64,000 nucleotides of DNA, taken from contig CALSNJ010000004.1 of the NCBI GenBank assembly GCA_943787745.1, positions 1-64,000 of the forward strand. Reading direction: 5' to 3'. Position 1 is the first letter of the stretch; each line of letters begins with the position of its first letter. This document shows, one piece after another, positions 1 through 64,000 of the stretch. The position numbers and the translations under genes were made by a program. The notes under the pieces are model-generated. The model was given only the letters and a program-made list of their open reading frames with translations, did no database searches and had not been told where the DNA came from. This DNA is from an uncultured Alphaproteobacteria bacterium. Lineage in GTDB: Bacteria > Pseudomonadota > Alphaproteobacteria > UBA6615.

Positions 1-99
1 TTAGATTGTTATGACGAAATATCTCGTAACGGATGGTTAACGGCCTGCACCGTTATTCGGGCACGACCAAGTCAAACCAAAACTCAGGCGTGGGCGAAA
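1..99. other. Sequence downstream of purA, no feature recognised
   Basis: This stretch lies beyond the purA stop. It contains a weak 5-bp inverted repeat (AACGG/CCGTT) without a T-rich tail. I see no open reading frame or clear terminator in it. Confidence 0.4.
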
Positions 100-1392
100 T
101 CAGTCCGCGAAAGGATCACGGACGAGAATGGTGTCGAGCCGCTCGGGACTGGTGGAAAGAAGCGCAACTGGCGCGCCGATGAGCTCCTCGATCCGGCGCA
201 CATACTTGATAGCCGTCGCGGGCAACTCGGCCCAGCTTCGTGCACCGGCAGTACTGTCTTTCCAGCCCTCGAGCGTTTCGTAAATTGGCTCTACACTGGC
301 CTGATCACGTATTCCGGCCGGGAAACGAGTAATTTCCTGGTCGCCCAGCTTGTAACCAACACAGACCTTGAGTTCATCCATGCCGTCGAGCACATCGAGC
401 TTCGTCAGCGCAATGCCGTCAATCCCGCCCACCGTGATCGCCTGGCGAACCATAACGGCATCAAACCAGCCACAGCGGCGCTTGCGACCGGTGACGGTTC
501 CAAACTCCCGCCCACGTTCACCGAGATGGGTTCCAACATCCCCCGTGTCCTCGGATGGAAAAGGTCCACTCCCAACACGCGTGGTGTAGGCTTTGGTAAT
601 TCCCAAAATGTAACCAATCGTGCCCGGAGCAACGCCTGAGCCTGCCGCAGCCTGCCCCGCAACCGTATTTGAAGATGTCACAAACGGGTATGTCCCGTGA
701 TCAACATCGAGCATCGCACCCTGCGCGCCTTCAAACAAAATACGTTTGCCGTCACGACGGGCCTGATCAAGCCATTCCCATACCGGCGCCGCATAAGACA
801 GCAGCGGCTCTGTGACCTCTGCCAGACGCGCCATAAGGTCAGCCTTGTCCACCTCGTCCGCACCCAATCCACGCAACAACGCATTGTGGTGGAACAGCAG
901 GTGATCGACACGCTGGTCGAGGATCTCGGGGTCAGCCAGGTCGCAAATTCGAATGGCGCGGCGTGCAACCTTGTCCTCATAAGCCGGGCCAATGCCCCGC
1001 CCGGTTGTGCCGATCTTGTCAGCCCCACGGGCCTGCTCGATTGCGCCATCCAGATAAGGATGAAGCGGCAGGATCAAACTCGCATTGTCCGCAATTTTGA
1101 GGGTCGCAGGTGTGATCTCGACACCCATTTCGACAATTTTTTCAATCTCCCCGAGCAATGCCCAGGGATCAATAACGACGCCATTTCCGATGATGCTGAT
1201 CTTGCCCGGACGGACGACGCCGGACGGCAAAAGACTCAGCTTGTATGTCTTGTCGCCGATAACCAGTGTGTGGCCGGCATTATGACCGCCCTGAAATCGC
1301 ACAACGACGTCCGCACGTTCGGAAAGCCAGTCGACGATCTTTCCTTTGCCTTCATCACCCCATTGCGACCCGACAACTGCAACATTTGCCAT
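100..1392 (-). CDS. purA: Adenylosuccinate synthetase
   Basis: It joins IMP and aspartate using GTP to make adenylosuccinate, the first committed step from IMP to AMP, in the cytosol. The 430-residue protein has the usual length. The P-loop-like WGDEGKGK is at residues 11-18, with catalytic Asp13, and GHNAGHT follows near 36-42. The IMP-binding [14 protein letters not shown] segment lies near residue 128 and [10 protein letters not shown] near 270. hisZ lies 11 bases upstream on the same strand, so the two are probably co-transcribed, a common alphaproteobacterial pairing. Identification is secure from family motifs. Confidence 0.98.
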
Positions 1393-1403
1393 CTAACTTT
1401 TCC

Positions 1404-2588
1404 TCAGCTGTCCGTGTCGCGTGTGGCGACAGGGTCCTCTCCGACAAGATAATGACTGCAACCCAGCCGCCGGGCTTCTTCTTCGATGTCGGCGACGTCC
1501 TGCAGACCTGCAACTGTGACCCAACCATTCGCGCGCAAACCCTGCCCGACCGCAACGGCTGTCTCAGCAGGAAGATACAACCGTGACCCGGATTCGGCGT
1601 CGGGCAACGCACGCATAATCGAGTCCATATACAGCGAAACACCCGTGGCGTATTCACCGGCTTCCGTGATGTAGCGCCCGCCGCGCGCGAGCTCTCCGCG
1701 CACACCCTCTGCAAACACCGTAAAGCTTACCCCAGTCTGATACTCGAACCCGCGATACTCAACCGGATCGAGTGTCAGAGAAAGCTCGGGAAGCGCCGCG
1801 CGGACGCCGTCCACCACATCTGCCAGCCGGATGACTTCCGCACGCGCATCCGCCGGCAAATCAATGGATTTCAATTCCTCCACCACTTCGGCGGCTGGTC
1901 CGACTGTCTCGATCATGGCGCAAAGCGCCTTGGCACTATCGGAGAAGGCAATGCCCTCCCGGCGCAGGACTTCCTCTGTCGCACCCAGATCCTTGCGATC
2001 CAGCGATGCACGCAATTCCTGGACTGCCTCCTCACCCAGATCAATGCCAGCGAGAACATGAGCTACGAGTGCGGGAGAATTAATATCAATGGTCGGCTCG
2101 ACGATACCAGCTGCGTTCAACCCCTCTGCGGCCAGAACAATGACTTCGACATCCGCAGCCACGGAGTCCGGACCGATCAGTTCCACACCAACCTGGGCGA
2201 ACTGGCGCTCGGGGCGCAGCTGATTGCCACGGACGCGAAGAATCTGCCCCGCATAGGACAAACGAAGCGGCCGCGGTGCCGCTGCCAGACGCGTTCCTGC
2301 GATTCGCGCGACCTGAAGTGTGATATCGGCCCTGACGGCCATCATCCGCTGGCTCACAGGGTCCATCAACCGGAACATCTGACCGGATAGGCTGCCACCA
2401 CCATTGGCACCGTTGCCCGCCAGAGTGGATTCGAACTCAACTAGAGGCGGCTTCACCTGCTCGTAGCCAGAGGCGGCAAAAACCTCAAGTATCCCGGTAA
2501 TAGCGGCAGATTCCTGCCCCGCACGCGGTGGCAGAAGGTCGTGCAACCCGGCTGGCAAAAGAGCCCTGTTTTCTGTTTCATCACTCAT
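1404..2588 (-). CDS. hisZ: ATP phosphoribosyltransferase regulatory subunit HisZ
   Basis: HisZ is a catalytically dead class II aminoacyl-tRNA synthetase paralogue that activates the short form of HisG in histidine biosynthesis. The N-terminus (ALLPAGLHDLLPP) and the C-terminal GGRY segment followed by ATGVSLYMDSIMRAL fit the family, and about 394 residues is usual. I chose the ATG at 2588 because family members begin just before this motif. A TTG 39 bases further upstream (2627), preceded by GGGGAAG, would add 13 residues. It lies directly upstream of purA; hisG is not in the window. Confidence 0.93.
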   Translation of the reverse strand: MSDETENRALLPAGLHDLLPPRAGQESAAITGILEVFAASGYEQVKPPLVEFESTLAGNGANGGGSLSGQMFRLMDPVSQRMMAVRADITLQVARIAGTRLAAAPRPLRLSYAGQILRVRGNQLRPERQFAQVGVELIGPDSVAADVEVIVLAAEGLNAAGIVEPTIDINSPALVAHVLAGIDLGEEAVQELRASLDRKDLGATEEVLRREGIAFSDSAKALCAMIETVGPAAEVVEELKSIDLPADARAEVIRLADVVDGVRAALPELSLTLDPVEYRGFEYQTGVSFTVFAEGVRGELARGGRYITEAGEYATGVSLYMDSIMRALPDAESGSRLYLPAETAVAVGQGLRANGWVTVAGLQDVADIEEEARRLGCSHYLVGEDPVATRDTDS

Positions 2589-2795
2589 GATCGCGCGCGG
2601 TTTAGCCGGTTTGTGGTCATTGGGCAACGCTTCCCCAAAAAAAGCCTCCCGTCCGATGCAAGAAATACAACTCAGGATCGTCTATTGTGCTATATGGCTG
2701 ATTAAGAGACCTTTTTTGATTATGTGCGTTCCCTTGCCGAGTGTCCGACACGTGCGGATTCGTCGTCAGAGGGTAACTTTACGAGGGCGAGTAGA

Positions 2796-3869
2796 ATGAA
2801 ATTGGGAAAACTGAGCGTAAGCGCGAGCATTCTGGCGCTGGGTTTGGCCTTCGCCGGAACCGCGAATGCGCAGTCCAGCGATGACAAAATGATGATGGCC
2901 GATTACTCCGATAAGGGGTTCTATATCTTCGGTAATATCGGCGGTCACGATGCCGAGGATTCGGAAGTGGACGGTGGACAGATCACCACAAACGCCGAAA
3001 CCGATCGCGGAATCGCGGGGCTCGTTGGGTTCGGCTATGATTTCGGCGATCATCTTCGGATCGAAGCCGAGGGCGGGTATCGTGGAGCTGGTGACATTGA
3101 CACCATTTCCGGTGCCGCTGCCTCGGGTGAATTTGATGCCTATAGCGCCATCGCCAATGTGTTCTATGATTTCGACATCGGTGGCGGCATTGAGCCGTAT
3201 ATCGGCGGCGGCCTAGGCATGGCGCAGGTTTCAATCGACGGCGGCACCCCGTTCGCAGGTCAGTCGATCAACGGTGATGAATGGGGCCTTGCCGTTCAGG
3301 CTGGCGCCGGTCTTGCCATCCCTCTGACCAATCGCCTGAAATTAACAGCCGATTATCGCTTCATGTCCGTCCGTGGATTGGAGTACACCACCTCAGGCGG
3401 CACGAATGTTGATGCAGAGTATGATGATCACGCCGTGTTCCTTGGCCTGCGCTTCGCTCTGAACCCGCCAAAACCGGCACCGCAGCCTGTTGCAAAGGCC
3501 GCTCCGGCACCGCAGCCAGCTCCGCCGGCAGCCCCGGCGCCTGTTCGCGATTTCCTGGTCTTCTTCGACTTTGACAGTGATGTGATCACACCGCAGGCCC
3601 AAGCCATTCTGCGTGAAGCTGCTGCCAGTGCGAAAGCCATTGGCAACACGCGGATCGTTGCGACGGGTCACACCGATACCTCCGGCTCTGCCGCCTATAA
3701 TGTTGGGCTCTCCCAGCGTCGTGCAGACGCCGTACGGAACGCTCTTGTGGGTCTCGGACTGCAGACGAATGAAATCCAGACGGTTGCGAAGGGTGAAACT
3801 GATCCCCTCGTAGCAACACCCGATGGTGTTCGCGAGCCTCAGAACCGACGGGTTCAGATCGTTCTCTGA
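2796..3869 (+). CDS. OmpA-family outer-membrane protein (beta-barrel plus peptidoglycan-binding domain)
   Basis: The 357-residue protein starts with a signal peptide ending near AGTANAQ (about residue 25). A region rich in Gly/aromatic beta-strands (about 30-225) matches an 8-strand OmpA-like porin barrel. It is followed by a Pro/Ala linker (PKPAPQPVAKAAPAPQPAPP) and a C-terminal OmpA domain with FFDFDSD and TGHTDTSGSAAYN. The protein presumably anchors the outer membrane to peptidoglycan. The ATG at 2796 follows GAGGGCGAG, which favours it over the upstream in-frame ATG at 2724. A strong terminator follows, so it is probably a single-gene transcript divergent from hisZ. Confidence 0.93.
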   Translation: MKLGKLSVSASILALGLAFAGTANAQSSDDKMMMADYSDKGFYIFGNIGGHDAEDSEVDGGQITTNAETDRGIAGLVGFGYDFGDHLRIEAEGGYRGAGDIDTISGAAASGEFDAYSAIANVFYDFDIGGGIEPYIGGGLGMAQVSIDGGTPFAGQSINGDEWGLAVQAGAGLAIPLTNRLKLTADYRFMSVRGLEYTTSGGTNVDAEYDDHAVFLGLRFALNPPKPAPQPVAKAAPAPQPAPPAAPAPVRDFLVFFDFDSDVITPQAQAILREAAASAKAIGNTRIVATGHTDTSGSAAYNVGLSQRRADAVRNALVGLGLQTNEIQTVAKGETDPLVATPDGVREPQNRRVQIVL

Positions 3870-3897
3870 TCCCACACGTCAAAGCATAAAACAAAGC

Positions 3898-3930
3898 GGG
3901 CCGCACCTTATGGTGCGGCCCGTTTTCGTT
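3898..3930 (+). terminator. Rho-independent terminator of the OmpA gene
   Basis: A perfect 10-bp stem, GGGCCGCACC / GGTGCGGCCC, with a TTAT loop is followed by GTTTTCGTT. It lies 29 bases after the OmpA stop. On the minus strand the same hairpin is followed by GCTTTGTTTT, so it may also terminate the opposing gene ending at 3957. Confidence 0.9.
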
Positions 3931-3956
3931 AGAACAACCTGCTGACCAATTTCGGT

Positions 3957-4436
3957 CTATTGCGTGTCTTTCTGAATAACCGCCTTTTCAATGGTCCGCA
4001 GCCCGGTTTCGGCCAATGTATTCTGACCCGCAAGAATCGTAGAGAACATCGCATTGGCATTCACACAGAAAGCCTCGCGTTCACGGATACTGCGAATAGA
4101 GGCATCATTGGCAAGTTGCGTGACGAACCCATCAAGTTCCTTCTGCGCACGTTGCCCATGATCACGACGGAACATCTTCTTCAGCACCCGGCCATGAGAG
4201 ACCAACTCCCCCTGATAACGCACAACAACTGTGTTGTACCTGTTACGCATATTGCAGGTGAGCGCTGCGACCATCATCTCGCTTTGCAGAATTCGAACAT
4301 TAACGGCATCCGTTTCACGACTGTCGCGCGGCTGAAATGCCTGCGCAGAACCCGCTGAAATCACAACCGAGGCTGTCGCGAGGGCCACTGCCATCGCCAG
4401 TCCAGAAGGGATATTGGCTTGCATTGTCTTATCCAT
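3957..4436 (-). CDS. Exported protein of unknown function with two cysteines
   Basis: I do not recognise the family. The 159-residue product has a signal peptide (hydrophobic segment about 11-30, likely cleavage after SAQA near residue 33). The mature part is largely alpha-helical, with Cys61 and Cys124 positioned for a possible periplasmic disulfide. The start at 4436 could instead be Met5, four codons in; either gives the same signal peptide. It converges on the OmpA gene and shares its terminator region. Its residue mix looks like a conserved periplasmic protein, but no catalytic motif is visible. Confidence 0.75.
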   Translation of the reverse strand: MDKTMQANIPSGLAMAVALATASVVISAGSAQAFQPRDSRETDAVNVRILQSEMMVAALTCNMRNRYNTVVVRYQGELVSHGRVLKKMFRRDHGQRAQKELDGFVTQLANDASIRSIREREAFCVNANAMFSTILAGQNTLAETGLRTIEKAVIQKDTQ

Positions 4437-4561
4437 TTCCGAGTGCAGAAAGCATCTATCTGCCTAACATTAAACGATAAGTGCTCAACGCCACCTTAAC
4501 TTTGGCAGACCGGTCTGGCGAGACGAAATCTACAGAATTCGTCCTACCACCCAAAATGTGA

Positions 4562-5611
4562 TCATACCCCACCCGGCACCGGGACGGCATGAAGTGTTCC
4601 GTCTGCGAGGATATGGACGATGAAAACGTCTTCATCGGCACCCATCACACCGGCACGCACCGCAGAAACAATCTTGTGTGTATGCGCGATGTGAGCCAGT
4701 TCACGAAACTGGCCATTGGCAAAGGTCACAACGCGCAATGCACGCCGCCGCGCGTCCGGCAGCGCAATATCGATGATCCCATCACCATTCCAGTCCACAA
4801 CCGCGCTCTGGTCCTGCTCCCGACTTCCGATCGCATGGTTGGAAAACCCCGATGCCGCGACATCGAACACCAAACGGCCGTCCCGGAACTCATACAAGCG
4901 GAGCTTTCCACCGATATGCGGGGTTTCAACATATGCCAGCTCAATGACGCCATCACCGTCGAAATCAGCAGCACCAACGGGATTGAGCCATCGGTTCAAA
5001 CGTCCAATTGCAGGCACCTCAGACACCACATCCACGCCGTCTGCGCCCAACGCAAAAACCGACAGAGCCGCGCCTTCGTCCAGATAGGATTGAATGACCA
5101 CAGCCTCATCGCGACCGTTCCCGTCCAGATCCACCAGACGCACCCGTCGATCCTCGAACACAGTTCCCGAATCCAGGAGATAGTGGAACTGACGTCCGGC
5201 ACGACCCTCCAGCACCAGACCACCTGCCTCAATGGCATCGCCCAAAACCCCATGCGCGTATCGTTGGGTGGGATCGGTCAGCCACGCCCGGGCGATGTCA
5301 TTGGTTCCATGCGTGATCTCGCCGTCCGGCAAGATATTATGGGGTCGAACCTGCTGCCCCCCGCGCATCGGCTGTGGCGCACCAAAATCAACCTGCCCGT
5401 CTTCCACAAACAGTGGTCGCACGGTGCCGTCACCCAACAGCACACCCAGAGACGCCGGCACATAGCCGATCCCCGAACCGACACCGTTCAAACGAATAAG
5501 CGCTGTCGATTTTTCCGGTGTCTTTGCCTGAAGACCCTCACCTGCAAATCCGGCATTTGGCAACGCTGCCAACCCTGCCAGACATGCCGCGACGGCCCAG
5601 ACGCAGCGCAT
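4562..5611 (-). CDS. Secreted FG-GAP/VCBS-type beta-propeller protein
   Basis: A signal peptide (about residues 1-23, ending NAGFAG) is followed by repeated calcium-loop motifs: DLDGNGRDEAVV, DFDGDGVIELAY and DWNGDGIIDIAL. These are typical of FG-GAP repeat propellers. The 349-residue size allows most of a single propeller. The start codon overlaps the serA stop by one base (TGATG), so translation is probably coupled to serA although the product is exported. Binding partner and function are unknown; a surface or periplasmic scaffold role is only an inference from the fold. Confidence 0.8.
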   Translation of the reverse strand: MRCVWAVAACLAGLAALPNAGFAGEGLQAKTPEKSTALIRLNGVGSGIGYVPASLGVLLGDGTVRPLFVEDGQVDFGAPQPMRGGQQVRPHNILPDGEITHGTNDIARAWLTDPTQRYAHGVLGDAIEAGGLVLEGRAGRQFHYLLDSGTVFEDRRVRLVDLDGNGRDEAVVIQSYLDEGAALSVFALGADGVDVVSEVPAIGRLNRWLNPVGAADFDGDGVIELAYVETPHIGGKLRLYEFRDGRLVFDVAASGFSNHAIGSREQDQSAVVDWNGDGIIDIALPDARRRALRVVTFANGQFRELAHIAHTHKIVSAVRAGVMGADEDVFIVHILADGTLHAVPVPGGV

Positions 5612-7188
5612 CAGAAGTTAAGCGCTTTTGCCTGAACGACGTTGGGAAGCGCAGCGACCTTCGCGAGGACCTCCGCGGGAACGGCTTGATCGACCTCGAC
5701 AAGCGCGATTGCGTCTCCCCCGGCTTCGGTCCGACCGAGCTGGAAGGTTGCAATATTTAGTCCTGCATCACCGAGAACAGTTCCCAACAGCCCGATCAGC
5801 CCTGGCTTGTCTTCGTTGGTGACATAGAGCATGTGGCTGCGGAGTTCCGCTTCCAGCGGCACGCCCTTCACATCGATAACGCGCGGATTGTTCCCGCCGA
5901 AAAGCGTGCCGGTCACACTGCGGGTCTGCTTGTCGGTGACCACCGTCAAACGTATCAGCGTCTGATAGTCCCCGGCGCGCTCCGTGCGCACTTCCGACAA
6001 TTCAATGCCACGTTCGCTGGCCATGACCGGTGCATTCACCATGTTCACACTGTCGAGCATCGGTGACAGCAATCCCTGCAGCGCGGCCGCACTGAGCGGC
6101 TTGGTATTCAGTTCCGCGGCATGACCGGCATATTCAATGGTCACACTTTTGAGATCGGTCTCCGTCAGCTGTCCGGCGAAACTGCCCAACTGCTCAGCAA
6201 GCTTCATGTAAGGCGCAAGTCGTGGTGCATCTTCGGCACTGACAGACGCCATATTGAGCGCATTCACAACAGCCCCATCAAGCAGGTAATCCGACATCTG
6301 TTCGGCCACCTGAATTGCCACATTGACCTGCGCTTCATCTGTACTCGCCCCCAAATGCGGTGTGCAAACCAGGTTGGGCAGACCAAAAAGCGGGTTGTCC
6401 TTGGCGGGTTCAGTCTCGAACACATCAAGCGCGGCACCGGCCACATGACCGGACTCAAGCGCATCCTTCAAATCCGCTTCGACCACAAGACCACCGCGCG
6501 CACAATTAATAATCCGTACGCCCGGCTTGGTTTTGGCGATTGCCGCAGCATCGATGATACCCCGGGTCTGATCGGTCATCGGCGTGTGCAAAGTAATAAA
6601 GTCCGCACGTGCCAGGAGTTCATCGAGCTCGACCTTCTCGACCCCAATTTCCTTGGCCCGGTCTTCGCCGAGGAACGGATCAAAGGCGACAACCTTCATT
6701 TTCAGGCCCAGCGCACGGTCCGCAACAATCGAGCCGATATTGCCACAACCAACAAGACCCAGAGTTTTGCCTGTCACCTCTACTCCCATAAAACGGGACT
6801 TCTCCCACTTGCTTTCCTGGGTGGATGTATTGGCTTCCGGAATCTGACGCGCCAGCGACATCATCATCGCAATCGCGTGCTCTGCGGTTGTGATCGCGTT
6901 CCCGAACGGGGTGTTCATGACGACAATCCCGCGTGCTGTGGCAGCGGGAATGTCGACATTGTCGACGCCGATACCCGCGCGCCCGATAACCTTCAGATTG
7001 TCAGCAGCTTCCAGCACCTTGGCTGTGGCTTTGGTGGCAGAACGAATGGCAAGACCATCGTATTCGCCAATACAGGCAATCAGTTCATCCTCGGACATGC
7101 CGGGCTTCACGTCGACCTCGAGACCGCGCGCAGCAAAAATTTCACGGGCACGATCACTCATCTTGTCGGAAATCAGTACTTTGGGCAT
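5611..7188 (-). CDS. serA: D-3-phosphoglycerate dehydrogenase
   Basis: It oxidises 3-phosphoglycerate with NAD+ in the first step of serine biosynthesis. The 525-residue length is that of the long form, with substrate, nucleotide, intervening and C-terminal ACT domains. Visible are the NAD-binding GLVGCGNIGSIVADRALG (about 145-162), NCARGGLV, and the catalytic-His segment CTPHLGAST near residue 285. The C-terminal ACT domain (YVTNEDKPGLIGLLGTVL) suggests serine feedback control. It lies 66 bases downstream of serC on the same strand and overlaps the next gene by one base. Confidence 0.97.
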   Translation of the reverse strand: MPKVLISDKMSDRAREIFAARGLEVDVKPGMSEDELIACIGEYDGLAIRSATKATAKVLEAADNLKVIGRAGIGVDNVDIPAATARGIVVMNTPFGNAITTAEHAIAMMMSLARQIPEANTSTQESKWEKSRFMGVEVTGKTLGLVGCGNIGSIVADRALGLKMKVVAFDPFLGEDRAKEIGVEKVELDELLARADFITLHTPMTDQTRGIIDAAAIAKTKPGVRIINCARGGLVVEADLKDALESGHVAGAALDVFETEPAKDNPLFGLPNLVCTPHLGASTDEAQVNVAIQVAEQMSDYLLDGAVVNALNMASVSAEDAPRLAPYMKLAEQLGSFAGQLTETDLKSVTIEYAGHAAELNTKPLSAAALQGLLSPMLDSVNMVNAPVMASERGIELSEVRTERAGDYQTLIRLTVVTDKQTRSVTGTLFGGNNPRVIDVKGVPLEAELRSHMLYVTNEDKPGLIGLLGTVLGDAGLNIATFQLGRTEAGGDAIALVEVDQAVPAEVLAKVAALPNVVQAKALNF

Positions 7189-7254
7189 TGGGAGTCCTTC
7201 CGCAGGTTCAGGCGGGATAATCTAAATTGGGAAAAACGTGGTGCACGGACGCGC

Positions 7255-8436
7255 TCAGGAAGCGGCCGTGCCCAGCTCTGTTTTGATGGATTGGAAAGCC
7301 CAGTCGAGCCACGGCATCAACGCCGCAAGGTCGTCCTGTTCCACTGTCGCACCAGCCCAGATACGCAGGCCCGGAGGTGCATCGCGATAAGCCCCGATAT
7401 CAAAGGCAACACCTTCCTTGTCGAGGAGGGATGAAACGGCCTTCGCCGCAGCGGCCTGCTCATCGCCGGGAAGAGCCTCAAACCAGGGATCGACAATTGT
7501 CAGACACACACTTGTGGTCGAACGGGTCGCAGGGTCCTGCGCCAGAAAAGCGGCCCAGCTTGAATTTGAAACCCAATCCGAGATCACGCCAAAATTGGCA
7601 TTGGACCGCGCAACGAGCGCGTCGAGCCCGCCAATATCACGCGACCAGTCGAGCGCATCGAGATGATCCTCAACACAGAGCATGGACGGGGTGTTGATCG
7701 TACTGCCCTCGAAAATGCTTTCGTTGAGCTTTCCACCCTTTGTCAGGCGGAATATTTTCGGCATCGGCCAGGGAGGCGTATAGCTCTCAAGTCGTTCGAC
7801 AGCGCGCGGGCTGAGGACCAGCATGCCATGCTGGGCTTCACCGCCGAGCACTTTCTGCCAGGACCAGGTCACAACATCGAGCTTGTCCCAGGGCATATCC
7901 ATGGCGAAGGCCGCAGATGTCGCATCACACAGTGTCAGACCTTGGCGGTCATCCGGGATCCAGTTGCCATCAGGGACGCGGACACCCGACGTCGTGCCGT
8001 TCCATGTGAACACCACATCGCGCGAGAAATCGACCGCATCCAGATCCGGCAATTCGCCATAAGGCGCATCAAGCAGCCGATGATCATCCAGCTTGAGCTG
8101 TTTGACGATGTCGGTGACCCAGCCTTGTCCAAAGCTTTCCCAGGCCAAAAGGTCCATGCCGCGTGCGCCGAGCATCGACCACATGGCCATCTCAAAAGCG
8201 CCGGTGTCGGATGCCGGCACAATGCCGATCCGATAATCGTCGGGAATTCCGAGAATGGTCCGGCTGTCCTCGATCACCCGCAGCAGCTTGGCCTTGGGGT
8301 CTTTCGCGCGATGCGAACGGCCGATGCTTGCAGACGCGAGAACATCCAGCGACCAGCCGGGTCGCTTGGCGCAGGGTCCAGAAGAAAATAGAGGGGATGC
8401 CGGGCGGGTATCCGGCCGGCGGAGTGTGTCAGTCAT
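7255..8436 (-). CDS. serC: Phosphoserine aminotransferase
   Basis: This PLP enzyme transfers an amino group from glutamate to 3-phosphohydroxypyruvate, the second step of serine synthesis. The 393-residue protein belongs to the alphaproteobacterial/archaeal-like SerC group. It opens with [12 protein letters not shown] and carries the PLP-lysine segment [14 protein letters not shown] near residue 195. It is the first gene of a serC-serA unit. The 5' leader holds a hairpin over the ribosome-binding site, consistent with the serC RNA motif. The AAGGA site lies 9 bases before the ATG. Confidence 0.96.
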
Positions 8437-8520
8437 GATATGCGTTCCTTACAGAACGTTGCACCCCGTTGGGGAGGTGTGGCCCGCTGCGGAAACTAGA
8501 AGTATTTCACGGAGGGTCAA
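8437..8520 (-). promoter_or_regulatory. Putative serC-motif leader RNA
   Basis: Reading the minus strand, the serC leader contains one hairpin at 8462-8479 (core CCCC/GGGG, loop AAC) and a second at 8443-8458 (CGTTC / GAACG, loop TGTAAG). The second overlaps the AAGGA ribosome-binding site at 8446-8450. A two-hairpin structure just before serC is the description of the alphaproteobacterial serC RNA motif. I matched it by position and fold, not by alignment. It would act by hiding or releasing the ribosome-binding site. Confidence 0.5.
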
Positions 8521-8549
8521 TGGACTGATTGTCGCAGAGTTCAATTTTC

Positions 8550-10424
8550 TCAGGAAAGCCCGTAATACCAGGGCGCCACGAAGCTGAAAACGAGCCAGAC
8601 AATGATCAGCAGCGGCGTCCCGACACGAATAAAATCCACGAATCGATAATTGCCCGGCGCCATGACCAGAAGATTGGTCTGATAACCAATCGGTGAAGCA
8701 AAAGAGCAATTCGCAGCAAAGACCACAGCAACGGCGAAGGGTTCAACCGGCAATGAAAGGCCATTGGCAATACCAACGGCAATTGGCGTGAACAAAACTG
8801 CCGTTGCCTTCGTGCTGATGAGGTTCGCAAGCACGGCGACGAGCAAAAAGAATGCCGAAAGCACGATTGCCGGAGACGCATCCCCCAACACGGCGAGTAG
8901 AATGGAAGCCAGAAACTCTGCACCACCTGTCGCCTGCAAGGCACTGCCAAGCGCCAGCGCCGCGGCGATCATCATCACGATTGTCCGATCAATCGCGCGT
9001 GTGGCCTGACGGATATTCAGCACACCCGTGGCGAGCATCAGACCCGCCCCCGTCAGCGTGGCAATCGAAATTGGGACAATTCCAAGCGCGGCGACGGCGA
9101 TCACACCGACGAAGATCACCAAGGTACTGGTGGCATGGTTGACCGCAGGCATCTCGGCCGCCGTCCATTCGATCAACAGAATATCCTGATCACCACGCAA
9201 AGCTTCGATATCGGCTTCACGGCCCTGAATGAGCAATACATCTCCCGGCTCCAAACGCACCTCTGTCACCCGGGCACGGATCATCTGGGATCGCCGCTGA
9301 ATTCCCATGACGACGCAATGGTATTTGTAGCGAAACCCGATTTGCACAAGGGTCTGACCCACGTGACGGGATGCCGGCGTCACCATCGCTTCGGCGAGAA
9401 TCTGATTGCCCACTTGCCAACGCTGGCTGCCATCCTCGGTTTCAAAGCGCTCCCAATCCTCACCCAATTCGGGATGGAATTGCTCGGGCTCCCCCTTGAG
9501 AGCCTCGGTGAGAGCCGGCCGTGTGGCGGCAACAACAATCGTGTCACCCGTCCCAATCCGGAAGTCATCATCGAAAGGCGGATAAAAGGGCTCCGAATCC
9601 TGGAGCACCATCCGAACGGTCATGTCTTTGAGGTCCGGAAAAAATCCGCCCAAAGGCTGCATCCCATGAAACTTGGATCCCTCGCGAACATTGAGCTCCG
9701 CCATGAACTGACGACCACCGCCAGCGATGGCGCTGGTCAGAAGTGCGCGCTCGGGTAGCAAACGCGGGCAGGCGAATATGACGTAGACGATACCAATCAA
9801 TGCCAGTGCCATGCCCGGGACTGCAAACTGGAAGAATGTGAATCCTTCCTCTCCCAATTCGATCAGCATGCCCGAAACCAGCAGGTTGGTGCTCGAACCA
9901 ATCAAGGTCACCATACCGCCCAAAATCGAAGCAAAGGAGAGCGGCATCATCAGCCGTGAGGGTGATTGCCCCAGACGTGAGGCAAGCGCTTGCATGATCG
10001 GAATAAAGATCACAACGACAGGCGTGTTGTTCATGAATCCACTGACAACGAGCACCGCCACAAAGGCCAACCCCGTTGCAAGGGCCGCATGACCGCGCCC
10101 GTAGCGGAAAAACATCTGCGCCCCGGCCTCAAGCACGCCTGTGCGTGCCAGACCCTCACCCATCACCAACAGCGCAACAACCGTCAGCAAAGCCGGATTG
10201 GCAAACCCGGCCAAGAGGCGGGTTGGATCAAGGATATTGTCTCCCGAAGCACCGATGATCGGGTTGAAATGGAAAAACACCAGCAGAACACAGATGACGC
10301 CGAGCGAAGTGAGTTCGAGCGACACCCGTTCGAGCATATACAGGACTAGCGCAACCGTCACGAGTGCGAACGTGACCCACATGCCAAGCTGTGCCGGGTC
10401 AAACCCGGTTAATATTGAGATCAT
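8550..10424 (-). CDS. SLC13-family permease with two RCK_C (TrkA-C) domains
   Basis: The 624-residue membrane protein has an N-terminal permease half with hydrophobic helices through about residue 200. A soluble insert (about 215-390) carries two TrkA-C-like domains (DTIVVAATRPAL; GDVLLIQGREADIEAL). A second helical half follows. Motifs such as NNTPVVVIFIPIM and GSSTNLLVSGM are typical of divalent-anion/sodium symporters of the sulfate or dicarboxylate type. The substrate cannot be told from sequence. It is transcribed toward serC but separated from it by the serC leader. Confidence 0.88.
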   Translation of the reverse strand: MISILTGFDPAQLGMWVTFALVTVALVLYMLERVSLELTSLGVICVLLVFFHFNPIIGASGDNILDPTRLLAGFANPALLTVVALLVMGEGLARTGVLEAGAQMFFRYGRGHAALATGLAFVAVLVVSGFMNNTPVVVIFIPIMQALASRLGQSPSRLMMPLSFASILGGMVTLIGSSTNLLVSGMLIELGEEGFTFFQFAVPGMALALIGIVYVIFACPRLLPERALLTSAIAGGGRQFMAELNVREGSKFHGMQPLGGFFPDLKDMTVRMVLQDSEPFYPPFDDDFRIGTGDTIVVAATRPALTEALKGEPEQFHPELGEDWERFETEDGSQRWQVGNQILAEAMVTPASRHVGQTLVQIGFRYKYHCVVMGIQRRSQMIRARVTEVRLEPGDVLLIQGREADIEALRGDQDILLIEWTAAEMPAVNHATSTLVIFVGVIAVAALGIVPISIATLTGAGLMLATGVLNIRQATRAIDRTIVMMIAAALALGSALQATGGAEFLASILLAVLGDASPAIVLSAFFLLVAVLANLISTKATAVLFTPIAVGIANGLSLPVEPFAVAVVFAANCSFASPIGYQTNLLVMAPGNYRFVDFIRVGTPLLIIVWLVFSFVAPWYYGLS

Positions 10425-10467
10425 CGCAGACTAGACGTTCCGTCGTTAATCACCGACGTCCAGTCTA

Positions 10468-10923
10468 TCATGCAGCCGCAGTGTCGCGTGCGTGTACCAT
10501 GACGACAGTCTCGAAGGTCGCCACGACGCCTGCTTCTGTGCTCACGGTGAAGCCCAACCGCACAATGCCCCGCGCGGGATTGGACTTGGATGCCCGCGCT
10601 TCGACAACCTCGAACACCGTCGACAAAGTGTCCCCCGGGCGAACCGGCGCGACCCAGCGAATTTTGTCCAGTCCTGGCCCCCCAAGATTCGATCCGTCGA
10701 GAATTCCGGTGCGCAGGAACTGGCCCGTTGCGACCGCCACAGTCTGGAACCCACTGGAAATCAGTCCGCCAAAGACTGAATCCTTGGCCGCCTCGGGGTC
10801 GGTATGGAAGGGCTGCGGATCATACTGTCGTGCAAACCACATGATTTCCTCAGCCTCAAGCTTGACCGGCACGGTCTCGACCTTGCGGCCAACCGTAAAA
10901 TCATCGAGACACCAGTAACTCAT
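10468..10923 (-). CDS. MaoC-like hot-dog dehydratase (second of a tandem pair)
   Basis: The 151-residue protein carries the hydratase-2 signature PQPFHTDPEAAKDSVFGGLISSG, with the catalytic Asp/His motif of (R)-specific enoyl-CoA hydratases. A typical use is hydration of 2-enoyl-CoA, but the acyl substrate is unknown. It overlaps the upstream paralogue by four bases (ATGA), so the two are translationally coupled. The similar length and motif order suggest tandem duplication, possibly giving a heterodimer. Confidence 0.88.
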   Translation of the reverse strand: MSYWCLDDFTVGRKVETVPVKLEAEEIMWFARQYDPQPFHTDPEAAKDSVFGGLISSGFQTVAVATGQFLRTGILDGSNLGGPGLDKIRWVAPVRPGDTLSTVFEVVEARASKSNPARGIVRLGFTVSTEAGVVATFETVVMVHARDTAAA

Positions 10924-11381
10924 GCTGCATCCTCTGAAGGCTGGCGACGCAGGAAGGTGGTGGTCTGAAAGCGAGAGACCTCCCTTCCATCAACTTTGGT
11001 CAGAAACTGCATCCGGATGATCCCTCGATCGGATCGGGACTTGGATTTGCGCACTTCAAGCACCTCGGCCGTGGTCACCAGCGTGTCGCCCGGGCGAACA
11101 GGTGCCGCCCAGCGGACCTCATCCATTGCCGGCCCGCCGAGTGAATTCTCGGCAAATATGCCGATCTTGATGAACTGGGCGAATGCTGTGCCAATGGTCT
11201 GGTGACCGCTGGCAATCAAGCCGCCATAAGCCGTGTCCTTCGCGCCTTGCGGATCTGTGTGCATCACCTGCGGATCGTAGCGTTCCGCAAAGGCAATGAG
11301 ATCGGCCTCGCTCAGGGTCACCGGTTCAGTGTCAAAGACCTGCCCAACTGTAAATTCTTCGAGATAGCGTGCCGCCATCAA
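10920..11381 (-). CDS. MaoC-like hot-dog dehydratase (first of a tandem pair)
   Basis: The 153-residue paralogue of the next gene carries PQVMHTDPQGAKDTAYGGLIASGHQT, the MaoC active-site region, and VRWAAPVRPGDTL near residue 90. It starts MMAARYLEEF, and either of the two Mets may be used. Its own hot-dog fold would pair with itself or with the downstream copy. No neighbouring beta-oxidation gene reveals the substrate. Confidence 0.88.
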   Translation of the reverse strand: MMAARYLEEFTVGQVFDTEPVTLSEADLIAFAERYDPQVMHTDPQGAKDTAYGGLIASGHQTIGTAFAQFIKIGIFAENSLGGPAMDEVRWAAPVRPGDTLVTTAEVLEVRKSKSRSDRGIIRMQFLTKVDGREVSRFQTTTFLRRQPSEDAA

Positions 11382-11438
11382 TCCGCTCCATCAAATGCGG
11401 CGCGGACCCTAACGTTTTGCGTGTTGTGAATAAAGCCG

Positions 11439-12317
11439 TCAGTGGGCTGCGTCGTGCGCCTCGGCCTGTGCGGCTTCCCAGGCCAGAATGACGCGTTTGG
11501 TATCGGGCTCCCAGCGATAGCCGCTAATCATCCCTCCGTTGCGAATCACCCGGTGACAGGGAATGAGCCAGGACACCGGATTCCGTCCGACGGCACTGGC
11601 CACAGCACGGGCCGATCCCGGCGCGCCAATCCGTGCCGCCAGGTCGGCATAGGTCATCACGGCCCCCAGCGGAATGCGCATCAGCGCCTCCCACACCTTT
11701 AACTGGAAGGGCGTACCGCGCAGAACGAGATGCAGATCACCATGACCAAAGGCAGCGTCGGCATAGCTGCCGGTTCGCTCAGGAGCTTCCACCAGATCGG
11801 CTTTCCCGAAACTTGTGGCGAGGTCGGCAAGTGTCTCGTCTCGGTCACCAACGCCGTTGAACGCCAAGCCGCAAACGCCGCGTGATGTGGCCGCAATCAC
11901 GCACTCCCCAAACGGACTGTCGTGCCACCCATAGTGAACTCCCATACCTTCCCCGTCGCGTTTCCACTCGCCGGGTGTAAGCGCTTCATGGGTCACAAAG
12001 AGATCATGCAGACGACCTGGCCCGGACAACCCGGACTCGAACGCGGCATCAAGAACACTTTGGGAATCATCAAGTACCCGCTTGGCATGATCGAGGGTCA
12101 GGTACTGGACGTATTTCTTGGGACTGACCCCGACATAGCGGGTGAACAGACGCTGCAAATGATAGGTGCTCAGCCCTGCTTCCTGCGCAACTGCATCCAG
12201 ACTGGGTTGCTCGCGATAGTGCTCAGCCAGCCAGCTCAGAAGGCGGCCGACAAGCGCAAAGCCATAGTCGTCAGATTCATCGGGCTGATACTGATCGATC
12301 ATCTCATTCATCGTCAT
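11439..12317 (-). CDS. AraC HTH / O6-alkylguanine-DNA methyltransferase fusion (Ada-like without zinc domain)
   Basis: Residues about 20-120 form an AraC-type double helix-turn-helix (LDAVAQEAGLSTYHLQRLFTRYVGVSPKKYV). The C-terminal half is the Ogt/MGMT domain, with the alkyl-acceptor cysteine in IPCHRVIRNGG (Cys254) and the GYRWEPDTKR helix. It repairs O6-alkylguanine by suicidal transfer. Unlike E. coli Ada it lacks the N-terminal phosphotriester-sensing zinc domain, so it may use the second methylation site alone for regulation, or simply bind DNA. It is divergent from the EF-hand gene, with 220 bases between. Confidence 0.92.
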   Translation of the reverse strand: MTMNEMIDQYQPDESDDYGFALVGRLLSWLAEHYREQPSLDAVAQEAGLSTYHLQRLFTRYVGVSPKKYVQYLTLDHAKRVLDDSQSVLDAAFESGLSGPGRLHDLFVTHEALTPGEWKRDGEGMGVHYGWHDSPFGECVIAATSRGVCGLAFNGVGDRDETLADLATSFGKADLVEAPERTGSYADAAFGHGDLHLVLRGTPFQLKVWEALMRIPLGAVMTYADLAARIGAPGSARAVASAVGRNPVSWLIPCHRVIRNGGMISGYRWEPDTKRVILAWEAAQAEAHDAAH

Positions 12318-12537
12318 TGCTCGTATCCTTTCTACACCCGCGAGAACGGAATATGCGATTCACGTGTTTCCACCCCGTGTTCGACGCGTGCGGATGTGGG
12401 CTTGTGTTCCATGTCACAAACCTAGTGCGGCGCCGCATCACTCCCCACCCGGTTCTTGCGCATACGCGCAACGTCACAATGCGAACATGTTTTCAATGGA
12501 ATCTGTTGTCTTTAACGCTCACCTGACAAACTGACCC
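12318..12537. other. Divergent intergenic region between the Ada-like and EF-hand genes
   Basis: The 220-base gap presumably contains the promoters of both flanking genes. I see no ORF with a ribosome-binding site, no strong hairpin and no recognisable operator. An Ada-type binding site is possible but cannot be defined by eye. Confidence 0.3.
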
Positions 12538-13077
12538 ATGCGCAAAACCACCTCAAAGTCTTACAACATCCTTCGATGGATAGCGGTTTTCCTGGCCTTT
12601 TCGGCATTTCTGACCCCTGCTCTGGCCAATGATGACTTTGAACAGCAGGTCGCCGAGACGCGCATTGTCTGTGATGGCGACACGTCCACGCGATGTGCGC
12701 AAACCGTCCATAGGCTCTTGGACAGTGATGGTGATGGATTGATCTCGTTTCAGGAAATAGAGGTCACCCGCAGCGCCGCCACAACATCCGTTCAGGACCT
12801 GAAAAGCACCCTCACACCAGAAGAGCGTACCCTTTTCGGGCTGGCTCTTGTCGGCATAAAGTCTGCCGGAGCGCCTGCTGTATTCGCGAATTTTGACGCT
12901 GATGGAACCGGCACGCTCGACATCAATGAGTTGTTTGCCGATGTCACGCTGGATTCCAGAACATTCGCCGTCGTCGCTTCCGACCCCGGTGCCATAGACT
13001 GGTCGTCACTGGCCAACCGCTTTGGCAAGCTCGGACAGGCACTTTTGGCCATGCACCAAGCCCGACGTGATCGCTAG
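12538..13077 (+). CDS. Exported EF-hand calcium-binding protein
   Basis: The 179-residue protein has a signal peptide (hydrophobic run about 12-28, cleavage near PALA at residue 30). Two EF-hand loops follow: DSDGDGLISFQE at 62-73 and DADGTGTLDINE at 120-131, both with acidic residues at the calcium positions. Cys45 and Cys53 could form a disulfide. The likely location is the periplasm, as a calcium sensor or buffer. Its stop overlaps the end of the converging DMT transporter by four bases. No close partner is evident. Confidence 0.85.
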   Translation: MRKTTSKSYNILRWIAVFLAFSAFLTPALANDDFEQQVAETRIVCDGDTSTRCAQTVHRLLDSDGDGLISFQEIEVTRSAATTSVQDLKSTLTPEERTLFGLALVGIKSAGAPAVFANFDADGTGTLDINELFADVTLDSRTFAVVASDPGAIDWSSLANRFGKLGQALLAMHQARRDR

Positions 13078-13961
13078 GTCCGCTCCCGCTGAACCAGCAC
13101 CACGCCGACAAGGATAACAAGCGTCGCAATCAGCAGCGGAAGTGTGATCCGTTCGCCGAGCAGCATGAGTGCCAATGCAATCCCGACAACCGGTTGCAGC
13201 AATTGCAGCGCTCCGATTTTCCCAACACCACCATCTGCAAGCGCACGATTCCAGAGCAGATAAGCCAGGATCGTAGAGCCCCAGCCCAAGGCCAGAATGG
13301 CACCCCAGCCGTCGCGGTCAATTGCTGTCAGGGTTTCCGCACCGGAGTAGAATATGATCAAGGGCAAAAGCGTGGCGGCAGCGACGAGAACGGACCACAT
13401 GGTGACCGTCGTCGAGCCGATCTGTTTGGTCAGTCGCGCACCTGCGATGTAACCAACCACGCCCATAAACATACCGAGAAACACCAGTGCATCACCTTGC
13501 CAGGTGACGCCCTCAACCTCGATTCCAACGGCTTCCCAAATCAGCAGAAGAGCCCCGAGCGTACCTGTGGCAATCCCGATCCACCAAGGCCAGCCGGGCA
13601 TCCGACGGTCAATCAAGGCCGACAAGACCCCCGCCATGACGGCGCCAAAAGCAGTACCAGCTGCGGCATGTCCTGCTGTGGTGTGTTGCACACCCCAGCT
13701 GAAGAAAACCGGGAACAACACCAATCCCCCCATCCCCGAGATCACAACCAGGATGATGGCATCGCGCCGTAGCGGCACCCGGTAACGCCCTACCAGTATG
13801 ATGAAGAGCGCCAGTGGCGCGGCCACAATCGCACGCAGAGCGCCAACCGTGATCCCGTCCGCAGTTGCGGTCGCCATTTTTGTAAAGACAGGTGTCGCGC
13901 CATAGATGAACACGGCGATCAGGGCGATCGTGTACAGGCGCGAAAGATTGGTCTGAGACAT
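13074..13961 (-). CDS. EamA/DMT-family exporter (second of a tandem pair)
   Basis: This 295-residue inner-membrane protein has about ten hydrophobic helices arranged as two EamA repeats. TTAGHAAAGTAFGAVMAGV in the first half and WGSTILAYLLWNRALADGG in the second are typical of drug/metabolite transporters. It is clearly paralogous to the next gene (shared TWQGD, TVTMWSV and GARLT segments). The substrate is unknown. It ends tail-to-tail with the EF-hand gene. Confidence 0.9.
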   Translation of the reverse strand: MSQTNLSRLYTIALIAVFIYGATPVFTKMATATADGITVGALRAIVAAPLALFIILVGRYRVPLRRDAIILVVISGMGGLVLFPVFFSWGVQHTTAGHAAAGTAFGAVMAGVLSALIDRRMPGWPWWIGIATGTLGALLLIWEAVGIEVEGVTWQGDALVFLGMFMGVVGYIAGARLTKQIGSTTVTMWSVLVAAATLLPLIIFYSGAETLTAIDRDGWGAILALGWGSTILAYLLWNRALADGGVGKIGALQLLQPVVGIALALMLLGERITLPLLIATLVILVGVVLVQRERT

Positions 13962-13981
13962 TCAGGTCTCATTCGTCGGCA

Positions 13982-14920
13982 TCAACGACGTTGGACAAGC
14001 CCGACGCCGAGCAGGATCACAACCGTGGCAATCAAAAGCAGCGGCGTCAACGGTTCACCCAGAAAGATCGCTGCTGCTGCAATGCCCACAACGGGCAAGG
14101 CGAAATGCCACATGCTGATGCGGGCAATTCCGCCACGCGAAAGCGCATAGAACCAAGCCATGTAGGCGATAATCGAAGACCCCGCAGCCAGATAGGCGAT
14201 CGCCGCCCAGCCGGCAGGTGCCACCTGCAAAATTTCTTCAGGTTCAGCGTAAAACCAAAGAACGGGGAGCAAAAGAATGCCGGCAATGATCACGCTCCAC
14301 ATTGTAACAGCCGGTGCGCCATAGCGTGGCGTGAGGCGTGCGCCAAACTGGAAGCTGAGCGCAGCAGAGAACGCACCCCCCATGACCAGCAGGTCCCCTT
14401 GCCAGCTGGCGCCAACCGATTGAATTCCGATCGATTCCCAAATAAGGACAATCGCACCGAAAAAGGCGACCGAAATGCCGAGCCACCAGGATTTGGCAGG
14501 CCATCGACGGTTTATGGCGGCCACCATCAACCCGGCAAATACTGGCGTTGCAGCCGATGCAACGGCCGCGTGCCCGGCTGTTGTATGCGCAACCCCCAGG
14601 GTGAACAGGACCGGAAACCCAATCAGTCCTGTTACTGCCACGCCCAAAGTATCGAAGGTGTCGCGTCCACGCCAAGGCAGCCTCAGGCGCATGGCCACAA
14701 TCACCACGAGGGCAAACGGTACAGAGGCAATTGTCCGCAGGAGCGCCAACGTGAACTCGTCTGTGGAGCGCGTCGCAATTTTCGTGACGAGCGGAGACCC
14801 TCCCCAGATGAAGACGGCTGCGATAGCGGCTGCTGTCGCCAACGAGAAAAAACCCACCACCTGCGCCGTTGGCCGGGTCGCGATAGGCTCTGCAGATTGA
14901 TCTGGAGCGCGGTTTTCCAA
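13982..14920 (-). CDS. EamA/DMT-family exporter (first of a tandem pair)
   Basis: The 312-residue membrane protein has the same ten-helix EamA duplication as its downstream neighbour. Shared segments include LGVAHTTAGHAAVASA, SWQGDLLVMGG and PAVTMWSVI. A hydrophilic N-terminus of about 25 residues is extra. It begins one base after thiD ends, so it is likely co-transcribed with thiD. The pair could form a heterodimer or have diverged in substrate. Confidence 0.9.
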   Translation of the reverse strand: MENRAPDQSAEPIATRPTAQVVGFFSLATAAAIAAVFIWGGSPLVTKIATRSTDEFTLALLRTIASVPFALVVIVAMRLRLPWRGRDTFDTLGVAVTGLIGFPVLFTLGVAHTTAGHAAVASAATPVFAGLMVAAINRRWPAKSWWLGISVAFFGAIVLIWESIGIQSVGASWQGDLLVMGGAFSAALSFQFGARLTPRYGAPAVTMWSVIIAGILLLPVLWFYAEPEEILQVAPAGWAAIAYLAAGSSIIAYMAWFYALSRGGIARISMWHFALPVVGIAAAAIFLGEPLTPLLLIATVVILLGVGLVQRR

Positions 14921-14921
14921 A

Positions 14922-15731
14922 TCAGCTATCGATCCGCGCAGGGTCGAAGGTCACCGCGTGATCAAGGGGGCCGTGTCCGCCGCCATATCCCGGTGCCGAG
15001 AGGATGGCGGCGCGTACATATTTACGGGCCCGCCCGACAGCGTCCTTCAAAGCAAGGCCCTGCGCCACGCCCGCTGCCGTCGCCGAGGCCAGCGTACAGC
15101 CCGTTCCATGGGTGTTTGCGCTGTCGATCCTTGAATCCACAAACCGGACGGTCTCTTCAGGCGTGACCAGCAAGTCCACGACATCCTTACCTGGCACATG
15201 CCCGCCTTTGATCAGCGCGGCCCCGACACCGAGTTTCAGCAAGGCTTCGCCAGCCCGGTGTTGGCCGGCTTCATCCTCAACGTCCAATCCGGTGAGCGCG
15301 GCGGCTTCGGGGGCATTCGGTGTGAGGAGCGTTGCGCGTGGCAGCAGCAAAGCCACCATCGCGGCATGGGCATCATCCCCCAGGAGTTTCGCACCACCTT
15401 TCGCCACCATCACAGGATCGGCCACCAGAGGCACGTCGGCGGCCCTGTCAGTGAGAACCTCAACGACGGTTTCAATCACCTCTGTGTTGTGCAGCATGCC
15501 GGTCTTGATGCAATCCGCTCCAAGATCATCAAGCACCACGCGCATCTGCTGGGACACGAACTCGATATCCACCGGATGAATTCCGTGCACACCGAGTGTG
15601 TTCTGCGCAGTGAGCGCCGTGATCGCGGTCATGGCAAAACCACCTAGCGCCGTTACGGCCTTGATGTCGGCCTGAATCCCGGCACCACCCCCCGAATCCG
15701 AGCCTGCGGCGATCAAAACACGGCCTTTCAT
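14922..15731 (-). CDS. thiD: Hydroxymethylpyrimidine/phosphomethylpyrimidine kinase
   Basis: It phosphorylates HMP and then HMP-phosphate for thiamine synthesis. The 269-residue ribokinase-fold protein shows GSDSGGGAGIQADIKA (about 9-24), ALTAQNTLGVHGI, LTPNAPEAAALTG and the C-terminal THGTGCTLASATAAG anion-hole/ATP motif. A thiE-like gene lies at 39.2-39.9 kb, so part of the thiamine pathway is in this window but not clustered. No TPP riboswitch was recognised upstream. glmM lies 18 bases upstream. Confidence 0.96.
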   Translation of the reverse strand: MKGRVLIAAGSDSGGGAGIQADIKAVTALGGFAMTAITALTAQNTLGVHGIHPVDIEFVSQQMRVVLDDLGADCIKTGMLHNTEVIETVVEVLTDRAADVPLVADPVMVAKGGAKLLGDDAHAAMVALLLPRATLLTPNAPEAAALTGLDVEDEAGQHRAGEALLKLGVGAALIKGGHVPGKDVVDLLVTPEETVRFVDSRIDSANTHGTGCTLASATAAGVAQGLALKDAVGRARKYVRAAILSAPGYGGGHGPLDHAVTFDPARIDS

Positions 15732-15749
15732 TGCATCAACCTCGGTGCT

Positions 15750-17096
15750 CTAGGCCGACACTGCGGCAATGGCGTCTGCGATCTCGTCGACAACGGACGT
15801 CACGACGGCTTCATCGAGCCCTTCCGCCATGACCCGGATCAGCGGTTCGGTTCCCGAGGGTCGGATCAGGACACGCCCGTCCCCGCCCAGTTGCGCCTCG
15901 GCTTCCGCAATCGCGGTTTTTACAGCCGGCGCATCCATCGCTGACCGGTCCGAGACCCGAACATTCTTGAGAAGCTGCGGATAGGGCTCAAAAACATGGG
16001 AGAAGGCGCTCATGGGAGCGCCGGCCGCAACCAATCCAGCCAAAACCTGCAATGCAGCGATCAACCCATCTCCTGTCGTCGAATAGTCACTCAGGATCAG
16101 ATGACCTGACTGCTCGCCACCCAGATTGAAGTTTCCAGCGCGCATCTTCTCAAGCACATATCTATCCCCGACAGACGCGCGCACCAAATTCAGGTCAATC
16201 GTTTCGAGGTATTTTTCAAGGCCGAGATTCGACATGACGGTGGCCACAACCCCGCCTCCCGCGATCCGACCATCGGCCTGCCAGGACCGTGCGATCATGG
16301 CCATCACCTGATCGCCATCAACCACAGCGCCTGTCTCATCGCAGAGAATCACGCGGTCCGCATCACCATCCAGTGCAACCCCAAGATCGGCACCATGCGC
16401 GACAACCTGTTGTTGCAGGGCCTCCGTTGAGGTCGCACCACAATCCTTGTTGATGTTCGTACCATCAGGCTCAATCGCCATGGCAATCACATCGGCACCC
16501 AGTTCGTGAAACACCGTAGGTGCAACCTTGTAAGCTGCCCCGTTCGCGCAATCGACGACGACCTTCAAACCGTCGAGACGTAATCCGCGTGGAAAACTGT
16601 GCTTCACAAACTCGATATATCGCCCGCGCGCATCATCCAACCGGCGCGCCCGGCCAAGCTTGTTCGAAGCGGCCAGGTGGTCAAGCAGCCCCCCCTCGAT
16701 CAGGGTTTCGATTTCTTCTTCAACCTCATCGGACAGCTTGTATCCGTCAGGACCAAACAGCTTGATTCCATTATCTTCGAACAGGTTGTGCGAAGCCGAA
16801 ATCATAACCCCCAAATCAGCACGCAAGGATCGTGTCAGCATCGCTACAGCCGGCGTCGGCATCGGCCCGACCAGAACCACATCCATGCCCATGGCGGTGA
16901 ATCCGGCCTGCATAGCTGGTTCGATCATATAATTGCTCAGCCGCGTGTCCTTGCCGACCACCACAAGATGCCGATGGTCACCGCGCGTAAACCGGTGCCC
17001 GGCGGCCATGGCGACCCGCAGGGCCGTTTCGGCTGTCATCGGCTCAACATTCGCTTTGCCACGAATGCCGTCTGTTCCAAAAAGTTTGCGTGCCAT
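15750..17096 (-). CDS. glmM: Phosphoglucosamine mutase
   Basis: It converts glucosamine-6-phosphate to glucosamine-1-phosphate for peptidoglycan and LPS precursors. The 448-residue protein starts [16 protein letters not shown]. It has the phosphorylated active serine in ISASHN (Ser102), the Mg2+-binding DGDADR loop near 241-246, GGEQSGH near 327 and RPSGTEP for phosphate binding near the C-terminus. It follows folP by 64 bases in the order ftsH-folP-glmM, common in proteobacteria. Confidence 0.98.
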
Positions 17097-17160
17097 GTCC
17101 GGTCCCGCGGGTTTTCAATAACGCCTTATAGCACCACGCCCGTGACCGTTAACATTGCTG

Positions 17161-18288
17161 TCACACCACCAACCCGGCGGCCGAACGCCAAACCGAAAGC
17201 GCTGCGCGCGTTTCGGCCACGTCATGCACCCGAACGATCTGCGCGCCCTGCTCCACTGCGGCAATTGCGGCTGCCAGTGAGCCCGGAATACGTTCTTTGG
17301 GGTCTTCCTCACCCGTCCAGACACCAATGAAGCTTTTGCGAGACAATCCGACTGCCAGCGGACAACCCAGCCCGTGAAACCGCGTCAGTCGCCTGAGAAG
17401 TTCGGCATTGTGTTCAACGGTCTTTCCAAACCCGAAACCCGGATCGACCGCCAGCCGTCCGAACCCGATACCAGCTTCCAGACAGATCGCCACGCGATCC
17501 GCCAGCCAGCCGTATACATCCTGCACAACATCACCATAATCCGGGCGATCCTGCATGGTTTCGGGGGTGCCGCGCATATGCATGAGAATGACAGCCGCAT
17601 CACTGCGGGCCGCGACCTCAAGCGCCCCTGGCGCTGTCAGGGCAGCAACGTCATTGATGATGGCCGCGCCAGCCTCAATAGCGGCCTGCATAGTTTCAGC
17701 ATGTCTTGTATCTATGGAAACCGTGACCCCGTCACCCGCCAATGCCTCCACAACTGGCAGCACCCTCGCAAGCTCATCTGACCGGGACACCGGAGCAGCG
17801 CCCGGGCGCGTGGATTCCCCGCCAACATCGATAATCTCTGCACCCGCTGCGACCAGCCTGCGTGCAAAGTTGATCGCTCCATGGGGATCAGCATGATCAC
17901 CGCCATCCGAAAAACTGTCGGGTGTGACATTGCAGACACCCATGATCCGTGGGCGGGCGCCCTCTCCCGACATCGCCAATCCGGCAAATGCCGAACGCGG
18001 GCGTGTCAGAGCCTCCAGACGGATTGCTGGTCCCTGATTGCCAGCCATGCCAGCCTGTTCAGCCCAGCGTCGCAATTCAGCAGCCGAGAGAAGTTGACCG
18101 CCAAGGCGCGCATGGGTGAAGGCCAGAGGCCCTCCCGCCAATGCAAAGGCCGCGTCCGCTTCGCACAGTTCGAGCGCCACAGGACCGGACACAAGACCAA
18201 GCGGCTCCAATTCGGGGGTTTCTTTCATCGTCTGAGGATCGAAAAAGGGCTCCCGCTGAACGGCGGAAGCCCCTTGAAATTCGTTCAT
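17161..18288 (-). CDS. folP: Dihydropteroate synthase
   Basis: It condenses para-aminobenzoate with dihydropterin pyrophosphate in folate synthesis and is the sulfonamide target. The conserved segments GVCNVTPDSFSDGGDH, IDVGGESTRPGA, VSIDTRH, DPGFGFGKT and VGLSRKSFIG are all present in the last 250 residues. The 375-residue length reflects an N-terminal extension of about 110 residues, seen in alphaproteobacterial FolPs but not needed for the TIM barrel. It lies 21 bases after the ftsH stop. Confidence 0.96.
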   Translation of the reverse strand: MNEFQGASAVQREPFFDPQTMKETPELEPLGLVSGPVALELCEADAAFALAGGPLAFTHARLGGQLLSAAELRRWAEQAGMAGNQGPAIRLEALTRPRSAFAGLAMSGEGARPRIMGVCNVTPDSFSDGGDHADPHGAINFARRLVAAGAEIIDVGGESTRPGAAPVSRSDELARVLPVVEALAGDGVTVSIDTRHAETMQAAIEAGAAIINDVAALTAPGALEVAARSDAAVILMHMRGTPETMQDRPDYGDVVQDVYGWLADRVAICLEAGIGFGRLAVDPGFGFGKTVEHNAELLRRLTRFHGLGCPLAVGLSRKSFIGVWTGEEDPKERIPGSLAAAIAAVEQGAQIVRVHDVAETRAALSVWRSAAGLVV

Positions 18289-18309
18289 AACCGCAACCGT
18301 GCGAACGCG

Positions 18310-20244
18310 TCAGCCCTGAGGCTGCGGTTCTGGCTCCATGCCGCCACTCGGGCGATCCTTCTTGTTCGCTGTCCCGCTGGTGGGGACAGAGGACCGAGGA
18401 CGATCAGATGAACCGGTTTCATCATCGTCAGGCCGGTCGATAGAGCCACCCTTGAGAAGGACATCAACGTCTTCTGCTGACAATGTTTCATATTCCAGAA
18501 GACCGTTCGAGACCGTGTGCAGCTGATCCATATTCTCTGTGAGAATACGGCGGGCTTCACCCTCGGCATTGTCGATCAACAAGCGGATTTCGTCATCGAT
18601 CTCCTTGGCCGTCGCATCGGACACGCTCTTGTGCTGTGACACAGAATGACCCAGGAAAACCTCTTCCTGATTGTCCTCATAAAGCAACGGGCCCAATTTC
18701 TCACTGAACCCGTACTCGGTGATCATGCGACGTGCGAGACCGGTGGCCTGCTTGATGTCGTTGCCGGCACCGGTGGTTACATGTTCCTTGCCGAAGATCA
18801 GCTCTTCGGCCACACGACCGCCGAACATCATCGCCAGCTTCGCTTTCAATTCCATAATCGAATAGGTGTAACGATCACGTTCGGGCAGAGACATGGTCAC
18901 ACCCAGCGCCTGTCCGCGCGGAATGATCGTGACCTTGTGAAGCGGATCGCTACCCTCAAGATGCAGACCTACAAGCGCGTGGCCGGCCTCGTGATAGGCG
19001 GTGAGCTTTTTCTCGTCTTCGGTCATCACCATGGAACGACGCTCGGCCCCCATCAGGACCTTGTCCTTGGCATCTTCGAACTCAGCCATAGTCACCATGC
19101 GGCGGTTCTTGCGCGCCGCAATCAGCGCAGCCTCATTCACCAGATTGGCCAGATCAGCACCGGAGAATCCCGGCGTGCCACGGGCGATAACCTTGGCGTC
19201 CACATCCGGAGCCAGAGGCACTTTGCGCATATGCACCTTAAGAATTTTCTCGCGACCCATGATGTCGGGGTTCGGCACAACCACCTGACGGTCAAAGCGA
19301 CCCGGACGCAACAATGCCGGATCCAGCACGTCAGGACGGTTGGTCGCGGCCACCAGGATCACGCCTTCATTGGTCTCAAAACCGTCCATCTCAACCAGCA
19401 GCTGGTTAAGTGTCTGCTCCCGTTCATCATTGCCGCCGCCAAGTCCGGCACCACGATGACGTCCGACAGCATCGAGCTCATCGATAAAGATGATGCAGGG
19501 CGCATTCTTCTTGCCCTGTTCAAACATGTCGCGGACACGGCTCGCACCAACACCCACAAACATTTCGACAAAGTCAGAACCTGAAATGGTGAAGAACGGC
19601 ACATTCGCTTCACCGGCGATCGCGCGCGCCAGCAGCGTCTTACCGGTTCCCGGAGGGCCCACAAGCAGAACGCCTTTGGGAATCTTGCCACCCAGGCGCT
19701 GGAACTTCTGCGGATCCCGCAGGAATTCGACGACTTCGACAACTTCCTGCTTGGCTTCTTCAACGCCGGCAACATCTTCAAATGTCACCCGGCCGGTTTT
19801 CTCGGTCAGCATTTTCGCGCGCGATTTGCCAAAGCCCATCGCGCCACGACCGCCACCACCCTGCATCTGGCGCATGAAGAATATCCAAACACCAACGATC
19901 ACGATAAATGGCAACCAGGACAGCAACATGCCCAACAGCGGATGAACTTCTTCCTGCGGTGCTGCCGTGATTCGGACATTGCGGTCCGTCAGGCGCTGCA
20001 CCAGGTTGGGATCATCTGGCGCATAGGTGTTGAACTTCCCGCCATTGCGCAATGTACCCGTGATATCGCGGCCCTGGATTGTAACGTCCTGAACCTGATC
20101 GCTCTCCACCTGCGTTAAGAAATCTGAAAACGCGAGCTTCTGATCTGTGCCTTGCTCACCAGAGCTCTGGAACAGATTGAAAAGAGCTACCACAAGCAGG
20201 GCGATAATCACCCAAAGTGCCAGGTTTCTGCCAAAGTTATTCAA
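18310..20244 (-). CDS. ftsH: ATP-dependent zinc metalloprotease FtsH
   Basis: This membrane-anchored AAA+ protease degrades misfolded and regulatory proteins such as sigma-32 and LpxC. Two transmembrane helices (near residues 5-22 and 105-125) flank a periplasmic domain. Walker [20 protein letters not shown], the second region of homology, and the zinc site HEAGH are intact, with a hydrophilic Pro-rich tail. I chose the TTG at 20244 (protein begins [13 protein letters not shown]) because GGAG sits 7 bases upstream; another TTG at 20271 would add nine residues. It is preceded by an overlapping small ORF. Confidence 0.95.
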
Positions 20245-20335
20245 AGACCATCTCCATCGGCCGGACGTCAAAAATGCGCAAAATCGAAAGACGCAGCAAA
20301 TCGTAACGCACGGCGGTCAAATCAATCCCTAACAT
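20237..20335 (-). CDS. Possible 32-residue leader peptide overlapping the ftsH start
   Basis: An ATG at 20335 with GGGAG four bases upstream opens a 32-codon frame ([16 protein letters not shown]...) that ends at a TAA 8 bases inside ftsH. The overlap would allow translational coupling to the weak TTG start of ftsH. The product has a short amphipathic hydrophobic stretch and no recognised family. It could equally be chance coding in the untranslated leader. Conservation in relatives would decide. Confidence 0.3.
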
Positions 20336-20396
20336 GGTGCTCCCGAGGCCATAGGGCAATGTGTAAATCACGTCGATATTACGACCGTGATGATAA

Positions 20397-21722
20397 TCAG
20401 ACGTTACCAAATGCCGCACCAGACACCGGTTTTTGCGGCGCAAACCGCACATAAAGGTTACGCAAAGCAGTGTTTGGCGGATCAAATGACGGAAATGCGA
20501 CGATCTCGCTCTCGCAAAAAAGTGCCGGTAATGTTGCGCAAACATCCTTGGGAAGCCGCGAAAGTGGCTCAAAATCCGGAATCTGCCTGTAATTCGGCTT
20601 GGCTCTGCCCAGAGCATCCAGGGTCAGGCCCGTAACATCAAAACCCTGCGCGGACAGAACGAACCGACCATCCCACAGAACGCGTTCACCCGATGGAAAC
20701 GGCTGAGCCACAACCGCGACAGGTTCGCGCATCACACAAATTTTCCCGGTTCCTTCCGGGCGAATAATGCATCCTCCGAGCGTCCAGGCACGATCAACAC
20801 CCTTGGCGATCAGGCGCGCCCACAGGTTATCCAGACGGGTTCCGCGTGGCGGATAGACCCCCCCGGAGACGCTTGTCACAACATTGCCAAACAAATTACG
20901 GGAAACATCTGCATCAGCATCCTGAATGGCCTGCAGATCGATCATCGCAAAACCCGCCGGGTCGATACCCACAGCTGTTGCCGCCAGAATGGCCAACGCC
21001 TGCTCATGCAGCTTTCGCGTGGCACCGGCTTGCCGAATGTCTGCCATGGCGACAGCCGCGTCCCCCTGCGCCCGCATGCGCGCGCGTGCAAACCGGCCAT
21101 CCTGGTTGGACGGATCTTCCACCCAATCCTGCCCGGCCACCTGCAAGGTGGCCGTGATCCGGTCACGCGACACCCCCAGCAGTGGCCGCAAGACCCGCAC
21201 ATGTGTCATCTCCCGGACGGCCGCCATACCCGCAAGCCCAACCAACCCGCTTCCGCGCGCGCGGCGCATTTGGTGAGTTTCCTGCTGGTCGGCCTGATGG
21301 TGCCCAACGAGCAGATGCAGAATGCCATGTTCCTGGCAATAGGCCTCAAGCAATGCATAACGCGCATCCCGCGCTGCGGCCTCGATTCCGGTTTCATGTT
21401 CGGGTGTTTCCCAACACACAATCTGATGCGGAATATCGAGCTGCAGCATCCAGCATCCGACATGCGCCGCCTCATGCGCAGAATTCGAACGAAGCCCGTG
21501 ATCTATCGTAACAGCATGAACTGAACCGCCATGGGCCTTGGCCCAGTCTCTTGCAAGAATTGCCAGCGCCATGCTGTCGCGGCCGCCTGACACGGCGACA
21601 GCAATGCGCGGTGCGCTTTCAAACGGACCAAGCCGTTTCATCCATTGTTCGAATTCAGCGGCCAGAACTGGCGCAGAGTCTGGCCCGATAACAACCGGAC
21701 CGGCGTGGGCGCTTAGCCGCAC
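20397..21722 (-). CDS. tilS: tRNA(Ile)-lysidine synthetase
   Basis: It modifies C34 of the CAU-anticodon isoleucine tRNA with lysine, so that AUA is read as Ile. The PP-loop SGGRDSMALA is at about residue 45, followed by AVTIDHGLR and HHQADQQET. The C-terminal part, which contacts tRNA, is divergent. At 441 residues it is a normal alphaproteobacterial length. Its start overlaps the end of cpoB by 10 bases, keeping it in the cpoB-tilS-ftsH order. Confidence 0.95.
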   Translation of the reverse strand: MRLSAHAGPVVIGPDSAPVLAAEFEQWMKRLGPFESAPRIAVAVSGGRDSMALAILARDWAKAHGGSVHAVTIDHGLRSNSAHEAAHVGCWMLQLDIPHQIVCWETPEHETGIEAAARDARYALLEAYCQEHGILHLLVGHHQADQQETHQMRRARGSGLVGLAGMAAVREMTHVRVLRPLLGVSRDRITATLQVAGQDWVEDPSNQDGRFARARMRAQGDAAVAMADIRQAGATRKLHEQALAILAATAVGIDPAGFAMIDLQAIQDADADVSRNLFGNVVTSVSGGVYPPRGTRLDNLWARLIAKGVDRAWTLGGCIIRPEGTGKICVMREPVAVVAQPFPSGERVLWDGRFVLSAQGFDVTGLTLDALGRAKPNYRQIPDFEPLSRLPKDVCATLPALFCESEIVAFPSFDPPNTALRNLYVRFAPQKPVSGAAFGNV

Positions 21723-22690
21723 TTCAACCGACCAATTTCCCGGTCTGCGCGCTGAACGATGCTGGTCGGCGCTTCGGGATATTCAACACGAAGCTTTTTC
21801 AGGGTGATACAGGCATCGTCTTTCAGTTTGAGCTGGGACAGCGACATACCGAGCTTCAAAAGGTTGTCTGGGGCCTTTCCGCTGTCCGGGTAGCGTTGAA
21901 AACCTTCTGCAAAGGTCCGTGCCGCGGTCTGGTAATCGCCGCGGACATAGAACGTCTCGCCCAGCCAGTATTGGGCGTTTCCGGCAAGTGGATCTTCGGG
22001 GTGTGCACCAACAAAGGCGGCCAGCGCCGTCTCTGCACTTTCAAAGTCACGCTTCAAAAGAAACTGACGGGCATAACTGTACTGGTCCTGCGGGCTGCCT
22101 TCCGGAAGCTTGACCTCAGCCGATGTCTGACCGGCTGTCGCGGCGACAGGAGCTGCCCCGCCACTTGGCGTCACGCCGGCGGCACGGACCTGGCTTTCGG
22201 TCAGGGTCCCAATTGTGCCCGACGTATTGCCGCTGACCGTCACTTCGCCCGGCGATTGCGGAGCCGTAGGTGCGATAGGCTGGCCACCTCCTCGAGATGC
22301 CTGAGAAGGGCCCTTGCCGTCCTCAAGCTCGCGCAGTCGAAAGTCCACATCGGCAACCAGACGGTCCATCCGATCATTAAGCTGACGCACCTGAAACTCG
22401 AGCTTTTCAACCTGCCCGGTCAGGCGACGCATCTGCTCTTCAAGTGATTGGGATGTGATCTGCAGCTGGGAAATTGCAGCGGGCGGCGCTCCGCCGCCCG
22501 AGGATGGCCCACCAGCGGGCGGGGTCGCGCCCCGGTAAACTGTGCGCTCAAGCGTCTGAATCTGTCGTTCGAGACGGTCAACAGTATCTGCAAGGCTGCG
22601 GGGATCACTTGACTGGCCGATCGCCGCGCTCGGCAAGACCAGCGCAGCAATTGTAAGTGTCAGAGCAATTCGGCTACGAAAAATCTTCAT
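21713..22690 (-). CDS. cpoB: Tol-Pal system coordinator CpoB/YbgF
   Basis: This periplasmic protein links Tol-Pal constriction with peptidoglycan synthesis. From the ATG at 22690 it has 325 residues: a signal peptide (LVLPSAAIGQ), a long heptad coiled coil (about 30-115), a Gly/Pro/Ser linker, and C-terminal TPR repeats (QYSYARQFLLKRDFESAETAL; AQYWLGETFYVRGDYQTA). An ATG six codons upstream is less likely. A terminator-like hairpin lies between pal and cpoB, so it may have its own promoter. Confidence 0.94.
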   Translation of the reverse strand: MKIFRSRIALTLTIAALVLPSAAIGQSSDPRSLADTVDRLERQIQTLERTVYRGATPPAGGPSSGGGAPPAAISQLQITSQSLEEQMRRLTGQVEKLEFQVRQLNDRMDRLVADVDFRLRELEDGKGPSQASRGGGQPIAPTAPQSPGEVTVSGNTSGTIGTLTESQVRAAGVTPSGGAAPVAATAGQTSAEVKLPEGSPQDQYSYARQFLLKRDFESAETALAAFVGAHPEDPLAGNAQYWLGETFYVRGDYQTAARTFAEGFQRYPDSGKAPDNLLKLGMSLSQLKLKDDACITLKKLRVEYPEAPTSIVQRADREIGRLKCG

Positions 22691-22778
22691 GCGGAATCTT
22701 CCCAACAAGTATTAGTGGCTACCCCAAGCGTTCATAATCTCAACCTGGTTTTCGTCAAAACTATGGCAAGCCGGGCTC

Positions 22779-22810
22779 AAAAAGAAAACGCCCCGGATTT
22801 CCCCGGGGCG
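22779..22810 (-). terminator. Rho-independent terminator after pal
   Basis: On the minus strand the stem CGCCCCGG / CCGGGGCG (8 bp, 22789-22796 with 22803-22810) with a 6-base loop is followed by TTTTCTTTTT (22779-22788). It begins 23 bases after the pal stop. It separates pal from cpoB. Confidence 0.85.
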
Positions 22811-22833
22811 CATTCAATCTAAAACAGATGTGT

Positions 22834-23340
22834 TTACTTCGCGAGAACCAGCACGGCACGGCGGTTCTGCGCCCATGCATTCTCGTTGGAACCCGGAACA
22901 GCGGGACGTTCTTTGCCGAAGCTCACGATCTTGATGCGGTTCGGGTCAATGCCGAGCGACACGAGATAGTCACGTGCGGCATCCGCACGACGCTCGCCGA
23001 GAGCCAGGTTGTATTCACGTGTACCGCGTTCATCGGTGTGTCCTTCGACAACCGCACGATTGGCTGGATATGTCTTCATCCAGGCTGCCCAACGCTCGAT
23101 CGTCGTGCGTGATTCAGCACTCAGCGCAGAACTGTCGAAAGCAAAGAGGACGCGGTCGCCAACATTGATCTCAAGATCAAGCTGAGACCCGGGCTTCGGG
23201 CCAGCCGGGGCAGTCGCAACCTGAGAGTTGCCGCTGGAAGATGCACCGGTGCTACCGGTGTCGCCGCTGTTGTCTGAGGTCGACGAGCAGGCGGCCAGAA
23301 CAAAGGCAGCTGCAACGAGGACAGGGATTGTAATTCGCAT
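22834..23340 (-). CDS. pal: Peptidoglycan-associated lipoprotein
   Basis: An outer-membrane lipoprotein that binds peptidoglycan and TolB. The lipobox LAAC places the lipidated cysteine at residue 18, followed by a Ser/Gly-rich tether. The OmpA domain (FAFDSSALSAES, EGHTDERGTREYNLALGERR) ends the protein at 168 residues. It lies 250 bases downstream of tolB, a longer gap than elsewhere in this cluster, so it could be separately controlled. Confidence 0.97.
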   Translation of the reverse strand: MRITIPVLVAAAFVLAACSSTSDNSGDTGSTGASSSGNSQVATAPAGPKPGSQLDLEINVGDRVLFAFDSSALSAESRTTIERWAAWMKTYPANRAVVEGHTDERGTREYNLALGERRADAARDYLVSLGIDPNRIKIVSFGKERPAVPGSNENAWAQNRRAVLVLAK

Positions 23341-23590
23341 GGGGGGACTCCTTAAGCCTATTGATCACGAGTAAAAACCGCCCGTGACAGAATTCAGATG
23401 AGCGGACCGACCTCTCATCGTGCTTTAGACCGGTCTTTACCGACCTTTGGCGCAACCATCCAGCAGGTCCGGAAACCCTTGCCTGCAGGCGCACGGACTA
23501 TAGTCGTCGACTATATACGAATCAAGTATTCGACAACCGGGAATTTCGGAATTTGACGTGTATTTTCAGGTACTTTTGATGTTTCTCCAA
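23341..23590. other. Intergenic region between tolB and pal, with an inverted repeat
   Basis: No convincing ORF is present in this 250-base gap. It holds a perfect 7-bp inverted repeat, TATAGTC-GTC-GACTATA (23499-23515), and AT-richer sequence around 23510-23590. It is a candidate for a pal promoter and operator. No matching regulator could be named from the sequence. Confidence 0.45.
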
Positions 23591-24946
23591 CTATTGATTG
23601 AGTGGACCGGGAGACCACGCGGGATCTGATCCACCAACTGGCGTAATAATTTCACGTTCATTGAAACCCGTGAGATCAATCGAAAACAGACGCGGTGTCC
23701 CGCCACGACCCCGTTCATCGCTGCGATCCTGCCGGAAATACATCAGCACCCGTCCATTCGGGGCCCATGTTGGTCCCTCAACAAGAAACCCGCGTGTGAG
23801 CAGGCGTTCACCCGATCCATCCGGGCGCATGACGCCGATGTGGAAATTGCCACGAAAAATCTTGGTGAACGCGATCAAATCGCCACGCGGTGACCAGACC
23901 GGAGTGGCATATCGGCCCTCGCCAAAGCTAATCCGCTGCTGACCACCACCGTCACTGTCCATCACATAGAGTTGCTGGGAGCCTCCACGATCCGATTCAA
24001 AAACAATCTGCCGCCCGTCCGGCGAATAGGAAGGGCCTGTGTCGATCGATGCACTGTTGGTGAGACGCTGCACCCGCCGTGTCCGCAAATCCATCACATG
24101 GATGTCAGAGTTGCCATTTTCGGCAAGGCTCATCACCACACTGTTGCCGTCGGGTGAGAACCGCGGCGCAAAGGTCATGCCCGGGAAATCACCCAGCAGT
24201 TCCTGCTCTCCCGTATCGATATTGAACAGATAGACCCGCGGTTGATCATTGAAATAGGCGAGATAGGTGATCTCCTGTTGCGCCGGCGAAAATCGCGGCG
24301 TGAGCACAAGCGTCTGACCGTCGGTTAGAAAACGGTGATTAGCGCCATCCTGATCCATGATCGAAAGTCGTTTGATCCGTTTATCGGCCGGGCCGCTCTC
24401 GGCGATGTAGACAATTCGCGTATCGAAATAGCCAACTTCACCGGTCACACGTTCATAGATCGTGTCGGCAATTATATGCGCCACACGGCGCCAGTTGGCC
24501 TGGGTTGTGGTCAGGCTCAAGCCGGTCATCTGATCTTCAGAAAAGACGTCCCAGAGGCGGAACGATGCACGCAGCGCACCATTGGGTTCGATGCCGATTT
24601 CCCCAACCACAAGCGCCTGCGCATTGATCGGCTTCCAGTTGTTGAAGCGCGGCGTCACGGCCAGGCCTTCGGGCTGCGAAATAAAGGCCTTCTTGTCGAT
24701 CGGCTTGAAAAGCCCCGAACGCTCGAGGTCCGCCGCCACCACGCGGGCAATATCGACACTGAATTGCCGGGACGCATCGCTATCGGCGACAAAATCCGGC
24801 ACCGCGATAGGCAGCGGCTCAACATTGCCCTGCGTAATATCAACCGTGATCTCTGCGCGGGCCGGGACTGCAAATACAACCGTCATCACAAGGGCGGTCA
24901 GCAGGGTGGAGAACCACCGGTTGATTTTCATGTCATATGTCATCAT
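23591..24946 (-). CDS. tolB: Tol-Pal translocation protein TolB
   Basis: Periplasmic component bridging TolA and Pal. A signal peptide near residues 8-31 (ending VPARA) precedes the alpha/beta domain (about 35-165). A six-bladed propeller follows, with repeats such as [32 protein letters not shown] and [10 protein letters not shown]. The start ATG overlaps the tolA stop by one base; Met6 is an alternative start. At 451 residues it is the usual length. Confidence 0.97.
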
Positions 24947-25857
24947 CAGCTCAGCATCTTGCTCGGGTCGAAGTTGAATTTGATCTGTTTCCAGATCTCA
25001 TATTTGTCGGCAGGCAGCTCGAGCGGTGCGCATTTCAGCACGGCGCGTCGGGCCGCCTCTGCCGCGGATCGAAAATAGCGATCTACGGCCATTTTTGTTT
25101 CGTCAACAACCGTCACCCGCGACACGTTTCCCTGAGGGTCAACAAATATCTGAAGCGAGACCTGCAAGGTGTCGGCGTCGCGTGCGCCGGGGGGTGGGCT
25201 CCAGCATGGACTAATCTGCGCACGAATCATGTTGCCCAGCAGGTCCAGTTCCCGGATCGAGGCGACCTCGGAGACCTGCGACTGCTTGGGCGCCTCTTCA
25301 CCCTTGTCTGCAACAGTTTCGGGCTTGCGTGACCGCTCAGGTGCCTTTTTGGGCGTCTTGTCCGCCGACAGGTCCTTGAGGATGGAGTCAAAGTCCCGCT
25401 TGGGCTCTGGCGGCTTGGGTTTCGCCTTCGGGGTCGCCTTGGCGACCCGAGGTGTTGGCTCGGGTTCCGGCTTGGGCGGCTCAGGTTTGGCGACCGGCGG
25501 AGCAGGTTCGGGCTTCGGCGGCGTGACAACAGGTGGCGGCGGTGGTGGGGTTGGCTCGGCCTTCGCCACCGGTTTCACTTCAGGCGGCTTTGGTGGCTCA
25601 GGTACAGGCTGCGGCGGGCGTGGTGGTGCTTGCGGTGTTGCGTCACGCGTCGTCTCAGGTTCTGGTTCGGGCGTTGCCGCTGGCGGCGGGCGCGTGACAT
25701 CGTCCAGACGCACCACTTCCACCGGAATGACCGTCGCTGTGACCGGCGGCGGTGTAAACAACAGTGGCAACCCGAATTGCGCCAGCACAATAATGCCAAG
25801 ATGGACCCCCGCAGAGGTCAAGCCACTGGCCCTTATGTGTGCAAATGCGCCACGCAT
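24946..25857 (-). CDS. tolA: TolA / energy-transducing envelope protein
   Basis: TolA spans the periplasm and transmits proton-motive force from TolQR. The 303-residue protein has a single N-terminal helix (about 15-35), a long Pro/Lys/Glu-rich region (about 60-190: [30 protein letters not shown]) and a C-terminal TonB/TolA-like domain. That domain has [17 protein letters not shown] and [10 protein letters not shown]. It lies 22 bases from tolR and overlaps tolB. Confidence 0.93.
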
Positions 25858-25879
25858 GATCGTGTTACGGCGCCCCCGT

Positions 25880-26326
25880 TCAGTTCTGCGGCTGGCCGGG
25901 AATCGGAATTTCGGCGATCAGAGCAACTTTCGAAAACCCAGCTTCTGACACCAATCCCATGACTTCCATTACACGCCCATAATTGATTGCCCGGTCTCCA
26001 CGAACAAAGACGCGCAGATCAGGATTTGCTTCCGACACGGCAACAAGGCGCGGGATCAAAAGGTCCTGTTCAATCTCGGATTCCTGGAGATAAACCCGAC
26101 CTTCAGCATCAACGGTGATGATCAGGGGCTCTTTTTCCTCGTTGAGCGGATCAACAGCTGCCTGTGGCAAGTCAACCGGCACACCCACAGTGAGCAGGGG
26201 CGCCGCGATCATAAAGATCACAACCAGCACCAGCATCACGTCAACGAAGGGAGCGACGTTGATCTCCGTCATGGGTCGGCCACGCATCCGTCGGCGCAGC
26301 CGCATTACCTCTGATGAGAGCGCCAT
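25880..26326 (-). CDS. tolR: Proton-channel subunit TolR (ExbD family)
   Basis: The 148-residue protein has a basic N-terminus and one transmembrane helix (EINVAPFVDVMLVLVVIFMIAAPLL) with the proton-binding aspartate at residue 29. A periplasmic ExbD/TolR dimer domain follows. It starts 2 bases after tolQ ends. With TolQ it forms the stator that powers TolA. Confidence 0.97.
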   Translation of the reverse strand: MALSSEVMRLRRRMRGRPMTEINVAPFVDVMLVLVVIFMIAAPLLTVGVPVDLPQAAVDPLNEEKEPLIITVDAEGRVYLQESEIEQDLLIPRLVAVSEANPDLRVFVRGDRAINYGRVMEVMGLVSEAGFSKVALIAEIPIPGQPQN

Positions 26327-26328
26327 GT

Positions 26329-27060
26329 TTATTTGGCCTCTTCAAGCTGGCGCGACAGGATCGCACTGAATTCAGCGGCAAAACCTTCAAGCCGCTGAGA
26401 GTAGCGGGTCATATCCGTGCTGAATTTGTTGTAGGCCGCCACCGCAGGGATCGCGACAATCAGCCCCATGGCTGTTGTAAACAGCGCTTCAGCAAGGCCC
26501 GGCGCCACGACGGCGAGATTTGTATCTTTGGCCACGGCGATCGCCTGGAAACTGTTCATGATGCCCCAGACCGTTCCGAACAAACCAATGAAGGGCGCGG
26601 TTGCGCCGGCAGATGCCAGGAACACCATGTAGCGCTCAATGCGCTCCATCTCCCGGGTAAGCGAGACTTCCATAACCCGTTCGATACGTTCGCGAAGATT
26701 GGCCTGCAATTCATCCGTCGATGCCAGACCGCGCGAGGAACTTCGCCGCCATTCCGACATTGCTGCGGCGAAGACCGCCGCCATTGGATCGCCCGGTCGT
26801 GTCCCAAGACGTTCATAAAGCTCATCAAGCGAACCGCCCGACCAGAAATTCTCTTCGAATTTCTCTGCGTCCGAAGCCAGTCGGCGCAGCTTCAGCCATT
26901 TGTCGATGATGATCGTCCACGACCAAAAGGACGCGACGAACAGAATTATCATTGTAGCCTTGATGACGAGGTCCGAACGCTGAAACAGCCCCCATACCGA
27001 AAAATCGGCGACGCCCACGCCCCCGGCGATCGCTACCGCTTCGACGATGTTTGATTCCAT
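26329..27060 (-). CDS. tolQ: Proton-channel subunit TolQ
   Basis: A MotA/TolQ/ExbB family protein with three transmembrane segments (about 15-38, 140-160 and 175-195) and the conserved VWGIMNSFQAIAVAKDTNLAVVAPGLAEALFTTAMGL region. I chose the ATG at 27060 (MESNIVEAVA, 243 aa). The longer frame to 27111 adds a basic segment not expected in the family. It leads tolQRAB. Confidence 0.97.
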   Translation of the reverse strand: MESNIVEAVAIAGGVGVADFSVWGLFQRSDLVIKATMIILFVASFWSWTIIIDKWLKLRRLASDAEKFEENFWSGGSLDELYERLGTRPGDPMAAVFAAAMSEWRRSSSRGLASTDELQANLRERIERVMEVSLTREMERIERYMVFLASAGATAPFIGLFGTVWGIMNSFQAIAVAKDTNLAVVAPGLAEALFTTAMGLIVAIPAVAAYNKFSTDMTRYSQRLEGFAAEFSAILSRQLEEAK

Positions 27061-27138
27061 TGGAAAAAAAGCCTCTCGTTTTTGTTGTCGACGTTCCCTC
27101 CCCCGAGGCAACTAGTATGCCAAGACATACGCGCCGAT

Positions 27139-27609
27139 TTATTGCTCCTCGACCAGATCGCCCAGTGATGCTCGAACCACCCCGGGCAGCCGTGCTGGCT
27201 TGAGGTTGCCATCCATGCAGACAAGCCGAATGGCCAGTTCCACCAAATCTGTTTCCGCCCCGTCGGATTCGCGTCTTGCGACGGTCTGTATCGCGCGCAT
27301 ACTTGCGCCCCGCAATTCGCGAATTCGCGTACGTATGACGAGAGGATCGTCGAGCCGTGCGGGCCGCAGGTATTCCGCGTTGCAGCTGCGCACCGCAAAC
27401 GCGATTCCCGCTTCGCGCATCAAACTTCGGTGCTCCGTTCCCAGGCATCGCATCAGCTCCGTCCGCGCCCGTTCCGCGAACCTCAGATAATTGGCGTAAT
27501 AAACAATGCCCGCCGCATCTGTATCCTCGTAATACACACGCGCCGGAAAGACATGGCACCGACCCTCGAACCAGCCTGAAGAGCTTGTCTGCGAATCGGA
27601 ATCAGCCTG
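27139..27609 (-). CDS. ybgC: Tol-Pal-associated acyl-CoA thioesterase YbgC
   Basis: A hot-dog thioesterase of the 4-hydroxybenzoyl-CoA type. The motif [24 protein letters not shown] carries the catalytic Asp. The ATG at 27609 overlaps the end of ruvB by 8 bases and gives 156 residues. The frame stays open further upstream inside ruvB but those residues are not family-like. In E. coli the gene sits with tolQR and acts on acyl-CoA or acyl-ACP. Confidence 0.95.
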
Positions 27610-28711
27610 CATCGCCGTCATCCAGATTCGAATCATCATGGTCATTTGTGGCAACCGTATGGCCGTCGAGCAAATCACCCTGTTTAAGAGATGGTTTGGG
27701 TGCATCCAGCCCCATATGGCCATAAGCCGTCGGGGTGAGCATGCGTCCGCGTGGAGTGCGCTGAATGAATCCCTGCTGAATCAGGAATGGTTCGACCACG
27801 TCCTCCAGCGTATCGCGCTCCTCCGAGAGCGCTGCCGCCAGCGTCTCGATCCCGACAGGACCGCCAAGGTGAACTTCAGCGATGTGCTTGAGATACCGTC
27901 GGTCCATGGTGTCGAGACCGCGATCATCAACGTCCAGGCGCGAAAGGGCATTGTCCGCCACCGCGCGATTCACCGGAAAACTGTTCTCCACAAGTGCGAA
28001 ATCCCGAACACGCCGGAGCAGACGGCCCGCAATACGAGGCGTACCGCGTGCCCGGCGGGCAATTTCGATCGCGCCGTCCTCGCTCATATCCAGCTCGAAC
28101 AACCGCGCACCACGCCTGACAATCGTGGTCAGATCTTCGGGGGAATAGAATTCCAAACGCAGGTTGATGCCGAACCTCTCGCGCAAGGGCGTTGTCAAAA
28201 GCCCCAACCGTGTGGTCGCCCCGACAAGTGTAAACGGAGGTAACTCGATCCGGACCGAACGTGCGGCCGGTCCTTCACCGATAATCAGATCAAGCTCACC
28301 ATCTTCCATCGCGGGATAGAGGATTTCCTCCACGGCCGGATTGAGTCGATGAATTTCATCGACGAACAGAACATCACGCGGTTGCAAATTGGTCAGCACT
28401 GCAGCCAGATCACCGGCTTTGGTGATCACCGGACCTGAAGTTGCCCGAAACCCAACCCCCAGCTCCTGCGCCACAATGCGGGCAAGTGTCGTTTTGCCCA
28501 GGCCGGGCGGGCCATGAAAGAGCACGTGATCCATCGCCTCACCGCGCGCTCTGGCGGCCGCAACGAACACAGCAAGGTTTTCACGCACACTCGGCTGTCC
28601 AATAAAGGCCTCGAGCTCCTCCGGACGCAACGCCACATCCACTCGATCGTCGCTCTGGGCACCGGGGTCTACAATCCGCGCTTCACCATCATCGGTCATC
28701 GGATCGCTCAC
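27602..28711 (-). CDS. ruvB: Holliday-junction branch-migration ATPase RuvB
   Basis: A ring AAA+ motor with RuvA. Walker [13 protein letters not shown] is near residue 65, Walker B DEIHRL near 118, and the arginine-rich [14 protein letters not shown] and the C-terminal winged helix ([17 protein letters not shown]) follow. At 369 residues it carries a short acidic tail ([14 protein letters not shown]). It overlaps ruvA by four bases and ybgC by eight. Confidence 0.98.
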
Positions 28712-29343
28712 TGTCCTAGCTCTTTCAGGGCTGCCGGGATGAGCGCATTCAACCCGATGTCTTCACCTTCAGCCTGGATCACACGACCGACGGCCCCGAA
28801 GGCCTCAGCGCGGCCATAACCAAGATTGACGAGCGCAGAAATCGCATCTGCCGCAGCCCCCGTATCGTCAGTTGTCGTACCGGCCGAAGCCGACCCGCTG
28901 GCAGACGCCGCAACAGGCTGCGGCGCAAAGGTCCCGCCGAGGCTGAGAATTTTGTCTTTGAGTTCGGTCATCAGACGTGCCGCAAGGCGCGGGCCCACGC
29001 CATCAGGACGCGATAACATCGCCTTGTCCTGCGCCACAATCGCAGTCGTCAATTCATCCACGGAAAGCGTGCCCAGAATGGCCAAACCAACTTTGGCGCC
29101 GACGCCCTGCACTGTCGTCAGCATACGAAAACATTCGCGCTCGAGGGCACTGGAAAACCCGAAAAGATGAATATGGTCCTCGCGCACATGGGTCTCGATA
29201 TGCATTGAGACCGGCTGCCCCACGCCCGGCAGGTTTCCAATCACCCGCCCGGGACAATAGACAAGATAGCCGACCCCGGAGACATCGATGACGACCCAGT
29301 CCGGGCCAATTTCATCCAGCAAACCCTTAAGCCGCGCGATCAT
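28708..29343 (-). CDS. ruvA: Holliday-junction DNA-binding subunit RuvA
   Basis: A tetrameric junction binder. The N-terminal OB fold begins [21 protein letters not shown], two helix-hairpin-helix motifs follow ([16 protein letters not shown] and [16 protein letters not shown]), then an Ala/Gly/Ser linker and the C-terminal RuvB-binding domain ([19 protein letters not shown]). The 211-residue length is normal. It overlaps both ruvB and ruvC by four bases. Confidence 0.98.
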
Positions 29344-29831
29344 TGTGCGACCTCGACCACTTGCCGTGCAGTCATGTGATGGGCATGGCAGATCGCGACG
29401 GCCAATGCGTCCGCAGCATCAGGTGAATCGACGATTGCACCGGGCAAAAGCACCCCGATCATATGGCCGATCTGGGTCTTGTCCGCGTGACCATATCCAA
29501 CGACAGATTTCTTGACCGAGTTCGCGGCATATTCGGACACCGGGATGCCAGCCAGTGCGGGCACAAGAAGGGCAACCCCGCGGGCCTGTCCGAGTTTCAG
29601 AGTGGATTGGCCATCACGGTTCACAAAGGTTTCCTCAACGGCAGCGCCCTCAGGACAGTGGGTTGCGACCACCTCCTGCAATCCCTGATGCAGACGCATG
29701 AGTCGCACAGCGAGTTCACCATTGCCGGATTTGATGACCCCGTTTGCCACATGACGCAGCCGGTTGCCTTCCATATCGACAACACCCCAACCTGTGAAAC
29801 GCAATCCCGGATCCACACCCAAAAGCCGCAT
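29340..29831 (-). CDS. ruvC: Holliday-junction resolvase RuvC
   Basis: A homodimeric junction endonuclease. The first catalytic Asp is in [13 protein letters not shown] (Asp7). The acidic EETFVN region is near residue 66, and the C-terminal [14 protein letters not shown] supplies the final catalytic Asp pair. It has 163 residues. It is the first gene of ruvCAB and lies 36 bases after yebC. Confidence 0.98.
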
Positions 29832-29867
29832 GGTCAGTCCCTGCTTTCGGAGGGTCTCATGGGCATA

Positions 29868-30614
29868 TCAATCGGTCAGCTCAGCCATGACGTCATCGCT
29901 GACCTCAAAATTGGTCGCGACGCGTTGGACATCGTCATTGTCCTCGAGAACATCGATAAGTTTGAGAACAGTTCGCGCGGTATCCGCTGTCAGATCGACA
30001 GTGGTCTGCGGCTTCCAGTTGAGACCGGAAGCTTCCGGTGACCCGAATTTCGCATCCAGGGCGTCTGCAACCTGACCAAAATCGCCTGGTTCGCAGATGA
30101 CCTCGTGGGCGGATTCGCTGCTGGCCACATCCGAGGCGCCGGCTTCCAGTGCAGCTTCGAACATTTCATCCGTGCTCGCCGTGTCCGCGGGGTAAATCAC
30201 CTCGCCAACCTGATCGAACATAAAGGCCACGCTGTTCGTCTCGCCCAGGTTTCCGCCATGCTTGGCAAACGCCGAACGCACTTCGGAGGCTGTGCGGTTA
30301 CGATTGTCGGTCAGGGTTTCGACGATGACCGCAGTGCCGCCCGGGCCATAGCCCTCGTAGCGCACCTCTTCGTAGTTGTCGCCTTCACCGCCGCCGCTCG
30401 CCTTCTCAACGGCCCGCTTGATACGGTCGTTGGGCATGTTCTGACCACGCGCGGCCACAATGGCCGTCCGCAGGCGCGGGTTTTGATCAGGATCAGGACT
30501 GCTACGCGCAGCCACTTCGATCTCGCGCGCCAACTTGGCGAAGACTTTCGCCCGCTTGGCATCCTGCGCACCCTTGCGGTGCATGATGTTTTTAAATTGG
30601 GAATGGCCTGCCAT
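29868..30614 (-). CDS. YebC/PmpR-family protein
   Basis: A 248-residue TACO1/YebC-family protein with [23 protein letters not shown] at the N-terminus, [31 protein letters not shown] and an acidic middle region. Members act as transcription regulators or, as shown for YebC/TACO1, help translation of proline stretches. The usual position before ruvC holds here. Confidence 0.95.
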
Positions 30615-30742
30615 GCCCGCCCTCTCTTAGGTTGTCAGAAAACCCTGATTGCGCAAATACACTGCGAACCGGACATATATGCACACGGTTTAGCGGATTT
30701 TCGCCTGCGTCGAGAACCCCTGAATTCAGGGACCTGATGTGG
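30615..30742. other. Intergenic gap between yebC and the YmdB-like gene
   Basis: No ORF is seen. A 14-base perfect palindrome, CCCTGAATTCAGGG (30718-30731), lies just after the YmdB-like stop on the minus strand. It could be a weak terminator (5-bp stem, AATT loop), but it lacks a strong T-tract. Confidence 0.3.
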
Positions 30743-31585
30743 TCAAGTCGATGCAGCAGCACGCGGCGGCAGGAAATCCGGCCATGCCGGGCGCAGTCGT
30801 CCACCCAAAACCAATGGTGCCGCACGCAATGCGAGGCCCGTTTTGTCGTCCGTTTCGACATAAACGCCACACAATGTGGCCGGACCGGTTGCTGGCGACA
30901 GGCGCTCGGATACCAGCTTGCTGCGGAACCGCGCGACGGCGATGTCTTTCTTCATACCGATCACGGAATCATAGTCTCCACACATACCGGCATCGGACTG
31001 GAAGGCGGTTCCGCCTGGCAGCACTTGCGTGTCCGCCGTCGGAACATGAGTGTGGGTGCCAACCACCAGGCTGGCACGACCGTCACAGATATGTCCAAGC
31101 GCGGCCTTTTCCGACGTTGCTTCTCCATGAACATCGATCAGGACTGCATCCACGGCGGCACCGACCAGATGCGACTGGAGAACCCGGTCAACGGCGACAA
31201 AAGGGTCATCCAGCAATTCCATAAACAACCGGCACATGACATTCACGACGAGAACCTTCCGACCGTCGCGCGCCTGAATAACCGATGCACCCGCCCCCGG
31301 TGTGCCTTGCGTATAGTTCAGCGGGCGCAACACCCGCGGATTGGAATCGATATAGGAGACGATTTCGCGCTGATCCCAGACGTGATTGCCGGTGGTGATG
31401 GCGTCTGCGCCGGCCTCGAAAAGCTCGTCACATATCTTGCCAGTCAGTCCAAACCCGTGCGCCGCGTTCTCCGCATTGACGACAACAAAATCGAGACCAA
31501 GCTCCGTGCGAAGGCCGGGCAGGTTCTGGAGCACCACGTCACGCCCCGACCGGCCCACAAGATCTCCACAAAACAGAATTTTCAT
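30743..31585 (-). CDS. YmdB/TIGR00282-family metallophosphoesterase
   Basis: A 280-residue calcineurin-type phosphodiesterase with the family blocks GDLVGRSGRDVV (N-terminus), NAENAAHGFG, GNHVWDQRE, DVHGEATSEKAA and GTHTHVPTADTQVLPGGTAF. Bacillus YmdB hydrolyses 2',3'-cAMP-like cyclic nucleotides; the substrate here is unproven. It lies 9 bases after the 5-formyl-THF cyclo-ligase and is likely co-transcribed. Confidence 0.93.
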   Translation of the reverse strand: MKILFCGDLVGRSGRDVVLQNLPGLRTELGLDFVVVNAENAAHGFGLTGKICDELFEAGADAITTGNHVWDQREIVSYIDSNPRVLRPLNYTQGTPGAGASVIQARDGRKVLVVNVMCRLFMELLDDPFVAVDRVLQSHLVGAAVDAVLIDVHGEATSEKAALGHICDGRASLVVGTHTHVPTADTQVLPGGTAFQSDAGMCGDYDSVIGMKKDIAVARFRSKLVSERLSPATGPATLCGVYVETDDKTGLALRAAPLVLGGRLRPAWPDFLPPRAAAST

Positions 31586-31594
31586 ACCGATGTC

Positions 31595-32125
31595 CTATTC
31601 AGCTACGCGCAGCGCAGCAGATTCCGTCACAATCCAGTCGAGCCGCATATCATGCGGTCCGACAGGCAAGTCGTCGCGGACCTGACCCGAAAACGCAAGG
31701 CCCACAGTGGTAATCTCTTTTTCCGTGCGCAGTGCCGCGATGGTTCGGTCGTAATACCCGCCACCGTATCCGAGACGATGCCCGGCTCTATCAAAGGCCA
31801 GCATCGGAACCAGAAGCAGGTCAGGGCGCAAATGGTCCGCATCGCCGGATGGCACCCGAATGCCAAAGCTCCCCGTTTGCAGATCATCCCCGAAATCCCA
31901 GCGCCGAAAACTCAGCGGAGCGTCCGGCGTATTCGTATCCGGCAAACAAAGCGTGGAACCGCGCGCGGAGAGATGACGCATCAAAGTTCGTGGATCGATT
32001 TCGCTGCCGATAGGCATATATCCCGAAATTGATGTTCCGATCCCCGTCTGCGCCACAAGTTCGGCTGTAGACATGAAGCGCGCGGCAACGCCGGCAGCCG
32101 CGGCGGCGCCCAGCCCCGACGACAA
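31595..32125 (-). CDS. 5-formyltetrahydrofolate cyclo-ligase, start uncertain
   Basis: It converts 5-formyl-THF to 5,10-methenyl-THF with ATP. The GGGYYDR motif and the LLLVPMLAFDRAGHRLGYG region are clear. The interval given begins at TTG (32125), the first accepted start codon. However, the frame continues upstream with a conserved Lys/Arg-rich segment (DLDKSRIRSAARADRDALSS) that aligns with the ATP-binding N-terminus of the family. It runs to a TAG at 32258-32260 with no ATG, GTG, TTG or CTG. An ATC at 32200, 8 bases after AAGG, is the best start candidate. It lies downstream of the 6S RNA. Confidence 0.88.
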   Translation of the reverse strand: MSSGLGAAAAAGVAARFMSTAELVAQTGIGTSISGYMPIGSEIDPRTLMRHLSARGSTLCLPDTNTPDAPLSFRRWDFGDDLQTGSFGIRVPSGDADHLRPDLLLVPMLAFDRAGHRLGYGGGYYDRTIAALRTEKEITTVGLAFSGQVRDDLPVGPHDMRLDWIVTESAALRVAE

Positions 32126-32231
32126 TGCATCCCGGTCCGCACGCGCGGCTGAACGAATGCGTGACTTATCGAGATCGATATCGGAGGGCGTCTCGGTGAT
32201 GACAGAAACCTTGAACTCGGAGAGAGGAAAG

Positions 32232-32403
32232 AGTGGACGGCGCCAGGTGAAGGTTGGCTAACGGGAAGTCCACCGAGACCTGCTAAGTGCAGGTGGGCAC
32301 CATATACCGAGGCCAGGACCCCGGCAGGGACAGTTCCCTAGTGGATTAGTAAGGTCTCCAGGACTAGTTGCCGCCTCACGCGGCACCCAGCAGACCGTCC
32401 ACC
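32232..32403 (-). ncRNA. ssrS: 6S RNA
   Basis: The RNA lies between zapA and 5-FCL on the same strand, the standard proteobacterial ssrS position. A 9-bp closing stem pairs 32395-32403 with 32232-32240 (GGUGGACGG with CCGUCCACU). Inside are hairpins TGCCGC/GCGGCA and ACCTGC/GCAGGT and a long imperfect central arm. The 172-nt size fits 6S RNA, which mimics an open promoter and binds sigma-70 polymerase. The exact ends are estimated, and the strand is inferred from synteny. Confidence 0.8.
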
Positions 32404-32470
32404 CATGAAGGTAGGCGCGCACAGGTCCGCCCGCAACTCCTCACAATCACTTCTTTAAGAGAGTTGAATT

Positions 32471-32812
32471 TCAGCTGGCCGCGAGCGCACTCGCAACCTT
32501 CTCGATCCGGGTGGCCAGTGCATCGATCTGCGCGGCTAGTTTGTCTTCGGTATTGTCGATTGCAGACTGCGTGTCACGAGCAGCCTGATTGCGCGCATCT
32601 TCGATCTCTTCACGCAGATCCGACAATTCATCCGTGACCAGCAAACCCGCCATCACCATCAAGCTTGTGTCGCCAATCTGGCCGACTTCTTTGACGAGTT
32701 CGCCAACCTTGCCATCGAGATACTTCGCCAAACTTGAAAGATGGGATTCCTGACCATCCTCACAAGCGATGCGATAGTCACGTCCGTTGATCTTGATCTC
32801 GACCTGAGCCAA
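32471..32812 (-). CDS. zapA: Cell-division protein ZapA
   Basis: ZapA bundles FtsZ filaments. The 113-residue protein has the N-terminal globular part (MAQVEIKINGRDYRIACEDGQE...LAKYLDGKV) and a C-terminal coiled coil (LSDLREEIEDARNQAARDT). The stop is 67 bases from the 5' end of 6S RNA. The DUF4164-like gene lies 12 bases upstream, so the two are probably a unit. Confidence 0.95.
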   Translation of the reverse strand: MAQVEIKINGRDYRIACEDGQESHLSSLAKYLDGKVGELVKEVGQIGDTSLMVMAGLLVTDELSDLREEIEDARNQAARDTQSAIDNTEDKLAAQIDALATRIEKVASALAAS

Positions 32813-32824
32813 AGCGTATCCCCG

Positions 32825-33067
32825 TTATTCGTCGAGCATGTTTCGCAAACGCCCGATCGCGTCGTCAAGGCGCGACGAAACGGTGCCTGACGTGTCACGA
32901 AGCGTCGTAAAATCGGCGCGCAACTTGTCGAGCTCGGCCTGCAACTCATTCGCCTGCCCGTCCGCTGTCTGGGACGGCACTTCATTGTTCCGCCGCAACT
33001 CAACGGCCTGCTCAAGGCTGGCCATCGCCGCGTCGAGACGATCATTGGCTTCGTTCAGTTTTGACAT
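32825..33067 (-). CDS. Small coiled-coil protein (DUF4164-like)
   Basis: The 80-residue protein from the ATG at 33067 is a helical coiled coil: SKLNEANDRLDAAMASLEQAVELRR, then a short break, then ELQAELDKLRADFTTLRDTSG and RLDDAIGRLRNML. It sits directly upstream of zapA, as DUF4164 proteins often do in Alphaproteobacteria. A role near the divisome is inferred from location only. Upstream Met codons in the frame are within the intergenic region and lack family-like residues. Confidence 0.8.
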   Translation of the reverse strand: MSKLNEANDRLDAAMASLEQAVELRRNNEVPSQTADGQANELQAELDKLRADFTTLRDTSGTVSSRLDDAIGRLRNMLDE

Positions 33068-33281
33068 TCGTCGCGTCTCCGATTGCGCGCATCGTACGCG
33101 CGGGCGAGTCGCGCGGTCAACCGAGGGGTCATCCTGAAAGCCCCGGATTCCGTCGGTGGAAAACCCTTCGAAACAGGCGTTGACGCCCTGCAGAGGGAAC
33201 GGCATGTTTCCGCCGCGCAACGATCCGCGCGAATCCTCGTTCCGTCATTCAATCGCCCGCCCGAAAGGCGTCAGACGCACC
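33068..33281. other. Divergent promoter region between the zapA unit and transketolase
   Basis: The 214-base gap separates the two divergent units, so promoters for both should lie here. The frames that stay open through it have no good ribosome-binding site. I see no strong hairpin or repeat. Confidence 0.3.
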
Positions 33282-35273
33282 ATGAACGCAGCCACTTCTT
33301 CTGCCGAACACAACCAGTTGGCAAATGCCATCCGCGCCCTTTCCATGGACGCAGTCCAGCAAGCCAATTCCGGCCACCCCGGCGCCCCGATGGGCATGGC
33401 CGATATGGCCACGGTTCTCTTTACGCGCCATCTGAAATTCGATGCCGCCAACCCGGACTGGGCCGACCGCGACCGTTTCGTACTTTCGAATGGTCATGCT
33501 TCAATGCTTCTCTATTCGTTGCTCTATCTCGCGGGTTCCCCGGATATGACGCTCGACGAGATCAAAAACTTCCGTCAGCTCGGCAGCAAAACGCCGGGAC
33601 ATCCCGAATATGGGCACGCAGCTGGCGTGGAAACGACGACCGGTCCGCTGGGTCAGGGTATCGCCAACGCCGTGGGCATGGCACTTGCTGAGCGCATGAT
33701 GAATGCGCGCTACGGCGATGATCTGGTTGATCATCACACCTATGTCTTTGCTGGCGATGGCTGCCTGATGGAGGGAATCAGCCATGAAGCAATCTCTCTG
33801 GCGGGTCATCTCAAACTCGACCGTCTGATTGTCCTGTTTGATGACAATGATATCTCCATCGACGGCAGCACGGATCTGTCGGTCTCTGACGACCAGCTCG
33901 CACGCTTCAAAGCCAGTGGGTGGGATGTCGCACGCATTGATGGCCACGATCCCGAAGCCATTGATCAGGCCATCGCGGCCGCAAAAGCCACCGACACACC
34001 ATCACTGATCGCGTGCCGCACCGTGATCGGATATGGCGCCCCGTCCAAGCAGGGCACCTCTGCCACCCACGGCGCGCCGTTGGGTGACGAGGAAATCGCC
34101 GGCACCCGCGAGGCGTTGAATTGGCCCCATGCACCGTTTGAAATTCCCGACGATATCCTCAACACATGGCGCGCAGCCGGTTCCCGCGGTGCGGCAGACC
34201 GCATCGCCTGGGAAAACCGTCTTGGTGCTGCTGACGCTGATCAGCGCGATGCATTCCTGACAGCCAATAGCGGCGCACTTCCCGCCGAGTTTAAAGACGT
34301 GGTCAACGCCCACAAGAAAAAGCTGAGCGAAGAGCTCCCCAAAGTGGCGACACGTGTTTCCAGCCAGCAGGCGCTGGATGCCATCGCGCCGGTGGTTGAA
34401 ACCATGATTGGCGGCTCGGCCGATCTGACAGGCTCGAACAACACAAAAGCCGCGTGCATGGCGCCAATTTCGGCCAATGATTTCAGTGGTCGCTACATCT
34501 ATTACGGCGTGCGCGAACACGGCATGGCTGCTGCGATGAACGGCATGGCACTGCATGGCGGATTTATCCCCTATTCGGGCACCTTCCTGACCTTCACCGA
34601 TTACTGCCGCCCCTCGATCCGCCTTTCGGCGCTGATGGGAATTCGCGTGATCTATGTGATGACCCATGATTCCATCGGCCTTGGCGAAGACGGCCCGACC
34701 CATCAGCCGGTCGAGCATGTGGCCAGTCTGCGCGCGATGCCCAACGTCAATGTGTTCCGCCCTGCGGATGCCGTTGAGACCGCCGAATGCTGGGCGCTGG
34801 CACTGCAGAATGAAGGCACACCTTCCGTTCTCGCGCTTACGCGCCAGGGTCTGCCAACAGTCCGCACCGAACACACCGACGAAAACCTCAGCGCGCGTGG
34901 CGGCTATGTGCTGCGCGAGGCGGATGGCGATCGTGCGGCCACGATCCTTGCGACCGGCTCTGAAATCGAACTCGCGCTGCAAGCTCGTGACACGCTGCAG
35001 GCCAATGGCATTCCCACAGCAGTTGTTTCCATGCCGTGCTGGGAATTGTTCGATGCCCAGGACGAGGCTTACCGCACAGCCACACTCGGAGACGGCGTTC
35101 GTGTTGCCGTTGAAGCCGGCGTGACTTTTGGCTGGGCACGCTATGGTGTTGCGGAAGGCAATATCGTAGGCATGCCAGGCTTTGGTGCATCAGCACCGGC
35201 CCCGCAAGTATACAAACATTTCGGAATCACGGCGGATGCCGTGGTTGACCGCGTCACGTCAGCAATCTGCTGA
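33282..35273 (+). CDS. tkt: Transketolase
   Basis: A TPP enzyme moving two-carbon units in the pentose-phosphate and, if present, Calvin cycles. The ATG at 33282 gives 663 residues. [11 protein letters not shown] is at about 31-41, the TPP-binding [13 protein letters not shown] near 152, and the pyrimidine-domain [10 protein letters not shown] near 430. [18 protein letters not shown] near 465 holds catalytic His. It is the first of a plus-strand central-carbon run, followed by GAPDH. Confidence 0.97.
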
Positions 35274-35314
35274 AGCGGTAAATTTGGATAAGCGTTAAGA
35301 CTGAGGAGATAGAG

Positions 35315-36340
35315 ATGGCCGTTCGCGTTGCGATCAATGGATTTGGACGAATTGGGCGACTGGTGCTTCGCGCCGCCTATGAGCAAGGCCGCAAGGACAT
35401 CGAGTTCGTGGCCATCAACGATCTGGGATCGGTCGAGGCAAATGCGCATATGCTGAGCTACGATTCTTCGCACGGACCGTTCCCCGGCAAGATCACGTCA
35501 ACGAAATCGTCGATCAATCTCGGTGCCAAGTCGACCATCGGTCGCAGCATCAAAGTGTTCTCGGAACGCAACCCGGAAGACCTGCCCTGGGGCGACCTCG
35601 ACATCGACGTCGTTCTGGAATGCACAGGCATCTTCACGTCGAAGGAAGCCGCAGGCAAACACCTCAAAGCTGGTGCGAAAAAAGTCCTAATCTCAGCCCC
35701 GGCATCCGGTGCAGACATCACCGTCGTGCAGGGTGTGAACGACAACAAACTGCGCAAGTCTCATAAGATCGTCTCGAACGCATCCTGCACGACCAACTGT
35801 CTTGCACCTGTTGCGGCTGTTCTCGACAAAGCCGTCGGGATCAAGCACGGCTTCATGACCACGGTCCACAGCTACACCGGTGACCAGCCTGTTGTGGATA
35901 CGCTGCACTCAGATCTCCGTCGCGCCCGCGGTGCGGCGACCTCGATCATCCCGACTTCGACCGGTGCCGCACGTGCGGTCGGTCTCGTTCTGCCGGAACT
36001 CGCTGGCAAGATCGACGGTACCGCCGTTCGTGTCCCGACCGCCAATGTTTCGATGGTTGATTTGGTGATTGAAGCCAAGAAAAACACCACGGCTGAGGAG
36101 ATCAACGAGGCCATGCGCAAGGCTGCTGCCAAGGGTGCCCTCAAGGACATACTAACGGTCAATGATGCACCGCTGGTCTCTATCGACTTCAATCATGACC
36201 CGGCCAGCTCCGCGTTCGACGCCACCCAAACGCAGGTGACGGACGGCCGCATGGTCCGCGTCCTGAGCTGGTATGACAATGAGTGGGGTTTCTCGAACCG
36301 TATGAGCGACACCGCTGTTCAGATGGCAAAACTCGGTTAA
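35315..36340 (+). CDS. gap: Glyceraldehyde-3-phosphate dehydrogenase
   Basis: It oxidises glyceraldehyde-3-phosphate with phosphate. The 341-residue protein shows the Rossmann motif NGFGRIGRL (8-16), Asp36 fitting NAD+ preference, the catalytic Cys158 in ASCTTNC, and the [10 protein letters not shown]-like [18 protein letters not shown] segment. [11 protein letters not shown] is near the C-terminus. A GAGGAGATAGAG ribosome-binding site precedes the ATG. A strong terminator follows at 36362, and no pgk follows. Confidence 0.98.
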
Positions 36341-36361
36341 CCTTCTGCTATAAAAGGAAAA

Positions 36362-36395
36362 GCCACCCCTGGAATCATCCTCGGGTGGCTTTTTC
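36362..36395 (+). terminator. Rho-independent terminator of gap
   Basis: The stem GCCACCC / GGGTGGC (36362-36368 with 36383-36389) with a 14-base loop is followed by TTTTTC. It lies 21 bases after the gap stop. Confidence 0.85.
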
Positions 36396-36519
36396 TTGCC
36401 CCAACATGATCCTATTGGGAATAAATAGTGTGAATTTATTATATATTCAATCCCATATGGATCATACCTATCTTCTTCTCAACGCGGCACCGTCCGCACC
36501 AAACACCAAGGAGAAGTCG

Positions 36520-36660
36520 ATGTCCCAGAATATAAGCTACGATCCCAGCCCGTCCGACTATCAGAAGATCGAGGCACGCGCACGCGCGCTCCAGGGTGAA
36601 GCCACCCTCCACCTCTTCCGCGCCTCGGCCCGGGCACTGAGCCGCGCTTTCCGCCACTAG
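36520..36660 (+). CDS. Small basic protein, 46 residues, unknown function
   Basis: A short gene with a strong ribosome-binding site (AAGGAGAAG, 4 bases before the ATG at 36520) and its own downstream terminator. The product (MSQNISYDPSPSDYQKIEAR...) has an N-terminal loop and then an Arg/Ala-rich helix (LHLFRASARALSRAFRH). It resembles the many small Arg-rich alphaproteobacterial proteins near the DUF1127 type, but I cannot assign a family. It converges with the LysR gene. Clear initiation and termination signals favour a real gene. Confidence 0.7.
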   Translation: MSQNISYDPSPSDYQKIEARARALQGEATLHLFRASARALSRAFRH

Positions 36661-36686
36661 GCGCAAACGCTATACAGCAATGAAAA

Positions 36687-36712
36687 AGCCCGGGATGTTC
36701 CCGGGCTTTTTT
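36687..36712. terminator. Bidirectional terminator between the small protein gene and the LysR gene
   Basis: The perfect 9-bp stem AGCCCGGGA / TCCCGGGCT with a TGT loop is flanked by AAAAA on the left and TTTTTT on the right. It can stop transcription from both converging genes; it overlaps the end of the LysR gene by two bases. Confidence 0.85.
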
Positions 36713-37619
36713 ATGCTGCCTTGCCCAATGGGCGCTCTTTGAAATGATTGGCCAGAAAGTCCACGAAGGCGCGCACCTTGGCGGACAAATGCCGCCCCGG
36801 CGGATAAATCGCATGCACCGAAGGTTCGGGCTGCGCATACTCGCTCATGACCTCGACCAGGCGCCCGGATTCCAGATCCGGACCCACCATCCAGGTGGGA
36901 AGATTGACGATGCCAAGACCCTCGAGAGCAGCTTCCAGCAAAGCTTCCCCGTTGTTCGAGGCCAGGTTCCCCGTCGCCTGCACAACATGTTCTTGGCCGT
37001 CCTTATCGGTCATGCGCCAGGTGTTGCCGCTGGAGAGGTAGGAATAGGTCAGACAGTTGTGCCCCCTCAGTTCCTCGGGCTTGTCAGGCTTTCCATGCTT
37101 TTTCCAATAACCTGGCGTGGCCGCGATCACCCGGCGCGCTTCAGCCAACTTACGTGCGATCAGGCTGGAATCCTTCAATTCACCAACACGAATCAGCATG
37201 TCCGATCCTTCGGCAATCGGGTCCACAAACTGATCCGACATCGACAGCTCCATCGACACATTTGGATATCGCTCAAGAAACTCGCCAAGAATGGGCACGA
37301 TATGTCGTCGCCCAAATACAACCGGCATATTCAGACGCAACACCCCGCGCGGATCGGCGTTCAGCTCCGTGACAGCGGCCTCGGCCTCATGAATATCTGC
37401 AAGGATTCGTTGGCATCGCTCATAGTAGGCGCGGCCCTCTTCGGTGGGCGCGAGCTGACGCGTGGTCCGATTAAACAATCGTGCGCCCAGACGGTCTTCA
37501 AGTCGGGAAATCTGTTTGCTCACGGCCGAGGGCGTCAAATTCATGGAGCGCGCTGTCGCCGAGAAGCTTCCCGACTCGACGGCACTTACGAACAACTCCA
37601 TTGATGTCAACGTGTCCAC
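36711..37619 (-). CDS. LysR-family transcriptional regulator
   Basis: The N-terminal winged helix (SGSFSATARSMNLTPSAVSKQISRLEDRLGARLFNRTTRQL) is followed by the periplasmic-binding-like effector domain. I chose the GTG at 37619 (V/M-DTLTSMELF), which matches the common LysR start; the ATG at 37601 or upstream codons are alternatives. It has about 302 residues. It is divergent from the gene at 37747 and the aldolase, which it may regulate, but that is only inferred from position. Confidence 0.93.
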   Translation of the reverse strand: MDTLTSMELFVSAVESGSFSATARSMNLTPSAVSKQISRLEDRLGARLFNRTTRQLAPTEEGRAYYERCQRILADIHEAEAAVTELNADPRGVLRLNMPVVFGRRHIVPILGEFLERYPNVSMELSMSDQFVDPIAEGSDMLIRVGELKDSSLIARKLAEARRVIAATPGYWKKHGKPDKPEELRGHNCLTYSYLSSGNTWRMTDKDGQEHVVQATGNLASNNGEALLEAALEGLGIVNLPTWMVGPDLESGRLVEVMSEYAQPEPSVHAIYPPGRHLSAKVRAFVDFLANHFKERPLGKAA

Positions 37620-37746
37620 AATTACACCCTTTCTATTCCCTACCGGAACAACTGGTGTATCTTCTATAAGAGTGCTCCGCAAGTTTCCAGCCAATAAACA
37701 CGCTCAGATTCACAACCGTTTGCATCGTCATTATGAAACTCAGCGA

Positions 37747-38196
37747 ATGACCGGTTTACCCATTCAGTTTGTGATCCATGAATACGCCCACGCGCGCGCC
37801 GTGCTGGAAGCCGCAGCACGGACCGGCGTTGCCGTCACGCTGGTCAGCGCCCCCGGTGCGGTCAGAACTGGCGGTGCGGGATGGTGGCGCGAACTCGTTT
37901 CACATGTCCGCAACACCGTTCCACACGCCGATGTTACGAGCATTCTGGATTGCGCCGACGAACCGGGCATGGCGCTTGCCGCAATTCGGGAAGGTGTTGA
38001 GGCAATCGCCATCTCAGCTCCAGACGACACTTTGATCAGGCTGTCTGATGTCGCCGCGCAATCCGATGTCACAATCCGAACAATCGATTGGACACAAACA
38101 CATGATCTGGCCGGTGCGAACGATCCACAAGCGATGTGTGAAAACCTCCTACGAGAGATGACTGGCAGCGTTGCAAAACCGGACGCCCTCGGCTAA
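37747..38196 (+). CDS. Conserved small protein of unknown function next to the aldolase
   Basis: A 149-residue alpha/beta protein beginning MTGLPIQFVIHEYAHARAVL. Alternating beta and helix segments (VAVTLVSAPGAV, VTSILDCADEPGMALAAIREGVEAIAISAP) suggest a small phosphate- or nucleotide-binding fold. I recall similar proteins beside genes for class I FBP aldolase in Alphaproteobacteria, but no function is known to me. The ATG at 37747 has only a weak ribosome-binding site. It lies 77 bases before the aldolase gene. Confidence 0.75.
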   Translation: MTGLPIQFVIHEYAHARAVLEAAARTGVAVTLVSAPGAVRTGGAGWWRELVSHVRNTVPHADVTSILDCADEPGMALAAIREGVEAIAISAPDDTLIRLSDVAAQSDVTIRTIDWTQTHDLAGANDPQAMCENLLREMTGSVAKPDALG

Positions 38197-38273
38197 TCCA
38201 CTAGTTACAACGCTCGTACCGCGATCTGGCCACGCGGTGCAAAGAACCGGTTCCGAACACGGGAAGACATACA

Positions 38274-39194
38274 ATGAAAGTCACGCAGCGCGTCCGCAAA
38301 ATCCTGTCCTGGTATGAAAGCGACAACCCGGGCACAAAAACAAATCTCGCCCGCATCCTGATGACCGGCAAGCTGGCCGGCACCGGCAAGATGGTGATCC
38401 TGCCTGTTGATCAGGGCTGGGAGCATGGGCCCGCCCGAAGCTTTGCGGCAAACCCAGTGGCCTACGACCCTCACTACTTCCCACAGCTTGCCATCGATGC
38501 CGGCCTGAATGCCTATGCGGCCCCGCTGGGGCAGATCGAGGCTGCCGCCGATAGCTATGCTGGATCGGTGCCGTTGATTTTGAAGATGAATTCTTCGAAT
38601 TCCCACGCGGTCTCCAAAGATCAGGCCATCACCAGTTCGGTGGGCGATGCGCTGCGCCTTGGTTGCACAGCCGTTGGCTTTACGATCTATCCCGGCTCCG
38701 AACAGCAGTTCGAGATGATCGAGGAAATTCGCGAGATCACCGAAGAAGCAAAGTCGGTAGGTCTGGCGGTTGTGATCTGGTCCTACCCACGCGGTGGCGA
38801 CCTCTCAAAGGACGGCGAGACCGCGATTGATGTCACCGCCTATGCCGCTCACATGGCCGCGCAGCTTGGTGCCAATATCATTAAGGTCAAACCGCCAACG
38901 GACTTCATTGAGAGCAAGGATGCGCAGAAAGTCTATGACGCGGAAAAGATCGACATTTCGTCACTGGCCAAGCGCATTGAACACATCATGGAATCTTCCT
39001 TTGGCGGTCGCCGGTTGGTTGTCTTCTCTGGTGGTGCGGCCAAGGGCACGGATGCGATTTTCGAAGAAATTCGTCAGCTGCGCGACGGCGGTGCCAACGG
39101 CTCCATCATCGGGCGCAACAGCTTCCAGCGCTCGCGTGAAGATGCGCTCGAACTGTTGAGCAACATCATCAAAATTTATCAGGGTAAATTCTGA
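38274..39194 (+). CDS. fbaB: Class I fructose-bisphosphate aldolase (archaeal/DhnA type)
   Basis: It cleaves or forms fructose-1,6-bisphosphate through a Schiff base. The 306-residue protein has [15 protein letters not shown] near residue 42, the Schiff-base lysine region [11 protein letters not shown] near 201, and the phosphate-binding [12 protein letters not shown] and [14 protein letters not shown] segments. It begins the short block aldolase-thiE-like-efp. The stop overlaps the putative CTG start of the next gene. Confidence 0.95.
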
Positions 39195-39889
39195 TCGCAG
39201 ATTCAGCCAAAGGCGCAGCGGAAATTCCGCAATGCCGCCTGTACCTGATCAGCCCGTCCAACCTCGAAGGTGATCGCCTCGACAAGTTTGCACACGCGCT
39301 TGAAGAGGCGCTTGCAGCAGGCGATGTGGCCTGTCTGCAATTACGCCTCAAGGGTGCGGATGAATCGCCTGCCGATGATGCCGAAATCCAGCGGGCCGCC
39401 GCTGCATTGATGCCGGTCACACAAAAGCATGACGTGGCGTTCATCCTGAACGACCGACCTGACCTCGCCGCCGAGCTGGGTTGTGATGGTGTGCATGTTG
39501 GTCAGGAAGACGCCCCCTATGACGAGGGACGACGGTTGCTTGGCAGCAAGGCCATTGTGGGCGTGACCTGTCACGATTCACGCCATCTTGCGATGGCCGC
39601 CGCCGAAGCTGGGGCCGACTATGTGGCATTTGGTGCGTTCTTTCCCACTACCACAAAAACTCCGAAATTCCAGACCCGGCCCGATATCCTGAAATGGTGG
39701 TCGGACATCATGGAAGTCCCCAGCGTGGCGATTGGCGGAATCACGGTAGAAAACTGCGCGTCACTGATCTCTGCCGGAGCAGACTTCCTGGCCGTATCAG
39801 CCGGCGTCTGGGCGCATCCGAAGGGACCGGGCGCCGCCGTACGGGCCTTCAACGAGGCTTTCGAGAACACAGCCCGCGACCCGGGGTAG
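39191..39889 (+). CDS. Thiamine-phosphate synthase family protein, probable CTG start
   Basis: A ThiE/TenI-type TIM barrel: [16 protein letters not shown] (the family QLR.K site), [39 protein letters not shown] and [11 protein letters not shown]. The conserved first strand and helix lie upstream of the first accepted codon (GTG 39326). The frame is open back to a TAA at 39185 with only ATT (39188) and CTG (39191). CTG, 6 bases after AGGG and overlapping the aldolase stop, is chosen and gives 232 residues. It may be a genuine ThiE or a TenI-like relative; the catalytic set looks complete enough for ThiE. Confidence 0.82.
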
Positions 39890-39952
39890 AAAACCCCTCT
39901 CGCAACTGCTAGTGATCCGCGCCGAAGGCAGAATTCTACAGGCGAAGAAGCA

Positions 39953-40522
39953 ATGAAGATCGACGGAAACGAAATCCGACCGGGCAATGTCATCGAGCAC
40001 CAGGGCCAGCTTTGGCGCGCGGTGAAAACCCAGCATGTCAAACCTGGTAAGGGAGGGGCATTCCTGCAGGTCGAATTGAAGGATATTCGCCACGGCACAA
40101 AACTGAACGAGCGGTTTCGCTCTTCAGAATCTGTCGAGCGGGTTCGTCTCGAACAGAAAGAGTATCAGTTCCTGTTTGCCGCCGATGGCACTTTCACCTT
40201 CATGGATCAGGAAACCTATGAACAGATCGAACTGAATGGAGACATTCTTGACGAGGATCAGTCACGGTTCCTGCAAGACGGGATGATCGTTCAGATCGAG
40301 ACCCACGAAGACGAACCCCTCGGTGTCGCGCTGCCCGAACGTGTGACCCTGCAGATCGTCGAAGCCGACCCCGTGGTCAAAGGCCAGACGGCCACATCTT
40401 CCTACAAGCCCGCGATGCTCGAGAACGGCGTGCGCATCCAGGTGCCACCACATATCGAATCCGGCACCTCCGTCGTCGTGTCGACGGCTGATGCCACTTA
40501 TGTCGAACGCGCCCGCGACTAA
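39953..40522 (+). CDS. efp: Translation elongation factor P
   Basis: It relieves ribosome stalling at proline stretches. The 189-residue protein has the three OB-like domains. The loop with the modifiable lysine is [10 protein letters not shown] (Lys33), and [18 protein letters not shown] and the C-terminal [17 protein letters not shown] are typical. A GAAGAAGC stretch precedes the ATG. The window has many Pro-rich envelope proteins (TolA, the OmpA-like proteins) that would depend on it. Confidence 0.97.
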
Positions 40523-40570
40523 CCCCAAATTCCACCGCGGCATCTAACGCCGGGATAGAAACAGAGCCCT

Positions 40571-41377
40571 ATGCGCCCAGCGATTATCAATGTCATGGAC
40601 AAGGCCGCCCGTCGCGCTGGCCGCGAACTCGTGCGTGACTTCGGTGAAGTCGAGCAGCTTCAGGTGTCCCGTAAGGGCGCCGCGGACTTTGTGTCGGCCG
40701 CCGACACCCGTTCGGAAGAAACGATTCACTACGAACTCATGAAGGCGCGACCGAATTTCGGGTTCCTCGGTGAAGAGGGCGGTAAAATGGAAGAAGGCGA
40801 TGGCGTGCATCGCTGGATCGTCGATCCGCTCGATGGAACGACCAACTTTCTGCATGGATTGCCGCAATTCGCAATTTCGATCGCCCTCGAAGAACGCGGC
40901 CAGATCGTCGCCGGTGTGGTCTACGAACCACTCAAGGACGAGTTGTTCTGGGCCGAGAAGAACAACGGTGCCTATTTGCACGACCGCCGGTTGCGTGTTT
41001 CTGCCCGCCAGCATCTTTCAGAATCCCTGATTGCAACCGGTATGCCGTTCCTTGGTCACGGTGACCCCGCGCGATACATGCCGACCATGCAGGCCGTTAT
41101 GGGCGAAGTTGCCGGAATCCGGCGTCTTGGCTCTGCCGCACTCGATCTTGCCTATGTGGCTGCCGGGCGTTGCGATGGGTTCTGGGAATTCGGCCTGAGC
41201 CTCTGGGACATTGCGGCGGGCATTTTGATCGTGCGCGAAGCTGGCGGTTTCGTAACCGACCCGAAGGGGCGGGACCGTGCTCTGGAGACCGGGGATGTGG
41301 TCGCCGGTAACGACCGCGTCCACGAGAAGCTGCTTCGCTGCATCAAGTCGGCCGACCCCGGGCCGCAAAAGTCCTAA
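40571..41377 (+). CDS. suhB: Inositol monophosphatase family protein (SuhB)
   Basis: A Mg2+-dependent phosphatase. The 268-residue protein shows GEEGGKMEEGDG, the metal-binding WIVDPLDGTTNFLHGLPQFA near residue 80, and FWEFGLSLWDIAAGILIVREAGG near 200. In many bacteria SuhB also joins the rRNA antitermination complex. The gene lies 48 bases after efp. Confidence 0.95.
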   Translation: MRPAIINVMDKAARRAGRELVRDFGEVEQLQVSRKGAADFVSAADTRSEETIHYELMKARPNFGFLGEEGGKMEEGDGVHRWIVDPLDGTTNFLHGLPQFAISIALEERGQIVAGVVYEPLKDELFWAEKNNGAYLHDRRLRVSARQHLSESLIATGMPFLGHGDPARYMPTMQAVMGEVAGIRRLGSAALDLAYVAAGRCDGFWEFGLSLWDIAAGILIVREAGGFVTDPKGRDRALETGDVVAGNDRVHEKLLRCIKSADPGPQKS

Positions 41378-41495
41378 ACACGGCATAAGCATCTGTCTTA
41401 TAAGCGGTTGTCGGTTTCGGCACCCTTACGGTATGTTCGCGGGCGCAAAACGGTCCGCGAGGCCGAAGCGGTGTAATACGAAGGGGTTGGACAAT

Positions 41496-42089
41496 ATGAT
41501 CCGGCGGCGAGCAACCAAGAGTTTTTCAATTTTGAACGGCAGCAGCATTGCTGCGGCGACACTGGTTGCCGCAATAGCAATTGCAGCACCGGCAACTGCG
41601 CAGCAGCGCTATATTGGCGTCGGGAACAATGTGACCGTTGATCTGAGTGCGATTGGCGGCGGTGGCGGTGGAAACCTTCCGCTCGGACCCGGCGATCAGG
41701 TTATCTCAAACGCGACGGGCGGCCTTGTGCTGTTCCCGCCAACCACGCGACCCGTTTCTCGTCTGGAAGGCCCACTGGCCAACCGCTCATTCGCGCTCAC
41801 CCCGCCCACTCGCTCAACCACAGCGCCACGTTTGACGCCGCCCAAGCCAGCGGCCTCAGCGCCCGCCCCGGCGAGCACACCGGCTGCCGCACCACCCAAG
41901 GCCGTGACACCTGCGCCGCCAGCACCAGCGCCGCAAACCGCGACAGTAACGCCGCCGGCCCCGTCGACACCTGCACCCGCACCGACGATTACAGCGCCGC
42001 CGCCGCCAGCATCCCCGGCTCAAACTCCGGTCCAGTCAGCCGCCGCAACGCCGCCGCCCCTCCCGCAGCCGCACCGGCAACCAATGTGA
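41496..42089 (+). CDS. N-terminal part of a frameshifted exported OmpA-like protein
   Basis: This frame encodes a signal peptide (IAIAAPATAQ, cleavage near residue 36) and a short beta-rich segment. A long Pro/Ala/Thr linker follows and ends abruptly in a changed composition (PPPLPQPHRQPM) at a TGA. The OmpA domain continues in another frame. Restoring one C in the CCCC run at 42057-42060 joins linker and domain smoothly (PPPPPAAAPATNVSLPADE). A GAAGGGG ribosome-binding site precedes the ATG at 41496. See the paired entry and finding. Confidence 0.7.
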   Translation: MIRRRATKSFSILNGSSIAAATLVAAIAIAAPATAQQRYIGVGNNVTVDLSAIGGGGGGNLPLGPGDQVISNATGGLVLFPPTTRPVSRLEGPLANRSFALTPPTRSTTAPRLTPPKPAASAPAPASTPAAAPPKAVTPAPPAPAPQTATVTPPAPSTPAPAPTITAPPPPASPAQTPVQSAAATPPPLPQPHRQPM

Positions 42090-42409
42090 GCCTTCCTGCA
42101 GACGAGACACGCATCCTGTTTTCACCTGACTCAGCCGACCTGACGGATTCCGCAAAAGCCGCGCTCGATAAACTTGCCAGCAGCCTGAATGAAAATGATG
42201 GCCTGCGGATCCAACTGCAGGCCTTTGCAGGCGGGACAGATGAAAGCGCCCCAGAGGCCCGACGCCTGTCTCTCAAACGCGCCCTCAACGTCCGTGCACA
42301 TCTCGTAGACCGTGATGTCCGCAACACACGCATGGATGTGCGCGCACTCGGTATAAAATCCGGCAACGGCCCAGCAGATCGCGTGGACGCTGTCATCGTT
42401 CAGAGGTAA
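42086..42409 (+). CDS. C-terminal OmpA-like part of the frameshifted gene
   Basis: This 107-residue frame carries a short OmpA/peptidoglycan-binding domain: TRILFSPDSADLTDSAKAALDKLA, LQAFAGGTDESAPEARRLSLKRALNVRAHL and RMDVRALGIKSGNGPADRVDAVI. It has no signal peptide. Its GTG overlaps the end of the preceding frame, so coupling is possible if the shift is real. Otherwise it is the end of one protein of about 304 residues. Confidence 0.7.
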   Translation: MSLPADETRILFSPDSADLTDSAKAALDKLASSLNENDGLRIQLQAFAGGTDESAPEARRLSLKRALNVRAHLVDRDVRNTRMDVRALGIKSGNGPADRVDAVIVQR

Positions 42410-42511
42410 CGGACGCAGGGCTGTTGCCCTAAATTCGTCACATAGTCCCGACAATTTACCCCGGCGTCCGGGGAGACATCGGACAATCCACTGGCCAACG
42501 TAGAATCGGGC

Positions 42512-43663
42512 GTGATCGGGATGACCTACCTGCGTACATATTTGACCCGCATGGCAATCTTTCTGGCGCTCGCCATTATCGGTGCCGGGGTGCTCCACCA
42601 ACAACTGATTGAGGCGTTTCTGGCCAATCCCGCCATTAACGGGATCATTCTGGTGGTTCTCGTGCTGGGGATCCTGTTCGTGTTTCGACAGGTCCTGATG
42701 TTGCGGAGCGAAGTTGACTGGCTTCAGGCTTATCGCCGACAGGACCATGGCGCACCTGTGGCCGATCCGCCCCGTTTGCTTTCGCCTATGGCGGCCATGA
42801 TCGGCGACCGGGCCGGCCCGCTGCGCCTCAACACCACCTCCCTGCGATCCATTCTGGACGGCATCAGCGCCCGGCTCGATGAATCTCGCGACATTTCACG
42901 ATACCTGATCGGCCTGCTGATCTTTCTGGGCCTGCTTGGCACCTTTTGGGGATTGCTCCAGACCGTAAGCGCCGTTGCCGATGTCATCGCCGGACTGCAG
43001 GTCGGTGGCGGGGACACAGTCACCATATTCAACGACCTCAAGACCGGGCTGGAAGCACCTCTTTCGGGCATGGGGACGGCTTTCAGTTCGTCTCTCTTCG
43101 GTTTGGCGGGGTCATTGATGCTCGGATTTCTGGACCTTCAGGCCAGTGCTGCGCAGAACCGCTTTTACAACGATCTTGAAGACTGGCTGAGCAGCGCCAC
43201 CCGCGTGACGGGCGGCGGGCCGGTCTCTGTGGGCGACGGCGACCAGTCGGTCCCGGCCTACATTCAGGCGCTTCTGGAAACCACTGCAGATTCGCTCGAC
43301 AACCTTCAGCGCACGGTCGCACGCGCCGAGGCTGCCCGCACCCAAAGTGATCAGGGCCTGAGTACGCTGACTGATCGTATGACAACTCTGACCGACCAGA
43401 TGCGAACCGAGCAGGAACTTATGATTCGGCTGGCCGAGAACCAGTCTGAACTGCGACCCGTGTTGCAGCGGCTGGCAGAAAACACGAACGCCGGGGGAAT
43501 GGACGAGGCCACCCGTGGGCATATCCGCAATCTGGATACGCATATGGCGCGCATGCTCGAAGAAGCCGCGCTGGGTCGGACCGAGATTGTTCAGGAATTA
43601 CGAGCTGAAATTCGTCTGCTGGCGCGCACCATCGCCGCGCTCGCCGAAGAAGACTCCCGCTAG
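42512..43663 (+). CDS. MotA/TolQ/ExbB-type membrane protein with coiled-coil tail
   Basis: The 383-residue protein has two N-terminal helices (about 13-30 and 44-62). The MotA/TolQ core follows: RYLIGLLIFLGLLGTFWGLL near 130, and GLEAPLSGMGTAFSSSLFGLAGSLMLGFLDL near 180-210. A long hydrophilic coiled coil occupies the C-terminus (about 240-380). It is too long for TolQ, and a separate TolQ exists at 26.3 kb. The next gene encodes a MotB-like partner 12 bases downstream, so the two probably form a proton-driven stator. The GTG at 42512 or ATG at 42521 may be the start. Confidence 0.85.
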   Translation: MIGMTYLRTYLTRMAIFLALAIIGAGVLHQQLIEAFLANPAINGIILVVLVLGILFVFRQVLMLRSEVDWLQAYRRQDHGAPVADPPRLLSPMAAMIGDRAGPLRLNTTSLRSILDGISARLDESRDISRYLIGLLIFLGLLGTFWGLLQTVSAVADVIAGLQVGGGDTVTIFNDLKTGLEAPLSGMGTAFSSSLFGLAGSLMLGFLDLQASAAQNRFYNDLEDWLSSATRVTGGGPVSVGDGDQSVPAYIQALLETTADSLDNLQRTVARAEAARTQSDQGLSTLTDRMTTLTDQMRTEQELMIRLAENQSELRPVLQRLAENTNAGGMDEATRGHIRNLDTHMARMLEEAALGRTEIVQELRAEIRLLARTIAALAEEDSR

Positions 43664-43675
43664 CGGACGCGGCCG

Positions 43676-44989
43676 GTGCCCGGCTCATCCTCACGACGCC
43701 GTCAGGGCGGCGCGAATTACTGGCCCGGCTTTGTCGATGCGCTGGCCGCGCTTCTTGTCGTCGTTGTATTCCTCGTCATGGTTTTCGCCCTGGCACAGGC
43801 TTTCCTGTCTGATGCGCTTTCGGGACGTGACGAAGCGCTCGGCAAACTCACGCGACAGATTGATGAGTTGGCACGGATGCTCGACCTCGAACGATCAGCC
43901 AACACCGAGCTGCGCGTTTCGGTCTCCCAACTTTCAGCGCAGCTTCAGAGTTCGATCTCGGAGCGGGATGCGCTGGTTGCCCGATTGTCGAGCGCGGAAG
44001 ACGAACTCGAAACCATCCGCGCAACCACTGCCGAGGAACTTGCCGCCCTGCGCGAGGAGGTCTCCGTCAGCAAAGAATCGATCGAACTCCAGCTGCGGGA
44101 CCTGGCCCGACTGGAGCGGGACATCGCCGCTTTGCGATCCGTGCGCGAGACACTGGAAGCCGAGATCGCTGCCGTCACAGGGGAACTGGGTGAAGTTCGT
44201 GACCTGTCCAAGGAACTGGAAGCCAAGCTCGCCGATTCCGAGGAACGCACAGCACTTGCGCAAAAAGAAATCGACGCGCGCGACATTCGCTTGAGCGAAC
44301 TTCTCACACGTGCGGAAACAGCCGAAACATCTTTCACAGAAGAACGTGAGCTATCACAGAAGGCACAGGATCAGGTCTCCCTGCTAAACCAGCAACTCGC
44401 GGCCTTGCGCAGCCAGATGGCCGCCCTGAATGAAGCCCTTGAGGCTTCAGAGGCCAAAAATGCCGAGAAGGACGTGCAGATCGTCAATCTCGGAGAACGT
44501 CTGAATCAGGCCCTGGCCACAAAAGTTCAGGAGCTTGCGCGTTACCGGTCAGAATTCTTCGGGCGCCTGCGTGAACTCCTCGGCAACCGCAACGATATCC
44601 GGATTGTGGGTGACCGGTTCGTGTTCCAGTCCGAAGTGCTGTTTGAATCCGGCGAAGCTGTTCTTAACCCGCGCGGCGAAGCGCAGCTGGCGCAGTTGGC
44701 GGGCACACTGAAACAGATCGCCTCGGAAATCCCCAAAGACATCGACTGGATCCTTCGCGTCGACGGACACACCGATGAACGCCCAATCAGCACTGCACAG
44801 TTCCCGTCCAACTGGGAGCTGTCAGCCGCGCGCGCGATTTCCGTTGTGAAATTCCTGGTCCGGCAGGGCATCTCACCCGACAGGCTTGTGGCCGCCGGGT
44901 TCGGGCAGTTCCAACCCATCGATGACGGGCAGGACGAAATTGCGTATCTGCGCAATCGGCGGATTGAATTCAAACTCGACCAGCGCTGA
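43676..44989 (+). CDS. MotB/OmpA-type peptidoglycan-binding coiled-coil protein
   Basis: From a GTG at 43676, 437 residues. One transmembrane helix (about 16-38) is preceded by YWPGFVDALAALL, with Asp in the position of the MotB/TolR proton-binding residue. A 250-residue coiled coil follows (about 55-300) and then an OmpA domain (FQSEVLFESGEAVLNPRG, VDGHTDERPIS, NRRIEFKL). It is the likely partner of the upstream MotA/TolQ-like protein: a channel plus a long periplasmic rod to peptidoglycan. Unlike MotB there are no flagellar genes nearby. Confidence 0.88.
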   Translation: MPGSSSRRRQGGANYWPGFVDALAALLVVVVFLVMVFALAQAFLSDALSGRDEALGKLTRQIDELARMLDLERSANTELRVSVSQLSAQLQSSISERDALVARLSSAEDELETIRATTAEELAALREEVSVSKESIELQLRDLARLERDIAALRSVRETLEAEIAAVTGELGEVRDLSKELEAKLADSEERTALAQKEIDARDIRLSELLTRAETAETSFTEERELSQKAQDQVSLLNQQLAALRSQMAALNEALEASEAKNAEKDVQIVNLGERLNQALATKVQELARYRSEFFGRLRELLGNRNDIRIVGDRFVFQSEVLFESGEAVLNPRGEAQLAQLAGTLKQIASEIPKDIDWILRVDGHTDERPISTAQFPSNWELSAARAISVVKFLVRQGISPDRLVAAGFGQFQPIDDGQDEIAYLRNRRIEFKLDQR

Positions 44990-45004
44990 ACCGCTGACCG
45001 CAGC

Positions 45005-46825
45005 TCACTGCGCGGCGGCACCTGCCTGACTCAAATCGAACTGCAGCTCAGCGAGCCGCGCATATAATCCGCCCTGGGTGACGAGTTCGTCATGGGTGCC
45101 TTCGGCAACGATCCGGCCATCTTCGAGAACCACAATCCTGTCGGCTGCCATGACGGTTGCCAGACGATGCGCGATCACCAGCGTGGTTCGGTTCTGCATC
45201 AGCCCGGTGAGGGCTGTTTGCACCGCGCGTTCGGATTCGGCATCAAGCGCACTGGTCGCTTCGTCAAGAATAAGCACTTTCGGATCGCGCAAGATCGCAC
45301 GGGCGATTGCGATGCGTTGGCGTTGCCCACCGGACAAGCGCACGCCCTTTTCCCCCAAGAAAGTCGCAAATCCCTCGGGCAAGGCATCGAGGAAATCCGC
45401 CGCTGAGGCCGCTTCCGCGGCCGCGCGCACGTCATCATCGGACGCATCGGGCCGACCATAGCGAATATTCTCCCAGGCATCGGCCGAGAACACCACCGGC
45501 TCTTGTGGCACGAGACCGATATGCGCACGCAGGTCATTCGGGTCGAGTTCACGCAGGTCAACACCATCAAGTGTGAGGCGGCCGGTGTCAGGGTCATAGA
45601 AGCGGAGCAGGAGCTGAAACACGGTCGTCTTGCCCGCACCGGACGGTCCAACCAGCGCAACCGTTTCGCCAGGCGCAACCGCGAGCTCAAAATCCTGCAG
45701 AGCGGGATGGTCAGGACGCGACGGGTAACGGAATGTCACATTCTCGATCGTCACCCGTCCATCGATCGCATCCGGCAGAGACTTTGGATTGGCCGGCGCT
45801 GCAATATTGGGCTGCATATCCAGCAACTCAAACAGCCGCTCCACGGCACCCGCGGCGTGCTGAAGGCTGCCGATGACTTCCGAAAGCGCGCCCACCGAAG
45901 TGGCAACAACAATCGCGTAGAAGATAAAGGCCGAGAGATCACCTGCACTGATACCGCCCGAGATCACTTCACGCCCCCCCATCCAGAGGATCACCCCGAT
46001 GGCACCGAAAACAAGGAGAATGACAATCGCCGTCAGCGCGGCACGGGCACGAATGCGTCGGATGGAAGTTTGAAACGTATTCTCGACCCGGCCTGAAAAA
46101 CGCGACCGGTCCACAGCTTCATGGTTGAACGCCTGAACGGTCCGAATATTGGCGATGGATTCATCAAGATAGGACCCGACATCTGCCAGCCGGTCCTGGC
46201 TCTCCCGGCTCAGGCTTCGCACACGACGCCCAAAAAACAGAATCGGCACGAGAACAAGCGGCACCACAAGCAGCACCAGCAAGGTCAGTTTCGGGCTGGT
46301 CACCGCCAACATAACCAGGCCACCGATCACAAGCAGCACATTGCGCAGCGCCATGGATGCCGAGGTTCCGACCACCGACTGGATCAGGGTTGTGTCGGCC
46401 GTCAGACGCGACATGACCTCACCGACGCGCATGGTTTCATAAAATGTCGGATCAAGCCGCAAGGTGTGCTCGAACACCGCTTTGCGGATATCGGCCACCA
46501 CGCGCTCGCCCAGCCAGGACACAAAGAAGAACCGGGCATAGGTCGCGCCGGCCAGAACCACCACAATGACCAGCAACGCGACCAGCGATTGATTGAGAAG
46601 TTCGATATTTCCGGCTGCAAAGCCGTCATCAACCAACCGACGCACACCCTGGCCGATCGTTAACACAGTGCCCGCCGCAACCGTGAGTGCCAACAGCGCC
46701 CCGACCACGTAAAAGCTGTAGGGATTCAGAAAACGGCCAAGCCGCCGCAACTCGCCAATCTTGCGCTTGGGCGGCAGTGTCTCATCACCCTCTTCGGGCA
46801 AGTCTGTATTTCGTTTGCGTGCCAT
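45005..46825 (-). CDS. ABC exporter, fused permease and ATPase (MsbA-like)
   Basis: The 606-residue half-transporter has six transmembrane helices (about 35-320). The nucleotide-binding domain has Walker A GPSGAGKTT, the LSGGQRQRIAIA signature, Walker B ILDEATSALD and the switch His in VIAHRLATV. A homodimer would flip lipids or export drugs or peptides; the substrate is unknown. It converges with the preceding stator-like gene, 16 bases between stops. Confidence 0.93.
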   Translation of the reverse strand: MARKRNTDLPEEGDETLPPKRKIGELRRLGRFLNPYSFYVVGALLALTVAAGTVLTIGQGVRRLVDDGFAAGNIELLNQSLVALLVIVVVLAGATYARFFFVSWLGERVVADIRKAVFEHTLRLDPTFYETMRVGEVMSRLTADTTLIQSVVGTSASMALRNVLLVIGGLVMLAVTSPKLTLLVLLVVPLVLVPILFFGRRVRSLSRESQDRLADVGSYLDESIANIRTVQAFNHEAVDRSRFSGRVENTFQTSIRRIRARAALTAIVILLVFGAIGVILWMGGREVISGGISAGDLSAFIFYAIVVATSVGALSEVIGSLQHAAGAVERLFELLDMQPNIAAPANPKSLPDAIDGRVTIENVTFRYPSRPDHPALQDFELAVAPGETVALVGPSGAGKTTVFQLLLRFYDPDTGRLTLDGVDLRELDPNDLRAHIGLVPQEPVVFSADAWENIRYGRPDASDDDVRAAAEAASAADFLDALPEGFATFLGEKGVRLSGGQRQRIAIARAILRDPKVLILDEATSALDAESERAVQTALTGLMQNRTTLVIAHRLATVMAADRIVVLEDGRIVAEGTHDELVTQGGLYARLAELQFDLSQAGAAAQ

Positions 46826-46963
46826 ATCAGGCCCACGGTTTAGCAGGCTCGCGCAACAGCGCCAACCAGCCCGTTTGTGAACGAAAAATGGGGTGTTCGA
46901 CGCCCTTGCGGTCTTCCCGGGGCGGGGCTATAACCCTCGCCTTCCGAGACTGGAGTTAAAGCG

Positions 46964-47185
46964 ATGAAAAAAGACATTCATCCCGAGTATCATGAGATCA
47001 CCGTTATGATGACGGATGGCACTGAGTATAAGACCCGCTCCACCTATGGTGAGCCGGGCGATACACTGCGCCTCGACATCGATCCAAAGACCCACCCGGC
47101 TTATACCGGTCAGCATCGTCTGATCGATACGGGCGGCCAGGTTGCAAAGTTCAACAAGCGTTACGAGGGCATGGGCATCAAATAG
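46964..47185 (+). CDS. rpmE: 50S ribosomal protein L31
   Basis: The 73-residue protein starts [19 protein letters not shown], with a GGAG ribosome-binding site, and ends in YEGMGIK. It contains no cysteines, so it is the zinc-free form. A terminator follows. No second L31 gene is seen here. Confidence 0.95.
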
Positions 47186-47209
47186 CCCTGTTCACCGCTG
47201 AAGATTTCA

Positions 47210-47243
47210 ACGGGCGTCGCATTTGCGGCGCCCGTTTTCTTTT
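47210..47243 (+). terminator. Rho-independent terminator of rpmE
   Basis: The stem ACGGGCGTCGC / GCGGCGCCCGT with an ATTT loop and one G-T pair (47210-47235) is followed by TTTTCTTTT. It lies 24 bases after the L31 stop. Confidence 0.88.
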
Positions 47244-47264
47244 GGGCATCGCCAAACGCAAACC

Positions 47265-47292
47265 CTTGAAACCGAGGCGCGCATTCCTACCT
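47265..47292 (+). promoter_or_regulatory. Candidate sigma-32 (RpoH) promoter of hsp20
   Basis: A -35 element CTTGAAA (47265-47271) is followed 14 bases later by CCTACCT (47286-47292), close to the heat-shock sigma consensus. Transcription would start near 47299, just before the first leader hairpin. FtsH, which degrades RpoH in other bacteria, is also encoded in this window. Confidence 0.6.
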
Positions 47293-47300
47293 CTGATTCA

Positions 47301-47408
47301 TCGCGAGGAATGCCAAAGTCGGGTTCCTGATCGCGAATAACCCGGCAAACCCCGGCCAGTATGGCGGGAAATGCCGACGTCACAGTTGCTCACAAGGAGA
47401 ACAAGTGA
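47301..47408 (+). promoter_or_regulatory. ROSE-like RNA thermometer upstream of hsp20
   Basis: Three hairpins are visible. The first pairs TCGCGAGGAA (47301-47310) with TTCCT and CGCGA (47324-47336). The second is closed by CGGCA/TGCCG (47343-47376). The third pairs TTGCT (47386-47390) with AGGA (47395-47398) of the ribosome-binding site, leaving one bulged G, and is closed by TCAC/GTGA. The U-U/C-G-C-U against AGGA with a bulged G is the hallmark of ROSE elements, which melt on heating in rhizobial and other alphaproteobacterial small heat-shock mRNAs. Confidence 0.75.
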
Positions 47409-47409
47409 A

Positions 47410-47874
47410 ATGCGTAGCTACAATCTGGATTTAACCCCTCTTTTCCGTTCCACCGTCGGTTTTGACCGTATGGGCCGGTTGCTCGACACCGCCTCCAACA
47501 CGGAAGCCCCGTCTTATCCGCCCTACAATATCGAGAAGGTTGCCGATGATCAGTATCGTGTGACCATGGCCATTGCCGGGTTCAATGCTGCTGACCTCGA
47601 TATCACCCAGAACAACAACACGCTGATCGTCACCGGCAATCAGGACAAAGGTGAGAACGATGTCCAGTTCCTGCATCGCGGCATCGCAACGCGGTCTTTT
47701 GAACGTCAGTTCGAGCTCGCCGAACATGTAAACGTCACGAATGCAGGTCTCGAAAACGGCTTGCTTTTGATTGATCTCAAACGCGAAGTTCCCGAAGAAC
47801 TCAAGCCACGCAAAATCGCTATTGGAGCAAGTACCGATGCCCAAACGATTGAGCACGAAAAGAAAGCTGCTTAG
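47410..47874 (+). CDS. Small heat-shock protein, Hsp20/IbpA family
   Basis: An alpha-crystallin chaperone of 154 residues that holds unfolding proteins. The N-terminus MRSYNLDLTPLFRSTVGFDRM precedes the alpha-crystallin domain (YRVTMAIAGFNAADLDI, LIVTGNQD, HRGIATRSFERQFELAEHVNV). The C-terminal anchor is reduced to RKIAIG. The ATG at 47410 lies 9 bases after AAGGAGA; the longer frame to 47371 would run through the leader. Control is likely double: sigma-32 promoter and RNA thermometer. Confidence 0.94.
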   Translation: MRSYNLDLTPLFRSTVGFDRMGRLLDTASNTEAPSYPPYNIEKVADDQYRVTMAIAGFNAADLDITQNNNTLIVTGNQDKGENDVQFLHRGIATRSFERQFELAEHVNVTNAGLENGLLLIDLKREVPEELKPRKIAIGASTDAQTIEHEKKAA

Positions 47875-47900
47875 ACAAAATTTCTTTGACCCAAACATTA

Positions 47901-47928
47901 AGGCCCGCCGGAAACGGCGGGCCTTTTT
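47901..47928 (+). terminator. Rho-independent terminator of hsp20
   Basis: A perfect 10-bp stem AGGCCCGCCG / CGGCGGGCCT with a GAAA loop (47901-47924), then TTTTTC. It starts 26 bases after the stop. Confidence 0.92.
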
Positions 47929-47992
47929 CGTTGCGCATGACGGTGTATAAACATCACAACAAGATTCACGACATACCGCCCGGGAGGCCCCC

Positions 47993-49138
47993 ATGAAAAC
48001 CAGTACTGATCGAATTCTCACGACCCATGTGGGCAGCCTGCCACGACCGGAAAAGCTGGAAAGCCTGCTCTACAAAGTTGAGTTTGGTGAAGACTATGAT
48101 CCCGCCGAGCTGGATCAGGCAGCCACAGAGGCTGTCGCCGAAATGGTCGCCCAGCAGCGCAGCTGGGGCCTCGACATCATCAATGACGGAGAGATGAGCA
48201 AGACCGGCTATGCCACCTATATTCAGCAGCGTCTCGGCGGTTTTTCCGGCGACAGCCCGTCCGTCCGTTTCGATGACCTGTCAAACTTCCCGGGCTACCG
48301 CAAAATGCTTTCCCGCATGGCCGAGACGCGACGTCTCAATCGCCCGTGCTGCACCAGCGAGGTCGTCATCCGGGACCGTGAACCCCTGCGCAAGGATCTG
48401 GAAAACCTGACGGCAGCAGCAGAAGGCAGTGACGCAACCGAGTTCTTCATGAACGCTGCCTCTCCCGGCGTGATCTCGGTCTTCCAGAACAATGAGTTCT
48501 ATCCTGACGACGATGCCTATCTCAGCGCCTTGTCCGCTGTCATGAAGGAAGAATACGAAGCCATCGCGAATGCCGGGTTTGTTTTGCAAATCGATTGCCC
48601 CGACCTCGCCATGGGCCGCCACACCGAATATCGCGAATTGTCCGAGGCCGACTTCCTCAAGCACGCAGCGATGCAGATCGAAGCCCTGAACGCCGCGCTG
48701 GAAAACATTCCGGCAGACCGCGTGCGGATGCATATCTGCTGGGGCAATTATGAAGGCCCCCATCACCTCGACATTCCCTTTGAGACCATCTTCGATGTCG
48801 TCATGAAGGCCAAACCGCAGGGTCTTTTGGTGGAAGCCGCCAATCCGCGTCACTCCCATGAATGGCGTGTCTTCGAGACCAAAAAACTCCCCGATGACAA
48901 AATCATCATGCCGGGTGTGATCGACAGTGTGAGCAACTACATCGAACATCCCGACGTCGTCGCCGACCGCATTTGCAGCTACGCCGATATGGTCGGCCGG
49001 GAACGGGTTATCGCCGGGGCGGATTGCGGTTTTGCAACCTTTGCCGGAATCGGCAAGGTCGACCCGGACATCGCGTTCGAGAAGTTCCGGTCTCTGGTCC
49101 GCGGCGCAGAGATCGCGTCAGATCGTCTGTGGAGCTAG
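47993..49138 (+). CDS. Cobalamin-independent methionine synthase-like (MetE C-terminal domain) protein
   Basis: The 381-residue single-domain protein corresponds to the catalytic MetE C-terminal barrel, without the MetE N-terminal domain. Motifs include THVGSLPRP at the N-terminus, HICWGNYEGPHHLDIP with the metal-binding His/Cys, and GADCGFATFAG carrying the second cysteine. It uses a zinc-bound thiol for methyl or alkyl transfer; homocysteine or coenzyme M-type thiols are the family substrates. The nearby O-acetylhomoserine sulfhydrylase fits a sulfur-amino-acid role. It converges on the thioesterase gene. Confidence 0.85.
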   Translation: MKTSTDRILTTHVGSLPRPEKLESLLYKVEFGEDYDPAELDQAATEAVAEMVAQQRSWGLDIINDGEMSKTGYATYIQQRLGGFSGDSPSVRFDDLSNFPGYRKMLSRMAETRRLNRPCCTSEVVIRDREPLRKDLENLTAAAEGSDATEFFMNAASPGVISVFQNNEFYPDDDAYLSALSAVMKEEYEAIANAGFVLQIDCPDLAMGRHTEYRELSEADFLKHAAMQIEALNAALENIPADRVRMHICWGNYEGPHHLDIPFETIFDVVMKAKPQGLLVEAANPRHSHEWRVFETKKLPDDKIIMPGVIDSVSNYIEHPDVVADRICSYADMVGRERVIAGADCGFATFAGIGKVDPDIAFEKFRSLVRGAEIASDRLWS

Positions 49139-49141
49139 GGC

Positions 49142-49600
49142 CTAGTCGGTCACCATCAGGCGCATGAGGCCCTCACGTACCTGGTCAGGTACGCTGATGG
49201 GCTTCATTTCGCCGGGCCGGACATAGACATGGACGAAGTGCCCGGTTGCCGAAGGTGAGTCTGCGCCTTCCTTGAAGATGCCAATCTCGTAGGTCACCGA
49301 CGAGTTGCCCAGGCGTCGCACCCGGACTCCCACATCAAGGACATCGGGAAACGCGATCTCACTGTGGAACCGGCAACCTGTTTCGACCACCATCCCGACC
49401 GGATCTTTGCTGCGGTAATCCAGCCCTGTAAAGCGCACCAGAAACTCGTTCACTGCCGTGTCAAAATACGAGTAGTAGGTGACATTGTTCACATGCCCAT
49501 AGACGTCATTGTCCATCCAGCGGGTCGGGACTTGCAGGAAATGCGGATAATTTGCGCGAACCTCGTCGCGCTCGTTCTTGGTGTCTTTCTGGCTGCTCAT
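49142..49600 (-). CDS. Acyl-CoA thioesterase, 4HBT hot-dog type
   Basis: A 152-residue hot-dog protein with MDNDVYGHVNNVTYYSYFDTAVNEFL, the 4-hydroxybenzoyl-CoA thioesterase-type active-site helix containing the conserved Asp. The acyl substrate is unknown. It overlaps the alpha/beta hydrolase by 4 bases on the same strand, so the two are coupled. Confidence 0.88.
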   Translation of the reverse strand: MSSQKDTKNERDEVRANYPHFLQVPTRWMDNDVYGHVNNVTYYSYFDTAVNEFLVRFTGLDYRSKDPVGMVVETGCRFHSEIAFPDVLDVGVRVRRLGNSSVTYEIGIFKEGADSPSATGHFVHVYVRPGEMKPISVPDQVREGLMRLMVTD

Positions 49601-50397
49601 AGCGCGCCCTTCAGAAAATCGTAGATGACATCAATAGATTCATTCGGTCGTTCCACAGTCATCATGTGCCCTGCCCCCGGCAGTATCTCAACATGTGCAT
49701 CTGCGATGGTGGCCTGCAATCCCTTTGAGGCGCGCGGCGGCGTCATGCGGTCCGCTTCGGCCAGCAGGAACAAGGTTGGGCATGAAACATGCTCTGCAGC
49801 CGCCAGCGCACCCTCCCAGGCATTGCAGGCGGCCATATCGGTGCCAAGCACCCCGGGTTGGCCCGAGGCGAGTAACGCGCGCCCTCCACCCCGAAGCCAT
49901 AACCCCGGCGACTGATGTCCGCCCTTGTGGGCCGCCTTCCCAAAGCCCCAATCCGTAATCAGCTCGTAGGCCTTCGGATCATCGGCAGCTGAAAGCGCCA
50001 GCAGGTCGGGATGAACCTGCATGTGATCAGATGTCCCCGCCAATCCAAGCGCCAACATCCGGTCCGGCTGCGCCGCTGCAGCGGCAAGCGCGATCAAAGA
50101 CCCCATCGAGTGCCCGACCAGCGCGACCTTTTCGGCACCAACCGCGTCCACAAACGCCCAAAGCCAGGTGGCATAGTCTTCAATACTTTCCGGTGCTGGC
50201 CCTTCGGAGCGACCATGTCCCGGCAAATCGGGCACCAGAACGCTGAAACCATGATGGGCAAAGAAGCGCGTCTGAAGCCCCCAGAAGGTCTGATCATTGC
50301 CACCGCCATGCACAAATATGAGCGCGGGTTTATCGGTGCTGAAATCCTGTCCCCCGGTATGGGCAAAAACCGCGCGACCATCGACTGTAAGTTCCAT
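49597..50397 (-). CDS. Alpha/beta-hydrolase fold protein
   Basis: A 266-residue serine hydrolase. The oxyanion region FVHGGGNDQTFW comes first, the nucleophile elbow GHSMGS near residue 96, an Asp region (LLAEADRM) and the catalytic His near GAGHMM at the C-terminus. This is a complete Ser-Asp-His set. It could be an esterase, lipase or dehalogenase-like enzyme. It lies between the OAH sulfhydrylase and the thioesterase. Confidence 0.88.
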   Translation of the reverse strand: MELTVDGRAVFAHTGGQDFSTDKPALIFVHGGGNDQTFWGLQTRFFAHHGFSVLVPDLPGHGRSEGPAPESIEDYATWLWAFVDAVGAEKVALVGHSMGSLIALAAAAAQPDRMLALGLAGTSDHMQVHPDLLALSAADDPKAYELITDWGFGKAAHKGGHQSPGLWLRGGGRALLASGQPGVLGTDMAACNAWEGALAAAEHVSCPTLFLLAEADRMTPPRASKGLQATIADAHVEILPGAGHMMTVERPNESIDVIYDFLKGAL

Positions 50398-50409
50398 GAT
50401 CCCGTTTCC

Positions 50410-51714
50410 CTATTTCTGAGAGGCGCGCAGCGCCTGCTTGAGGTCCGCAACAATGTCGCCGTGATCTTCCAGACCAATCGCGAGGCGCACCATGTCTTCG
50501 CCGACACCAGCGGCTTCCAGATCTTCGGGGCCCATCTGTTGGTGGGTGGTGCTTGCGGGGTGGATCACCAGTGACTTGGCATCACCGACATTGGCCAGAT
50601 GCGAGAACAGCTCCAGGGCTTCAATGAATTTGGCACCGGCCTGACGCGGTCCATCTGTGCCCGGTTTCACGCCGAAGGTGACGATCGCACCTGCCCCATC
50701 CGGAAGAATGCGCGCAGCCAGCCCGTGATCAGGATGGCTCGCCAGTCCCGGATAGGTCACCCAAGCCACCTCGTCTGCGTGTTCGAGAAATTCAGCGACA
50801 GCAAGCGCATTGGCCACATGCCGGGCCATACGGATCGGCAGGGTTTCAAGCCCCTGGAGCAGGTAGAACGCTGTTTGTGGGGCCATACACGCACCAAAGT
50901 CGCGCAGCCCCTCGGCCCGGGCCCGCATGATGAACGCCGCGGGACCGAACTCCTCGGCAAAGTCGAGACCGTGATATCCCGCATAAGGTTCGGTCATGCC
51001 CGGGAACTTGCCCGAAGCTTCCCAGTCAAACCTTCCACCGTCGATGAGCACGCCCCCGATGGCGACCCCATGACCGCCAATCCATTTGGTTGCGGAATGC
51101 ATGATCAGATCCGCGCCATGGTCGAACGGATGCAGCAAGGCTGGGGTGGAGAATGTGGCATCGACCAGCAATGGCAACCCTGCCGCATGTGCGACCTCTG
51201 CCACGGTTGAGATATCGAGGACTTCCAGACCGGGATTGCCGATGGTCTCAGCAAAGATCAATCGTGTTTCCGGCGTGATGGCATCGGCAAAAGCCTGCGG
51301 GTCACGGGGATCGACAAAGGTCGTGGTGATTCCAAAACGCGGCAGGGTATGCACAAACAGATTATGCGTACCGCCATAGATGTTCCGCGACGCCACGATA
51401 TGCGCGCCGCTGTCCATGAGGGTCAGCACAGCCAGGGTCATCGCCGCCTGCCCGCTCGCCGTTGCGATGGCGCCCACACCGCCTTCCAGGGCAGCCATCC
51501 GCTCCTCGAACACAGCCACGGTCGGGTTCGAAATTCGTGAATAGATATGTCCGGCCCGCTCCAGATTGAACAGGCTGGCAGCATGGTCAACGTCGGGAAA
51601 GACGTAGGACGTCGTCTGATAGATCGGTGTCGCACGCGCACCGGTGACCGGATCAGGATGCTGGCCTGCATGCAGGCTGAGGGTGGAGAATTTCAGATGT
51701 TTCGGATCGATCAT
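50410..51714 (-). CDS. O-acetylhomoserine sulfhydrylase (cystathionine-synthase-family PLP enzyme)
   Basis: It makes homocysteine from O-acetylhomoserine and sulfide. The 434-residue length and FSTLSLHAGQHPDPVTGARATPIYQTTSYVF start fit this subgroup. The PLP lysine is in HSATKWIGGHG near residue 207, with SGQAAMTLAVLTL and RISNPTVAVFEERMAALEGG before it. Methionine-synthesis regulation is likely but no SAM riboswitch could be identified upstream. Confidence 0.93.
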   Translation of the reverse strand: MIDPKHLKFSTLSLHAGQHPDPVTGARATPIYQTTSYVFPDVDHAASLFNLERAGHIYSRISNPTVAVFEERMAALEGGVGAIATASGQAAMTLAVLTLMDSGAHIVASRNIYGGTHNLFVHTLPRFGITTTFVDPRDPQAFADAITPETRLIFAETIGNPGLEVLDISTVAEVAHAAGLPLLVDATFSTPALLHPFDHGADLIMHSATKWIGGHGVAIGGVLIDGGRFDWEASGKFPGMTEPYAGYHGLDFAEEFGPAAFIMRARAEGLRDFGACMAPQTAFYLLQGLETLPIRMARHVANALAVAEFLEHADEVAWVTYPGLASHPDHGLAARILPDGAGAIVTFGVKPGTDGPRQAGAKFIEALELFSHLANVGDAKSLVIHPASTTHQQMGPEDLEAAGVGEDMVRLAIGLEDHGDIVADLKQALRASQK

Positions 51715-51821
51715 ATGCCGTGCCCAGTTCCCGTCGGTCCAATAGACCGGGTTTGTGAAGGGGTAGCGGCGAACTTATCGCAACCAGGGCCCAGCATGAA
51801 ACGCTGGATCAGCAATTGCGC

Positions 51822-51858
51822 AAAAGAAAACCGCTCCGAAGGGAGGGTTTCGGAGCGG
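51822..51858 (-). terminator. Hairpin with T-rich tail in the sulfhydrylase leader, possible attenuator
   Basis: On the minus strand CCGCTCCGAA / TTCGGAGCGG (51831-51840 with 51849-51858), a 10-bp stem, is followed by TTTTCTTTT. It lies about 115 bases upstream of the sulfhydrylase ATG, on the same strand. It could end a short upstream transcript or act as an attenuator. Confidence 0.6.
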
Positions 51859-51883
51859 CTAAAGTCGGTAACAGGGAGGCATC

Positions 51884-51967
51884 ATGAATAAACAGATGCA
51901 AATAAGATGGTTCATAGGGAGGAGCCATTACTCACAATTTCGGCGAAAAACGCTAAAAAATGGTTAA
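51884..51967 (+). CDS. Possible 27-residue ORF with a strong ribosome-binding site
   Basis: An ATG at 51884 follows AGGGAGG at 5-base spacing. The product MNKQMQIRWFIGRSHYSQFR... is strongly basic, and a TAA ends it. No family is recognised and no plus-strand promoter is obvious. Its position opposite the sulfhydrylase leader makes it doubtful; I list it only because of the ribosome-binding site. Confidence 0.2.
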   Translation: MNKQMQIRWFIGRSHYSQFRRKTLKNG

Positions 51968-51982
51968 CGCAATTATCAGAAA

Positions 51983-52011
51983 CAAAAAAACAGGGCCCTA
52001 CGAGGGCCCTG
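51983..52011 (-). terminator. Rho-independent terminator of trcR
   Basis: The 8-bp stem CAGGGCCC / GGGCCCTG with a five-base loop (51991-52011) is followed on the minus strand by a run of seven T (51984-51990). It lies 30 bases after the trcR stop. Confidence 0.88.
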
Positions 52012-52040
52012 CCTTAAAATTCTAGAACAATTACAGAGGC

Positions 52041-52694
52041 TTACTTGTCACCTTGATTGTTTCCGCCAATGCGCACATCCGCCATCCAGTCCGGGATGCG
52101 ATTGGCTGCCGGCTCTTCCTGCGGGATCAAATCGGCGCTGATCGGACGGCGATCATCGCTGGCTGGCGCGCGGCCCGCCTTGCGGCCTTTTTCAACGGCT
52201 TCATCCAGGTCGACCTGACGGCAAAGCCCGATCGTCACCGGGTCACGCGGCTGAATCTGAGATGAATTCCAGTGGGTCCGGTCCCGGATCGCAACAATCG
52301 TCGGCTTGGTGGTGCCGATCAGTTTGCCGATCTGGGCGTCGCTGAGTTCCGGGTAATACCGGATCAGATAAGCAATCCCGTCTGGCTTGTCCTGGCGCTT
52401 GGACACCGGAACATAGCGCGGACCTTTGGTCCGTTTTACCGGCGGTGGGTTGTCGGATTCCTTAAGGACCAACCGTGCTTGCGGGTCTGCCGCAACACGC
52501 TCGATCTCGTCCCATTCCAACTGGCCATGAGTGACCGGGTCCAGACCACGCATCCCAACTCCGACCTCGCCATCGGCGATGCCTTGAATTTCGAGCTGGT
52601 GCATACCTGTAAAGTCGGCAATCTGCGCAAACGAGAGCGCAGTGTTTTCGACGAGCCAAACCGCCGTGGCCTTCGGCATCAACGGTGGTGCCAT
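52041..52694 (-). CDS. trcR: DUF1013 protein, TrcR-type cell-cycle transcription regulator
   Basis: The 217-residue protein from the ATG at 52694 (AAGGAG 5 bases upstream) starts MAPPLMPKATAVWLVENTAL and carries a helix-turn-helix (LSFAQIADFTGMHQLEIQ). A second is at LIRYYPELSDAQIGKLIGTTKPTIVAIRDRTHW. DUF1013 proteins are alphaproteobacterial; the Caulobacter member TrcR binds RNA polymerase and cell-cycle promoters. The upstream in-frame codon at 52751 is not needed. Confidence 0.9.
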   Translation of the reverse strand: MAPPLMPKATAVWLVENTALSFAQIADFTGMHQLEIQGIADGEVGVGMRGLDPVTHGQLEWDEIERVAADPQARLVLKESDNPPPVKRTKGPRYVPVSKRQDKPDGIAYLIRYYPELSDAQIGKLIGTTKPTIVAIRDRTHWNSSQIQPRDPVTIGLCRQVDLDEAVEKGRKAGRAPASDDRRPISADLIPQEEPAANRIPDWMADVRIGGNNQGDK

Positions 52695-52809
52695 GAGTTC
52701 TCCTTTCGCCGATCCGCCGCTTTCCTGCAGCGAACCAGCCCTATTCGTCATCCCTGTCGGGGGTTCGCCCCTATATATGCAGCGTTTTGGGGAATTGCAA
52801 AGTGTCCCG

Positions 52810-53811
52810 TCAATTCAGTTCCAGAATGATTTTCCCGATATGGCTGCTGGTTTCCATCAACGCGTGGGCCGCAGCCGCCTCCGCAAGGGGGAATGTGGTG
52901 TGAATAACCGGCGCAACATCACCGGCTTCGAGCAATGGCCAGACGGTTTTGTGCATCGCCTCAGCGATGTCACCCTTGAACGCGACCGAGCGCGCCCGAA
53001 GCGTCGAGCCCGTAATCGTCAGCCTGTTCATCATGACGCGACCGAGATTGATTTCGGATTTGGCGCCCCCCATCAACGCGATCTGAACAATCCGCCCATC
53101 GGGCTTCAAGCAAGCAATATTGCGCGGCAGGTAGTCGCCACCAACCATATCGAGAATCACATCCACCCCCGTCTTGCCGGTCAAAGCGGCAATTTCTTCG
53201 TCGAAGGATTGTGTCTTGTAGTTGATCGCCTTTGTCGCGCCCAATTTTTCGCAGAATGCCGCTTTGTCCTCGCTGCCAGCCGTTGTGTAGATCGCAGATG
53301 CCCCCAGCGCTCTACAAAGCTGAATAGCCGTGGTGCCGATTCCGCTCGACCCACCATGGATCAACACGCTCTCTCCGGCTTCAAAACGCGCACGGTCAAA
53401 AATATTCGACCACACCGTAAAAAAGGTCTCCGGCAAGCCGGCTGCCTGCACCATGCTCAACCCCTTGGGGACCGGCAAAACCTGCGGCACCGGCGCAACA
53501 GCGTATTCGGCGTAGCCACCGCCCGCGATCAACGCGCAGACAGCTTCACCGACCGAAAACGAATCAACACCCGAACCAAGGGAAACGATTTCTCCTGCAA
53601 TCTCCAGTCCGGGGATATCAGAAGCCCCCGGTGGCGGCGGGTACACGCCTTTCCTTTGCGCGACATCCGGACGATTAACTCCGGCTGCGGCGACACGGAT
53701 CAGAACCTCGTTCTCACCCGGCACGGGCATTGCTCGCGTGCCCGGCTTAAGTACGTCGGGAGCACCAGGCTCACTGATTTCAATTGCCACCATCTCTGTC
53801 GGCAGTGTCAT
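52810..53811 (-). CDS. NAD(P)H-quinone oxidoreductase-like zinc-free dehydrogenase (MDR family)
   Basis: A 333-residue medium-chain reductase of the quinone-oxidoreductase/PIG3 group. It has the GroES-like N-terminus (VLIRVAAAGVNRPDVAQRKGVYPPPPG) and the NADPH-binding VLIHGGSSGIGTTAIQLCRALG. There are no structural-zinc cysteines. The ATG at 53811 follows GGAGAGAAACC. The upstream frame to 53853 is short and lacks a good site. Confidence 0.9.
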   Translation of the reverse strand: MTLPTEMVAIEISEPGAPDVLKPGTRAMPVPGENEVLIRVAAAGVNRPDVAQRKGVYPPPPGASDIPGLEIAGEIVSLGSGVDSFSVGEAVCALIAGGGYAEYAVAPVPQVLPVPKGLSMVQAAGLPETFFTVWSNIFDRARFEAGESVLIHGGSSGIGTTAIQLCRALGASAIYTTAGSEDKAAFCEKLGATKAINYKTQSFDEEIAALTGKTGVDVILDMVGGDYLPRNIACLKPDGRIVQIALMGGAKSEINLGRVMMNRLTITGSTLRARSVAFKGDIAEAMHKTVWPLLEAGDVAPVIHTTFPLAEAAAAHALMETSSHIGKIILELN

Positions 53812-53933
53812 GGTTTCTCTCCCCCCCGGGGTTGGCGTATGTTTCTCAAACATTAGTACGGTTGCCGAAGCAATCTAGGCGCGCGAAACTTTACACACAA
53901 CGATAAGCCGCGCGGCAGGACAGGGAGGGAAAG

Positions 53934-54131
53934 ATGAGCCCGGACGACGATCTCGAGCCTACATTTCAGGGGGTGAAAACAGGTTTCGACCAAATGAATG
54001 TCGAAGCTCTGTCCTTAGAGGAACTGAAGGAGTATATCGCCCACGCGCAGGAAGAAATCGCCCGCGCAGAGGCAGAAATTGGAAGCCGCGAAGCGCTGAA
54101 AGGCGACGCTGACGCACTGTTCAAAAGCTAG
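53934..54131 (+). CDS. DUF1192-family small protein
   Basis: A 65-residue protein: MSPDDDLEPTFQG, then a coiled-coil helix LSLEELKEYIAHAQEEIARAEAEI, ending in ALKGDADALFKS. This is the length and layout of DUF1192 in Alphaproteobacteria; function unknown. AGGGAGGG precedes the ATG at 53934. It is just upstream of the acyl-CoA synthetase and could be co-transcribed with it. Confidence 0.88.
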   Translation: MSPDDDLEPTFQGVKTGFDQMNVEALSLEELKEYIAHAQEEIARAEAEIGSREALKGDADALFKS

Positions 54132-54186
54132 CGCCAATTCGCACATTGAAAAATTGACGCGCGCCAAGCGCGCGGCGGGAGGAAGT

Positions 54187-55824
54187 ATGACCAATCATTT
54201 CGACATCGACCTGGACAAAAACCCGGCGAACTATATGGCGCTCTCGCCGCTGAGCTTTATCCGCCGCTCGGCCACGGTATATGCAAACCGAACTGCTGTG
54301 ATCCACGGCGACACAAGCTTCACCTATGCCCAATTCTATGCCCGGTCCCGCCGACTGGCATCGGCTCTGGCACAACGCGGTATCGGCGTTGGTGATTGTG
54401 TCGCAGTGATGCTCCCGAACATTCCGGCAATGCTCGAAGCCCATTTCGGAATTCCGATGACCGGCGGCGTCATCAACTCGCTGAATTACCGGCTGGATGC
54501 CAAGGCAATTGCATTCATCCTTGATCACGGCGAGGCCAAAGTCCTTCTGACAGATACGGAGTTCGCTCCCACCATCAAGGAAGCTCTGGAGATCGCCGAA
54601 GCCGATCCGATTGTTATCGACATCAATGACCCCGAGGGGCCAGGTGGCGAAATGCTCGGCGAAATGGACTACGAATCCTTCATCGCGACCGGTGACCCGG
54701 AATTCGACTGGCAATTCCCCGACGATGAATGGAATGCGATTGCGCTGAACTATACATCCGGCACCACTGGGAACCCGAAAGGCGTTGTCGGGCATCACCG
54801 CGGTGCATACCTGAATTCCATCGGCAACACCTACACTTGGGGCGCAACGGGCGGGCCGATCTATCTCTGGACCCTGCCGATGTTCCACTGCAACGGCTGG
54901 TGCTTCACCTGGGGTGTGGCAGCGGTCGGCGGCACCAATGTCTGCCTGCGTCAGATCAGCAGCAAAACCATCTACGGGGCGATCGCCAAATATGGCGTCA
55001 CCCACCTTTGCGGCGCACCGGTGGTGATGCAGATGATTGTCAACGCTTCGGAGGCTGACCGTCAGCCCTTCGATCAGGATGTTGAGTTCATGACAGCGGC
55101 GGCCCCGCCACCAGCCTCCGTACTGGCGAAAATGTCCGAAGAGGGCATTACGGTCACCCATGTCTACGGACTGACCGAGATCTATGGTCCGGCAATGATT
55201 TGCGCCTGGCAGGATGAATGGGACGACCTGCCGCTCGAAGAACGCGCCAAGCTGCAGTCACGTCAGGGCGTTCCCTATGAAGTGCTGGAAGACATGATGG
55301 TTGCCGATCCCGAAACCATGGTGCCGGTTCCCAGGGATGGCGAGACGATGGGAGAGGTTTTCACCCGCGGCAATGTCACCATGAAGGGCTACCTGAAGAA
55401 CCCCAAAGCCACGCAGGAAGCCTTTTCAGGCGGCTGGTTTCACACTGGAGATCTCGGTGTCTGGCACGCAGATGGTTACGCCGAGCTGAAAGACCGCTCC
55501 AAGGACATCATCATCTCGGGCGGTGAAAACATTTCATCTATCGAAGTCGAGGATGCTCTCTACAAGCACGCTGCGGTTTCTGCCGTCGGAGTGGTGGCAA
55601 GACCGGACGAGAAATGGGGCGAAACACCCTGTGCCTTTGTTGAGCTCAAGCCCGATGCAAGTGCGACTGAAGAAGAAATCATCGCCCATTGCCGGGAAAA
55701 CCTCGCCCATTTCAAATGCCCACGCCATGTGATCTTCGGGCCAATCCCCAAGACCTCAACCGGTAAAATCCAGAAGTTCAAGCTACGCGACACAGCGGTT
55801 GAGCTGGCAAATGCAGAGACCTGA
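54187..55824 (+). CDS. Acyl-CoA synthetase (AMP-binding)
   Basis: It activates a carboxylic acid to the CoA thioester through an adenylate. From the ATG at 54187 (GGGAGGAAGT site) it has 545 residues. The P-loop NYTSGTTGNPKG is near residue 193, YGLTEIYGP near 331, and the C-terminal hinge and catalytic Lys STGKIQKFKLR. It resembles medium-chain or dimethylsulfoniopropionate-type (DmdB-like) ligases, but the substrate is unproven. Confidence 0.92.
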   Translation: MTNHFDIDLDKNPANYMALSPLSFIRRSATVYANRTAVIHGDTSFTYAQFYARSRRLASALAQRGIGVGDCVAVMLPNIPAMLEAHFGIPMTGGVINSLNYRLDAKAIAFILDHGEAKVLLTDTEFAPTIKEALEIAEADPIVIDINDPEGPGGEMLGEMDYESFIATGDPEFDWQFPDDEWNAIALNYTSGTTGNPKGVVGHHRGAYLNSIGNTYTWGATGGPIYLWTLPMFHCNGWCFTWGVAAVGGTNVCLRQISSKTIYGAIAKYGVTHLCGAPVVMQMIVNASEADRQPFDQDVEFMTAAAPPPASVLAKMSEEGITVTHVYGLTEIYGPAMICAWQDEWDDLPLEERAKLQSRQGVPYEVLEDMMVADPETMVPVPRDGETMGEVFTRGNVTMKGYLKNPKATQEAFSGGWFHTGDLGVWHADGYAELKDRSKDIIISGGENISSIEVEDALYKHAAVSAVGVVARPDEKWGETPCAFVELKPDASATEEEIIAHCRENLAHFKCPRHVIFGPIPKTSTGKIQKFKLRDTAVELANAET

Positions 55825-55842
55825 TCGAGTCTCCAAAACATC

Positions 55843-55872
55843 AAAAGGCGGCTCTCACGAGCCGCCTTTTCT
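55843..55872. terminator. Bidirectional terminator after the acyl-CoA synthetase
   Basis: The perfect 11-bp stem AAAAGGCGGCT / AGCCGCCTTTT with a CTCACG loop starts 18 bases after the stop. It has A and T runs on the two sides, so it can also serve the minus-strand gene ending at 55904. Confidence 0.9.
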
Positions 55873-55903
55873 TATGTCTGACCGGTAATCGTACCCCTGA
55901 TTC

Positions 55904-56071
55904 TCAGGCGTGCTCCATTTCCGATATCTCTTCTTTCAATTTGAGCTTCTGCTTTTTCATATCCGCAATTGCGGCCTGATCGGGGAGTGGGCGGTGCGTT
56001 TCGCCGTCGATGGCTTCATCAAGAGTGGCATGGCGGCGCTTCAGTTCGTCGATCCTTGGCTGCGTTGTCAC
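55904..56071 (-). CDS. DUF465 / YdcH-like small protein
   Basis: A 55-residue product starts at GTG 56071 (GGGAG 9 bases upstream): MTTQPRIDELKRRHATLDEA, then DQAAIADMKKQKLKLKEEI. The H-x-x-L-D-E-A and the M-K-K-x-K-L-x-L-K-E-E-I segments are the DUF465 signature. It is a helical hairpin of unknown function. It was read directly from the sequence; it shares its terminator with the converging synthetase. A second DUF465 gene is divergent at 56246. Confidence 0.85.
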   Translation of the reverse strand: MTTQPRIDELKRRHATLDEAIDGETHRPLPDQAAIADMKKQKLKLKEEISEMEHA

Positions 56072-56245
56072 GTGAAATGTCTCCCTTTAGAGCTGATGCT
56101 ACATAAATCTGACACATCCAATGCTAGGACGATTCCTGCCTGTTTGCCTAGACGACCAAAGTGGCATCTACGCACCGGCGGATAGGCATCCCTATCGGGC
56201 AGAGTTTGCTATAAACGGATCACACAAGTTGTATCGGGGCTCCAC

Positions 56246-56461
56246 GTGTCACAGGACAATCAAGACAGCGAAGAACAGATGCGGCATCGCCTCGTGGCGC
56301 TGCAAAGCGAGCATCGCGACCTCGACGATGTGATTGCACGTATCGGTGAAGAAAAACCGTTCGACCAACTGCAAATCCAGCGGCTGAAAAAGCGCAAGCT
56401 TGGTCTGAAAGATGAGATTCTGAAGATCGAGAGCGAGTTACTTCCCGATATTATTGCCTGA
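56246..56461 (+). CDS. DUF465 / YdcH-like small protein (second copy)
   Basis: Seventy-one residues from GTG 56246. LVALQSEHRDLDDVI is followed by QLQIQRLKKRKLGLKDEILKIE, the same H..LD..I and L.LK.EI helical hairpin as the gene at 55904. The two copies are divergent and separated by 174 bases. Met12 at 56279 is an alternative start. Confidence 0.85.
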   Translation: MSQDNQDSEEQMRHRLVALQSEHRDLDDVIARIGEEKPFDQLQIQRLKKRKLGLKDEILKIESELLPDIIA

Positions 56462-56469
56462 GTGACAGG

Positions 56470-57213
56470 TTATTCAGCCGCGCGCCTTTGCTTTTGCGCA
56501 TACATGGCCTGATCAGCACGCTGCAGGGCTTCGCCCGCATCTTCTCCACCTGAAAACGAGTACGCGCCGAAGGAAACCGACAAGGACAAGCTGTTGCCTT
56601 CCCATTCGAAGGGTGTGTTCTCGATCAGCGCAGAAAGCGACGAAGCTTTCTCAAGCGCAGATTCGCTGCCAGCCTGCGCCAGTATCACACCGAATTCGTC
56701 ACCGCCCAGTCGGCCGACAATGTCGGATTCGCGAATGCTGTCTGAAAGCAGTGTTGCTACATGCTGCAGGGCTTCATCCCCGGCAGCATGACCGTAGGTG
56801 TCATTGATTTCCTTAAACCCGTTGATGTCGAAATACAGAACGCTGGTTTGCGCGCCATAGCGTTCGGCATAGGCAATCATCCGACTCATCTCACGAACAA
56901 ACGCACGCCGGTTCGCGATCGGAACCAGTGTGTCTTCGTCGGCGAGCTTTTCGAGATAGTTGATCCGACTGCGCGCCTGACTGAGTTCTGCGCGCATGCT
57001 CTGAACCTCGTTCATCAGCATGTCGAGCGCCTGCCGCACCTTTGGGGTCAGCTCAGCATCAGAGAGCCCCGCAATGGTCGCGACATCCCCGGTGGGCCGG
57101 GGCGCATTTGAAGCCGTGGCGTCCTGTGCACCATAGGCACGACTGGCCGCTTCAGCAGCGCGAACGGGTGCAGCGTTGCCGGTCGTCTGGGGGCGGGTGC
57201 GATCGATCTTCAT
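56470..57213 (-). CDS. Diguanylate cyclase (GGDEF)
   Basis: It makes cyclic di-GMP. From ATG 57213 the 247 residues start with a low-complexity segment (about 1-55), then a helical/coiled linker (about 56-95). The GGDEF domain has the GRLGGDEFGVIL active loop and an upstream RESD that fits the inhibitory I-site (RxxD five residues before GGDEF). No sensor or membrane domain is present. It converges with the YdcH-like gene. Confidence 0.92.
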   Translation of the reverse strand: MKIDRTRPQTTGNAAPVRAAEAASRAYGAQDATASNAPRPTGDVATIAGLSDAELTPKVRQALDMLMNEVQSMRAELSQARSRINYLEKLADEDTLVPIANRRAFVREMSRMIAYAERYGAQTSVLYFDINGFKEINDTYGHAAGDEALQHVATLLSDSIRESDIVGRLGGDEFGVILAQAGSESALEKASSLSALIENTPFEWEGNSLSLSVSFGAYSFSGGEDAGEALQRADQAMYAQKQRRAAE

Positions 57214-57441
57214 ATTTCGTCCCGTTTCGTCCCTTCTGGGATTAACTACAATCGGGGCGCCAACCACGCGGATGCCGCCAAAATAAGCCTCTGCAGCCTA
57301 TTCCGACAATGGTTAACAAAACTTTTCGCAAATCAGGATTCTTCAAGGATTTCCGCTCTTTACTTGCCACAGGCGCCGCCGCTTCTATAATCCCCCGCTT
57401 TTCCGGGCAAAGCCGCTCTGAAACTGCTCGAGGAGCACACA
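57214..57441. other. Divergent intergenic region between the GGDEF gene and purEK
   Basis: A 228-base gap containing the purE ribosome-binding site (CGAGGAG before the ATG) and presumably the promoters of both sides. No ORF or clear regulatory hairpin is seen. Confidence 0.35.
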
Positions 57442-57936
57442 ATGGCCGACGCCGCAGTGGTCGGAATTATCATGGGTAGCCAGTCTGACTGGGACACCAT
57501 GCATCACGCCGCCGACACCCTGGAATCTCTCGGGGTCCCACATGAGGTCAAAATCGTCTCGGCCCATCGCACCCCCGAGCGGATGCGAGACTATGCCCAA
57601 TCTGCCCGGGACCGGGGCCTGAAAGTCATTATTGCTGGTGCAGGCGGCGCCGCCCACCTGCCGGGCATGACAGCAGCCATGACCCCCCTGCCCGTCTTCG
57701 GCGTGCCGGTGGAGAGCAAGGCTCTTTCAGGCATGGACAGCCTGCTTTCGATCGTTCAGATGCCAGCCGGTGTTCCCGTCGGCACGCTGGCCATCGGCCG
57801 CGCCGGCGCCATCAATGCAGCACTGATGGCCGCTTCGGTTGTCGCACTCGAGAATTCGGCTGTCGCTGATGCTCTCGATGCATGGCGCACCGCCCAGACC
57901 GATGCGGTCGCGGACGCCCCCAGCGACGACGCCTGA
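57442..57936 (+). CDS. purE: N5-carboxyaminoimidazole ribonucleotide mutase
   Basis: The 164-residue octameric class I PurE has [12 protein letters not shown] near residue 10, SAHRTPERM near 44 and [13 protein letters not shown] near 70. It acts in purine synthesis, turning N5-CAIR into CAIR. purK starts 3 bases later, so the two are an operon. Confidence 0.97.
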
Positions 57937-57939
57937 CAT

Positions 57940-59037
57940 ATGGACAAGGCCACGCTGTCGCCGGGCGCGACGATCGGCATACTCGGCGGCGGCCAACTCG
58001 GCCGTATGATCGCGCTTGCGGCAGCCAATCTGGGTTATCGCTGTCACATCTTCTGCCAGAGCGCCGATGAACCCGCCGCCCAGGTTGCCGCACAAACGAC
58101 AATTGCAGGCTTCGATGACACCAATGCGCTTGATTCTTTTGCAGGCGCTGTCGATGTGGTCTCACTTGAATTCGAGAACGTGCCGATCACGTCCCTCGAA
58201 CGCATCGCGATGACAACGCCGGTTTATCCGGCACCGTCCGTTCAAGCTGTGGCGCAGAATCGACTGAAGGAAAAGAGCTTCGCAAACAACCTTGGCATTG
58301 CAACAGCACCGTTCCGTGCGGTCGCCTCCGCCGAAGAATTGCATGACGCTGTTGCCGAGATCGGCACACCTTCCGTGCTGAAAACCGTACGCATGGGATA
58401 TGACGGCAAGGGACAGGTTTCAATCAAGGCGGATACCGATCTTGATAGCGCCTGGACCCAGAGCGGCGCCGGCCCCGCGACTGATGGGGGCATTCTGGAG
58501 GGGTTTGTTACCTTTGATTGCGAAATCTCCGTGATTGTCGCGCGCGGGATCGACGGCGAAACCTCCGCTTTCATTCCCGTCGAGAATCGGCACACCAACC
58601 ATATCCTCGACGAAACGATCGCACCGGCTGACATTCCGGCAGCGACCATCGACGCAGCAAACGATATCGCGATCCGGCTGGCACAGGGTCTGGACGTGGT
58701 GGGCCTGCTGGCCATCGAAATGTTTGTGACGCCGGACGGAAATGTATTGGTGAACGAGGTGGCCCCGCGCCCGCACAATTCGGGTCACTGGACGATGGAT
58801 GCGTGTCGCACAAGCCAGTTTGAGCAACTCGTCCGCGCGGTCAGCGGGTTACCGCTGGGTGACCCGTCGCGACGGTGCGATGCTGTGATGAAGAACCTGA
58901 TCGGCGATGACGTGAACGACTGGCCAAAATATCTGGCCGACCCGTCCGCCAAATTGCACCTCTACGGCAAGGCAGAAACGCGCCCTGGCCGTAAGATGGG
59001 CCATGTCAATTTTCTCGGAAAACCTGTCGCAGGCTAG
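57940..59037 (+). CDS. purK: N5-carboxyaminoimidazole ribonucleotide synthase
   Basis: It carboxylates AIR with ATP and bicarbonate, delivering N5-CAIR to PurE. The 365-residue ATP-grasp protein begins ATIGILGGGQLGRMIALAAANLGY, with KTVRMGYDGKGQ and the C-terminal EVAPRPHNSGHWTMDAC. It ends 3 bases before the converging COQ9 gene. Confidence 0.97.
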   Translation: MDKATLSPGATIGILGGGQLGRMIALAAANLGYRCHIFCQSADEPAAQVAAQTTIAGFDDTNALDSFAGAVDVVSLEFENVPITSLERIAMTTPVYPAPSVQAVAQNRLKEKSFANNLGIATAPFRAVASAEELHDAVAEIGTPSVLKTVRMGYDGKGQVSIKADTDLDSAWTQSGAGPATDGGILEGFVTFDCEISVIVARGIDGETSAFIPVENRHTNHILDETIAPADIPAATIDAANDIAIRLAQGLDVVGLLAIEMFVTPDGNVLVNEVAPRPHNSGHWTMDACRTSQFEQLVRAVSGLPLGDPSRRCDAVMKNLIGDDVNDWPKYLADPSAKLHLYGKAETRPGRKMGHVNFLGKPVAG

Positions 59038-59040
59038 ATG

Positions 59041-59721
59041 CTAGCGCGCGCCAGCCTCGCGCAGGCGTTCGGAAAGCATGCGGACAAATCGTTTCGGATC
59101 GGGCACGTATTTCGTGGCGTCCCTCAAGGAAGCACGCCTCTGGGGAATGCGCATGACACCGGCAATCCGTCGGTCCAGGAAAGCCCAGGTCTCGACCGAA
59201 TCTTCAGAACGATCATCCAGCCAGTACAGCAAGGTTGAGGCGTATACACCCGCCAGTGTCCCACGCTTGGTGTAGAAGCTGAAATCCGTCGCCTTGTCAC
59301 CCGCCGCGTACCACATGTCATCAACGGTCCGATAAAGGCCGCGAATGCCTTTGCTGGCCTTCGACGGCCGGCTCACATGGGTCAATGCGCGACGCACAGC
59401 TTCGCGATGCTCGGCCACCGCCTCAATCCGTGCACGCACCAGAAACGTGATCTTGTCCCGAAAGCGCATGTCATCCGTATCGGCTTCGACATACGCGACC
59501 TGCATGGCCGCGTCAGACATCTGGCTCCAGAAATCGATGGTCTCGGCGACGCCACCAGGAAACGCCAGAGACGCCATAGACTCATCAAACCCGGCTTCTT
59601 TGGCACCGATCTGAATGGTTCGCAGCGACCAACCGTCAAACGGCACATGCGGCAAGGTCGCGGCAAGAATCGCCGCCCGCTCCTTCATGAGATCTTCCGG
59701 CGCGTCACCCATCTTCGTCAT
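59041..59721 (-). CDS. COQ9-family ubiquinone biosynthesis protein
   Basis: A TetR-like helical fold that in mitochondria binds lipids for Coq7. The 226-residue product from ATG 59721 (MTKMGDAPED) has the conserved LPHVPFDGWSLRTIQIGAKEAG near residue 22 and DDMWYAAGDKATDFSFYTKRGTLAGVYASTLLYWLDDRS near 135. The C-terminal helices are basic. It overlaps the def stop by 17 bases; Met4 at 59712 would give an 8-base overlap. Confidence 0.9.
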   Translation of the reverse strand: MTKMGDAPEDLMKERAAILAATLPHVPFDGWSLRTIQIGAKEAGFDESMASLAFPGGVAETIDFWSQMSDAAMQVAYVEADTDDMRFRDKITFLVRARIEAVAEHREAVRRALTHVSRPSKASKGIRGLYRTVDDMWYAAGDKATDFSFYTKRGTLAGVYASTLLYWLDDRSEDSVETWAFLDRRIAGVMRIPQRRASLRDATKYVPDPKRFVRMLSERLREAGAR

Positions 59722-60256
59722 CCGCCGCGCCGGCCTGCGCCCTGCCGAGTTCTTCGACAAAGCCGAACTGGGACATGTCCTCGATCCGCGACGGATAAAG
59801 AATGCCATCCAGATGATCACATTCATGCTGGATCACACGGGCATGGAAGCCGTGAGCATCGAAGGTGATTTCCTCGTTTTCGAGCGTCTGATAAGTCACC
59901 CGGATATTTTCGTGACGGCGCACAGGACCCGCCATGCCCGGAACTGAAAGACAAGCCTCAAAACCGATACTGGTCTCTTCATCCAGAAATTCGATCACCG
60001 GATTGACGAGCACGGTCAGGGGAACACCCTCGCCCTCCTCTTCCTCGTCGGCCCGGTCATCCTCAACTTTGTAAACGACAATCCGCCACGGCATGTGCAC
60101 CTGTGGGGCAGCGAGCCCGGTACCATCGGCATCCTCCATGGTCTCAACCATGGTCGAGACAAGACGCGCCACATCGGGCGCAGTCGGGTCCGGAACTTCG
60201 ACAGCACGCGCACGCAGGATCGGGTGGCCCATGCGGGCAATTTTTAAAATAGCCAT
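59705..60256 (-). CDS. def: Peptide deformylase
   Basis: It removes the formyl group from nascent proteins. The ATG at 60256 gives 183 residues. The three motifs are GTGLAAPQ (45-52), EACLSVP with metal ligand Cys102, and QHECDHLDG with HECDH at 144-148. The loop at 68-79 is an unusually acidic insertion (DRADEEEEGEGV). The upstream frame to 60304 lacks conserved residues. It is coupled with COQ9 by overlap. Confidence 0.96.
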   Translation of the reverse strand: MAILKIARMGHPILRARAVEVPDPTAPDVARLVSTMVETMEDADGTGLAAPQVHMPWRIVVYKVEDDRADEEEEGEGVPLTVLVNPVIEFLDEETSIGFEACLSVPGMAGPVRRHENIRVTYQTLENEEITFDAHGFHARVIQHECDHLDGILYPSRIEDMSQFGFVEELGRAQAGAADDEDG

Positions 60257-60359
60257 ACCCGGAATATGCGTTCGCGACCGGGCAACGTAAAGAGGGGGTC
60301 GCACCTTTCATCGTGATGGCGCTATTCTCGCTTCCGAAAACAGTTTCAGGAGCGATCCC

Positions 60360-61202
60360 TTGGCCTCCATCACTTATATCGACGGCGACTGGCATGAGGG
60401 CAATGTGCCGGTTATTGGCGCGACAACCCACGCCATCTGGCTGGGTTCCATTGTCTTTGACGGAGCACGCGCCTTTGAGAACGTCACCCCGGATTTGGAC
60501 AGGCATTGCGAACGCGTGGTGAATTCGGCACGCAGCCTGCACCTGGAATCGCCGCTGACAGCGGGCGAAATCATGGAAATTGGCCTCGATGGCGCGCGCC
60601 GCTTCGGGCCTGGCGCCGAAGTCTACATCCGACCGATGCTCTATGCCGATGCCGGCATTGGCCTGCTGGCCCCCGATCCGGAAAGCACGCGCTTTGTTCT
60701 GACCGTGTTCGAAGCACCCATGCCCGATGGCGCCGGTTTCAGCACCTGCCTGAGCCCCTTCCGGAGACCCAATTCCGAAACCGCACCCACCGAAGCGAAA
60801 GCATCCTGTCACTATCCCAATTCGTCACGCGCCATCATCGACGCACGCAATCGCGGCTTTCAGAACCCGGTGATGTGCGATTCCATGGGTCACGTCGCAG
60901 AATTTGCCACGGCCAATATCTGGATTGTGAAGGACGGCGTGGCCATCACCCCGGTGCCCAATGACTCTTTCCTCAACGGCATAACGCGCCAGCGCCTGAT
61001 CGGCCTCATGCGCGCAGACGGCATCGAGGTTCAGGAGCGCACCGTGCAGGTGTCCGAACTCCAGACGGCCGACGAGATTTTCAATTCCGGGAACTACGGC
61101 AAGGTGCAGCCGGTCACACGCTTTGAAGACAGGAAACTGCAGCCCGGCCCGATCTACCGCCGCGCCCGCGAACTCTACTGGGACTTCGCCCATTCAGCCT
61201 GA
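60360..61202 (+). CDS. Branched-chain amino-acid aminotransferase (fold type IV)
   Basis: A 280-residue PLP aminotransferase of the IlvE/D-alanine aminotransferase class. The start is TTG 60360, five bases after an AGGAG-type site. The PLP lysine is Lys147 in EAKASCHYPN, with GSIVFDGARAFEN near 29-41 and ELQTADEIFNSGNYGKVQPV near 225. It probably acts on valine, leucine and isoleucine, but related 4-amino-4-deoxychorismate lyases are not fully excluded. It is divergent from def. Confidence 0.9.
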   Translation: MASITYIDGDWHEGNVPVIGATTHAIWLGSIVFDGARAFENVTPDLDRHCERVVNSARSLHLESPLTAGEIMEIGLDGARRFGPGAEVYIRPMLYADAGIGLLAPDPESTRFVLTVFEAPMPDGAGFSTCLSPFRRPNSETAPTEAKASCHYPNSSRAIIDARNRGFQNPVMCDSMGHVAEFATANIWIVKDGVAITPVPNDSFLNGITRQRLIGLMRADGIEVQERTVQVSELQTADEIFNSGNYGKVQPVTRFEDRKLQPGPIYRRARELYWDFAHSA

Positions 61203-61232
61203 GCGGTGGCGCAAAACCTCATCCTTTTCGTC

Positions 61233-61310
61233 ATGCCCGGACTTGATCCGGGCATCCATGTCGAGGTCACGACAGGTCGAAATGAAGATACGCGGATCAA
61301 GTCCGCGTAT
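61233..61310. repeat. Pair of inverted hairpins with complementary loops (intergenic palindromic repeat)
   Basis: Hairpin 1 is ATGCCCGGA-CTTGA-TCCGGGCAT (61233-61255). Hairpin 2 is ATACGCGGA-TCAAG-TCCGCGTAT (61288-61310). The core of the second, GGATCAAGTCC, is the reverse complement of the first core, GGACTTGATCC. It lies between the aminotransferase and lysyl-tRNA synthetase genes. GACTTGATCC palindromes of this kind are scattered between genes in several Alphaproteobacteria. It could also end transcription from both sides. Confidence 0.8.
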
Positions 61311-61348
61311 GGTGGTTCAAGATTTGATTTTGAAACCAAATACGACAA

Positions 61349-62950
61349 CTAGCCCGCGCTCAGATCGTCTCCGGCGAGCGCACGGTTGATCAGGGCATTG
61401 GTTTCATCGCGGCCATAGAGGGCAGCGAAGGAACCGAAGCGCGGGCCCTGACTCTGGCCGAACAACACTTCGTAGAGCGCCTTGAACCAGTCGCGGAGCG
61501 GCTCGAACTCATGCTCCTTGCCGACCGCATACACCTCGTTCTGCATGGTTTCGGCATCAGCACTCTCCGGCAGGGCAGCAAAGCGGCTGACCAGGTCCGT
61601 GAGCGCGGCATGCTCGGCCTCGCTGGGCGCGCGGTACTGCTTGGTCGGCTTCACGAAATCCCGATAATACGCGATGGCATGGCCCACAAGCCGGTCGAGC
61701 ATCGGACTGTTCTCCGGTGTCGCACCTTCTGCATAACGTTCGATGAAGCCCCAAAGCACAGCGGGATCCTCGGAATTGCAGGCACCTGCGAGGTTCAGCA
61801 GAACGCCGAAGGTCAGATCAGCACCAGCAGGCGGCACATCACCGGTGTGAATATGCCATGCCGGATTGGCGAGCTGCTGTTCCGGCTCCTGATCGGGATA
61901 GCGCGAGACATTGGTCAGATACTCATCAACCGACTTTGGAATCACATCAAAGAACAGCCGTTTGGCCGTCTTCGGCTTGGCGAACATGAACTGGGACAGG
62001 CTCTCGGGCGGACCATAGGTGAGCCAGTCTTCAATCGTCAGGCCATTGCCACGCGACTTTGAAATCTTCTCGCCATTCTCATCAAGAAACAGCTCATAGG
62101 TCAGTCCGGCCGGCGGTTTGGACCCCAGAATGCGGCAGATACGGCCCGACAGGTTCACGGAATCAATCAGATCCTTGCCCGACATCTCGTAATCGACAGA
62201 CAGCGCGTCCCAGCGCATCGCCCAATCAGCCTTCCATTGCAGCTTGCACGCCCCACCCGTGACCGGTGTTTCCACCAGCTCATTGGTCTCAGGGTCCCGA
62301 TAAACGACCGTCCCGGCATCCGGGTCGACCTTCTCCATCGGCACCTGCAGCACCACGCCGGTGCGCGGGGAGATCGGCAGAAAAGGACTGTAGGTTTCCT
62401 GCCGCTCTTTCCCGAGTGTCGGCAGAATCACCTGCATGACCGCATCGTAATTGGCGAGCATCTTGAGCAGGGTGGCATCGAACTCACCAGCGCGGTAGCA
62501 CGCCGTCGAGCTTCGGAACTCATACTCAAAACCAAAGGTATCAAGAAACGCCTGCAGGCGCGCGTTGTTATGCGCCCCAAAGCTGTCATGGGTGCCAAAC
62601 GGGTCCGGCACTTCGGTCAGCGGCTTGCCGAGATGTTCGGTCAGCATCTCCTGCTCGGGCACATTTTCAGGCACCTTGCGCAAACCGTCCATGTCATCGG
62701 AAAACGCAATCAGGCGGGTCGGGATGTCCGACATCGCAGCAAAGGCGTTGCGCACCATGGTCGTGCGCGCCACTTCGCCGAAAGTTCCGATATGGGGCAA
62801 CCCCGAAGGACCATAGCCGGTTTCAAACAGCACATAGCCCTTGTCCGGCGCGTGCGAGGCTTCCGCCCCGCCCAGCCGTTTAACAACGTCCCGGGCTTCC
62901 TGAAACGGCCAAGCCTTTGCGGCCTGTACCAACTCGCGATCAATCGCCAT
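61349..62950 (-). CDS. lysS: Lysyl-tRNA synthetase, class I
   Basis: This is the archaeal-type class I enzyme, not the class II LysS fold. The HIGH-type signature is PHIGTFGEV near residue 51, and the KMSKS-type signature is KISKSRGNG near 295. At 533 residues with the alpha-helix cage at the C-terminus it is normal for the alphaproteobacterial class I form. It ends about 40 bases from the hairpin pair. Confidence 0.96.
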
Positions 62951-63025
62951 ATGTGCCTGTGTTTCCGCCGATGAAATTCGTGGCGGAACCTAGGCGCGGG
63001 GCGAAATCAGGTCAACCGGCAGAAG
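62951..63025. other. Short gap between LysRS and the Trp-repeat protein
   Basis: Seventy-five bases with no ORF or hairpin recognised. It contains the LysRS promoter side and the end of the repeat protein gene. Confidence 0.3.
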
Positions 63026-63346
63026 CTAAACCTTGATATCCACCCGCTGGCTTGCCGGTTCCGGTGCCGGTTCATCACCAGCCCAGTTTGTGGCTTCCTG
63101 AGAGGTCGCCCAGGACTCGGCCTTGATCTGTGGCTTCTCCGGACCTTCGCTGCTGGCCCAGTTTGTCGCCTCCTGAGACGTCGCCCAGGAATCCTGCGGC
63201 GCGCCTGGGGCGGCAGCCTGCTCCGTGGTGGCCCAGTTCTCAACTTCCTTGGAGACGGCCCAGTTCTGACCCGCCGACTGGCCGGTACCCGCAGCGGTTG
63301 GCTGTGGCACCAAGGTTGAGACTGCACCGCTTGAATTTACATTCAT
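63026..63346 (-). CDS. Trp-repeat low-complexity protein, unknown function
   Basis: A 106-residue protein from ATG 63346, with AGGAAGGAGA 8 bases upstream. It has three copies of a W-A-x-S-x-E-x-x-N-W-A unit, starting at residues 28, 53 and 78, an exact 25-residue period with tryptophans at 29/38, 54/63 and 79/88. Pro/Glu/Gln linkers lie between. There is no signal peptide or transmembrane helix. The last two copies are nearly identical in DNA, consistent with recent tandem duplication. I do not recognise the family. Confidence 0.75.
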   Translation of the reverse strand: MNVNSSGAVSTLVPQPTAAGTGQSAGQNWAVSKEVENWATTEQAAAPGAPQDSWATSQEATNWASSEGPEKPQIKAESWATSQEATNWAGDEPAPEPASQRVDIKV

Positions 63347-63524
63347 ATCCGTTTCTCCTTCCTGGAAATGCGGCGGCCTCTGCACACGCAGGGACTGATC
63401 GCAGGTTGTAATATTGGCTCCCCGAGCCATCACGTCACCTTGTATCGCCAATGATTTCGCGCGAACTCATGAGATATTTCGGGAAAACTTTATAGATTCG
63501 GCGGCATCCGGCTAATGTCCGCGC
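63347..63524. other. Divergent gap between the Trp-repeat gene and the helicase gene
   Basis: A 178-base interval expected to hold both promoters. No ORF or clear hairpin is seen. Confidence 0.3.
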
Positions 63525-64000
63525 ATGTCTGCCGCTTCCACCCTTCCCCACGAACTGCCAGCGCTTGTCGCAACTCGTTCTTTTGCCAGCTGGCGTGCGC
63601 CGAGCGGGGAAAGCGAAGCTCTGGGTGCCGAGGAAGCCGTCCGTCGCGCCCAAGCCTCACCCCCCATTCTCTGCCACGCGCCGGCCACATCACGCCGCCT
63701 CGGGGTCGACCATGTTGAAGGTTATGACGTGCTCGAACTGTTTGCGCTCGCCCGCCCAGCGCAGTTCACCCTGCCCACGATCCGCGGACTGGCACGCACG
63801 CTTTCAATCAATGCACCCGACAGTGCCGAAGATGTGGAAGTCCTCATCGCGGTCGCATCTGCCCTTCTGAACGATATCGCCACCAACAAGGACGAGCACG
63901 GCGAACTGATCGGGATCGCCCGAGCCCTGCAACGTGCCGGATGGCTCTGGGGGCCCTTCGTTCTGGACGCGCTGGGGGTCGACGCCATGAGCGACCAGGG
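63525..64000 (+). CDS. DinG-like ATP-dependent helicase, 5' part (cut by the window)
   Basis: The frame is open from ATG 63525 to the window end, at least 158 codons. The N-terminus MSAASTLPHELPALVATRSFA precedes a segment (PILCHAPATSRRL, LELFALARPAQFTLPTIRGLARTL) that I recognise from the N-terminal region of alphaproteobacterial DinG-like helicases. The ATPase motifs would be beyond the window. A stop-free reading frame and family-like sequence support a real partial gene; the exact family needs the rest. Confidence 0.7.
   Translation, partial: MSAASTLPHELPALVATRSFASWRAPSGESEALGAEEAVRRAQASPPILCHAPATSRRLGVDHVEGYDVLELFALARPAQFTLPTIRGLARTLSINAPDSAEDVEVLIAVASALLNDIATNKDEHGELIGIARALQRAGWLWGPFVLDALGVDAMSDQ

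Follow-up and report, generated by a model that had tools for sequence, protein, structure and literature searches.

The 5-FCL reading frame and its candidate start

The question raised by this locus is where translation of the folate-recycling enzyme 5-formyltetrahydrofolate cyclo-ligase (5-FCL) begins, in a frame whose conserved domain starts ahead of any standard start codon. In the window (the whole stretch of 64,000 nucleotides that was analysed), the minus strand carries zapA, 6S RNA, 5-FCL and a YmdB-like gene, in that order, and the 5-FCL frame opens after an in-frame TAG (32260-32258) and closes with the stop at 31595. The earlier note on this DNA had reported no ATG, GTG, TTG or CTG between this TAG and a TTG at 32125, and had named an ATC at 32200, preceded by AAGG at a distance of eight bases, as the best candidate. 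The count holds, with none of these codons present among the 44, and the ATC (32200-32198) and the AAGG (32212-32209) lie where that note had placed them. The features of the locus are as follows.

31595..32200 (-): 5-FCL coding sequence read from the proposed AUC, 201 amino acids plus stop
32198..32200 (-): proposed AUC start codon; ATC or ATT here in 19/24 family genomes, the 16 nearest all sharing the A and T
32209..32212 (-): Shine-Dalgarno-like AAGG, 8 bases from the AUC
32165..32167 (-): conserved Lys codon, at which the PF01812 match starts
32258..32260 (-): upstream in-frame TAG, read from the sequence
32123..32125 (-): TTG, first of the standard codons; lies inside the conserved domain, is not kept as a codon and was rejected as the start
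32237..32396 (-): 6S RNA directly upstream of 5-FCL; RF00013 match of 27.1 bits (E 0.0016), short of the gathering score of 46.4
32471..32812 (-): zapA, a control gene with a standard start
30743..31585 (-): YmdB-like gene, a control gene with a standard start

Assignment of the frame to 5-FCL is given by a full-length PF01812 domain (117.1 bits against a cut-off of 27, E 1.1e-33), in which residues 12-193 of the ATC reading match profile positions 1-186 of 186. As this match begins upstream of the TTG at 32125, a start at that TTG would remove the first part of the domain. No phmmer alignment to a 5-FCL of known structure reaches further towards the N-terminus than residue 55, and these alignments are uninformative on this end of the protein. 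For random codons, the chance of a start-free stretch of 44 codons in one genome is approximately (60/64)^44 = 0.06, so that the stretch is unremarkable in a single genome and the case rests on the relatives.

Start codons across the family and their descent

A 5-FCL gene was found in all 24 of the family genomes compared, and a search of the order gave the same 24. The codon at the aligned ATC position is ATC in 16 (loci L001-L005, L007-L011, L013-L016, L113 and L114), ATT in three (L006, L012 and L027), ATG in three (L018, L019 and L112) and GTG in two (L017 and L115). Comparison of this interval in relatives, which had been proposed as a check, thus gives ATC or ATT at the same aligned codon in 19 of the 24. 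A tree was built from the joined 5-FCL, YmdB and ZapA sequences, with eight outgroups; it includes 5-FCL itself, and YmdB or ZapA was truncated or missing at a few loci. In this tree the 19 ATC/ATT genes form one clade with a support of 100, and the ATG and GTG members of the family lie outside it. Parsimony within the clade gives three changes, all from ATC to ATT and none back to ATG, GTG or TTG, with a tree length of 4.1 amino acid substitutions per site. The simplest reading is that an AUC/AUU start of 5-FCL would have had a single origin and been retained afterwards. The clade includes genus g2 (L027, L113 and L114), whose 5-FCL is only 36-41% identical to the window protein and whose loci have ATC or ATT with an in-frame stop six codons upstream. 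A working 5-FCL gene can dispense with the rare start, since five family genomes have ATG or GTG.

The aligned ATC/ATT is the sole position at which every one of the 19 clade members has a possible start codon, which bears out the ATC at 32200 as the best candidate. No ATG, GTG or TTG occurs from the in-frame stop to the conserved Lys in 13 of the 19 (the window and 12 other members), and even when ATG, GTG, TTG, CTG, ATT, ATC and ATA are all admitted, L007, L016 and L114 offer no candidate but the AUC. The sole standard codon in L006 and L012 is a GTG 24 codons upstream, apparently inside the 6S stretch, and in four members (L002, L003, L011 and L013) a standard codon lies closer to the AUC, namely an ATG at +7, a TTG at +3 or a GTG at -3 codons. 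A second AUC or AUU lies seven codons downstream of the first in 10 of 19. A start in another frame or a frameshift was also considered and rejected, as the commonest ATG/GTG/TTG offset between -45 and +36 is common to just 6 of 19. Two family genomes, G005 and G009, each gave an additional weak match, to the C-terminal region of 5-FCL (L116 and L117, E ~1e-4).

Conservation around the codon was compared in the 16 nearest genomes. All 16 have A and T as the first two bases of the start codon, followed by C in 14 and by T in the other 2; at the 12 upstream positions the most frequent base reaches 31 to 81%. Two nearby bases equal the AU in conservation, the third base of codon 2 (C in 16/16) and the base that follows it (G in 15/16). 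A Shine-Dalgarno-like match ends 4 to 8 bases before the AUC/AUU. In 13 of the 19 members this match is 4 to 6 bases long, at a distance of 5 to 8 bases (a count made without a shuffle control); the other six (L003-L005, L027, L113 and L114) have only 3 matching bases, a length that chance could produce. The five ATG/GTG genes of the family have a match of 4 bases in one case, 3 bases in two and none in two. The aligned starts of the neighbouring control genes are ATG, GTG or TTG throughout, in 22/22 loci where zapA was found (it is absent from the L013 and L014 results) and in 24/24 for ymdB.

The codons after the AUC behave as coding sequence, with third positions differing most and amino acid changes common. 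Amino-acid-changing codon differences outnumber silent ones over the first 24 codons, by 89 to 58 among five members of the genus and by 29 to 27 among four of the sister genus, which indicates that the N-terminal segment of 5-FCL is loosely constrained. Third positions account for 106 of 217 base differences in this segment in the former set and for 37 of 63 in the latter.

Two accounts would dispense with the AUC. Translation could begin at a standard codon, the TTG at 32125 in the window and other codons elsewhere, giving a protein that lacks the N-terminal segment; this TTG is the first codon acceptable to a gene finder, and the loose constraint on the segment would suit such a start. The Pfam domain nevertheless begins upstream of the TTG, the third codon positions of the segment vary most, and the TTG is not conserved (3 of the 16 nearest genomes have it, and the rest CTG, CTT, CTC or CCG), which makes this account very improbable. 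A sequencing error or a decaying gene might be suspected because most of the family genomes are drafts of many contigs; error fails as an explanation since the feature recurs in independently assembled genomes from five genera (g1, g2, g5, g7 and g9), with AUC or AUU in 19 genomes, and decay is opposed by matches free of internal stops, so that the chance left to either is practically negligible. The AUC is supported by where it lies, by how well it is conserved and by the lack of other starts, and we hold with high confidence that AUC 32200 is the 5-FCL start, as judged from these alignments.

Proposed initiation at the AUC: tRNA, IF3 and 6S RNA

We propose that 5-FCL is translated from the AUC at 32200 by the ordinary CAU initiator tRNA, with the third codon base mismatched, and that the protein would begin fMet-TETPSDIDLDKSRIR. 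The AUC would be a weak start, rejected by IF3 as at infC, and would hold down 5-FCL synthesis from a transcript of which 6S RNA is probably the first part. Being weak and IF3-rejected, such a start would give little 5-FCL, and its translation would be predicted to increase under IF3 limitation or reduced initiation fidelity. Taken as a whole (AUC start, IF3 discrimination and low 5-FCL output), this explanation is probably correct. Discrimination by IF3 against the 5-FCL AUC is a reasoned expectation from analogy that we consider likely, and we are evenly divided on whether start-codon control of 5-FCL would have a physiological role. Co-transcription with 6S RNA at this locus, IF3 discrimination, low output and a physiological purpose are all steps that we infer.

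An initiator tRNA that reads AUC was considered for the window's genome and rejected, as its initiator (L173) has the anticodon CAT. A pattern search for an AUC-reading initiator found none, and a looser pattern matched 8 places, of which ARAGORN called none a tRNA; all 47 matches to RF00005 in this genome are covered by ARAGORN. The anticodon GAT occurs only in a tRNA-Ile beside a tRNA-Ala, which we take to be an elongator, judged by its stem. In the L173 initiator, A29:U41 replaces the first of three G:C pairs, which is not special, because tRNAs 100% identical to it occur in two other alphaproteobacterial genomes (G051 and G056). With an ordinary CAU initiator in the window's genome, the AUC would pair with a third-base mismatch. 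Initiator searches in several family genomes gave weak matches or none. The window's genome also has a second, degenerate initiator-like tRNA with CAT (L194, G000:C2:979404-979477 (-)), scored at 37 bits and shortened near the D arm.

Experimentally characterised non-standard start codons of bacteria are described as very few, and IF3 represses such starts; infC itself starts at ATT in E. coli and at ATC in Streptomyces, where sigR begins with GTC under IF3 control (PMC5472188). In the present family, the aligned infC start is ATC in all 22 genomes where the gene was found (loci L118-L140), and the infC search gave no match in G008 and G016. At L131, L134, L137 and L138, this ATC directly follows the in-frame stop after GGAGATAG. 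One genome carries a second, diverged IF3-like gene (L126, G020:C6) of 41% identity; its aligned start is ATT, and an ATG follows six codons later. A conserved near-cognate AUU/AUC start is thus common to infC and, as we read it, to 5-FCL. The latter differs in being another gene of another pathway, outside IF3 self-regulation, and in that its AUC/AUU is confined to one clade among the loci examined. The likeness to sigR is that of a non-infC gene kept low via a non-standard start, as 5-FCL would be; the codon differs (GTC), and the IF3 effect is experimental in sigR and inferred for 5-FCL (PMC5472188).

The arrangement upstream of the gene also has a known counterpart. A search of 30500-33500 with Rfam at the gathering score gave no match; among eight family loci searched with RF00013, three have a match immediately before 5-FCL that exceeds this score, and five do not. 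The operon of 6S RNA and 5-FCL is reported to be conserved, and ssrS-ygfA is a dicistronic transcript in E. coli (PMC7641849). The order zapA, 6S RNA, 5-FCL is the same in the window and at E. coli ssrS-ygfA (fau). E. coli fau was also considered as a parallel for the start, as its annotated start leaves out an upstream segment, and was set aside: fau has an in-frame ATG 18 codons before the annotated start, which makes a non-standard start unnecessary there, whereas the window lacks such an ATG. A further gene comparable to 5-FCL as predicted here is the low-output E. coli pcnB with its AUU start; to our knowledge the two have no sequence relation.

Other possible non-standard starts and the proposed role of the AUC

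A screen for conserved sequence ahead of the first standard codon compared 62 ORFs of the window with stretches from as many as four relatives. At least 8 aligned residues upstream of that codon were found for 24 of the 62 (ten rows inspected), and thiE is the clear case, with 31 to 46 residues at 58 to 65% identity in three genomes. For ORF 20397-21782, too, the upstream block equals the body in conservation in three genomes, but this block falls within the overlap with a neighbouring ORF. For 5-FCL the identities are 33 to 50% upstream versus 54 to 68% in the body, which means that the screen is insensitive and alone could not single out 5-FCL. A similar screen of 66 ORFs in G001 reported six, of which thiE alone was found with all three comparators; two further ORFs among those reported are L334:18148 and L335:10902. 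The absence of 5-FCL there is explained by the TTG that G001 has three codons after the AUC.

39188-39889 (+): thiE; PF02581 match from residue 18, CTG at 39191

In thiE, no ATG, GTG or TTG occurs before codon 46, which falls inside the domain. The CTG, placed where the preceding aldolase gene ends (a CTGA overlap in g5), is present in 15 of 24 family genomes, and in 11 of these 15 no standard codon lies between the CTG and the domain in the stretch inspected. The remaining nine genomes have CTA or other codons, six of them with ATG, GTG or TTG starts. From this arrangement thiE probably starts at a CUG coupled to the aldolase gene. The thiE matches in G022 and G020 contain one stop each.

The conserved thiE CUG shows what is probably a non-AUG start in the lineage outside any known IF3 link, which counts against the IF3 reading. 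It would also favour a lineage generally lax on start codons, in which 5-FCL is one harmless case, as would the ATT at the aligned start of the diverged second IF3 copy in G020. Set against such laxity, the window screen, insensitive as it is, gave only thiE with a long block near body identity among its 62 ORFs (20397-21782 being an overlap), and the initiator tRNA is identical to those of two other alphaproteobacterial genomes; we consider this explanation quite unlikely.

Within the proposed AUC start, its purpose can be read in three ways, as a brake, as a response to the state of IF3 or as a loop with folate. The AUC may be no more than a constant brake on a gene expressed from the 6S transcript, sensing neither IF3 nor formyl-folate. 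The position of 5-FCL directly behind 6S RNA, the dicistronic ssrS-ygfA of E. coli (PMC7641849) and the interchange of AUC and AUU, which a brake would permit, are consistent with this; yet a weak Shine-Dalgarno sequence or a UUG could brake too, and AU[C/U] has been kept in 19 genomes with no reversion. We give this form of the proposal somewhat less than an even chance. The loop is one in which low formyl-folate would lower initiator formylation and initiation fidelity, more AUC-started 5-FCL would be made and stored 5-formyl-folate would be released. 5-FCL feeds the pool that yields 10-formyl-THF for initiator formylation. That supply, together with the effect of one-carbon supply on initiation fidelity in E. 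coli (PMC7949028), makes the loop conceivable, and it is further favoured by the type of start common to infC and 5-FCL and by the role of 5-formyl-THF as a storage form (PMC7641849). The statements of PMC7949028 used here concern the selection of initiator tRNA and not AUC codons, and thiE with its CUG does not fit, so we regard the loop as doubtful. That 5-FCL would stand beside infC as an IF3-sensed set in this order, with the AUC coupling the release of stored 5-formyl-folate, and through it the formyl supply of initiator tRNA, to the state of initiation, is likewise doubtful.

Under the preferred reading, the predicted AUC start of 5-FCL points to translational control of this enzyme. As read from the aligned genomes, 5-FCL joins the few bacterial genes that have a near-cognate start, with a conserved putative AUC/AUU on a metabolic gene. 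Among the matches listed in a search of open-licence literature (titles and abstract openings), none described a non-standard start of 5-FCL. A survey of 36 genome groups counted 1 AUG-to-AUU switch among 61,358 ancestral AUG starts (PMC5622118), and such switches are rare; the metabolic gene 5-FCL has kept AUC/AUU across the whole clade. Gene finders limited to ATG, GTG and TTG would be expected to cut the window 5-FCL past the conserved Lys. If IF3 senses the 5-FCL start, a testable link would exist between folate metabolism and initiation control.

Finally, 194 5-FCL loci outside the family were scored, with some genomes entering twice and L031 (the L006 contig) left out. A standard codon lies within 25 codons of the motif in 178 of the 194, seven were flagged and nine had no motif. 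Ten of the flagged or motif-free loci were inspected, together with five other loci; L098 is cut by a contig end, and L253 has an ATG slightly further upstream. In another alphaproteobacterial family, represented by the two genomes of L230 and L241 (G142 and G237), an ATA lies at a similar distance from the Lys with a Shine-Dalgarno-like AGG or GAGGT upstream, and L230 also has an ATG four codons upstream. An AUA start of 5-FCL is possible in L241 and its congener L230, judging from these codons.
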